DNA of 33,965 nucleotides from Mycobacterium sp. (lineage in GTDB: Bacteria; Actinomycetota; Actinomycetes; Mycobacteriales; Mycobacteriaceae), in assembly GCA_020438865.1 (NCBI GenBank), contig JAGQTU010000043.1, positions 1-33,965 of the forward strand. Direction: 5' to 3'. The position numbers were made by a program, and so were the translations under genes. Below the pieces are notes generated by a model. The model was not told the origin of the DNA. It saw nothing but the letters and a program-made list of their open reading frames with translations, and searched no databases. This document shows, piece by piece, positions 1-33,965 of the stretch. Positions within the stretch are counted from its first letter, which is position 1. The number at the start of each line of letters is the position of its first letter.

Positions 1-38
1 TGGACTGCCCGGGAACGGCAATCGACCCGGTTGGATCG

Positions 39-194
39 TCAATGATGGTGCGGCGGAACGTTATCCCGCAGCCAGCGGTCACGTTCGGAGTCGGCCGAAT
101 CGGGCCCGGGGTCGTCCGGGGCGGACGCTTCCTGGGGTAGTTCGCTACCGAAAATCTTGTTAACTGCGCCCTTGTCGGGCCGGGTATCGCCCAT
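39..194 (-). CDS. Small acidic hypothetical protein, 51 aa
   Basis: An open frame from ATG at 194 to TGA at 39-41 encodes 51 residues. It starts MGDTRPDKGAVNKIFG and ends in DRWLRDNVPPHHH. It is rich in Asp, Glu, Pro and Ser, has no signal peptide or membrane segment, and is probably largely disordered with a short amphipathic C-terminal helix. The sequence AAGGG lies about 9 nt before the ATG, and an in-frame GTG immediately precedes it. The gene is co-directional with moaB2 but separated by 151 nt holding a hairpin, a plausible promoter and a CRP-type palindrome, so it probably has its own transcript. I do not recognise a characterised family. The RWLRDN-PPHH ending feels like a conserved actinobacterial small-protein tail, but that is only recollection. 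Confidence 0.6.
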   Translation of the reverse strand: MGDTRPDKGAVNKIFGSELPQEASAPDDPGPDSADSERDRWLRDNVPPHHH

Positions 195-210
195 CACATC
201 GCCCTTGAAT

Positions 211-226
211 TGTGACTAACATCACA
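211..226. promoter_or_regulatory. CRP/cAMP-receptor-type palindrome
   Basis: TGTGACTAACATCACA matches the CRP consensus TGTGA-N6-TCACA in all ten conserved positions. Mycobacterial CRP (Rv3676 family) recognises this motif. The box is centred 24 nt before the ATG of the 51-aa ORF and covers the inferred transcription start, a position that would suit repression. Confidence 0.6.
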
Positions 227-229
227 ATC

Positions 230-259
230 TTGATATTTGCCCTGTTCACGCGCTGTTAA
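230..259 (-). promoter_or_regulatory. Putative promoter of the 51-aa ORF
   Basis: On the minus strand, TTAACA (259-254) is followed after 18 nt by TATCAA (235-230). Both resemble SigA -35 and -10 elements. The predicted start lies near 223, inside the CRP-type box. This was judged by eye only. Confidence 0.35.
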
Positions 260-302
260 CATTGTCCTTCGCAGAGGTTTGCCGAACTCTGTAGAGAACG
301 GT

Positions 303-336
303 ACGCGCGGAACCCGGCAGCCACCGGGGCGCGCGT
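303..336 (-). terminator. GC-rich hairpin after moaB2
   Basis: ACGCGCG at 303-309 is perfectly complementary to CGCGCGT at 330-336, and an inner CCGG/CCGG pair (314-317 with 324-327) can extend the structure. It begins 10 nt past the moaB2 stop. There is no U-tract, so it could be a tail-less mycobacterial terminator or only a stabilising structure. Confidence 0.4.
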
Positions 337-345
337 GCGTTGCTC

Positions 346-927
346 TCAGATCTCCAGACTGGACAGCTGGCCGATGACCTGAACGGCGAGCGGGTTCAGC
401 GTCGCCATACCGTCCCGCACGGCCGACCGGGAACCGGCGATGTTGACCACCAGGGTGCTGCCGGAGATGCCGGCCAGCCCCCGGGACAGGCCCGCATCGG
501 TGATGCCGGCCGACAGCCCCGAGGCGCGCAGAGCCTCCGCGATGCCGAGCAGTTCGCGGTCCAGCAGGTCGACGGTGGCCTCCGGGGTGACGTCGCGCGG
601 GGTGACGCCGGTGCCCCCGACCGACACCACCAGGTCCACCCCGCCGATGACGGCGGTGTTCAGCGCGTTGCGGATCTCGATCTCGTCGGCGGAGACCACC
701 ACGACGCCGTCCACGACGAACCCCGCCTCGGTGAGCAGTTCGGTGACCAACGGGCCGCTGTGGTCCTCCTCGTCACCGTGGGCCGTCCGGTCATCGACCA
801 CCACGACCAGCGCCCGCCCCACCAACTCCCCTGGCTGTTCCATGCCTGCCACCGTATATCCGGGCCCGGACAGCGAGGCAGGCGCTCCGGTCGGCGTCAT
901 GGGATGGTCACCCACGACCCGGATCAC
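346..927 (-). CDS. moaB2: MoaB2/MogA-family molybdopterin-binding protein
   Basis: This is a 193-aa protein of the MoaB/MogA fold, involved in molybdenum cofactor biosynthesis (molybdopterin adenylylation class). The signature GGTGVTPRDVTPEAT, the molybdopterin-binding loop, lies in the middle, and SGSTLVVNIAGS near the C-terminus is the second conserved glycine-rich strand. The GTG start at 927 overlaps the pepD stop as GTGA and has GGAAAGG just upstream inside pepD, so translation is probably coupled. An ATG at residue 10 and another at residue 29 are alternatives; the core similar to the tuberculosis protein begins at MEQPGELVGRAL (residue 29). Placement at the end of mprA-mprB-pepD is the arrangement I remember for Rv0981-Rv0984. 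In that context it is co-transcribed with a stress regulon, and its precise cofactor role is not shown by the sequence. Confidence 0.88.
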   Translation of the reverse strand: MIRVVGDHPMTPTGAPASLSGPGYTVAGMEQPGELVGRALVVVVDDRTAHGDEEDHSGPLVTELLTEAGFVVDGVVVVSADEIEIRNALNTAVIGGVDLVVSVGGTGVTPRDVTPEATVDLLDRELLGIAEALRASGLSAGITDAGLSRGLAGISGSTLVVNIAGSRSAVRDGMATLNPLAVQVIGQLSSLEI

Positions 928-2336
928 TGCGCCGCCTTTCCGAGCGTCACCTGCACAGTTTGACTGGCACCGGTCGAATCCAGGTAGGTCAGCGTGATCT
1001 TCTCGCCGGGCGCGCGCGAGCGCACGGCGGCGACCAGCGCGTCGGCGCTGCCGATGGTGCGGTCGTTGACCTTGGTGACGACCACGCCGCTGGGCAGCCC
1101 GGCCGTTGCGGCGGCGCCGCCCTTGGTGACCTCGACGATCTTCGCGCCGTGGGTGGTGGTGTCATTGCTGACCTGAACACCCAGCGACGCGTGGGAGGCG
1201 GTGCCGGTGCTGATCAGCTCGTCGGCGATGCGCTTGGCCTGATCGACCGGGATCGCGAAGCCCAGCCCGATCGAGCCGCTCTGCGCATCCGGGGAGTCCC
1301 CGCCGATGGTGGCGATCGCCGAGTTCACCCCGACCAGTTCGCCGTTCATGTTCACCAGCGCGCCGCCGGAGTTACCCGGGTTGATGGCCGCGTCGGTCTG
1401 GATGGCGTCGAGGACGGTGTTCTGATTGTTCGCGTCGCCGCCCGCGGCCACCGGCCGGTTCAGCGCGCTGACGATGCCGGTGGTGACGGTGCCCTCCAGG
1501 CCCAGCGGGGAGCCGACCGCCACGACGTCCTGGCCGACCCGCAGGTTGGCCGACGAGCCCAGCGTGATCGGGGTCAGGTCCGAGACACCCTGAGCGCGCA
1601 CCACGGCGATGTCACTGGCCGGATCGGTGCCGATGACGGTGAACGGTACGACGCGGCCGTCGGCGAAGGTGACCGTCGTGGTCAGACCGCCACCGGCCGG
1701 GCCGGTCGGCGCCGGGCCGCCCGGACCCCCGGGCGGCAGCGGAGTGCCGGGCCGGGCCGGAGCGTTCGGCGCCCCCTGCCCCTTGGCCGCGGCGACGACG
1801 TGGTTGTTGGTCAGGATCAGGCCGTCGGCGGACAGGATGATGCCCGAGCCTTCCTCGGACTGCCTGCCCATCTCGGTCTCCAGCTTGACCACGCTCGGCA
1901 CCACCTTGGCGGCGACCTGCTCAACCGATCCGATCGGCAGGTTGGCGGCGGGCACGTTGTTGGGTCCGCTGGGCGCCGCCCGCTCGACCCGCGAGAGCGG
2001 CTCGCGATCGGGCTGGGCGAGCAGCACCACGGTGCCGCCTACGCCGGCCGAGACCACCGCGATGGCCAGCGCGCCCGCGGTCAGCGCGCCGGCGCGGGAA
2101 CGCTGCCGCGGCGCTGCCGCGACCATCGTCGGCACCGCGCCCGAATGGGTCGGGGGCCCCGCCCGGTACGGGTCGTAGGGATCGCGGTACTGCTGCTGCT
2201 GGGTGGCGAACCGCCAGTCGTAGGGCTGCTGGTAACCGGCCTGGCGGGGTCCCTGCGGGTAGCCCGGGGGCGCCTGCTGATGCGGCACCGGGTTGCCGGG
2301 CTGCGGCGGCGATGAGTACCTCGGTTGGTCGGTCAT
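924..2336 (-). CDS. pepD: Membrane-anchored HtrA-type serine protease PepD
   Basis: This 470-aa DegP/HtrA-family periplasmic protease and chaperone handles envelope protein quality control. Residues 1-80 are a cytosolic Pro/Gln/Tyr-rich tail, about 83-106 form one membrane helix, about 135-370 the trypsin-like domain, and about 383-465 a PDZ domain. The catalytic triad is visible as H179 (TNNHV), D242 (ASDIAVV) and S323 (GNSGGA). A Gly/Pro/Ala-rich insert at about 185-217 separates His from Asp and is longer than I remember in the tuberculosis protein. I chose ATG at 2336 (MTDQPRYSSPP); the open frame continues upstream into mprB, but that part looks non-coding. The gene is 61 nt after mprB. 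In M. tuberculosis pepD is an MprAB target that feeds back on the stress response; the same is inferred here. Confidence 0.93.
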   Translation of the reverse strand: MTDQPRYSSPPQPGNPVPHQQAPPGYPQGPRQAGYQQPYDWRFATQQQQYRDPYDPYRAGPPTHSGAVPTMVAAAPRQRSRAGALTAGALAIAVVSAGVGGTVVLLAQPDREPLSRVERAAPSGPNNVPAANLPIGSVEQVAAKVVPSVVKLETEMGRQSEEGSGIILSADGLILTNNHVVAAAKGQGAPNAPARPGTPLPPGGPGGPAPTGPAGGGLTTTVTFADGRVVPFTVIGTDPASDIAVVRAQGVSDLTPITLGSSANLRVGQDVVAVGSPLGLEGTVTTGIVSALNRPVAAGGDANNQNTVLDAIQTDAAINPGNSGGALVNMNGELVGVNSAIATIGGDSPDAQSGSIGLGFAIPVDQAKRIADELISTGTASHASLGVQVSNDTTTHGAKIVEVTKGGAAATAGLPSGVVVTKVNDRTIGSADALVAAVRSRAPGEKITLTYLDSTGASQTVQVTLGKAAQ

Positions 2337-2397
2337 GTCGCTTGACTGCTCTTTCTTCTCCGAAGAGATGCGCGAACTGTTGGTACTACCTTGCCCG

Positions 2398-3945
2398 TTA
2401 CGACTGAGAATCGACTGAGACAACACCCTGGACGGCGGCGCGATTCTCCTGTGCGGCGCCACCGCGGCCGGCCATGGTGGCGAGCCGACGCCCGGTTTCC
2501 CGCTCGGCCGCGGGCTCCGCAGGCGCCGCGGACCCGACGGGGCGCCCGGGCAACAACACGTAGAACGAGGTCCCCGGGGGCTGCCCGCCGGGAACCGTGT
2601 CGGCGATCCGGATCATTCCCCCGTGCTTGACCACCACCTGCTTGACGATCGCCAGGCCCAGACCGGAACCGGGCATCGCGCGCGCGGAGGTCGACCGGTA
2701 GAACCGCTCGAAGACCAGATCGCGCTCCGGTGGCGGGATCCCCGGGCCGTGATCGGACACCACGAGTTCGGCGTGCGCGGCATCCACCTGGCGCAGCCGC
2801 AGTCCGACCCGACCGCCGGGCGGGCTCCACTTCGCGGCGTTGTCGAGCAGGTTGAGCACCGCGCGGGACAGGCCCGCCGCATCGCCGTAAACCTGCCAAC
2901 CGACGGCGTCGACGTCGAACTCGATGTCGTTGCGGCGCCGCCGAACCCGCTCGAGGCTACGGTCGACGACCTCGCTCATGTCGACGGGCTCGTGCACGAC
3001 ACCGCCGGCGTCGTCGCGCGTGAGGTCCACCAAATCGCCTACCAGAGTGGACAATTCCTCGATCTGGGCGACCACGTCGGCCCGCAGTTCGGCCATCTCG
3101 TTCTCCGGCAGCCGCGGTGCGCCCGGGGCCATCGAGGCGATCAGCAACTCGACGTTGGTGCGCAGCGACGTCAACGGGGTGCGCAACTCGTGTCCGGCGT
3201 CGGTGACCAGGCGCGCCTGCCGCTCACGGGACTCCGCCAGCGCCCGCAGCATCATGTTGAAGGCCTCGGTGAGCCGGGCCAGTTCGTCGCTGCCGAACAC
3301 CGGGATGGGCCTCAGGTCGTCGGTGCGGGCCACCCGTTCGGCCGCCTCGGTCAGCCGCGCCACCGGCCGCAGGCCGGTGCGGGCCACCATGCCGCCGGCG
3401 ATCGCGGCGACCGCGACGCCGATGCCGCCGACCGCGAGCAGGACCCACTTCAGCCGGGTCATCACGGCGTTGGTGGGCGCCAGGGTCTTGGAGATCAGCA
3501 GGGAGCTGCCGTTGGGCAGGTGAACCGCGAGCACCCGCTGGTTGGACACCGTGCGCCGGGACATGAAGAGGTCACCGCGGATGACGGCCTGCTCCGGCTG
3601 GCCGACCGGCAGCGTCTGGCCCTGCTGGTTCGCGGTGTAGATGGACCGGCCGGGGTTGACCAGCATGGCGTTGACGTCGGAGTAGGCGGTGCCCTCGATC
3701 GCCTTGCCGGGATCGGCGGCCAGCGAGCCGCTGGCGATCAGCAGTTGCGCGCGGCTCTGCAACTGGTTGTCGATGTCGTTGTAGAGCGCCGCGGAGACCA
3801 CCGCGTAGACCGCGACGGCCATCAGGACCACGACCATCGCCACCATGGACATGGCGAGCAGCATCACCCGCCATCGCAACGAGAGCGATGTGGTGGCCTG
3901 TCCGGGCGCGCGCACGTGGCGGGCGCGCCGCCGCAATGCTGACAT
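2398..3945 (-). CDS. mprB: Sensor histidine kinase MprB
   Basis: This is a 515-aa envelope-stress sensor kinase, partner of MprA. One membrane helix lies at about 27-52, the extracytoplasmic sensor domain at about 53-160, a second helix at about 166-188, HAMP at about 189-240, and HisKA with the phospho-accepting H252 in DAGHELRTPLTSL. The HATPase domain shows the N box (LLDNAAKWSPP, N369), G1 (DHGPGI, D398) and G2 (GSGLGL, 426-431). The C-terminal 45 residues are a low-complexity Ala/Arg/Glu tail. The ATG overlaps the mprA stop as TGATG, giving translational coupling without a clear Shine-Dalgarno sequence. Domain order and length match mycobacterial MprB, and the surfactant and envelope-stress role comes from that family. 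Confidence 0.95.
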   Translation of the reverse strand: MSALRRRARHVRAPGQATTSLSLRWRVMLLAMSMVAMVVVLMAVAVYAVVSAALYNDIDNQLQSRAQLLIASGSLAADPGKAIEGTAYSDVNAMLVNPGRSIYTANQQGQTLPVGQPEQAVIRGDLFMSRRTVSNQRVLAVHLPNGSSLLISKTLAPTNAVMTRLKWVLLAVGGIGVAVAAIAGGMVARTGLRPVARLTEAAERVARTDDLRPIPVFGSDELARLTEAFNMMLRALAESRERQARLVTDAGHELRTPLTSLRTNVELLIASMAPGAPRLPENEMAELRADVVAQIEELSTLVGDLVDLTRDDAGGVVHEPVDMSEVVDRSLERVRRRRNDIEFDVDAVGWQVYGDAAGLSRAVLNLLDNAAKWSPPGGRVGLRLRQVDAAHAELVVSDHGPGIPPPERDLVFERFYRSTSARAMPGSGLGLAIVKQVVVKHGGMIRIADTVPGGQPPGTSFYVLLPGRPVGSAAPAEPAAERETGRRLATMAGRGGAAQENRAAVQGVVSVDSQS

Positions 3946-4637
3946 CAGGGGGGTGTCTCACGCAGGACGTAACCCACGCCGCGCACGGTGTGGATCAGCC
4001 GCGGTTCTCCTTCGGCCTCGGTCTTCCGGCGCAGGTAGCCGACATACACCTCGAGGGCGTTGCCCGAGGTCGGGAAGTCGAAACCCCACACCTCCTCGAG
4101 GATGCGGCTGCGGGTGAGCACCCGGCGCGGATTAGCGATCAGCATCTCCAGCAGTGCGAACTCGGTGCGCGTGAGGCTGATGGACCGCTGGCCGCGGTGC
4201 ACCTCGCGGGTCACCGGATCCAGCGTCAGGTCGGAGAACGTCATCACCGCCGAGTCGCCCTGATCGTCGGGGCCGGTGCGGCGCAGCAGCGCCCGCATCC
4301 GGGCCAGCAACTCCTCGAGCGCGAACGGCTTGGGCAGGTAGTCGTCGGCGCCGGCGTCCAGGCCGGCCACCCGCTCGGAGACCGAGTCGCGCGCCGTGAG
4401 CACCAGGATCGGCAGGTCGTCACCGGTGCTGCGGAGCTGACGGCACACCTCCAGGCCGTCCAACCGGGGCATCATCACGTCCAAGACCAGCGCGTCGGGC
4501 CGGTCGTTGGCGATGGCGTCGAGCGCCTCGAGGCCGTCCTGGGCCAGATCGACAGAGTAGCCGTTGAAGGACAGGGAGCGGCGTAGTGACTCTCGCACCG
4601 CGCGGTCGTCGTCGACGACAAGGATTCGCACGGGCAC
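3945..4637 (-). CDS. mprA: OmpR-family response regulator MprA
   Basis: This is a 230-aa two-component response regulator. The receiver domain (about 2-115) has acidic residues DDD at 9-11, phospho-acceptor D53 in LVLDVMMP, T81 and K103 (LPKPF). The C-terminal winged-helix DNA-binding domain (about 130-228) carries [13 protein letters not shown] and ends in [16 protein letters not shown] chose the GTG at 4637 ([11 protein letters not shown]), which gives the same 230-aa length I recall for the tuberculosis protein. A TTG three codons upstream is possible. It is the first gene of the mprA-mprB-pepD-moaB2 unit, 71 nt after rpmF. MprA is known to control its own operon and stress sigma factors in M. 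tuberculosis. I could not define an MprA box here with confidence. Confidence 0.95.
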
Positions 4638-4708
4638 CAGTGTCAACCCAACGCCTGAGATTCAGCTAAGAGGCGCGCCGAGCAGGCGATTCGCCGCCCG
4701 GAAGGGGG

Positions 4709-4882
4709 TCAGCGCTTGTCGAGATCGATCAGGCCGAGGCGGGCGGCCTTGAGCAGCCGACGCGGGACCTTGTGCTGACGGCCGGCGACGGAGACGTTCA
4801 CCAACCCGGTGGCTTCGGCCTTCCACTGCGCACGCCGACTGCGGGTGTTCGAGCGCGACATCCGGCGCTTGGGCACGGCCAT
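4709..4882 (-). CDS. rpmF: Ribosomal protein bL32
   Basis: This 57-aa basic protein begins [21 protein letters not shown], the bL32 N-terminal signature, and is a structural component of the 50S subunit. It contains no cysteine, so it is of the type without a zinc ribbon. ATG at 4882 is preceded by AAGGAG at a 9-nt spacing. An ATG three codons earlier abuts that Shine-Dalgarno and is unlikely. It reads into mprA after 71 nt, so some mprA transcription may come from the rpmF promoter. A tandem 11-bp-period repeat lies upstream. Confidence 0.95.
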
Positions 4883-4919
4883 GGCGTACATCTCCTTGTT
4901 CTGGGGGTTGTCGTCGCGC

Positions 4920-4940
4920 AGGACAGAACCAGGACAGAAC
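4920..4940. repeat. Tandem direct repeat before rpmF
   Basis: AGGACAGAAC occurs at 4920-4929 and again at 4931-4940, an exact repeat with an 11-bp period (about one helical turn). It lies 39-58 nt before the rpmF ATG, inside the inferred 5' leader. It could be a regulator site or an RNA element. Confidence 0.6.
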
Positions 4941-4967
4941 GTAGCCGGCGGCCGACAGTTGTCCCCC

Positions 4968-4997
4968 AGGATAGCCGCTCACCTGGGTCGGCTCCAA
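4968..4997 (-). promoter_or_regulatory. Putative rpmF promoter
   Basis: On the minus strand, TTGGAG (4997-4992) is followed after 18 nt by TATCCT (4973-4968), matching the TANNNT form of mycobacterial -10 elements. The start is predicted near 4961, giving a leader of about 80 nt. A second TANNNT (TACGTT, overlapping 4938-4943) lies closer to the gene. Confidence 0.4.
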
Positions 4998-5024
4998 AAC
5001 CGGTCGCAGCGGAGCCGAGGATCC

Positions 5025-5030
5025 TATGCT
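5025..5030 (+). promoter_or_regulatory. Putative -10 element of the small lipoprotein gene
   Basis: TATGCT fits TANNNT and would place the transcription start near 5037, 47 nt before the GTG start codon. No convincing -35 is visible. It is divergent from the rpmF promoter. Confidence 0.35.
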
Positions 5031-5083
5031 CTGGTTCACAGGGGGTTACCAGTAAATCAACCGGCACGCACAAGGAAACTCCC

Positions 5084-5428
5084 GTGAAACAGTTCGCAGC
5101 AGCAACCCTCCTGATCCTGGTCCTCGCCGGCTGTGGCGGCGCCACCAAGACGGACACCTCGACCACGGCGTCGTCCTCAGCCGAGTCGACGGCGACCTCC
5201 AGCGCGACGGCATCCGGCTGTACGGCCAGCGGGTTGGACGCCATGACCGCGCTGTCCTCGTTTGAAATGGACATGGGCAAGGCCCAGAAGGACGGCAAAA
5301 TCACCGTCGACCAGTTGACCGCCGCGCGCGACAAGCTGTTCAACCAGACCCAGGCCGCGGCCGACAAGAACGATTGGGTCACGTACTGCAAGGCCATCGA
5401 TGACATGCGGGCCGAACTGGGACTCTGA
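5084..5428 (+). CDS. Small secreted lipoprotein, unknown function
   Basis: This 114-aa protein starts at GTG 5084 with AAGGA about 9 nt upstream. Residues 1-16 form a short signal peptide (VKQFAAATLLILVLAG) ending in the lipobox LAG-C with the acylated cysteine at 17. Residues 20-44 are a Ser/Thr/Ala linker typical of exported mycobacterial lipoproteins. The remaining 70 residues contain two cysteines (one near the linker end, one in WVTYCKAIDDM) that could form a disulfide, and are otherwise a predicted helical bundle. No enzyme motif was recognised. It lies alone between rpmF and the acyl-CoA operon, with its own probable promoter. In my memory of M. tuberculosis a PE_PGRS gene lies in this interval instead. 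Confidence 0.8.
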   Translation: MKQFAAATLLILVLAGCGGATKTDTSTTASSSAESTATSSATASGCTASGLDAMTALSSFEMDMGKAQKDGKITVDQLTAARDKLFNQTQAAADKNDWVTYCKAIDDMRAELGL

Positions 5429-5439
5429 TCGCCCACCCC

Positions 5440-5470
5440 TTGACTGAGCGCCCCGGCCAGCCAGTAACCT
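5440..5470 (+). promoter_or_regulatory. Putative promoter of the acyl-CoA operon
   Basis: TTGACT (5440-5445) is followed after 19 nt by TAACCT (5465-5470), a TANNNT -10. The start is predicted near 5477, about 30 nt before the first start codon. The -10 lies within the palindrome at 5466-5481. Confidence 0.5.
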
Positions 5471-5481
5471 ACCGGTTGGTT
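5466..5481. promoter_or_regulatory. Palindromic operator candidate over the operon promoter
   Basis: AACCTACC followed directly by GGTTGGTT forms a 16-bp inverted repeat with one mismatched pair. It overlaps the -10 element and predicted start of the five-gene operon, where a bound TetR- or FadR-like repressor would block RNA polymerase. No regulator gene is in the window. Confidence 0.5.
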
Positions 5482-5506
5482 GGTGCGTCGAGGGGAGACA
5501 GCGCGC

Positions 5507-7195
5507 GTGTACGTCCGGATCGGCAACTGTTCGGGCTTCTACGGCGACCGCGTCGGCGCCATGCGGGAGATGCTCACCGGCGGTGAGCTGGACTACCTGA
5601 CCGGCGACTACCTGGCCGAACTGACGATGCTCATCCTCGGCCGGGACAAGATGAAGAACCCGGAGCGCGGCTACGCCAAGACGTTCCTGACCCAGTTGGA
5701 GGACTGCCTCGGCCTGGCGCACGACCGCGGCGTGCGGATCGTCGCCAACGCCGGCGGGCTCAACCCGGCCGGATTGGCCGACGCCGTGCGGGCGCTGGCC
5801 GAACGTCTCGGCATCCCGGCGAAGGTGGCCCACGTCGAGGGTGACGACCTACTCCCCCGCTCCACCGAACTGGGCTTCGCCGGGGTGCTGACGGCCAACG
5901 CCTACCTGGGCGCCTGGGGCATCGTCGACTGCCTGAACGCGGGCGCCGACGTCGTCATCGCCGGGCGGGTGACCGACGCCTCGGTGGCCGTCGGGCCCGC
6001 CGCCGCGCACTTCGGCTGGCACCGCGACGACTACGACCGGCTGGCCGGCGCGGTGGTGGCCGGCCACGTCATCGAATGCGGGACCCAGACCACCGGCGGA
6101 AACTACTCGTTCTTCACCGAGATCCCCGATATGCACCACCTCGGATTCCCGCTGGCCGAGGTGCACGACGACGGCTCGTCGGTGATCACCAAGCACCCCG
6201 GCACCGGCGGAGCGGTCAGCGTGGGCACGGTGACCGCGCAGCTGCTCTACGAGATCGGCGGCGCCCGTTACGCCAATCCGGACGTGACGGCCCGCTTCGA
6301 CAGCATCACGCTGACCGACGAGGGCGCCGATCGGGTACGGATCAGCGGCGTGCTGGGCGAGCCGCCGCCGCCGTCACTAAAGGTCTCGCTCAACGGCATC
6401 GGGGGCTTCCGCAACTCGGCGACCTTCGTGCTGACCGGTCTGGACATCGAGGCCAAGGCGCACCTGGTGCGCACCCAGCTCGAGGCCGACCTCACCGTCA
6501 CCCCCGCCGAACTGGAGTGGACGCTGGCCCGCACCGACACCGCCGACGCCGACACCGAACAGGCCGCCAGCGCCCTGCTCACCTGCGTGGTGCGCGACCC
6601 CGACCCGGACACGGTCGGCCGCCGATTCACCTCGGCCGCAGTCGAACTCGCCCTGGGCAGCTACCCCGGTTTCCACACCACCACACCGCCCGGCGACGGG
6701 CAGGTGTACGGGGTGTTCACCCCCGGCTACGTCCCGGCCGGCGAGGTGCAGCACGTCGCGGTGCGGCCCGACGGCACCCGCACCGCGATTCCCGCCGCCG
6801 CCGAAACCCTGGAACTGGCCGACACGGAGATTCCCGCGCTGCCGGAGCCGTTGGCCCCGGGCTCGACCCGGCGGCTGCCGCTGGGCACCATCGCCGGCGC
6901 CCGCAGCGGCGACAAGGGCGGCGCCGCCAACATCGGCGTGTGGGTGCGCACCGCCGATCAGTGGCGTTGGCTGGCACACCACCTCACCGCCGACGCCCTG
7001 CGCGAATTACTGCCCGAGACAAAGGAACTGGCGGTCACTCGCCACCTACTGCCGAAGCTGCGCGCGGTGAACTTCGTCATCGAGGGGATCCTCGGCAAGG
7101 GAGTCGCCTACAACGCGCGATTCGACCCCCAGGCCAAGGGCCTCGGCGAGTGGCTGCGCGGCAGGCACGTCGACATCCCGGAGGAGATTCTGTGA
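5507..7195 (+). CDS. AtuA-like acyclic terpene utilisation family protein
   Basis: This is a 562-aa protein of the AtuA / DUF1446 family. The N-terminal about 440 residues carry the family start RIGNCSGFYGDR and the internal NAGGLNPAGL and AGRVTDASV motifs. The C-terminal about 110 residues (LGTIAGARSGDKGGAANIGVWV onward) are the ferredoxin-fold AtuA-like domain. AtuA is needed for citronellol/geraniol catabolism in Pseudomonas, but its reaction is not established. I chose GTG at 5507 (VYVRIGNCSG), with GGGGA about 10 nt upstream; a TTG at 5480 adds nine unlikely residues. The stop overlaps the next start as GTGA. The tuberculosis counterpart I recall is Rv0976c, beside the same fadE and acc genes. 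The context points to breakdown of branched or isoprenoid-like acyl-CoAs; the substrate is unknown. Confidence 0.85.
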   Translation: MYVRIGNCSGFYGDRVGAMREMLTGGELDYLTGDYLAELTMLILGRDKMKNPERGYAKTFLTQLEDCLGLAHDRGVRIVANAGGLNPAGLADAVRALAERLGIPAKVAHVEGDDLLPRSTELGFAGVLTANAYLGAWGIVDCLNAGADVVIAGRVTDASVAVGPAAAHFGWHRDDYDRLAGAVVAGHVIECGTQTTGGNYSFFTEIPDMHHLGFPLAEVHDDGSSVITKHPGTGGAVSVGTVTAQLLYEIGGARYANPDVTARFDSITLTDEGADRVRISGVLGEPPPPSLKVSLNGIGGFRNSATFVLTGLDIEAKAHLVRTQLEADLTVTPAELEWTLARTDTADADTEQAASALLTCVVRDPDPDTVGRRFTSAAVELALGSYPGFHTTTPPGDGQVYGVFTPGYVPAGEVQHVAVRPDGTRTAIPAAAETLELADTEIPALPEPLAPGSTRRLPLGTIAGARSGDKGGAANIGVWVRTADQWRWLAHHLTADALRELLPETKELAVTRHLLPKLRAVNFVIEGILGKGVAYNARFDPQAKGLGEWLRGRHVDIPEEIL

Positions 7196-8340
7196 GCATC
7201 TGGAACACCCCTGAACGCCAGGACCTGCGAAAGACGGTGCGCGCCTTCGCCGAGCGCGAGATCCTGCCGCACATCGACGAGTGGGAGCGGCTCGGCGAAC
7301 TCCCCCGGGAGCTGAGCCGCAAGACGGCCGCCGCCGGACTGCTCGGTGTCGGCTTCCCGGAGTCGGTCGGGGGCGAGGGCGGCGACGCAGCGGACGTCGC
7401 GATCATCGCCGAGGAACTCCACGAGGCGGGCACCCCCGGCGGGGTCTTCGCCTCGTTGTTCACCGTCGGGATCGCGGTGCCCCACATGATCGGTTCGGGG
7501 GATCCGCGGCTGATCGACAAGTTCGTCAAGCCCACGCTGGCAGGCGAACTGATCGGCTCGCTGGCCATCACCGAGCCGGGCGGCGGGTCCGACGTCGGGC
7601 ACCTGCGCACCACCGCGGTACGCGACGGCGATCACTATGTGGTCAACGGCGCCAAGACCTACATCACCTCCGCGGTGCGCGGCGACTACGTGGTGGCCGC
7701 CGTCCGTACCGGCGGCCCCGGCGCAGCCGGCATCTCCATGCTGGTGATCGAGAAGGGCACACCGGGTTTCGAGGTCAGCCGCAAGCTGGCCAAGATGGGT
7801 TGGCGATCCTCGGACACCGCAGAGCTGTCCTTCACCGACGCCCAGGTGCCGGTGGAGAACCTGGTCGGGGCCGAGAACACCGGCTTTCTGCAGATCGCTC
7901 AGGCCTTCGTGTCCGAACGGGTCGGCCTCGCCGTGCAGGCGTACTCCAGCGCACAGCGCTGCCTGGACATCACCGTGGCGTGGTGCCGGGACCGCGAGAC
8001 CTTCGGCAAGCCGCTGATCTCGCGGCAGTCCGTGCAGAACACACTGGCGGACATGGCGCGGCGTATCGACGTGGCGCGGGTCTACTCCCGCAACGTCATC
8101 GAACGGCAGTTGGCGGGTGAGACCAACCTGATCGCCGAGGTGTGCTTCGCCAAGAACACCGCCGTAGAGGCCGGCGAATGGGTGGCCAATCAGGCCGTGC
8201 AACTCTTCGGCGGCATGGGATACATGGCCGAGTGCGAGATCGAACGCCAGTACCGCGACATGCGGATCCTCGGCATCGGCGGCGGCACCACCGAGATCAT
8301 GACGAGCCTGGCCGCCAAGACGCTCGGCTACCAGGCGTGA
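7192..8340 (+). CDS. fadE13: Acyl-CoA dehydrogenase, FadE13-like
   Basis: This 382-aa flavoprotein of the acyl-CoA dehydrogenase family introduces a 2,3-double bond in an acyl-CoA. FAD/substrate motifs include AITEPGGGSD (about 125-134), TYITSAVRGDY and the C-terminal LFGGMGYMAECEIERQYRD. The position of the usual C-terminal glutamate (YEGT in medium-chain enzymes) reads GIGGGTTEIM, so that base is missing. E242 in AFVSERVGLA aligns with the alternative base used by isovaleryl- and long-chain-type dehydrogenases, which favours a branched substrate. GTG at 7192 overlaps the previous stop (GTGA) and has GGAGGAG upstream. The stop again overlaps the next start. Gene order and length match FadE13 (Rv0975c) as I recall it. 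Confidence 0.9.
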   Translation: MSIWNTPERQDLRKTVRAFAEREILPHIDEWERLGELPRELSRKTAAAGLLGVGFPESVGGEGGDAADVAIIAEELHEAGTPGGVFASLFTVGIAVPHMIGSGDPRLIDKFVKPTLAGELIGSLAITEPGGGSDVGHLRTTAVRDGDHYVVNGAKTYITSAVRGDYVVAAVRTGGPGAAGISMLVIEKGTPGFEVSRKLAKMGWRSSDTAELSFTDAQVPVENLVGAENTGFLQIAQAFVSERVGLAVQAYSSAQRCLDITVAWCRDRETFGKPLISRQSVQNTLADMARRIDVARVYSRNVIERQLAGETNLIAEVCFAKNTAVEAGEWVANQAVQLFGGMGYMAECEIERQYRDMRILGIGGGTTEIMTSLAAKTLGYQA

Positions 8341-9932
8341 CCGCCATCCGCACCGCGGTCGACCCGAAGGCGCCGGCCTACCGCGAGGCCGCCGATGCCA
8401 TGGCCGCCAAGCTGGCCGAGATCGAAACCGAACTGGCCAAGACGCTGGCCGGCGGCGGTCCGAAGTACGTCGAACGCCACCACGCCCGCGGCAAGCTAAC
8501 CCCGCGCGAGCGGATCGAGCTGCTGGTCGATCCCGACACCGGGTTCCTCGAGCTGTGCCCGCTGGCCGCCTACGGCACCGACTTCCAGGTCGGCGCCAGC
8601 CTGGTGACCGGCATCGGCGTGGTCGAGGGTGTCGAGTGCGTGCTGCTGGCCAACGACCCCACGGTCAAGGGCGGAACCAGCAATCCGTGGACGCTCAAGA
8701 AGATTCTGCGCACCCACCAGATCGCCCTCGAGAACCGGATGCCGCTGATCTGCCTGGTGGAGTCCGGCGGCGCCGACCTTCCCACCCAGAAGGAGATCTT
8801 CATCCCGGGCGGGCGGATGTTCCGCGATCTCACCAGGCTCTCCGCGGCGGGCATCCCGACCATCGCGCTGGTGTTCGGCAACTCCACCGCCGGCGGCGCC
8901 TACATGCCCGGCATGTCCGACCACGTCGTGATGATCAAGGAGCGCTCAAAGGTCTTCCTCGCCGGTCCGCCCCTGGTGAAGATGGCCACCGGCGAGGAGG
9001 CCGACGACGAATCGCTGGGCGGTGCCGAAATGCACGCCCGCGTATCGGGTTTGGCCGACCACTTCGCCGTCGATGAGCTCGACGCCATCCGGATCGGCCG
9101 GCGCATCGTGGCCCGGCTGAACTGGTCCAAGCGCGGCCCCGAACCGCGCGCCGTGGTCCCGCCACTCGCCGACCCGGACGAGCTGCTCGGCATCGTCCCG
9201 CCGGATCTGCGCATCCCGTTCGACCCCCGCGAGATCATCGCCCGCATCGCCGACGGCTCCGACTTCGACGAGTTCAAGGCGATGTACGGGTCCTCGCTGG
9301 TGACCGGCTGGGCCACCGTGCACGGCTACCCGCTGGGCATCCTGGCCAACGCGCGCGGGGTGCTGTTCAGCGAGGAGTCCCAGAAGGCCACCCAGTTCAT
9401 CCAGCTGGCGAACCGATCCAACACACCACTGTTGTTCCTGCACAACACGACCGGCTACATGGTCGGCAAGGCCTACGAGGAAGGCGGGATGATCAAGCAC
9501 GGCGCGATGATGATCAATGCCGTGTCGAACTCGACGGTGCCGCACATCTCGCTGCTGATCGGCGCCTCCTACGGGGCCGGCCACTACGGCATGTGCGGGC
9601 GGGCCTACGACCCGCGCTTCCTGTTCGCCTGGCCGAGCGCGAAATCGGCGGTGATGGGCGGCGCGCAGTTGGCCGGTGTGCTGTCGATCGTGAACCGGGC
9701 CGCCACCGAGGCGCGCGGCGGCACCGTCGACGAGGACGCCGACGCAGCACTGCGGGCGGCGGTCGAGGCCCAGATCGAGGCCGAGTCGCTGCCGATGTTC
9801 CTGTCCGGCCGACTGTACGACGACGGGGTGATCGACCCGCGGGACACCCGCACGGTGCTGGGAATCTGCCTGTCCGCCATCGCCAATGGCCCGATCGAGG
9901 GGACGTCGAACTTCGGCGTCTTCCGGATGTGA
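8337..9932 (+). CDS. accD2: Acyl-CoA carboxylase carboxyltransferase (beta) subunit AccD2
   Basis: This 531-aa biotin-dependent carboxyltransferase moves CO2 from carboxybiotin to an acyl-CoA. The two crotonase-like halves show oxyanion-hole stretches: VESGGADLP and GNSTAGGAYMPGMSD in the N-half, GASYGAGHYGMCGRAYDP in the C-half. It ends in NFGVFRM. That ending and the internal FLHNTTGYMVG resemble methylcrotonyl- and geranyl-CoA carboxylases more than propionyl/acetyl-CoA types, suggesting gamma-carboxylation of an unsaturated branched acyl-CoA. The start GTG at 8337 overlaps the fadE13 stop (GTGA). It should pair with AccA2 just downstream. I recall AccD1/AccA1 as the methylcrotonyl enzyme in mycobacteria, leaving AccD2/AccA2 without an assigned substrate. 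Confidence 0.92.
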   Translation: MTAIRTAVDPKAPAYREAADAMAAKLAEIETELAKTLAGGGPKYVERHHARGKLTPRERIELLVDPDTGFLELCPLAAYGTDFQVGASLVTGIGVVEGVECVLLANDPTVKGGTSNPWTLKKILRTHQIALENRMPLICLVESGGADLPTQKEIFIPGGRMFRDLTRLSAAGIPTIALVFGNSTAGGAYMPGMSDHVVMIKERSKVFLAGPPLVKMATGEEADDESLGGAEMHARVSGLADHFAVDELDAIRIGRRIVARLNWSKRGPEPRAVVPPLADPDELLGIVPPDLRIPFDPREIIARIADGSDFDEFKAMYGSSLVTGWATVHGYPLGILANARGVLFSEESQKATQFIQLANRSNTPLLFLHNTTGYMVGKAYEEGGMIKHGAMMINAVSNSTVPHISLLIGASYGAGHYGMCGRAYDPRFLFAWPSAKSAVMGGAQLAGVLSIVNRAATEARGGTVDEDADAALRAAVEAQIEAESLPMFLSGRLYDDGVIDPRDTRTVLGICLSAIANGPIEGTSNFGVFRM

Positions 9933-9939
9933 GCCCCCC

Positions 9940-11931
9940 TTGATAACTCGAGTTCTGGTCGCCAACCGCGGCGAGATCGCCCGCCGGGTCTTCGCCACCT
10001 GCCGCCGCCTCGGCATCGGCACCGTCGCGGTCCACACCGACCCCGACGCCGACGCCCCGCACGTCGGCGAGGCCGAGTTCCGGGTGCGCCTGGACGGCGT
10101 GAGCGGTTACCTCGACGGTGCCCAGCTGATCGCTGCGGCGAAGGCCGCCGGTGCCGACGCCGTGCACCCCGGCTACGGATTCCTCTCGGAGAACGCTGAT
10201 TTCGCAGCGGCGGTCATCGACGCCGGCCTGACCTGGATCGGCCCGCCGGCGGCGGCGGTGCGGGCGATGGGCTCGAAGATCGAGGCCAAGAAGATGATGG
10301 CGGCCGCCGGCGTGCCGGTGCTGGCCGAACTCGACCCCAACACCGTCACCGCGGCAGAGTTGCCCGTGCTGGTGAAGGCCTCCGCCGGTGGCGGCGGCCG
10401 CGGCATGCGGGTGGTGACCGATCTGGCCGACCTGCCCGGCCAGGTGCAGGCCGCCCGCCGGGAAGCCAGGTCCGCCTTCGGCGACGAGACGGTGTTCTGC
10501 GAGCGTTACCTGCCCACCGGCCATCACGTCGAGGTGCAGGTGATGGCCGACGAGCACGGCACGGTGTGGGCCGTCGGCGAGCGGGAGTGCTCGATTCAGC
10601 GCCGCCACCAGAAGATCATCGAGGAGGCGCCCTCCCCGCTGGTCGACCGCGTTACGGGCATGCGGGAGCGGCTGTTCGAGGCCGCCCGGCTCGCGGCCGG
10701 CGCCATCGGCTACGCCGGCGCGGGCACCGTCGAGTTCCTCGCCGACGACGAGGGCCGGTTCTACTTCCTGGAGATGAACACCCGCCTGCAGGTGGAACAT
10801 CCGGTCACCGAACTGACCACCGGCCTGGATCTGGTCGAACTCCAACTTCTGGTCGCCGACGGCGAGCGGCTCGGTGCGCAGCCGCCGGCCGCGCACGGGC
10901 ACGCCATCGAGGCCCGCATCTACGCCGAGGATCCGGCCCGCAACTGGCAGCCGCAGGCCGGGCGGGTGCACCGGTTCGAGGTGCCCGGTGCGGCAAGGCA
11001 ATTCGGCCTCTTCCATGGCACCGGGGTGCGGCTGGACTCCGGCATCGTCGGCGCCGCCACGGTGTCGATCCACTACGACCCGATGCTGGCGAAGGTGATC
11101 TCCCACGCGCCGACCCGAGGGCGGGCGGCCCAGGTGCTCGCCGGGGCCCTGGCCGGGGCCGAACTGCACGGCGTGCGGACCAACCGCGACCTGCTGGTCA
11201 ACGTGTTGCGTCACCCCGCCTTCCTGGCCGGCGCCACCGACACCGCGTTCTTCGACACCCACGGGCTCGACGCACTGGCCCGGCCACTGGCCGATGATCG
11301 TGCCGTGCGACTGTCCGCGGTCGCCGCGGCGCTGACCGAGGCCGCCCACAACCGGGCGATCGCCACCGTGCAGGCCGAGATACCCAGCGGCTGGCGCAAT
11401 CTGGCCTCCGGCGATCAACACAAGAGCTATCAGGACGCCGGCGGCGAGGAGCACCGCGTGGCCTACCGGTTCACCCGTGCCGGCGTGGTGCTGCCCGGCA
11501 ACGACGGTGTGACGGTGGTGGCGGCCGAGCCCGGCGAGGCCGTGCTGGCCGACGCCGGCGGGGTGGCCACGCTGTTCACGGTGAGTCGTTACGGCGCGGA
11601 CGTTTTCGTCGATTCGCCGCTCGGCTCGGTCGCGCTCACCGCCGTGCCTCGCTACCCCGAGCCGGGCTCCGTCGTGGAGAAGGGGTCACTGCTGGCGCCG
11701 ATGCCCGGCGCGGTGATCCGGCTCGGCGCCGCCCTCGGCGACACCGTCTCCGCCGGCCAGCCCCTGATCTGGCTCGAGGCGATGAAGATGGAGCACACCA
11801 TCGCCGCCCCGTCCGACGGGGTGCTCACCCAACTCGACATCCATGTCGGCCAGCAGGTCGAGGTGGGAACCGTCCTGGCCCGGGTCGAAGACCCGGCACC
11901 CCCAGAAGCATCCCCAGAAGGAGAGTCATGA
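9940..11931 (+). CDS. accA2: Acyl-CoA carboxylase alpha subunit AccA2 (biotin carboxylase + BCCP)
   Basis: This 663-aa subunit carboxylates its own biotin with ATP and bicarbonate. The biotin carboxylase N-domain begins ITRVLVANRGEIARR. The ATP-grasp loop KASAGGGGRGMR and the EMNTRLQVEHPVTE catalytic stretch follow. A middle BT-type linker leads to the C-terminal biotinyl domain with EAMKMEH, the biotinylated Lys at about 616. I chose TTG at 9940 because the conserved family start begins at the next residue and no in-frame ATG or GTG fits. The Shine-Dalgarno is weak, so coupling to accD2 (7 nt away) probably matters. The C-terminal tail after about 650 is Pro/Glu-rich. The stop overlaps the fadE12 start as ATGA. 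Confidence 0.92.
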   Translation: MITRVLVANRGEIARRVFATCRRLGIGTVAVHTDPDADAPHVGEAEFRVRLDGVSGYLDGAQLIAAAKAAGADAVHPGYGFLSENADFAAAVIDAGLTWIGPPAAAVRAMGSKIEAKKMMAAAGVPVLAELDPNTVTAAELPVLVKASAGGGGRGMRVVTDLADLPGQVQAARREARSAFGDETVFCERYLPTGHHVEVQVMADEHGTVWAVGERECSIQRRHQKIIEEAPSPLVDRVTGMRERLFEAARLAAGAIGYAGAGTVEFLADDEGRFYFLEMNTRLQVEHPVTELTTGLDLVELQLLVADGERLGAQPPAAHGHAIEARIYAEDPARNWQPQAGRVHRFEVPGAARQFGLFHGTGVRLDSGIVGAATVSIHYDPMLAKVISHAPTRGRAAQVLAGALAGAELHGVRTNRDLLVNVLRHPAFLAGATDTAFFDTHGLDALARPLADDRAVRLSAVAAALTEAAHNRAIATVQAEIPSGWRNLASGDQHKSYQDAGGEEHRVAYRFTRAGVVLPGNDGVTVVAAEPGEAVLADAGGVATLFTVSRYGADVFVDSPLGSVALTAVPRYPEPGSVVEKGSLLAPMPGAVIRLGAALGDTVSAGQPLIWLEAMKMEHTIAAPSDGVLTQLDIHVGQQVEVGTVLARVEDPAPPEASPEGES

Positions 11932-13094
11932 CCGACACCAGCTTCATCGAGAGCGAAGAACGCCGGGCGCTGCGCAAGGCGGTGGCCGCGCTCGGCGCCA
12001 ACTACGGCGCGGACTACTACCTGGAGAAGGCCCGGTCCGGTGGGCACACCGACGAATTGTGGCGGGAGGCGGGCGAACTCGGCTTCATCGGGGTGAACCT
12101 GCCCGAGGAGTACGGCGGCGGCGGGGCCGGTATGTACGAGCTCTCGCTGGTGATGGAGGAGCTGTCCACGGCGGGCTGCCCGCTGCTGATGATGGTGGTG
12201 TCCCCGGCGATCAACGGGACCATCATCGCCAAGTTCGGCACCGACGAACAGCGCAAGCGCTGGGTGCCCGGGATCGCCGACGGCTCGATCACGATGGCGT
12301 TCGCCATCACCGAGCCCGACGCCGGCTCGAATTCGCACCGCATCACCACCACCGCCCGCCGCGACGGCAATGACTGGATCCTGTCCGGCCAGAAGGTGTG
12401 GATCTCCGGGGTGGATCAGGCCCAGGCGGTGCTCGTCGTCGGTCGCAGCGAAGAGGCGAAGACCGGCAACCTGCGTCCGGCGCTGTTCGTGGTGCCGACC
12501 GACAGCCCCGGCTTCACGTTCACCAAGATCCCGATGGAACTGACCATGCCGGAAAGCCAGTTCCAGGTGTTCATCGACGAGGTGCGGCTGCCGGCCGACG
12601 CCCTGGTCGGTTCCGAGGACGCCGCGATCGCGCAGCTGTTCGCCGGGCTGAACCCGGAGCGGATCATGGGCGCGGCCAGCGCGGTGGGCATGGGGCGCCT
12701 GGCGCTGACCAAGGCCGCCGACTACGTCAAGACCCGGCAGGTGTGGAAGACGCCGATCGGGGCCCACCAGGGCATCGCCCATCCGCTGGCGCAGGCCCAC
12801 ATCGAACTGGAGCTCGCCAAGCTGATGATGCAGAAGGCGGCCACCCTCTATGACGCCGGTGACGACGGCGGCGCGGCCGAGGCGGCGAACATGGCCAAGT
12901 ACGCCGCCGGGGAGGCTTCCTCCCGCGCCGTCGACCAGGCCGTGCAATCCCACGGCGGTAACGGCCTGAGTCGGGAGTACGGGGTGGCCGCGATGCTCAC
13001 CGCGTCCCGGCTGGGCCGCATCGCCCCGGTCAGCCGGGAGATGATCCTCAACTTCGTGGCCCAGACTTCGCTGGGGTTGCCGCGCTCGTACTGA
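11928..13094 (+). CDS. fadE12: Acyl-CoA dehydrogenase, FadE12-like
   Basis: This 388-aa acyl-CoA dehydrogenase is the last gene of the operon. ATG at 11928 has AGAAGGAGA just upstream. Visible motifs are AFAITEPDAGSNSHRI (about 124-139), VWISGVDQA, and the C-terminal QSHGGNGLSREYGVAAML. The usual C-terminal catalytic glutamate is absent (RIAPVSREMIL). E244 in LNPERIMGA occupies the alternative helix-G base position, as in FadE13. Two such enzymes in one operon suggest successive oxidations of a branched chain, or one for each of two intermediates. In M. tuberculosis I recall an enoyl-CoA hydratase (echA7) after this gene; none is present here, so hydration must be done by an enzyme encoded elsewhere. 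Confidence 0.9.
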   Translation: MTDTSFIESEERRALRKAVAALGANYGADYYLEKARSGGHTDELWREAGELGFIGVNLPEEYGGGGAGMYELSLVMEELSTAGCPLLMMVVSPAINGTIIAKFGTDEQRKRWVPGIADGSITMAFAITEPDAGSNSHRITTTARRDGNDWILSGQKVWISGVDQAQAVLVVGRSEEAKTGNLRPALFVVPTDSPGFTFTKIPMELTMPESQFQVFIDEVRLPADALVGSEDAAIAQLFAGLNPERIMGAASAVGMGRLALTKAADYVKTRQVWKTPIGAHQGIAHPLAQAHIELELAKLMMQKAATLYDAGDDGGAAEAANMAKYAAGEASSRAVDQAVQSHGGNGLSREYGVAAMLTASRLGRIAPVSREMILNFVAQTSLGLPRSY

Positions 13095-13107
13095 TCGGGC
13101 CGCCCGA
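13095..13107 (+). terminator. Short palindrome after fadE12
   Basis: TCGGGC-C-GCCCGA follows directly on the fadE12 stop and could fold as a 5-bp stem with a 3-nt loop. There is no U-tract. It may end the operon, but this is weak. Confidence 0.25.
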
Positions 13108-13141
13108 CTGGGCCGAGTAGAACGCTCTGATGACGGATGAT

Positions 13142-13178
13142 CCAACTCCTTTGCGGTTGGCATACAGCGTCGTACCCT
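13142..13178 (+). promoter_or_regulatory. Putative leaderless promoter of the DUF1707 gene
   Basis: TTGCGG (13151-13156), 16 nt, then TACCCT (13173-13178) resembles -35 and -10 elements. The -10 ends 8 nt before the ATG at 13187 and there is no Shine-Dalgarno, which suggests a leaderless transcript. CCAAC (13142-13146) and GTTGG (13156-13160) form an inverted repeat around the -35. Confidence 0.4.
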
Positions 13179-13186
13179 CGTAGACG

Positions 13187-13789
13187 ATGAGCGACTTGAC
13201 CCCGCGGGACGCATCGACGCGCGCCGCAGACACCGACCGCATTCAGGTCGCGCAGCTGCTCACCGACGCCGCCGCCCAGGGCAGGCTGCCGCTCAGCGAG
13301 TACGAGAAGCGGCTGGCCGAGGCGTACGCCGCCAAGACCTACGACGAGTTGGACCGGCTCACCGACGACCTGCCCGGGCTACCGGAGCCGGCGCACGGGC
13401 GCGGCGCCTGCAAACCGGCGCCCTCCACGCTGCTGCTCGCCATCCTCAGCGGCTTCGAGCGGCGCGGCCGGTGGAACGTGCCCGGCCGGATGACCACCTT
13501 CACCCTGTTCGGCGGCGGTGTGGTGGACCTGCGCTACGCCGACTTCACCTCGACCGACGTGGAGATCCACGCCTACTCGATCATGGGCGGACAGACGATT
13601 CTGCTGCCCCCGGAAGTCAACGTCGAGGTTCACGGCGTCGGGGTGATGGGCGGCTTCGACCACGACGTCGACGCCGAGGGCACGCCGGGAGCGCCGAAGG
13701 TCACGATCCGCGGCTTCTCGTTGTGGGGCGGTGTCGGCATCAAGCGCAAGAAGCGCAAGTCCAGCGGTTCGGACGAGCTGCCGCAGTAG
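13187..13789 (+). CDS. DUF1707 / LiaF-like domain protein
   Basis: This is a 200-aa protein with an N-terminal DUF1707 domain (about 15-68). The stretch DRIQVAQLLTDAAAQGRLPL, then EYEKRLAEAYAAKTYDEL, is typical of this actinobacterial family. The C-terminal half (about 100-190) is a beta-rich region similar to the LiaF/DUF2154 envelope-stress sensor fold, with Gly-rich strand turns (FGGGVVDLRYADF, SIMGGQTI, VMGGFDHDV, LWGGVGIKRKKRK). Unlike many DUF1707 proteins there is no membrane helix. The C-terminus is strongly basic. The family is often linked to cell-envelope stress in Gram-positives, but no specific role is shown here. It is convergent with the VWA gene, the two stop codons being one base apart. 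The tuberculosis counterpart I recall is Rv0966c. Confidence 0.85.
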   Translation: MSDLTPRDASTRAADTDRIQVAQLLTDAAAQGRLPLSEYEKRLAEAYAAKTYDELDRLTDDLPGLPEPAHGRGACKPAPSTLLLAILSGFERRGRWNVPGRMTTFTLFGGGVVDLRYADFTSTDVEIHAYSIMGGQTILLPPEVNVEVHGVGVMGGFDHDVDAEGTPGAPKVTIRGFSLWGGVGIKRKKRKSSGSDELPQ

Positions 13790-13790
13790 C

Positions 13791-15794
13791 TCAGCGCCGG
13801 TGCCGCCGGGAGCGCAGGTAGTCACCGACCACGGCCGCGCCCAGACCGTCGAGATCGGGCACCACCACCCGGCCCTCCACCCGCCGCGCGATCTGGTCGA
13901 TGAAGCGGGCCAGGCCGGCGTCGTTGCCGAGCCGGAAGATCGTCACCTGCGCGCCGAGGCGAGCGACGTCGTCGAAGCCGCGCACGGTGTGGGCGATGGT
14001 CCGCGGATGCGGAGGGTAGTCAAAAAACACTGAAGAACCTCCGCCATTCGCGTTGTAGTCCTCCAGATGCGCGGTCGGCTCGCCGTCGGTCACCACCAGC
14101 ACCACCGGCTGGGCATTGGGGTGGCGGCGCAGGTGCCGGGCCGCCAGGGCCAGGGCGTGGTGCAGGTTCGTGCCCTGCTCGTAGACACCTTCCAGCCCGG
14201 TGAGTTCCGCGGCGGTCACCGTCCTGGCGTACCGGCCGAACGCGATGATCTGCAGGGCGTCGGACCGGAATCGGGTGCTGACCAGATGGTGCAGTGCCAG
14301 CGCGGTGCGCTTCATCGGCAGCCACCGGTTCTCCATCACCATCGAGAACGAGGTGTCGACCAGCAGGGCCACGGCGGCCTGGGTGCGGGTCTCGGTCTCG
14401 GATACCTCGACGTCCTCGACCGCAATCCGCAGCGGACCGTCCGGGTCCCCGGTTCCGGCGCGGCGCAGCACGGTGTTGGTCAGGGTGCGGGTGACGTTCC
14501 ACGGCTCGGTGTCGCCGAACGCCCACGGCCGGGTGGCACCGGTCAGCTCGCCCGCCGCGCCCGCCCGGCGGGTGGCCCGTTCACCGTGCCGGCCCGAAAG
14601 TTGTTGGGCGACATCGCGTAGCGCGGCCTGGCCCAGCTGGCGCATGGCCTTCGGCGACAGCCGCCACTGGCCGTCCGATCCGCGGTCGAGGAATCCCTGA
14701 TTCATCAGTGCACGCTCGAGGTCGGCCAGGGTGCGTGCGTTGACGGCGGCCTCGTCACCGAGCTGGCGGGCCAGCGCGTCGAGGTCGACGTCGTCCATGG
14801 AGGCACCGGCGTAGCTCTGCGACAGCTGCTCGGCGAGCTGCTCGAGTTCGGCGATGTCGGACAGCGCCTGGGCGCCCTCCCCCATGCCCAGCGGGTTGTC
14901 GCCGGCGAACTCCGAGGAGCCGTCCCAGTCCTCGCCCGGCCGGGCGGCCTGCAGATGGGCGTCCAACCGGTTCAGGGCGTTCATCAGCTGCGGGGAGCCG
15001 AATGCCTGCTGCGCCAACGCATCCAGCTCGGCCCGTTGGTCGGGTGTCAGGCTGTTGCGGAAGCGCTGCGCCGCCGCCGCGCGCTGCGCCAGCGAGTCCA
15101 GCAGCTCCTCGACGTTCTTCGGGTTCTCCGGGAAGTACTGGCCGTGCTTGCGCATGAAGTCTTGAAAGTCGTCGGGGGTGTCTTCCCCGCGAGAATGCTT
15201 GTCCAGCAGGTCGTTCAGGTCATCGAGCATCTCGTTGACGGCCTGCCGATCCTCGTCGGTGGCGTTCTCCAGCGCCTGCTTCATCCCGGCGAAACGCTGA
15301 TCGAGCATCTCGCGGCCCATCAGATCCTTGATCTGGTCGTACTTCTGCCGCGCCTCGGGGCTTCGCCAGTTGTAATCCGACAGCTCCTGCACGGCCTTGG
15401 CCGGCGAGGGCGACAACGACTCGATCTGCAATTCGGAGAATCGGGCGTCGTCGTCGAGGGCGCGCGCCAGTTCCTTCCGTTCGGCCAGCACCGCCTCGTC
15501 GAGCAGCTTCTTGATCTCCTGCAGGGTGCCGTCGAGGTTGTTGCGGCTCAACAACTCCCGGCGCCGGCGGTTGACCTCGGCGGCCAGCCGGTCGGCGCCC
15601 CGCATGTTCTGGGTACCGCGCCGCAGCAGCTCGGACAGGGCCCGGCGCGGCGACGTCCCCTCCATGACGTCCTGGCCGATCTGCTCGAGCGCCTCGCGCA
15701 GATCCACCGGCGGCGCAAGCGGATCCGGGCCCCCGGTGTAGGCGGAGTACCGGGAGTCGTGCCCGTGGCGCTTGGGCCGAGGCGGCTCAGCCAT
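13791..15794 (-). CDS. VWA-domain protein, partner of MoxR-type ATPase
   Basis: This is a 667-aa cytosolic-looking protein. Residues 1-400 are mostly charged helices with coiled-coil character (for example RRRRELLSRNN and LDDLNDLLDKHSRGED). Residues about 470-660 are a von Willebrand factor A domain with a complete metal-ion-dependent adhesion site: D480-x-S482-x-S484, T542 and D570. The ATG lies inside the end of the upstream AAA+ gene (ATGGCTGA, 8-nt overlap), so the two proteins are made together. MoxR/VWA pairs generally act as chaperones that assemble or metallate other proteins, the VWA part binding the client. The client here is unknown. It corresponds to Rv0959 as I remember it (similar length, same partner). 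Confidence 0.88.
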   Translation of the reverse strand: MAEPPRPKRHGHDSRYSAYTGGPDPLAPPVDLREALEQIGQDVMEGTSPRRALSELLRRGTQNMRGADRLAAEVNRRRRELLSRNNLDGTLQEIKKLLDEAVLAERKELARALDDDARFSELQIESLSPSPAKAVQELSDYNWRSPEARQKYDQIKDLMGREMLDQRFAGMKQALENATDEDRQAVNEMLDDLNDLLDKHSRGEDTPDDFQDFMRKHGQYFPENPKNVEELLDSLAQRAAAAQRFRNSLTPDQRAELDALAQQAFGSPQLMNALNRLDAHLQAARPGEDWDGSSEFAGDNPLGMGEGAQALSDIAELEQLAEQLSQSYAGASMDDVDLDALARQLGDEAAVNARTLADLERALMNQGFLDRGSDGQWRLSPKAMRQLGQAALRDVAQQLSGRHGERATRRAGAAGELTGATRPWAFGDTEPWNVTRTLTNTVLRRAGTGDPDGPLRIAVEDVEVSETETRTQAAVALLVDTSFSMVMENRWLPMKRTALALHHLVSTRFRSDALQIIAFGRYARTVTAAELTGLEGVYEQGTNLHHALALAARHLRRHPNAQPVVLVVTDGEPTAHLEDYNANGGGSSVFFDYPPHPRTIAHTVRGFDDVARLGAQVTIFRLGNDAGLARFIDQIARRVEGRVVVPDLDGLGAAVVGDYLRSRRHRR

Positions 15795-17169
15795 AGACCG
15801 TTTCGCCCTCCCCGGTCACCTTGTCGATCCGCTTGGCGAGATACAGCGCCTCTAGCGCCAGTTCCAGTGCGGCGGCCCGTTCCCCGTCCGAGGTGGCGCC
15901 GAGCCGCTCGGCGATCGCGTCGATCACCGGCAGGTCGGGCAGCGCGGCCAGCACATCCTTGGCCGACACCTGCTCACCCGTCGTCACCGCCGACCCGCCC
16001 TCGACCGCGGCGACGAGCGGCCCGACGTCGATACCGCCGAGCGCCCGCTGCGCGGTGTCGGCGGTGGCGCGGCGCAGCAGGTGCTCCAGCACGGCCTGCT
16101 CGCGACCCTCCTCGCCGGACTCGAACTCCAGCTTGCCGCGCAGTACGTCGATCACGGTGCCGAGGTCGACCACCCGGGCCACCGGCTCGTCCTCGCCGAG
16201 CACCGCGCCGCGGTGGCGCGCCGAGGCGGCCACGGTCTCGGCAGCCGCGATGGCGAACCGGGCCGACACCCCGGAACGCTGGTCGACTGAGCTCGACTCG
16301 CGCAGGTAGCGGGCGAACCGGGCGATGATCTGCATCAGATAGCCGGGCACCTGCGCCGACAGATGGGCCTCCTGGCCGATCACGCCGACCTCGGCGTCGA
16401 GTTCGCGCGGGTAGTGGGTGCGGATCTCGGCGCCGAACCGGTCCTTGAGCGGGGTGATGATGCGCCCGCGGTTGGTGTAGTCCTCGGGGTTGGCGCTGGC
16501 CACCACCAGCACGTCCAGTGGCAGCCGCAGGGTGTAGCCGCGGACCTGGATGTCGCGCTCCTCCATCACGTTGAGCATCGAGACCTGGATGCGTTCGGCG
16601 AGGTCGGGCAGTTCGTTGACGGCGACGATGCCGCGGTGCGCCCGCGGGATCAGCCCGTAGGCGATGGTCTCCGGGTCACCGAGGGTGCGGCCTTCGGCGA
16701 CCTTGATCGGGTCGATGTCGCCGACCAGGTCGGCCACGCTGGTGTCCGGGGTGGCGAGCTTCTCGAAGTAGCGTTCGCTGCGGTGTCGCCACTCGACCGG
16801 CAGGTCGTCGCCGGAGTCGGCGGCCCGGCGGATCGACTCGGGGGTGATCGGGGTGTAGGGGTGCTCGCCGAGTTCGGATCCGGCGATCACCGGCGTCCAC
16901 TCGTCGAGCAGGTTCTGCAGGGAGCGCAGCAGGCGGGTCTTGCCCTGGCCCCGCTCGCCGAGCAGGACGAAGTCGTGGCCGGCGATCAGCGCCCGCTCCA
17001 GCTGCGGCAGGACGGTGTCCTCGAAGCCGAAAATGCCTGGCCAGACATCGTCGCCCTGGGCCAGCGCGGCGAGCAGGTTCTCCCGGATCTCCTCCTTGAC
17101 GCCACGCTCCCGATGGCCGGATGCGCGCAGTTCACCGAGGGTGCGGGGCAGGGTGTCGGGTGAAGTCAC
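15787..17169 (-). CDS. MoxR/magnesium-chelatase-like AAA+ ATPase
   Basis: This 460-aa AAA+ ATPase resembles the magnesium-chelatase ChlI/MoxR group. Walker A is GERGQGKT (71-78). The Walker B strand reads IVAVNEL, with N185-E186 where many have D-E. Sensor 1 is N227 in VVASANPEDYTN, and R244 in LKDRFG is a candidate arginine finger. A helical C-terminal region (about 300-460) follows. No other chelatase subunits are nearby, so magnesium chelation for chlorophyll-type pigments is unlikely; a MoxR-type chaperone role with the adjacent VWA protein fits better. The start is GTG at 17169. GGAGAG abuts it and a TAGCGT -10 ends 7 nt before it, so a leaderless transcript is plausible. Recalled counterpart: Rv0958. 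Confidence 0.9.
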   Translation of the reverse strand: MTSPDTLPRTLGELRASGHRERGVKEEIRENLLAALAQGDDVWPGIFGFEDTVLPQLERALIAGHDFVLLGERGQGKTRLLRSLQNLLDEWTPVIAGSELGEHPYTPITPESIRRAADSGDDLPVEWRHRSERYFEKLATPDTSVADLVGDIDPIKVAEGRTLGDPETIAYGLIPRAHRGIVAVNELPDLAERIQVSMLNVMEERDIQVRGYTLRLPLDVLVVASANPEDYTNRGRIITPLKDRFGAEIRTHYPRELDAEVGVIGQEAHLSAQVPGYLMQIIARFARYLRESSSVDQRSGVSARFAIAAAETVAASARHRGAVLGEDEPVARVVDLGTVIDVLRGKLEFESGEEGREQAVLEHLLRRATADTAQRALGGIDVGPLVAAVEGGSAVTTGEQVSAKDVLAALPDLPVIDAIAERLGATSDGERAAALELALEALYLAKRIDKVTGEGETVYG

Positions 17170-17175
17170 CTCTCC

Positions 17176-17181
17176 ACGCTA
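17176..17181 (-). promoter_or_regulatory. Putative -10 of the MoxR/VWA operon
   Basis: TAGCGT on the minus strand fits TANNNT and ends 7 nt before the GTG start, placing the transcription start at or next to the start codon. No clear -35 was found. An inverted repeat GTGAC-N7-GTCAC at 17226-17242 lies about 60 nt upstream. Confidence 0.35.
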
Positions 17182-17238
17182 CGACTGCCGTAGCCCGCAG
17201 GCACTCGGTACGTCCTTACCCATGCGTGACGCCATTGG

Positions 17239-17877
17239 TCACCTGGCCGGGGAGAGCATCTGAAAGCCGGTCAGGATCACCTCGGAGTCACGCTTGTAGG
17301 TCGGGTTCTCCGGCTCGGCGCCCTGCACGGTCACCGTCACCGCGTACGTCCGGTCGTCGGTCTGCAGCACCGCGCACACGACCCGGGCCGGATGCGGCGG
17401 CAGGCCGCCGTCCGCGGGGATCGTGTAGTCGACGGTCTCGGCGGGCAGGCCACACAACGTCGTCTCGGCCGTGCGCACGTCGGTGGCACCCAGCCCGGAC
17501 TCCAGCCCGCTGCGCTGGGCCTCGAACACCTCGTCGGGCTCGCTCCGGCCGGGCTGACTCTCCAGGGTCACCACCGCCGTCGGGGCGAAGCCGTCGCTGA
17601 CCAGGTCGACGTTGCGCATCGCATAGCGGATCAGCTCGGAGTCCATCATCGTCACGCGCTCCCAGCCGTCCGGCTGCGGGATCTTGAGCACCGGCTCGCC
17701 CGTGGCCTGGCTGGGGATCGTGCTCAGCGCGACGTCGACCGCCGTGCACTCCGCGGCCGTCGCCCCGGCACCGCCCGGATTCGGAGCGGCGACCCCGCGC
17801 GCGTCCACGACCAACCGCTCGCACGAGGTGAGCAGCACCAGTGCCGTCGCCGCGATCATCACCGCCCGCGTGTCCAT
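17239..17877 (-). CDS. LpqN/LpqT-type lipoprotein
   Basis: This 212-aa secreted lipoprotein has a signal peptide at residues 1-18 ending in the lipobox LTS-C with the lipidated cysteine at 19. The mature part has the pattern IPQPDGWERVTMMDSELIRYAMRN, then GFAPTAVVTLESQPG, typical of the mycobacterial LpqN/LpqT lipoprotein family, and three further cysteines that may form disulfides. Family members are surface lipoproteins with envelope-related but mostly unproven roles. The ATG at 17877 has GAGG nearby and starts only 9 nt after the purH stop, so it is probably transcribed with purN-purH. I do not remember a counterpart at this position in M. tuberculosis. Confidence 0.8.
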   Translation of the reverse strand: MDTRAVMIAATALVLLTSCERLVVDARGVAAPNPGGAGATAAECTAVDVALSTIPSQATGEPVLKIPQPDGWERVTMMDSELIRYAMRNVDLVSDGFAPTAVVTLESQPGRSEPDEVFEAQRSGLESGLGATDVRTAETTLCGLPAETVDYTIPADGGLPPHPARVVCAVLQTDDRTYAVTVTVQGAEPENPTYKRDSEVILTGFQMLSPAR

Positions 17878-17886
17878 CGATAGACC

Positions 17887-19464
17887 TCAGTGCGCGAAGT
17901 GCCGCGCGCCGGTCAGGTAGAGCGTGATGCCCGCCTTGGCCGCGGCCTCGGTCACCTGGTCGTCGCGCATCGATCCGCCCGGATGCACGATCGCCTTGAC
18001 CCCGGCGGCGGTCAGCGTCTCCAGGCCGTCGGGGAACGGGAAGAACGCGTCGCTGGCGGCCACCGCGCCGCGGACCCGATCACCGCCGCGTTCGACGGCC
18101 AGCCGGGCGGCGTCGACCCGGTTGACCTGGCCCATGCCCACGCCGACGGTGGCCCCGTCGGCGGCGACCACGATCGCGTTCGACTTGACCGCGCGGCAGG
18201 TGCGCCAGGCGAAGCGCAGATCGGCCAGGGTGGCCGCATCCGCGGCCGGGCCGGTCGCCAGGGTCCAGCCGGCCGGGTCGTCACCGGGAGCGTTGAGGCA
18301 GTCCCGCTCCTGCATCAGCAGGCCGCCGCTGATCTGCCGGATCTCCACCCCGTCGACCGGCGGCTCGGCGGCGACCAAGACGCGAATGTTCTTCTTGCGG
18401 GCCAGGATCTCCACCGCACCGGGCTCGTAGGCCGGTGCGATGATCACCTCGGTGAAGATCTCCGAGACGAACTCGGCCATCTCGACCGTCACCTCGGTGT
18501 TGGCCGCGATCACGCCGCCGAACGCGGACAGCGGATCGCACTCGTGGGCCTTGCGGTGCGCGTCGGCCACCGACACCGACGAGATCGCGATACCGCACGG
18601 GTTCGCGTGCTTGATGATCGCCACGCAGATCTGTTCGTGGTCGAACGCCGCCCGCCAGGCCGCGTCGGCGTCGGTGAAGTTGTTGTAGGACATCTCTTTT
18701 CCGTGCAGCTGCTGGGCCTGCGCCAGGCCGGGCCAGCCCACGTCGTCGCTGTAGAGCGCCGCCCGCTGGTGCGGGTTCTCGCCGTAGCGCAGCAAGGAGG
18801 TGCGCCGCCAGGTCCGGCCGAACCACGGGGGCAGCGGGGACTCGTCGGCCGCCGGCGCCAGGACGGCGTCCATCCAGCTGGCCACGGCCACGTCGTATTC
18901 GGCGGTGTGGCGGAAGGCCAGCGCGGCCAGCTTCTTGCGCTCCTCCAGGGTGAAACCGCCGGCGCGCACCGCCGCCAGCACCCCGTCGTAGCCGAGCGGG
19001 TCGACCACCACCGCGACGCTCGCGTGGTTCTTCGCGGCCGCACGCACCATCGACGGGCCGCCGATGTCGATCTGCTCGACGCACTCGTCGATCTCGGCGC
19101 CCGAGTCCACCGTCTCGCTGAACGGGTACAGGTTGACGACCACCAGATCGAACGGCTCGATGTTCAGCTTCGCCAGGGCCGCGACGTGGTCGGGATTGCG
19201 GGTGTCGGCGAGCAGGCCGGCGTGCACGTGCGGGTGCAGGGTCTTGACCCGGCCGTCCAGGATCTCCGGGAACCCGGTCACGAGTTCCACCGGAGTCACC
19301 GGAATGCCTTGGTCGGCAATGGTTTTGGCGGTCGATCCGGTCGAGACGATGTCCACTCCGGCCTCGTACAGACCACGGGCCAGTGGGACCAGGCCGCTCT
19401 TGTCGTACACGCTGATCAGCGCGCGCCCGATCGTCCTCTTCCCGATCAATGTCCCCGACGTCAT
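17887..19464 (-). CDS. purH: Bifunctional AICAR transformylase / IMP cyclohydrolase PurH
   Basis: This 525-aa enzyme performs the last two steps of IMP synthesis. Residues about 10-150 form the IMP cyclohydrolase (MGS-like) domain, with [13 protein letters not shown] and [12 protein letters not shown]. Residues about 205-525 form the AICAR transformylase domain, with catalytic K285-H286 in IIKHANPCG and the C-terminal [14 protein letters not shown] at 19464 overlaps the purN stop as ATGA. Length and order agree with other mycobacterial purN-purH pairs. The longer open frame upstream is the purN coding strand in another frame and is not used. Confidence 0.97.
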
Positions 19465-20090
19465 CCTATGGTCGCCTTTCTGCCACTCCAGGTCACACCG
19501 CGTGTCGCCAGCGCGGCAAGCACGTCCACCAGCAGTCGTCGTTCCACGACCTTGATGCGTTCGTGCAGGGTCTCTTCGTCGTCGTCGTCGCGCACGGTCA
19601 CCGCCTCCTGGGCCAGGATCGGGCCGGTGTCCATCCCCGCGTCGACCAGGTGCACCGTGCAACCGGTGACCCTGACCCCGTAGCTCAGCGCGTCGGGCAC
19701 GGCGTGCGCACCGGGAAACGATGGCAGCAGCGCGGGATGGGTGTTCACGACGCGGCCGATGAAGCGCGAAAGAAATTCCGGGCCAAGGATTTTCATGAAA
19801 CCGGCCGAGACGATCAGATCCGGCTCATGGGCCGCGGTGGCGGCGGCGATGGCGGTGTCCCAGTCAACGCGGTCGGCGTGGTCGCCCAACCGCACGCAGA
19901 ACGTCGCCAAGCCGGCGGCCCGGGCGATCTCCACCGCGCGGCAGTCCCGGTCCACCCCGACCGCCACCACCCGCGCCGGGTAGTCGCCGACTGCGGCGTC
20001 CAGCAGCGACTGCAGCAGCGACCCGGTCCCCGAGGCGAGGACCACCAGGCGGGCCGGCGCGCTCGGGGGGACGCGGAGGGGATGCTGCAC
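19461..20090 (-). CDS. purN: Phosphoribosylglycinamide formyltransferase PurN
   Basis: This 209-aa enzyme transfers a formyl group from 10-formyl-THF to GAR. It shows the phosphate loop [13 protein letters not shown] (20-32), catalytic N116 and H118 in [12 protein letters not shown], and D154 in GMDTGPIL, the standard GART triad with the usual spacing. I chose GTG at 20090 ([15 protein letters not shown]), which aligns with the start of mycobacterial relatives. An ATG 15 codons upstream lies in the gap after perM and adds an unlikely N-terminus. The gene is 97 nt after perM and overlaps purH. Confidence 0.95.
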
Positions 20091-20187
20091 GGCGATGAGC
20101 CTAACGGGGGTTTGTCCCCGGTGATCGGCGGGCATCGAACGACGCGCGCTGCGCCCGCAAGTCGACCAACGCCGACGTCAACGACCG

Positions 20188-21648
20188 CTACCCCGTGCCT
20201 GCCGGCGACTGAGGGTCCTCCGGGTCCAGGTCGTCGTCGACGACCAGCAGGTCCTCGACGTCTTCGAGGTCGAGTGCCGGCGGGGGCGGTGGCCGCCGAT
20301 CGACCGGCTCCGGTTCGGATTCGGGTTGCTGCTCGGCCGGTGCGGCGCCGGACTCGTCGGACAGTTGGTGGTCTTCTTCGTCCGGTTCGGGGTCGCGCTC
20401 CGGGAACTCGATCGGCTCGCCCACCGGTTGGGGTTCGGCGTCCGGCGTGAGGTCCCATCCGGGCAACGGCTCGGGCTCGGGTTCGGGTGCGCTCACCCGT
20501 TTGGGCCGTCGGGTGATGCCGCCCGACATCACGACGGTCAGGCCACCGATGACGAAGAACCAGAAGAACACCGCGGGCCCGAAGGTCGCCTGGTCCACCC
20601 CGACGGCACCGAAGTTGCCGAGTTCACCGCCGCCGGCGTAGCCCAGCACAGCCATCGTCACGGCAGCGATCAGGGCCGCGACCGCCAGCTTGGCGAACGC
20701 CTCGGGCGCGGGCAGCGGCCGGCGCGCACACTGCTGGCCCAGCGCCACACCGGAGGCGGCGCCCACGATCAGCAGCGCCACCCACACCGGGCCGAGCGGC
20801 GGGCTGGGCACCGCCGCCAGGATCGGCAGCGCCGGGATGTCGCCGCCGAAGACGGTGAACGAACTGAACGTCGCGAACCCGATGTGGGCGCTGGAGCCGA
20901 CGGCCACCGCGGCGGTGCCGACGATGACGTTCGGCACGTACAGCGCGGACAGCACCGTCAGGCTCAGCTGCCCGAAGAACGAGTCGGTGATCGCGAAGAG
21001 CTCGTGCATGGTGCCCCAGTGCACGACGAGCGAGGCGGCGGTGACCGCGCCCGACAGGCCGAGCAGGGCCAGCAGTCCGGCGACGGCCGCCCGAACGGTG
21101 TCGGGCAGCCACGACGGCATCCGCAATGCGTGCAGGGCCCGCTCGCCGACCTTGGACCCGACGCCCAGCAGCGCACCGATGCCGTGCACCGCCAGCACAC
21201 CGGCGAATGCGCGCAGGGCGTTCGGCGTCTGCAGCTCGGCGATCACCGACGAGGCGTCGTGGATGACCGCCAGCGCGATGGCCGCGATCAGCAGCGGACC
21301 GCCCAGCGCCGAGGCGACGACCCAGCGGACCACGAACCACGATGCCCGCGGCGGCACGGCCTGTGCGGTGGTGCGCGCGGTTCCCCAGACCATCAGCAGC
21401 ACCGGCGCCAGCGGCAGCACCGCGAGTTGGTGGCCGGCGATGGAGATCGGCACCTGGTGGACCGCCAGCCACATGCTGGCGATGGCGCCCAGCGTTCCGG
21501 TCATGTCGCTGTTGGCGATGACCAGCTGCATCAGCGTCACCGCGGCGATGATGACGAGGGCCACCCCGGAAGGACCGAACGCGACCCGAACCAGGTCCCG
21601 TGCCTGGTGCGGGCCGTCGGTACGCGGCTTGTCCTGCATTCGATTCAC
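20188..21648 (-). CDS. perM: PerM-like polytopic membrane protein (DUF6350)
   Basis: This is a 486-aa integral membrane protein with about eight to ten hydrophobic segments between residues 20 and 375. It ends in a cytosolic tail of about 110 residues, extremely acidic and Pro-rich (repeats such as [11 protein letters not shown] and [11 protein letters not shown]). The tail seems longer than in the tuberculosis protein (about 455 aa as I recall). In M. tuberculosis PerM (Rv0955) is needed for persistence and supports cell division by stabilising a divisome protein; the same role is inferred from family and position. The start is GTG at 21648, or ATG at 21639 three codons in; neither has a strong Shine-Dalgarno. 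It lies 41 nt after the DUF5336 gene and probably shares its transcript. Confidence 0.88.
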
Positions 21649-21689
21649 TCGGCGCGCCGATCAGTCGAGGTGCGCGTGGGAGCGTCCGA

Positions 21690-22496
21690 TCAGGACGGGT
21701 TGGGGCCCGACGGCGGGGCCGTGGACGGCGCCTGCGACTGCGGACCGGGCTGCCCGGAGCCCGGCTGCTGGCCCGAACCGACCGAGGGCGGCGGGCTGAA
21801 GCTCGGGAAACCGGTCGGCGGGGTGGGCGGGCCGCTCTGCGGGCCCGGATCGGTGAAACCGCCCGCGCCGGGTCCCGAAGAGTAGCCGCCGCCGTACTGC
21901 GGCGGGTAGCCGGGGCGTTGCGGCGGGCCCTGCGGCCCGGGCTGGCCGTAGTAGCCCGGGGGCGGGCCGTACTGGCCGTAGGACTCGTAGCGCGGCCGCG
22001 GGGCCGGGGGCGTGATGACCCCGGACTCGAACAACAGGGCCGCGACGGCGGCGACGGCCTGCAGCAGCGTGAACGCGAGCACCAGCCACAGCGCCCACCC
22101 GATGGCGAAGCCGGCCGGCTTGGTGACCACCTGGGCGATCACCAAGAGCAGCGCCAGCACCGACACCACGGCGACCACCGCGGTGTAGTTCCCGGCCTTG
22201 GGCAGCACGCTGACCGCGGCCAGCAGCGCGGCGATCAGCGCGGCGATGACCGGGAAGCCTCCGCCGCTGCCGGTCAGCTCGGCACTGCCGAACGGTCCCA
22301 GTTCCGCGCTGACCGTGAACACCGGCCCGAAGCTCGCCAGGTACGCGGCCAGGCCCAGCACCACCACGGCGGCGGTCAGGTACACCGGCAGCCTGCTCGG
22401 GCCGGCCTCGGCCGACCCGAACGCCGCTGCACCTTGTCCATACGGGCCGGGCGACTGCGCCGGCGGGTAGCCCGGGTTGGTGGGCGGGTAGGTCAT
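21690..22496 (-). CDS. DUF5336 membrane protein, 34-kDa antigen-like
   Basis: This is a 268-aa protein. Residues 1-33 are Pro/Gly/Tyr-rich. Four membrane segments follow at about 36-60, 80-98, 103-124 and 130-157, and residues 160-268 form a long Pro/Gly/Gln-rich tail. This is the layout of the mycobacterial 34-kDa antigen homologue (Rv0954). Such low-complexity tails are common in actinobacterial divisome and envelope proteins, and Rv0954 has been placed with cell-division proteins. ATG at 22496 has an excellent GGAGGAGAGG upstream. It is first in the unit leading to perM and purNH. The exact function is unknown. Confidence 0.85.
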
Positions 22497-22588
22497 GGCC
22501 TCTCCTCCAGCCTTGTCACGCTGCGTGGTGCGGTGCTCGTGGTCTGCAAGCAGCGACGCGCGGCGCTGTGTCGGTTATGGCTCGTGAA

Positions 22589-22621
22589 CGGACCCTTGGT
22601 CCGGTCCGACCACCCACGCTA
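22589..22621 (-). promoter_or_regulatory. Putative promoter and palindrome before the DUF5336 gene
   Basis: On the minus strand TAGCGT (22621-22616) fits a TANNNT -10, giving a leader of about 110 nt. Just downstream is CGGACC-CTT-GGTCCG (22589-22603), a perfect 6-bp inverted repeat with a 3-nt spacer, followed by another GGTCC unit. It could be an operator or an RNA hairpin. Confidence 0.3.
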
Positions 22622-22667
22622 GCGCACCAGGCTGCAGCCGTCCGCGACCGTCGGCGTGTCATGCGGG

Positions 22668-22680
22668 GGCCGGCGCGGCC
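22668..22680 (-). terminator. Short GC hairpin after sfnG
   Basis: GGCCG-CGC-CGGCC on the minus strand lies 8 nt past the sfnG stop. It is only 5 bp with no U-tract, so it is a weak terminator candidate. Confidence 0.25.
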
Positions 22681-22687
22681 ACGCGAA

Positions 22688-23818
22688 TCAGGCCGACGCG
22701 AGAACCGGCGCGCCGAACGAACCCTGCTCGGCCGCCTCGATCTCGCGCACCAGGGGCAGCACCCGGGCGCCGAAGTACTCGATCTCCTCCTGAAAGTGCA
22801 GGAAGCCGCCGAGAACCAGATCCACCCCACGCTTGCGGTAGGCCGCGATGCGCTCGGCGATCTGCTCCGGGGTGCCGATCAACCGGCTGCGGAACCCGTC
22901 GTTGTACTGGACGAGGTCCTCGAAGCTGGAATCGGCCCACATACCGCGCTTGTCGGCCGTCGAGTTGCCGGCCTGCTGCACCGCGTCGTGGAACCCCTGC
23001 ACGGCGGGCCGATTGGCCTTGGCGATGATCTCGCGCAGCGTCTCCTTCGCCTCCTTCTCAGTGTCCCGGGCGATGATGAACCCGTTGAGGCCGAACTTCA
23101 CCTCGCGGCGGGCGGCGCGGGCGTGCTCGCGCACATCGACGACCTGTTCGGTGACGCCGGCGAAGTCCTTGCCGTTGGAGAAGTACCAGTCGGCGTAGCG
23201 GCCGCCGTTGCGGCGGGCCGCCGTCGAGTTACCGCCCTGGAACAGTTCGGGATGGGGCCGCTCGACGGTGTTCAGCGGCTTGGGCTTCAGGGTGAAGTCG
23301 TGGATCCGGTAGAAGTCGCCGCGGAAGTCCACGTCGTCCTCGGTCCAGATCTTGCGGAGCACCTGCAGGAACTCCGCGCTGCGCCGGTAGCGCTCGTCGT
23401 GCTCGAGCCACGGCTCGCCCAGGTGGGTGAACTCGTCCTTGAACCAGCCGGAGACCACGTTGACGGCGAACCGGCCGCCGGAGATCTGGTCGGCGGTCGC
23501 GCCGAGCTTGGCCAGGACGGCGGGCTGCCACAGGCCGGGGTGTACCGCGGCGATCACCTTGAGCCGTTCGGTGGCCAGCAGCAGCGCCAGCGAGAAACTG
23601 GTCGACTCGTGCTGGTATTCCGCGCCGTAGCTGGCCTCGTAGCGGACCTGGGAGAGGGCGTACTCGAAGCCGTTGTTCTCCGCTGTCCGCGCCAGTTTCG
23701 CGTTGTAGTCGTAGTTCCAGTCGGTGCGCTGTTCGATGGTGCTCGTCACCAGACCACCGCTGACGTTGGGCACCCAGTAGGCGAACTTCACATGGTCGGC
23801 GATGCGTTCGGTCGTCAT
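22688..23818 (-). CDS. sfnG: SfnG-like FMNH2-dependent dimethylsulfone monooxygenase
   Basis: This 376-aa enzyme of the bacterial luciferase-like flavin monooxygenase superfamily matches the SfnG subgroup closely. Evidence is the N-terminal KFAYWVPNVSGGLVTS, then GFEYALSQVRYEASYGAEYQHES, NVVSGWFKDEF, EHDERYRRS and the C-terminal SSFEDLVQYNDGF with LGGFLHFQEE. SfnG uses reduced FMN from a separate reductase to convert dimethylsulfone to methanesulfinate, feeding sulfur scavenging. No flavin reductase or alkanesulfonate genes lie nearby. ATG at 23818 (MTTERIADHVKF) is preferred over a TTG three codons upstream. It is divergent from the F420-type oxidoreductase across 143 nt. I do not recall it at this locus in M. 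tuberculosis. Confidence 0.88.
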   Translation of the reverse strand: MTTERIADHVKFAYWVPNVSGGLVTSTIEQRTDWNYDYNAKLARTAENNGFEYALSQVRYEASYGAEYQHESTSFSLALLLATERLKVIAAVHPGLWQPAVLAKLGATADQISGGRFAVNVVSGWFKDEFTHLGEPWLEHDERYRRSAEFLQVLRKIWTEDDVDFRGDFYRIHDFTLKPKPLNTVERPHPELFQGGNSTAARRNGGRYADWYFSNGKDFAGVTEQVVDVREHARAARREVKFGLNGFIIARDTEKEAKETLREIIAKANRPAVQGFHDAVQQAGNSTADKRGMWADSSFEDLVQYNDGFRSRLIGTPEQIAERIAAYRKRGVDLVLGGFLHFQEEIEYFGARVLPLVREIEAAEQGSFGAPVLASA

Positions 23819-23961
23819 GGTGGCCAATGGTGTCCGCCGCCGCCCCGGTCGTCACCGATTAAATTCGCACAGAGTGCAGGTTTGGGCCGCGGGCCGATGC
23901 GGGAACCGGTGAGCGGGACCCGCCTTGCCCGGCCGCACAGGAACACGTTCTAATTCTGCGC

Positions 23962-24810
23962 ATGGACTACGGACTTGTGCTGTTCACCAGCGACCGCGGG
24001 ATCACCCCGGCGGCCGCCGCCAAACTGGCCGACGACCACGGGTTCCAGACCTTCTACGTGCCCGAGCACACCCACATTCCGGTCAAGCGCGAGGCCGCGC
24101 ACCCCGGCACCGGTGACGAGACCCTGCCCGACGACCGCTACATGCGGACCCTGGATCCCTGGGTGAGCCTGGGCACCGCCTGCGCCGTCACCAGCCGGGT
24201 GCGGCTGTCCACGGCGGTCGCGCTGCCGGTCGAGCACGACCCCATCACGCTGGCGAAATCGATTGCCACCCTTGACCATCTGTCCGGCGGGCGGGTCAGC
24301 CTGGGGGTGGGCTTCGGCTGGAACACCGACGAGTTGCTCGATCACCACGTTCCCCCGGCCAAGCGGCGCACGGTGCTGCGCGAGTACATCGAGGCCATGC
24401 GCGCGCTATGGACCCAGGAGGAGGCGGAATACGACGGCGAGTTCGTCAAGTTCGGTCCCAGCTGGGCGTGGCCCAAGCCGGTTCAGTCGCACATCCCGGT
24501 TCTGGTGGGCGCCGGCGGAACCGAGAAGACTTTCAAGTGGATCGCCCGCTCCGCCGACGGCTGGATCACCACACCACGCGACTTCGACATCGACGCGCCG
24601 GTGAAGTTGCTGCAGGACATCTGGGCGGACGCCGGCCGTGACGGCGCACCGCAGATCGTGGCGCTGGACTTCAAGCCGGTGCCCGAGAAGCTCGCGCACT
24701 GGCGGGAATTGGGAGTGACCGAAGTGCTGTTTGGGCTACCGGACAAGTCCGCCGACGAGGTGGCCGCCTACGTGGAGCGGCTGGCCGGGAAGCTCGCCGC
24801 CCTCACCTAG
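23962..24810 (+). CDS. LLM-class F420-dependent oxidoreductase
   Basis: This is a 282-aa luciferase-like TIM-barrel protein of the F420-dependent type common in mycobacteria. Motifs are FYVPEHTHIPV, the STAVALPVEHDPITLAKSIATLDHLSGGRVSLGVGFGWN core and PVLVGAGGTEKTFKWIARSADGW. The length and start (MDYGLVLFTSDRG) are like Rv0953c as I recall it. The substrate is unknown. There is no Shine-Dalgarno before ATG 23962, but TAATTCT at 23951-23957 lies at the right distance for a -10 element, so a leaderless transcript is likely. The stop codon TAG shares the palindrome CTAG with the stop of the convergent thiolase-like gene (4-bp overlap). Confidence 0.85.
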   Translation: MDYGLVLFTSDRGITPAAAAKLADDHGFQTFYVPEHTHIPVKREAAHPGTGDETLPDDRYMRTLDPWVSLGTACAVTSRVRLSTAVALPVEHDPITLAKSIATLDHLSGGRVSLGVGFGWNTDELLDHHVPPAKRRTVLREYIEAMRALWTQEEAEYDGEFVKFGPSWAWPKPVQSHIPVLVGAGGTEKTFKWIARSADGWITTPRDFDIDAPVKLLQDIWADAGRDGAPQIVALDFKPVPEKLAHWRELGVTEVLFGLPDKSADEVAAYVERLAGKLAALT

Positions 24811-26339
24811 GCCGGCGTCGCGCGGTTGATGCCGTCGTTGCCGGACTTCACGGTGATGGCCGCGCCCAACGGGTCGCCGTCGGTCATCAGGCTCACCAGA
24901 TCCGGGTCGGTGGCCAGGGCCATGAACCGGCTGCCGTCGGCGTCGAGGCGACCGATGATGACGCCGGTGCGTTCCGGCCAGTCGTAGCGCACCGAATACG
25001 TCTCGATGACGCCCGGACCGTCGGCGTTGCGGGTCACCACCACCTTCGGCAGCGCGGCGATGTCCGCCTGCAGCGCCTTTCCGCGGTCGGGCGCCCAGTC
25101 GACGGGCGTCGTGGAGTACACGCCGACGGAGTACTTGCTCATGACACCCCCGTTGGCACCCACCAAGCCGAATCCTCCTGGCCGGTCCCGCATTTCGGCG
25201 ACCATCTCGGCGATCGCATGTAGGGAGTAGCTGTTGCCGGGGCCGCCGAAATAGGGCAGGCCGCCGGTGAGGGTGAACCCGCGCGGATCGTCGGCATCCA
25301 GACCGAACGCATCGCACACCGCGAAGACCGGGAAGGGGAAGCAGCTGTAGAGGTCGAAGGCGCCCACCTGGTCCATGGTGATGCCGGCGACCCGAAGTGC
25401 TTCCGCCACAGACTGTTTCACCGAGATACTGACGCTGAGGTCGACGCGGTCAAGCAGGTCCTGCTCGGTCTGGTCGGCATGCCCGTGCAGAAAGACCCAC
25501 TTCTCCTCGGGCACCCCCAGCCGACGGGCGGCACCCACCGACATGATCAGCGCGGCCGCACCCTGGTTCACCTGGTCACGCGCCACCATCAGCCGGGGGT
25601 ACGGGTCGCAGATCATCCGGTTCTGGTCGGTGACGGTGATCAACTCGGCGACCGAACGCTCCACCGGCGAGGACGAAAACGGGTTCTTAGCAGCCACTTT
25701 GGAGAACGGCGCGAACAACTCGGCCATGTCCCTGCGGTAGTCGGCGACGCCGCGGCCGAGGCGGGCACGCCTGGCGTTGTCGAGCAACCCGTACTGCACC
25801 GGCGCGCCGGTCAGACCGTGCTTCGCGGTGTACTCGCTCATGTACTGCTCGTATCCGTACCCGCGATCCTCGAGCTGGCCGCCGACCGTCTCGCTGAAGT
25901 CGGGCTTGTCGTCGCGGCCCGCGTAGAACTTCTCGGTGGATCCCGGCTCCGAGCCGAGGATCAGCGCCACCTCGATATCGCCGGCGGCGATCGAGCCGGC
26001 GAACTCGGTGACCAGTTTCTGCGGGCCGTTGCCGCCGATGGACTCGAGCACCGCGCGCGCGGGATCGGCACCGACGCGGCGGGCCACCGAGCGCAGGTAG
26101 TTGTCCGAGCAGCCGAAGGCCGGCTTGGTGAACGGCGAGCAGATCTCGAACTGGCGCAGCCCGGCGAACATCTCGATGGCCCGGGCCACCGCCACGACGT
26201 CGGTGCCGGTGTCGGCAAGGGCGGCGCGAACGGCCTCGGTGGCCAGCTCGACCGACGACATTCCCCGGTAGCCGGGGTCGTCGACACGTTCGGTGAACTG
26301 ACCGACGCCGACGATGACGGGGGTGCGCGAATCCACCAT
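24807..26339 (-). CDS. Thiolase-like protein (TLP1-like) lacking catalytic cysteines
   Basis: This 510-aa protein of the thiolase superfamily begins RTPVIVGVGQFTER and has an extra C-terminal domain (about 430-510; TYSVRYDWPERTGVIIGRLD) like the additional domain of mycobacterial thiolase-like protein 1. The nucleophile position of true thiolases (NRLCGSG) reads ESIGGNGPQ (about 99-107). The NEAF segment reads YSCFP (331-335), the GHP histidine region reads GGPGN, and the second cysteine region reads GANGGVM with N396. Normal thiolysis is therefore unlikely. It may bind acyl-CoA or carry out another acyl transfer. ATG at 26339 is chosen because MVDSRTPVIVG is the family start; there is no clear Shine-Dalgarno. 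It lies 53 nt after sucD, separated by a hairpin. Confidence 0.82.
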   Translation of the reverse strand: MVDSRTPVIVGVGQFTERVDDPGYRGMSSVELATEAVRAALADTGTDVVAVARAIEMFAGLRQFEICSPFTKPAFGCSDNYLRSVARRVGADPARAVLESIGGNGPQKLVTEFAGSIAAGDIEVALILGSEPGSTEKFYAGRDDKPDFSETVGGQLEDRGYGYEQYMSEYTAKHGLTGAPVQYGLLDNARRARLGRGVADYRRDMAELFAPFSKVAAKNPFSSSPVERSVAELITVTDQNRMICDPYPRLMVARDQVNQGAAALIMSVGAARRLGVPEEKWVFLHGHADQTEQDLLDRVDLSVSISVKQSVAEALRVAGITMDQVGAFDLYSCFPFPVFAVCDAFGLDADDPRGFTLTGGLPYFGGPGNSYSLHAIAEMVAEMRDRPGGFGLVGANGGVMSKYSVGVYSTTPVDWAPDRGKALQADIAALPKVVVTRNADGPGVIETYSVRYDWPERTGVIIGRLDADGSRFMALATDPDLVSLMTDGDPLGAAITVKSGNDGINRATPA

Positions 26340-26366
26340 AGTTCGACAGGCTAATAGATCCGGCGG

Positions 26367-26388
26367 CACCGACCGTCATCGGCCGGTG
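26367..26388 (-). terminator. Hairpin between sucD and the thiolase-like gene
   Basis: On the minus strand CACCGGCCG-ATGA-CGGTCGGTG forms a 9-bp stem (one G-U pair) with a 4-nt loop, 4 nt past the sucD stop. There is no U-tract, but it is the strongest simple hairpin I found in the intergenic regions. It probably ends or reduces transcription after sucCD. Confidence 0.55.
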
Positions 26389-26392
26389 AACG

Positions 26393-27295
26393 TCACAGGC
26401 TGGTCAGGATCTCCCTGGCCAGTGCGGCCGTCGCGGACGGCGTCTTGCCGACCTTGACCCCGGCCGCCTCAAGGGCTTCCTTCTTGGCCGCCGCGGTGCC
26501 CGAGGAGCCGGACACGATGGCGCCCGCATGGCCCATCGTCTTGCCCTCCGGTGCGGTGAAGCCGGCGACATAGCCGACGACCGGCTTGGACACGTTGGCC
26601 TTGATGTAGTCGGCGGCCCGCTCCTCGGCGTCGCCGCCGATCTCGCCGATCATCACGATGACCTTGGTCTCCGGATCCTTCTCGAACGCCGCGATGGCGT
26701 CGATGTGGGTGGTGCCGATGACCGGGTCGCCGCCGATGCCGATGGCGGTCGAGAAACCGAAATCCCGCAGCTCGTACATCATCTGGTAGGTCAGCGTGCC
26801 GGACTTCGACACCAGGCCGACCGGGCCCTTGCCGGTGATGTTGGCCGGGGTGATGCCGACCAGCGCCTCACCCGGCGTGATGATGCCGGGGCAGTTCGGC
26901 CCGATGATCCGGGTCTTGTTGCCGTGCTCGACGTTATAGGCCCAGGCATATGCGGTGTCCTGCACCGGAATTCCCTCGGTGATCACCACCAGCAGCGGAA
27001 TCTCGGCGTCGATCGCCTCGATGATCGCGTCCTTGGCGAACTTCGGCGGCACGAACGCGATGGACACGTCCGCGCCGGTCTCCTTCATCGCCTCGGCGAC
27101 GGTGCCGAACACCGGCAGTTCGATGTCCTTGCCCGCGTTGTTCACGTGCGACACCGTGGTGCCGGCCTTGCGGGCGTTGACACCACCGACTACCTGGGTG
27201 CCGGCCTTGAGCATCAGTGCGGTGTGCTTGGTGCCCTCGCCGCCGGTGATGCCCTGGACGATGACCTTGGAGTCCTTGTTCAGAAAGATCGACAT
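26393..27295 (-). CDS. sucD: Succinyl-CoA synthetase alpha subunit SucD
   Basis: This 300-aa subunit of the TCA-cycle enzyme interconverts succinyl-CoA and succinate with nucleotide phosphorylation. The CoA-binding N-domain begins [20 protein letters not shown]. The phosphorylated histidine is H256 in [11 protein letters not shown], and [12 protein letters not shown] is the other signature. ATG at 27295 has AAGGAG 8 nt upstream. It follows sucC by 11 nt. Length and sequence are entirely ordinary. Confidence 0.97.
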
Positions 27296-27306
27296 CTGTT
27301 GGCTCC

Positions 27307-28470
27307 TTACTTGTTCGCCAGCTCGGCGGCTTTGTCGGCGCCGGCGTCCATGGTCTCGGCCTGGATCACCAGCGGGTGGTTGGCCTCGGCCAGAATCCGG
27401 CGACCTTCGTCGACGTTGTTGCCGTCCAGCCGGACCACCAGGGGCTTGTTGGCCTCGTCCCCGAGGATCTGCAGGGCCTTGACGATGCCGTTGGCCACCG
27501 CGTCGCACGCCGTGATGCCGCCGAAGACGTTCACGAACACGCTCTTGACCTGCTTGTCACCCAGGATGACGTCCAGACCCGCGGCCATCACCTCGGCCGA
27601 GGCGCCGCCGCCGATGTCGAGGAAGTTGGCCGGCTTGACCCCGCCGTGCTTCTCCCCGGCGTAGGCCACCACGTCCAACGTCGACATCACCAGACCGGCG
27701 CCGTTGCCGATGACACCGACCTGGCCGTCGAGCTTGACGTAGTTCAGGTCGTTCTGCTTGGCCTTGAGCTCCAGCGGATCGGTGGCGTCCTTGTCCTCGA
27801 ACTCGGCGTGGTCGGGATGCCGGAAATCGGCGTTGCCGTCCAGGGTGACCTTGCCGTCCAGCGCCAGGATCTGGTCGTCGGGCGTGCGCACCAGCGGGTT
27901 GACCTCGACCAGGGTCGCGTCCTCGCCGACGAAGACCTCCCACAGCTTGGCGATGGTCACCGCGGCTGCGTCCAGCACCTCGGCGGGCAGGTGGCCCTGC
28001 TCGGCGATCGAGCGGGCGAAGGCCAAGTCGACGCCCTTGACCGCGTCGACGGGGACCTTGGCCAGCCGCTCCGGCTTGGTGGCGGCCACCTCCTCGATCT
28101 CCATGCCGCCCTCCACCGAGCACATCGCCAGGTAGGTGCGGTTGGCGCGGTCGAGCAGGAAGGAGATGTAGTACTCCTCGGCGATATCGCTGGCCTCGGC
28201 GACCAGCAGCTTCTTGACGATGTGGCCCTTGATGTCGAGCCCGAGGATGTTCTTGGCGTGGGTGTAGGCGTCCTCGGCGGTGGCGGCGTACTTCACGCCA
28301 CCGGCCTTACCGCGGCCACCAACCTTGACCTGTGCCTTGACCATGACCGGCCGGCCGATCTCCTCGGCGATGGCCTTGGCGTCCGCGGGGGATTCGGTCA
28401 CCCGGCCGGGGGTGGTGGGCACGTTGTGCTTGGCGAACAGTTCCTTCGCCTGATACTCGAAAAGATCCAT
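27307..28470 (-). CDS. sucC: Succinyl-CoA synthetase beta subunit SucC
   Basis: This 387-aa ATP-grasp subunit begins [22 protein letters not shown]. It shows [17 protein letters not shown] (nucleotide-binding loop), [10 protein letters not shown] (metal site) and the C-terminal [22 protein letters not shown] at 28470 has only a weak GAG upstream. Upstream lies a 259-nt divergent region with two CRP-like boxes and a possible -10, TACAGT (minus strand, 28545-28540). Confidence 0.97.
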
Positions 28471-28539
28471 GAGGCTCACTGTCTGTGTCGGCGATTTCGG
28501 GGGAGACAATTTCTCGTTTGCGGAGGTCGCTCCTCGGGA

Positions 28540-28552
28540 ACTGTATCGACAG
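28540..28552 (-). promoter_or_regulatory. Putative sucC -10 with overlapping palindrome
   Basis: TACAGT on the minus strand (28545-28540) fits TANNNT and predicts a start near 28533, with a leader of about 63 nt. It overlaps the 12-bp palindrome CTGT-ATCG-ACAG (28541-28552). No good -35 is seen. Confidence 0.3.
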
Positions 28553-28584
28553 CACAACGGACCCCTGACGCCGCGTACCGCTCA

Positions 28585-28626
28585 TGTGGTCCATCTCACC
28601 GCTGGGCCGAAGTGATTCAACTCACA
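28585..28626. promoter_or_regulatory. Two CRP-like boxes between sucC and the M23 peptidase
   Basis: AGTGATTCAACTCACA (28611-28626) differs from TGTGA-N6-TCACA at one position. TGTGGTCCATCTCACC (28585-28600) differs at two. Their centres are 26 bp apart. Relative to the inferred sucC start they lie near -60 and -85, positions from which CRP can activate. Confidence 0.45.
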
Positions 28627-28673
28627 ATCCTCAGCGGAATACCGGCATGAGTTGCCACCCTCGTTGGAATTTG

Positions 28674-28710
28674 GTTAACGTCTCTGGGTCTAGGTAACGC
28701 TTTGGTCACG
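28674..28710 (+). promoter_or_regulatory. GTNAC-type repeats before the M23 peptidase (MtrA-like)
   Basis: GTAACG (28694-28699) and GTCACG (28705-28710) are direct repeats with an 11-bp period (GTNAC-N6-GTNAC). A GTTAACG lies upstream at 28674-28680. MtrA of actinobacteria binds paired GTNAC-type repeats before cell-wall hydrolase genes. The pair ends 19 nt before the start codon. Confidence 0.4.
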
Positions 28711-28729
28711 ACTCGAGGGACGATCCGTT

Positions 28730-29767
28730 TTGACGCAGCAACGGCCGGCCACCACTCCCACCGGAGAAGAGCCCGCTGCACGTCCCCTGAGCAGGGCTTT
28801 TGATCCCGCCCTTGTCGACGTGACGGATATCATCCCGTTCAACGAGTTCGGCGATCTGCACGAGCTGGACTTCAGCGAGCACGCCGCCTTCGACACCGGA
28901 TCCCAGGTCATGGGCAGCCCGGCGCTCGACGACCTGCATGACATCGACGATCTCGCGCCGCTGCGGCTGGCCGTGCCCGCCGAGTTCGCCGCCAAGGGCG
29001 ACAAGCGCCCCACCGAGCGGCCCCGGTACTCCAACACCGAAGACACCGACATCCTGCCGCGCACCCCGCAGCACCGCAGGCAGCCCACCAGCGCCGCCAA
29101 AGGCCGGGTCATGATCGCCGCGATGGCCGCGGGCGCCGCGGCCGCCGCCGCGTACACCGCGGTCAAGCCGCCGGAGAACGTGGTCACCAAGACCGTGCTG
29201 GCCGCCGAGAAGACCCCGATCGACGGCGCGGTGACCACCCCCCCGCGCGGCATGCAGCTGATCGCGGTGCGGCCGGCCGCCGACGTCGCCGTGCACAGCG
29301 AGGAGCTGGCCAAGGGTGTCGCGTTCGCGCAGGAGCGCGCCGAGCGCGAGGCCCGGCTGCAGCGTCCGCTGTTCGTGATGCCGACCAAGGGCATCTACAC
29401 TTCCGGCTTCGGCTACCGGTGGGGCGCCCTGCACGCCGGCATCGACCTGGCCGGCCCGATCGGCACCCCGATCTACGCGGTGTCCGACGGCGTCGTGACC
29501 GACGCCGGGCCCACCGCGGGCTACGGGGCCTGGGTCAAGATCCGGCACTCCGACGGGTCGGTCTCGCTGTACGGCCACGTCAACACCTGGCTGGTCCAGG
29601 TCGGCCAGCGGGTGTTCGCGGGCGACCAGATCGCCACCATCGGAAACCGGGGCGATTCGACCGGCCCGCACCTGCACTTCTCGATCCTGCAGAACGGCAC
29701 GAACTTCATCGACCCGGCGTCGTGGCTTGCCGCTCGAGGAATCAAGCTCGGGCCCTACGCCGGCTGA
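28730..29767 (+). CDS. Membrane-anchored M23 (LytM) family peptidase
   Basis: This 345-aa protein has a long acidic cytosolic region (1-120), one membrane helix (about 126-145), an extracytoplasmic linker, and an M23 domain (about 215-340). The zinc/catalytic residues H235 and D239 (HAGID), H283 (YGH), and H314 and H316 (GPHLHF) are all present, so it should be an active peptidoglycan endopeptidase rather than a degenerate LytM activator. The start is TTG at 28730 with GAGGGA about 9 nt upstream. The cytosolic part carries two DLH[ED][IL]D motifs (residues 42-47 and 69-74). It is divergent from sucC, as is Rv0950c in the order I recall. The next gene starts 4 nt after its stop. Confidence 0.9.
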   Translation: MTQQRPATTPTGEEPAARPLSRAFDPALVDVTDIIPFNEFGDLHELDFSEHAAFDTGSQVMGSPALDDLHDIDDLAPLRLAVPAEFAAKGDKRPTERPRYSNTEDTDILPRTPQHRRQPTSAAKGRVMIAAMAAGAAAAAAYTAVKPPENVVTKTVLAAEKTPIDGAVTTPPRGMQLIAVRPAADVAVHSEELAKGVAFAQERAEREARLQRPLFVMPTKGIYTSGFGYRWGALHAGIDLAGPIGTPIYAVSDGVVTDAGPTAGYGAWVKIRHSDGSVSLYGHVNTWLVQVGQRVFAGDQIATIGNRGDSTGPHLHFSILQNGTNFIDPASWLAARGIKLGPYAG

Positions 29768-29771
29768 CCCG

Positions 29772-30392
29772 GTGACCGCGCCGAACGACCCGCGCTCCAC
29801 CCCGAACATCATCCGGCGCCAACCGTCCGGACCCCTTCCGCAGCCCGCGTCCGATGACACCCGGACCGGCATCATCCGTCGCGCACCCACCGGTTCCACA
29901 CCGGTGGCGGCCGAACCCCGCACCACACACATCCCCCGCCCGGTCGTCGAGGATGCTCCGACCGGCCTGATCAATCGCGCCAGGCCGGTGTCGGTTCCGG
30001 GCCGGTCCGTCCCCGTCGACCTGTCGACGGGCCGCACCGCGATGGCGGCCAGTGCGGTCAGCATCGTCAGCGGCTGGGCCACCGCGGTGGTGGCGACCGA
30101 TCTGATCACCGGGTGGTGGAGCACCGATCGGCTGTTCTGCGTCGCGGTCGGCTTCCTGGGCCTGCTGTTCGCGGTGACGACGGTGGCGGGCGTGATCCTG
30201 CTGCTGTTACGCCGCTCGGTGGGCCGCTACCTGATCGCCTTCGGCGCGGTGATAGCCCTGCTGACCTTCGGCAGCGTGTTCCTCGCCGGGGCACGAATCC
30301 CGTTGGCGGTCTACTTCATTCCCCTGCTGCCGGTCGCCAGTCTGGTGCTGGCGCTACATTCGGAGACCCGGCGCTGGTGCCGCTTGCGGTGA
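29772..30392 (+). CDS. Unrecognised membrane protein with IIRR-type N-terminal repeats
   Basis: This is a 206-aa protein. Residues 1-80 are polar and Pro/Arg/Thr-rich, with four degenerate repeats centred on [IL]I[RN]R or similar (NIIRR 12-16, GIIRR 33-37, HIPR 53-56, GLINR 65-69), each beside Thr/Ser-Pro or Pro-Thr. Residues about 88-200 hold three to four hydrophobic segments, and it ends in a basic RRWCRLR tail. GTG at 29772 is 4 nt after the M23 peptidase stop, with weak Shine-Dalgarno support, so it is probably translationally coupled to the peptidase. Its last 77 bp overlap the 3' end of the opposing PAP2 gene. I recognise no family. A regulatory or scaffolding role beside the peptidase is conjecture. 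Confidence 0.65.
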   Translation: MTAPNDPRSTPNIIRRQPSGPLPQPASDDTRTGIIRRAPTGSTPVAAEPRTTHIPRPVVEDAPTGLINRARPVSVPGRSVPVDLSTGRTAMAASAVSIVSGWATAVVATDLITGWWSTDRLFCVAVGFLGLLFAVTTVAGVILLLLRRSVGRYLIAFGAVIALLTFGSVFLAGARIPLAVYFIPLLPVASLVLALHSETRRWCRLR

Positions 30393-31248
30393 CGGCGCGG
30401 GTGTTGTCCCACCAGACGCCGACCAGCATGACCGCGCCGGCCCAGGCCGCGCCGAGGAGCCAGCCGGCCACGACATCGCTCACGTAGTGCACGCCCAGGT
30501 ATACCCGCGAGAAGCCCACCGCACCGGTGACCCCCACCGCGACGCTCCACACGGCGACCCGGCCCCTCCAAGAGGTGACCAGCCACCGGGACAGCATCCA
30601 CGCGCACAGCAGGCCGACCGCGGCCGTGCCGGTCGCATGGCCGGACGGAAACGAGTAACCGTCCTCGGAGAGGATCGCGTACGGCAGCGCGGGCCTGCTG
30701 CGGCCCACCACCAGCTTGGCGGTGAGGATCAGCAGCCCGATCCCGGCCGTCCCGATCAGGCCCAGCACCGCGGGCAGCCACTTGCCGGACCGCCAGGTCA
30801 CCGCGACGCTGACCAGCACCGCGACCGTCACCTCGGCAGCCGTATTGCCAAGCAGTGAAACGCCTTTCAGCGCCGCCGTGAGCCAGGGGTCACGGTGCGC
30901 CGCCAACCACGTCGTGGTGGGCCCGTCCACGGCGTTGATCCCATCACCGACGAGAACGTCCTCGAGCACCTCGGCCAGGGCGGCCGCCAGTGCGGCGACG
31001 ACGACGAAACCAGCCAACAGGGCCGCCGCCGCCGTGACCGTCAGCGAGAAACGTCGGGCCAGCATCCGGGCGGGCGCGCCGAGGTGGCGCGCCACCGCCC
31101 CATTGCGGATGCGCTCCCACGCGCCGGCCAGCAGCCGCGGGCTGTGCGCCAGCCACACCGCGACCGCCACGAACGCCGCCAGCAACAGCAGAACCAGGAC
31201 ACTGACCGGGCCGAAACCGCTTGCGCCGGGCGGCTGAGCCACCAGCAC
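30316..31248 (-). CDS. PAP2-family membrane phosphatase
   Basis: This is a 310-aa membrane protein with about six to seven hydrophobic segments and all three PAP2 phosphatase motifs: K178-x6-R185-P186 (KLVVGRSRP), PSGH at 201-204, and S247-R248...H254...D258 (SRVYLGVHYVSD). It probably removes phosphate from a lipid phosphate or polyprenyl pyrophosphate on the outer face of the membrane. The start is GTG at 31248, 2 nt after the uvrD1 stop, or GTG at 31242. No Shine-Dalgarno is apparent, suggesting coupling to uvrD1. The last 25 codons overlap the opposing gene. Confidence 0.87.
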   Translation of the reverse strand: MLVAQPPGASGFGPVSVLVLLLLAAFVAVAVWLAHSPRLLAGAWERIRNGAVARHLGAPARMLARRFSLTVTAAAALLAGFVVVAALAAALAEVLEDVLVGDGINAVDGPTTTWLAAHRDPWLTAALKGVSLLGNTAAEVTVAVLVSVAVTWRSGKWLPAVLGLIGTAGIGLLILTAKLVVGRSRPALPYAILSEDGYSFPSGHATGTAAVGLLCAWMLSRWLVTSWRGRVAVWSVAVGVTGAVGFSRVYLGVHYVSDVVAGWLLGAAWAGAVMLVGVWWDNTRAVTASGTSAGSPNVAPAPDWRPAAGE

Positions 31249-31250
31249 GG

Positions 31251-33599
31251 CTACAGCTTGGTCAGCGGCGCGTGGTTGTGCATGAGCTTGACCCGGCCCG
31301 CGCTGCCGAAGTCGATCAGCGACATCGCCGACTCCCCCATCCCGGAAACCTCTTCGACCCGGCCCAGGCCGTACTTGTCATGGGTGACCCGATCCCCGGC
31401 CTCCAGCACCAGCAGCGGTCGCTTGCCCGCCCCGCCGCTGCGGGTCGGCGACGGGCGCGGCGTACCGAACATGCCACCACCACCGGTCGAGAACCGGCCG
31501 GGAGCGCTGAACGACGGCGTGGGATCGGTACGCCGCCAATCGATCAGCTCTTCGGGGATCTCGCGCAGGAACCGCGATTCCGGGTTCAGCATGGGCTGAC
31601 CCCACGATGACCGGACCTTGGCGCGGCTGAGATACAGCCGCTGCCGGGCGCGGGTGATGCCGACGTAGGCCAGCCTGCGCTCCTCGGACAGCTCGGTGGG
31701 GTCGCCCAGCGCCCGCATGTGCGGGAACATGCCGTCCTCCCAACCCGTGACGAAGACGACGGGGAACTCCAGGCCCTTGGCGGTGTGCAGGGTCATCAGG
31801 GTCACCACGCCGGAGCCGTGCTCGGGCAACTCGTCGGAGTCGGCGACCAGCGACACCCGCTCCAGGAACTCGGCCAGTATGCCGGTCTGCGGCACGTCCT
31901 CGTCGTCGTCCTCGGTGTCGGTATCCGATTCCAGTGCAGCCGCGTTGGCCCGGTCGGTGCTGAATTCGTGTGCGACGCTGACCAATTCGTTCAGGTTGTC
32001 GAGTCGGGCCAGATCCTGCGGGTCGCTGGAAGACTCCAGCTCGGTGCGATATCCGGTGCGGTCGAGCACCGCCTCGACCAGGTCGCCGAGTTCGTCGTCG
32101 AGCCGGCCGCGAAGGTCGTCGAGCAGGTTGACGAAACTCGCGATCGCCTTCTCCGAGCGGGTGTTCAACATCGGAACCTTGCCCTCGGCGGCCGCGCTCA
32201 GCGCATCGGCGAAGGTGCTGCCGGTGTTCTCGGCGTAGACCGCGACGCACGCCTCGGCGCGGTCACCGATGCCACGCCGCGGAGTGTTCAGGATGCGCCG
32301 TAGGCTGACCGTGTCGCCGGGATTGTCCAGCACCCGCAGATAGGCGACGATGTCGCGAATCTCCTTGCGTTCGTAGAACCGAACGCCGCCGACGACCTTG
32401 TACGGGATGCCGGCCCGGATGAAGACCTCCTCCAGGGACCGCGACGAGTTGTTGGTCCGGTAGAACACCGCGACATCGTTGTAGCTGATCTCCCCGCGGT
32501 CGGCCAGCGCGTCGATCTCCCCGGCGACGAACCGGGCCTCGTCGTGTTCGTTGTCGGCGACGTAGCCGACGATCAACTCCCCGTCGCCGGCGTCGGTCCA
32601 CAGCCGTTTCTCCCGCCGGCCGCTGTTGCGGGAGATCACCGAGTTGGCCGCGGACAGGATGTTCTGGGTGGACCGGTAGTTCTGCTCGAGCAGGATGGTG
32701 GTCGCGTTGGGGTAGTCGCGCTCGAAATCCTCGATGTTGCGGATCGTCGCGCCGCGGAACGCGTAGATCGACTGGTCGGCGTCGCCCACCACGCACAACT
32801 CGCTGGGCGCCACCTGGTCGGCGTCGGTGTCGCCGTGCCCGACGAGTTCGCGGACCAGGACGTACTGCGCATGGTTGGTGTCCTGGTACTCGTCGACCAG
32901 GACGTGCCGGAAGCGCCTGCGGTAGTACTGCGCGATCTGCGGGAAGTTCTGCAGCACCGCGACCGTCTCCCCGATCAGGTCGTCGAAGTCCAGCGCATTG
33001 GCCGCGCGAAGCCGGCGCTGGTACTCGCCGAAGACACCGGCCACGGTGCGAGCCAGCTCGTCGGACTCCGGGGTCAGCGCGGCGAGCGCCTGTTCGGGGT
33101 CGATCAGCTCGTTCTTGAGGTTGGAGATCGCATTTGCCAGCAGCCGCGGCGAGTACCGCTTGACGTCCAGGCCCATGTCCTTGCCGATCATCAGCAGCAG
33201 GCGGCGCGAGTCGTCGGCGTCGTAGATGGAGAAGTTCGAGTTCAGACCGGGCAGCAGCGAGGCCTGGTTGCGCAGGATGCGGACGCAGGTGGAGTGGAAC
33301 GTCGACACCCACATGTTGCGGGCCCGCGGACCCACCAGCGCCACCACCCGTTCCCGCATCTCAGCGGCGGCCTTGTTGGTGAACGTGATGGCCAGGATCT
33401 GACCCGGCCCGACGTCACGGGCGGCCAGCAGGTAGGCGATGCGGCGGGTGAGCACCGCGGTCTTGCCCGACCCGGCGCCGGCCACGATCAGCAGGGGGTT
33501 GCCCTCGTGCAGCACGGCCTGACGCTGCTGCGGGTTCAGTCCGTCGAGCAGTTCGGCGGCCTCGGCCGGTGGCTTGTAATCCGTCACGTGCACAGTCAT
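31251..33599 (-). CDS. uvrD1: UvrD1/PcrA-type superfamily 1 DNA helicase
   Basis: This 782-aa 3'-5' helicase acts in nucleotide excision repair and transcription-coupled repair. Motif I is GAGSGKT (41-47), Ia ITFTNKAAAEM, II DEYQD (236-240), III GDADQSIYAFRGA, IV EQNYRST, V TLMTLHTAKGLEF and VI YVGITRARQRL. The C-terminal about 60 residues (GDRVTHDKYGLGRVEEVSG) form the Tudor-like domain that binds RNA polymerase in PcrA/UvrD proteins. A Cys/Ser-rich linker is absent, so it is UvrD1 rather than a RecB-like fusion. ATG at 33599 (MTVHVTDYKPP) is used; a longer frame upstream has no support. TAAGTT (minus strand, 33615-33610) may be a -10 giving a leader of only a few bases. Confidence 0.95.
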   Translation of the reverse strand: MTVHVTDYKPPAEAAELLDGLNPQQRQAVLHEGNPLLIVAGAGSGKTAVLTRRIAYLLAARDVGPGQILAITFTNKAAAEMRERVVALVGPRARNMWVSTFHSTCVRILRNQASLLPGLNSNFSIYDADDSRRLLLMIGKDMGLDVKRYSPRLLANAISNLKNELIDPEQALAALTPESDELARTVAGVFGEYQRRLRAANALDFDDLIGETVAVLQNFPQIAQYYRRRFRHVLVDEYQDTNHAQYVLVRELVGHGDTDADQVAPSELCVVGDADQSIYAFRGATIRNIEDFERDYPNATTILLEQNYRSTQNILSAANSVISRNSGRREKRLWTDAGDGELIVGYVADNEHDEARFVAGEIDALADRGEISYNDVAVFYRTNNSSRSLEEVFIRAGIPYKVVGGVRFYERKEIRDIVAYLRVLDNPGDTVSLRRILNTPRRGIGDRAEACVAVYAENTGSTFADALSAAAEGKVPMLNTRSEKAIASFVNLLDDLRGRLDDELGDLVEAVLDRTGYRTELESSSDPQDLARLDNLNELVSVAHEFSTDRANAAALESDTDTEDDDEDVPQTGILAEFLERVSLVADSDELPEHGSGVVTLMTLHTAKGLEFPVVFVTGWEDGMFPHMRALGDPTELSEERRLAYVGITRARQRLYLSRAKVRSSWGQPMLNPESRFLREIPEELIDWRRTDPTPSFSAPGRFSTGGGGMFGTPRPSPTRSGGAGKRPLLVLEAGDRVTHDKYGLGRVEEVSGMGESAMSLIDFGSAGRVKLMHNHAPLTKL

Positions 33600-33618
33600 G
33601 TCCGGAACCAACTTACCG

Positions 33619-33638
33619 CTGTCCGGCGACAGTTTTTT
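33619..33638 (+). terminator. Terminator-like palindrome with T6 between uvrD1 and the leader ORF
   Basis: CTGTC-CGGC-GACAG followed by six T is a small intrinsic-terminator shape on the plus strand. It lies upstream of the leader ORF and its T-run merges with the candidate -35 (TTGCAC, 33637-33642). It could stop antisense transcription emerging from uvrD1, or it could be a protein-binding palindrome. Confidence 0.4.
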
Positions 33639-33666
33639 GCACAAGACCGGCGCGTGGTGGCACACT
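33637..33666 (+). promoter_or_regulatory. Putative leaderless promoter of the leader ORF
   Basis: TTGCAC (33637-33642), 18 nt, then CACACT (33661-33666) resembles a promoter whose start would fall on the GTG at 33674. The -10 is poor (three of six), and there is no Shine-Dalgarno before the GTG, so a leaderless start is inferred. Confidence 0.35.
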
Positions 33667-33673
33667 CATTTTC

Positions 33674-33736
33674 GTGCTCACTGCACCGCAGCGATTTTTC
33701 TACGGGTACCGGATCGCGGTACCCGTGGAGGCATAG
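33674..33736 (+). CDS. Candidate aromatic leader peptide, 20 aa
   Basis: GTG at 33674 opens a 20-codon frame ending at TAG 33734-33736. Its centre reads RFFYGYR: TTT TTC TAC GGG TAC, so four of five codons in a row encode Phe or Tyr. It lies 109 nt before the chorismate mutase start, exactly the enzyme whose pathway leads to Phe and Tyr. An RNA hairpin begins right after the first Tyr codon. It lacks other protein-like features and is best read as a sensor peptide. Confidence 0.6.
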   Translation: MLTAPQRFFYGYRIAVPVEA

Positions 33737-33783
33737 CTGCTCGAACCCGAGAGCCCCGCGGTCCGCATCCGGATCCGGGGCTC
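33704..33783 (+). promoter_or_regulatory. Candidate transcription attenuator of chorismate mutase
   Basis: Region 1 GGGTACC (33704-33710) pairs perfectly with region 2 GGTACCC (33718-33724), loop 7 nt. Region 3 GAGCCCCG (33751-33758) pairs perfectly with region 4 CGGGGCTC (33776-33783), loop 17 nt. Region 2 extended, CCGTGG (33723-33728), can instead pair with CCGCGG (33756-33761) of region 3 (six pairs, one G-U), which excludes both other hairpins. This is the classical three-way choice. The stretch after region 4 is only moderately T-rich. Confidence 0.5.
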
Positions 33784-33787
33784 GTCT

Positions 33788-33832
33788 CTTGTGTGAGGCC
33801 CGGACCGAATGCGACCAGAACCCCCACACGAG
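33788..33832 (+). promoter_or_regulatory. Possible Shine-Dalgarno-sequestering helix
   Basis: CTTGTGTG (33788-33795) can pair with CACACGAG (33825-33832), eight pairs with one G-U, covering the start of the GAGGAG ribosome-binding site of chorismate mutase. The loop of 29 nt is long, so stability is uncertain. Confidence 0.35.
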
Positions 33833-33845
33833 GAGAAGCGAAGCG

Positions 33846-33965
33846 ATGACCGTAGAGACCGAGCAGATGTCTGATATCGACGCCCTGCGCCAGGAGATCG
33901 ACCGTCTGGACGCCGAGATCCTGGCGGCGGTCAAGCGCCGCACCGAGGTATCCCAGGAGATCGGC
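33846..33965 (+). CDS. Chorismate mutase (AroQ type), N-terminal part, cut by the window end
   Basis: The first 40 codons are in the window: MTVETEQMSD, then IDALRQEIDRLDAEILAAVKRRTEVSQEIG. The pattern LRxEIDxLDxEILxAVKRRxEVSxxIG is helix 1 of the AroQ chorismate mutase fold, with the active-site Arg expected in the R-x-E-I and R-R-x-E-V parts. It converts chorismate to prephenate, the branch toward Phe and Tyr. In M. tuberculosis the small mutase (Rv0948c) is activated by binding the DAHP synthase AroG. ATG at 33846 has GAGGAG about 10 nt upstream; an ATG at codon 8 is an alternative. The leader contains a candidate attenuator. Confidence 0.9.
   Translation, partial: MTVETEQMSDIDALRQEIDRLDAEILAAVKRRTEVSQEIG

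Follow-up and report, generated by a model that had tools for sequence, protein, structure and literature searches.

What is the function of a short open reading frame (ORF) and two hairpins that lie between divergent genes? In the stretch of DNA analyzed here (the window: 33,965 nt of Mycobacterium sp., assembly GCA_020438865.1, contig JAGQTU010000043.1), these elements separate a uvrD-type helicase gene from a gene for a chorismate mutase (CM) of the Rv0948c type (Table 1). Because the two genes are transcribed outward, a terminator between them would serve the 3ʹ end of neither. CM lies on the route to Phe and Tyr, as the entry to their synthesis, and the mycobacterial enzyme is controlled via a complex with DAHP synthase. 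We propose that the interval encodes an attenuator of the monofunctional CM gene, in which ribosomes control transcription in response to Phe and Tyr, and on sequence evidence we put the probability of this reading at about 0.87. A conserved attenuator would add gene-level control of CM, and would explain why a divergent intergenic region is kept across a large bacterial group.

The end of the contig cuts the CM gene, which accounts for a score against NCBIfam TIGR01808 (47 bits) below the cut-off of 52. A complete relative (L105) exceeds the family cut-offs and matches the Rv0948c structures (2QBV and others; E = 2.9e-37).

The leader ORF comprises 20 codons and a stop (GTG at 33674, TAG at 33734–33736), with TTT TTC TAC GGG TAC at 33695–33709. 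An earlier note on this DNA had described the ORF with the right coordinates and sequence. The start codon stands shortly behind a -10-like hexamer that reads CACACT, CAGACT, CAAACT, TACACT or TAGACT in relatives. In the 104 loci of the genus and family set, the set in which this distance was counted, the start codon (GTG in 99, ATG in 5) follows the hexamer by 6 nt (75 loci) or 7 nt (29 loci); starts were sought 5–8 nt downstream of the hexamer, and for boxes lacking TGG a distance of 6–7 nt was built into the pattern. A start codon that close behind a -10 element implies a leaderless message. Hence, the leader ORF is probably leaderless, the hexamer spacing predicting an RTG at the transcription start. 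The same conserved spacing speaks against a transcription start downstream of 33736, which the earlier note had named as a refuting observation. PMC4633059 reports that an RTG at the transcription start is both required and enough for leaderless translation in mycobacteria. Of 133 upstream regions that have a box, 125 passed a crude test for TTG or TTT near the -35 distance, a count that has no control set beside it. A consensus scan for promoters and terminators found no σ70-type promoter in the window by its own rule. On the + strand at 33618–33640, between the start of the helicase gene and the putative leader promoter, a terminator-like hairpin (33618–33633 in the scan) is followed by a T run; this segment may instead overlap the -35 region.

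Table 1. Features of the interval and its flanking genes, in coordinates of the window
Feature	Positions	Strand	Basis or remark
UvrD/PcrA-type helicase gene (uvrD1 position)	31251..33596	-	NCBIfam PcrA TIGR01073, 921.7 bits against a cut-off of 911.2
Possible -35 element TTGCAC (spacing to the -10-like hexamer, 18 nt)	33637..33642	+	sequence; putative
-10-like hexamer CACACT, preceded by TGG	33661..33666	+	sequence comparison with relatives
Leader ORF, GTG start, MLTAPQRFFYGYRIAVPVEA then stop, predicted leaderless	33674..33736	+	sequence; frame and peptide conserved
Control codons Phe-Phe-Tyr (TTT TTC TAC)	33695..33703	+	codon conservation in relatives
Arm 1	33697..33711	+	15-bp hairpin with arm 2; compensatory changes
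Arm 2	33717..33731	+	pairs with arm 1; predicted alternative partner of arm 3 once arm 1 is occupied
Predicted antiterminator, upstream strand	33716..33732 (33716-33719, 33723-33728, 33730-33732)	+	predicted fold of truncated RNA; core 33723-33728/33756-33761, predicted extensions 33716-33719/33763-33766 and 33730-33732/33753-33755
Arm 3 (5ʹ strand of the putative terminator hairpin)	33751..33765	+	fold; compensatory changes
Predicted antiterminator, downstream strand	33753..33766 (33753-33755, 33756-33761, 33763-33766)	+	predicted fold of truncated RNA
Arm 4 (3ʹ strand of the putative terminator hairpin)	33770..33783	+	fold; compensatory changes
Interrupted U-rich tail GTCTCTTG	33784..33791	+	4 U of 8
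Shine-Dalgarno-like AGGAG of chorismate mutase	33831..33835	+	sequence; putative
Chorismate mutase, codons 1–40 before the contig ends	33846..33965	+	Pfam CM_2, 27.1 bits against a cut-off of 27

The leader is well conserved in the genus. Of 198 same-genus genomes, 196 have a CM_2 match. From the matches listed, we took 60 loci in which the CM match covers the first part of the profile, as it does in the window; the leader played no part in this choice. Among these listed matches, FFYGY precedes CM in 47 of 60 loci, and a close variant (FSYGY, FLYGY, FFDGY, FCYGY, FFNGY, FFHGY or FPHGC) does so in 8 more, which bears out the earlier expectation that relatives keep the aromatic codons. No motif was obtained in the other five of the 60 (L039, L044, L088, L084 and L092); in L039 the element is cleanly deleted and CM follows immediately after the promoter, and L044 and L088 have altered leaders.

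Removal of identical sequences reduced 171 upstream regions to 152, of which 105 fit the motif pattern and 104 also gave a box and a start. The leader is in frame in all 104, as had been expected of relatives, at 11 different start-to-FFY distances from 15 to 69 nt (21 nt in 77 loci), and the frame was part of no search pattern. Long in-frame insertions are tolerated in these 104 loci, and no frameshifts were seen. Of 105 leaders, 92 have Phe at codon 2 (TTC 66, TTT 26) and 93 have Tyr at codon 3 (TAC 84, TAT 9); the Phe at codon 1, the preceding Arg and the following Gly were fixed by the pattern, and their constancy proves nothing. Codon 2 lies outside most of the helix formed by arms 1 and 2 (hairpin 1:2), so pairing does not explain the Phe there. 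In L042, L049, L054, L055, L066, L072, L074, L089 and L183, additional in-frame sequence separates the start codon from FFY. The insert in L042 has an inverted repeat without mismatches (CCCCGGACCAC / GTGGTCCGGGG), which may be an additional hairpin.

Named records, taken as the best 80 of 524 candidates, gave 72 distinct loci, some of them from the same genomes as the 60 above. In this set, 43 of 72 loci have the motif and 29 do not. The leader is present in records titled Mycobacterium, Mycolicibacterium, Mycobacteroides, Mycolicibacter and Mycolicibacillus, all within the best 80 of 524, and a diverged RFPSGY form occurs in Rhodococcus spongiicola and Prescottella. The 29 loci without the motif are mainly from Nocardia; the others are three Williamsia-like loci, Millisia, Rhodococcoides trifolii, Rhodococcus ruber and four losses of mycobacterial type (L129, L139, L142 and L146). 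In Nocardia loci (e.g. L152, L164, L165 and L167), CM is preceded by a -10-like hexamer and by an ATG ORF of ~23 codons that looks leaderless; this ORF has no aromatic run, and the sequence downstream differs. Williamsia L125 and L128 have no leader, and the GTG of CM lies 7 nt behind a -10-like hexamer, such that CM itself appears to start leaderless.

How far does the element extend beyond the genus? A model built on FFYGY leaders (R1), the source of our order-level loci, has matches with E up to 1e-3 in 349 of the 396 genomes of the genus, a small number of these matches being weak, and in 322 of 361 good genomes. In the order, it matches 128 of 249 genomes and 40 of 68 genera, with 27 of the 128 belonging to the window's genus. 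We examined 45 order-level loci (L254–L298) from the 101 non-genus genomes, hand-picked from the better scores. A leader, both hairpins and a downstream CM reading frame are present in 44 of the 45; these 44 span six families besides the window's own (f2, f4, f8, f11, f14 and f16), and CM was identified by Pfam in 2 of them and by pattern and reading in the rest. The one exception, L298, is from the window's own family, has neither leader nor chorismate mutase, and is a false R1 match. Examples of order-level leaders are MSARQFYYGYRPPVPVSG, MRHDAFRFFYGNRAPAPVDA and ..RFFYGYRIPVPDVRVS. At least 2 of the 3 residues of the aromatic triple are aromatic in 43 of the 44 leaders (the register of L278 was set by eye). 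The fourth aromatic codon is Tyr in only 24 of 44, with changes to N, I, T or H; the leader tails in other families also differ (APVIA, VPVVAG, VSSVV).

Outside the order, at class level, each of the seven loci that were translated (L329, L332, L333, L335, L336, L337 and L340) has a short ORF with Phe/Tyr codons before hairpins, and CM lies downstream in all seven, by Pfam in 3 of 7. Five of the seven come from one genus group (g110) that looks like Streptomyces. Among the other loci of the 15 viewed, L334, L338, L344 and L345 have CM by pattern, and L339, L341, L342 and L343 have a leader-like ORF. A separate check of 13 class-level loci returned ten with no leader or CM, L304 (L298 again), L300, which has a leader and is the same as L329 with its CM, and L299, a mycobacterial locus from the genome of L180 that has lost the terminator. 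Since many class-level matches of R1 and R2 are ordinary hairpins, the totals of 50/296 and 129/296 are not counts of attenuators. The earlier note had framed the element as mycobacterial. The leader is indeed found in mycobacteria, but it is not limited to them (44 of 45 order-level loci and 7 of 7 class-level loci). On these comparisons, we regard the element as a real, conserved and functional-looking attenuator that is more widespread than previously claimed.

The RNA of the interval is predicted to fold strongly: the segment 33660–33800 reaches -76 kcal/mol, against a mean of -50.5 (sd 4.1) for shuffled sequences (z = -6.3; 0 of 200 shuffles equal it). That relatives conserve the element is better evidence than the fold that it is real. 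Both hairpins described in the earlier note are present, but their extent had been understated. Hairpin 1:2, given there as 7 bp, folds as 15 consecutive pairs around a loop at 33712–33716. Hairpin 3:4 (arms 3 and 4) was noted at 33751–33758/33776–33783; these 8 pairs are continued by 6 more at 33760–33765/33770–33775, to give 14 bp.

Do the arms of these hairpins change in a compensatory way? Alignment A2 was made from 102 leaders, 90 of them distinct; L101, L176 and L180 were excluded for lack of a matched terminator end. In the 90 sequences, pairing holds in 96.9% of the cells of 1:2 and in 91.6% of those of 3:4. Changes within 1:2 include A-U to G-C in 5 sequences of one clade and G-C to A-U in 2 sequences. 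Much of 3:4 is invariant in A2, and hence uninformative on covariation. Alignment A3, in which the order was added, has 58 sequences, 57 of them distinct. In A3, 93.6% of cells are paired, as opposed to 27–47% when the arms are slid. Double changes occupy 57 cells against 20.9 in shuffles, and the covariation score is 0.199 against 0.107, neither value being reached by any of 500 shuffles; kinship among the sequences inflates these counts. Two further measures differ less from shuffles: nine pairs have double changes, a number equalled by 5 of 500 shuffles, and there are 22 further pair types against 19.7, which 48 of 500 shuffles reach. Considered separately over the 57 sequences, 1:2 is paired in 91.4% of cells, with double changes in 6 of 11 pairs, and 3:4 is paired in 96.7%. 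At three positions of 1:2 pairing often fails, in 25, 10 and 14 of the 57 sequences. Near the base of 3:4, a pair switches between A-U and C-G (28 and 20 of 57, with 9 unpaired), and one position of A3 shows U-G, A-U, U-A and C-G. Hairpins 1:2 and 3:4 covary across the order, as had been predicted of the arms; covariation for the alternative pairing of arms 2 and 3 (2:3) is weak. Two loci, L176 and L180 (genomes G065 and G102), retain the leader ORF (FFYGY and FIYGY, respectively), and their 3:4 hairpin is lost or broken.

The main rival explanation concerns the output of the switch. A stalled ribosome could act via Rho-dependent termination, or via access to the CM ribosome-binding site, in place of intrinsic termination at 3:4, with the same sensing of codons. 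The interrupted U-run of the mycobacterial tail favors this view, as does the consensus terminator scan, in which 3:4 of the window was not called. In PMC1262725, rho-independent terminators are said to be few in mycobacteria and Rho is suggested for the cys leaders; PMC13236596 cites M. smegmatis cysteine genes as being under translation attenuation. However, we judge such an output improbable, because 3:4 is conserved and covarying, including the A-U/C-G switch near its base. Moreover, the U content is alike in the two sets (a mean of 5.1 in the 9 nt after GGGGC in the genus set, and 4.9 in the order set), and some other families have unbroken U-runs after the stem (e.g. CGGGGCGTTTTT). Against control of access, the CM start of the window lies 62 nt beyond 3:4, and the hairpins do not take in the CM ribosome-binding site. 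The locus is also a test case for whether terminators with interrupted U-runs work in mycobacteria.

A second alternative is that the leader encodes an arrest peptide. In TnaC-type systems, the nascent chain stalls the ribosome when the free amino acid binds; here, a nascent FFYGY...VPV peptide would stall it on binding of free Phe or Tyr. Conservation of the leader peptide within the genus is consistent with this, but we consider it very improbable. In L127 and L104, G-C is replaced by A-U in 1:2: Gly is kept (GGG to GGA), and a downstream Pro becomes Ser or Phe, with a compensating change in arm 1. The changes in L127 and L104 are probably one event. The pair is kept as Pro changes, which indicates that the arm is conserved rather than the downstream peptide. 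The residues after the aromatic run follow pairing and not peptide, which speaks against an arrest peptide, and the differing tails of other families and the replaceable fourth aromatic residue point the same way. Scarcely credible is the reading of the element as a structured RNA (a riboswitch or a protein-binding site) with a strand open by chance and a leader ORF of no role, since despite the strong fold the lengths are in frame only (104 of 104 loci, 11 lengths), the aromatic codons are kept outside the helix, no conserved loop is evident in the wide alignment, and an Rfam search with E up to 10 gave 7 matches, all below their gathering scores.

How would a Phe/Tyr-responsive attenuator work at this locus? 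With transcription starting at or beside the GTG or ATG, a ribosome would load at once on the leaderless leader ORF. Where charged Phe-tRNA and Tyr-tRNA are ample, the ribosome would reach the stop and cover arm 2, leaving arm 3 free; 3:4 would then form, and transcription would stop before CM. Where the tRNAs are uncharged, a ribosome stalled on Phe-Phe-Tyr would cover arm 1 and free arm 2, which would pair with arm 3 before arm 4 exists, allowing CM to be transcribed. In the absence of translation, 1:2 and 3:4 would both form and transcription would end. Four of the features looked for in an attenuator were clearly found: a conserved short ORF, a cluster of end-product codons, a hairpin (1:2) adjoining the control codons, and the corresponding placement of the stop. 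The leader and its switchable hairpins very probably serve to turn CM on only when Phe or Tyr run short, as far as sequence can tell. The attenuation reading put forward in the earlier note is supported by the aromatic codons, the frame and the covariation of 1:2 and 3:4, and none of these checks refuted it.

The geometry of the leader fits this scheme in most loci. A ribosome's footprint extends ~12 nt ahead of its A-site codon. We estimate from this footprint that a stall on any of the first three aromatic codons would free arm 2, and that a stall on the fourth would cover it; the fourth codon is the one that varies in other families. The distance from the stop to arm 3 is 13–19 nt in 103 leaders and 19 nt in the window, so that, given the same footprint, a terminating ribosome can cover arm 2 and not arm 3. 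In 15 of the 103 leaders the distance is only 13–14 nt, and in two of the 44 order-level leaders it is 9 and 11 nt; at these short distances, a terminating ribosome might touch arm 3.

The 2:3 antiterminator is plausible, and is the least secure part of the model. The pairing described in the earlier note, which corresponds to the core in Table 1, is present, but with arm 1 covered and arm 4 unmade it is predicted to be longer than described. In folds without arm 4 and with a ribosome over arm 1, the arm 3 core is sequestered with P > 0.5 in 103 of 103 leaders at three ribosome positions (mean P 0.83–0.85); with arm 2 shuffled, the mean is 0.60 and P > 0.5 is still obtained in 67%. For the 44 order-level leaders, mean sequestration is 0.71 against 0.54 in simple shuffles (higher in 40 of 44), and the mean minimum free energy (MFE) is -21.3 against -16.4 (lower in 38 of 44). 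On A2, 94.4% of 2:3 cells are paired, compared with 29–54% when slid; a single pair has double changes (3 sequences), and shuffles reach the observed values in 25 to 495 of 500 cases. An arm-swap test for coevolution of 2:3 gave 31/55, native arms being worse than swapped arms in f4, f8, f11 and Rhodococcus. With arm 4 present and arm 1 covered, 3:4 is still favored (mean P 0.86 to 0.99 for the four aromatic stalls in 99 leaders); the window is an exception, with P = 0.12 for 3:4 when the stall is on the first Phe. Since 3:4 usually wins once arm 4 exists, antitermination by 2:3 must be kinetic.

Attenuators of related design are known. In enterobacterial pheL-pheA, a Phe-rich leader peptide and alternative hairpins precede pheA, which encodes a fused CM-prephenate dehydratase. 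The unit in the window shares the Phe-rich leader and alternative hairpins before a gene whose product includes chorismate mutase. In contrast to pheL-pheA, its CM is monofunctional, its leader is predicted to be leaderless, and its control codons mix the two amino acids (Phe-Phe-Tyr); kinship in sequence was judged by the Rfam scan only. The enterobacterial attenuator is mentioned in PMC11802643, which, together with PMC4046766, also describes aroR-aroF of Corynebacterium glutamicum (Neshat 2014), where a Phe-Tyr-Phe leader is reported to respond to limitation of Phe and not of Tyr. As far as these sources extend, aroR is the nearest described case, an actinobacterial aromatic-codon leader before an aromatic pathway gene, but it precedes aroF (DAHP synthase) and not chorismate mutase. 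A quick screen of the window's genome found no aromatic leader before the DAHP synthase found there or before prephenate dehydratase.

Among mycobacterial systems, the ilvB1 attenuator, shown in PMC13236596, likewise combines codons for pathway products (branched-chain amino acids) in an upstream ORF with an intrinsic terminator, but it involves other amino acids and another gene; that paper mentions further predicted attenuation loci, shown in its Extended Data Fig. 5. The mycobacterial poly-Cys leaders (Canestrari 2020, as cited in PMC9094748 and PMC13236596) are also leaderless short ORFs with pathway-product codons. Unlike these leaders, the element described here has conserved and covarying hairpins, whereas conserved terminator hairpins were not observed before the cys operons according to the accessible part of PMC1262725. 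In Streptomyces lividans, leuL, trpL and ilvL are leaderless leader peptides before amino-acid genes (PMC8079986); the text at hand names eight leaders (Leu 2, Trp 2, Ala, Ile, Met and Thr), none of them for Phe, Tyr or chorismate mutase. Chorismate mutase is not among the genes named with upstream ORFs (nirA, leuA, ilvB and others) in the text of PMC4974804 as available, and the portions of PMC9094748 and PMC12125101 at hand name no chorismate mutase leader. The 2005 comparative study (PMC1262725), in the part available, saw no conserved RNA structures before Phe and Tyr operons in Actinobacteria; hence, the proposed attenuator would fill a stated gap. The earlier note knew of no described Phe/Tyr attenuator for mycobacterial CM, and we found no report of this element in the literature searched, from which most subscription papers, supplements and figures were out of reach.

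What was the origin of this element? We think it likely that one ancestral leaderless Phe/Tyr attenuator of CM predates the split between the Mycobacteriales type and the Streptomyces type, that its hairpins were rebuilt many times by compensatory change with the aromatic codons kept, and that Nocardia, Williamsia and single mycobacteria have lost or rewired it. If so, these bacteria would have in it their general switch for Phe/Tyr, one that earlier comparative work missed. The locus would also supply a natural Phe/Tyr sensor with many sequence variants.

Five loci (L039, L129, L139, L142 and L146) lack the leader and the hairpins, and have CM close behind the same -10-like hexamer; they represent a natural experiment for loss of attenuation. 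Three loci (L130, L139 and L148) come from records whose titles do not suit them: a record titled Kitasatospora arboriphila has a Williamsia-like locus, and records titled Bifidobacterium breve MAG and Acidobacteria MAG have loci of mycobacterial type. These records are probably mislabelled or contaminated assemblies.
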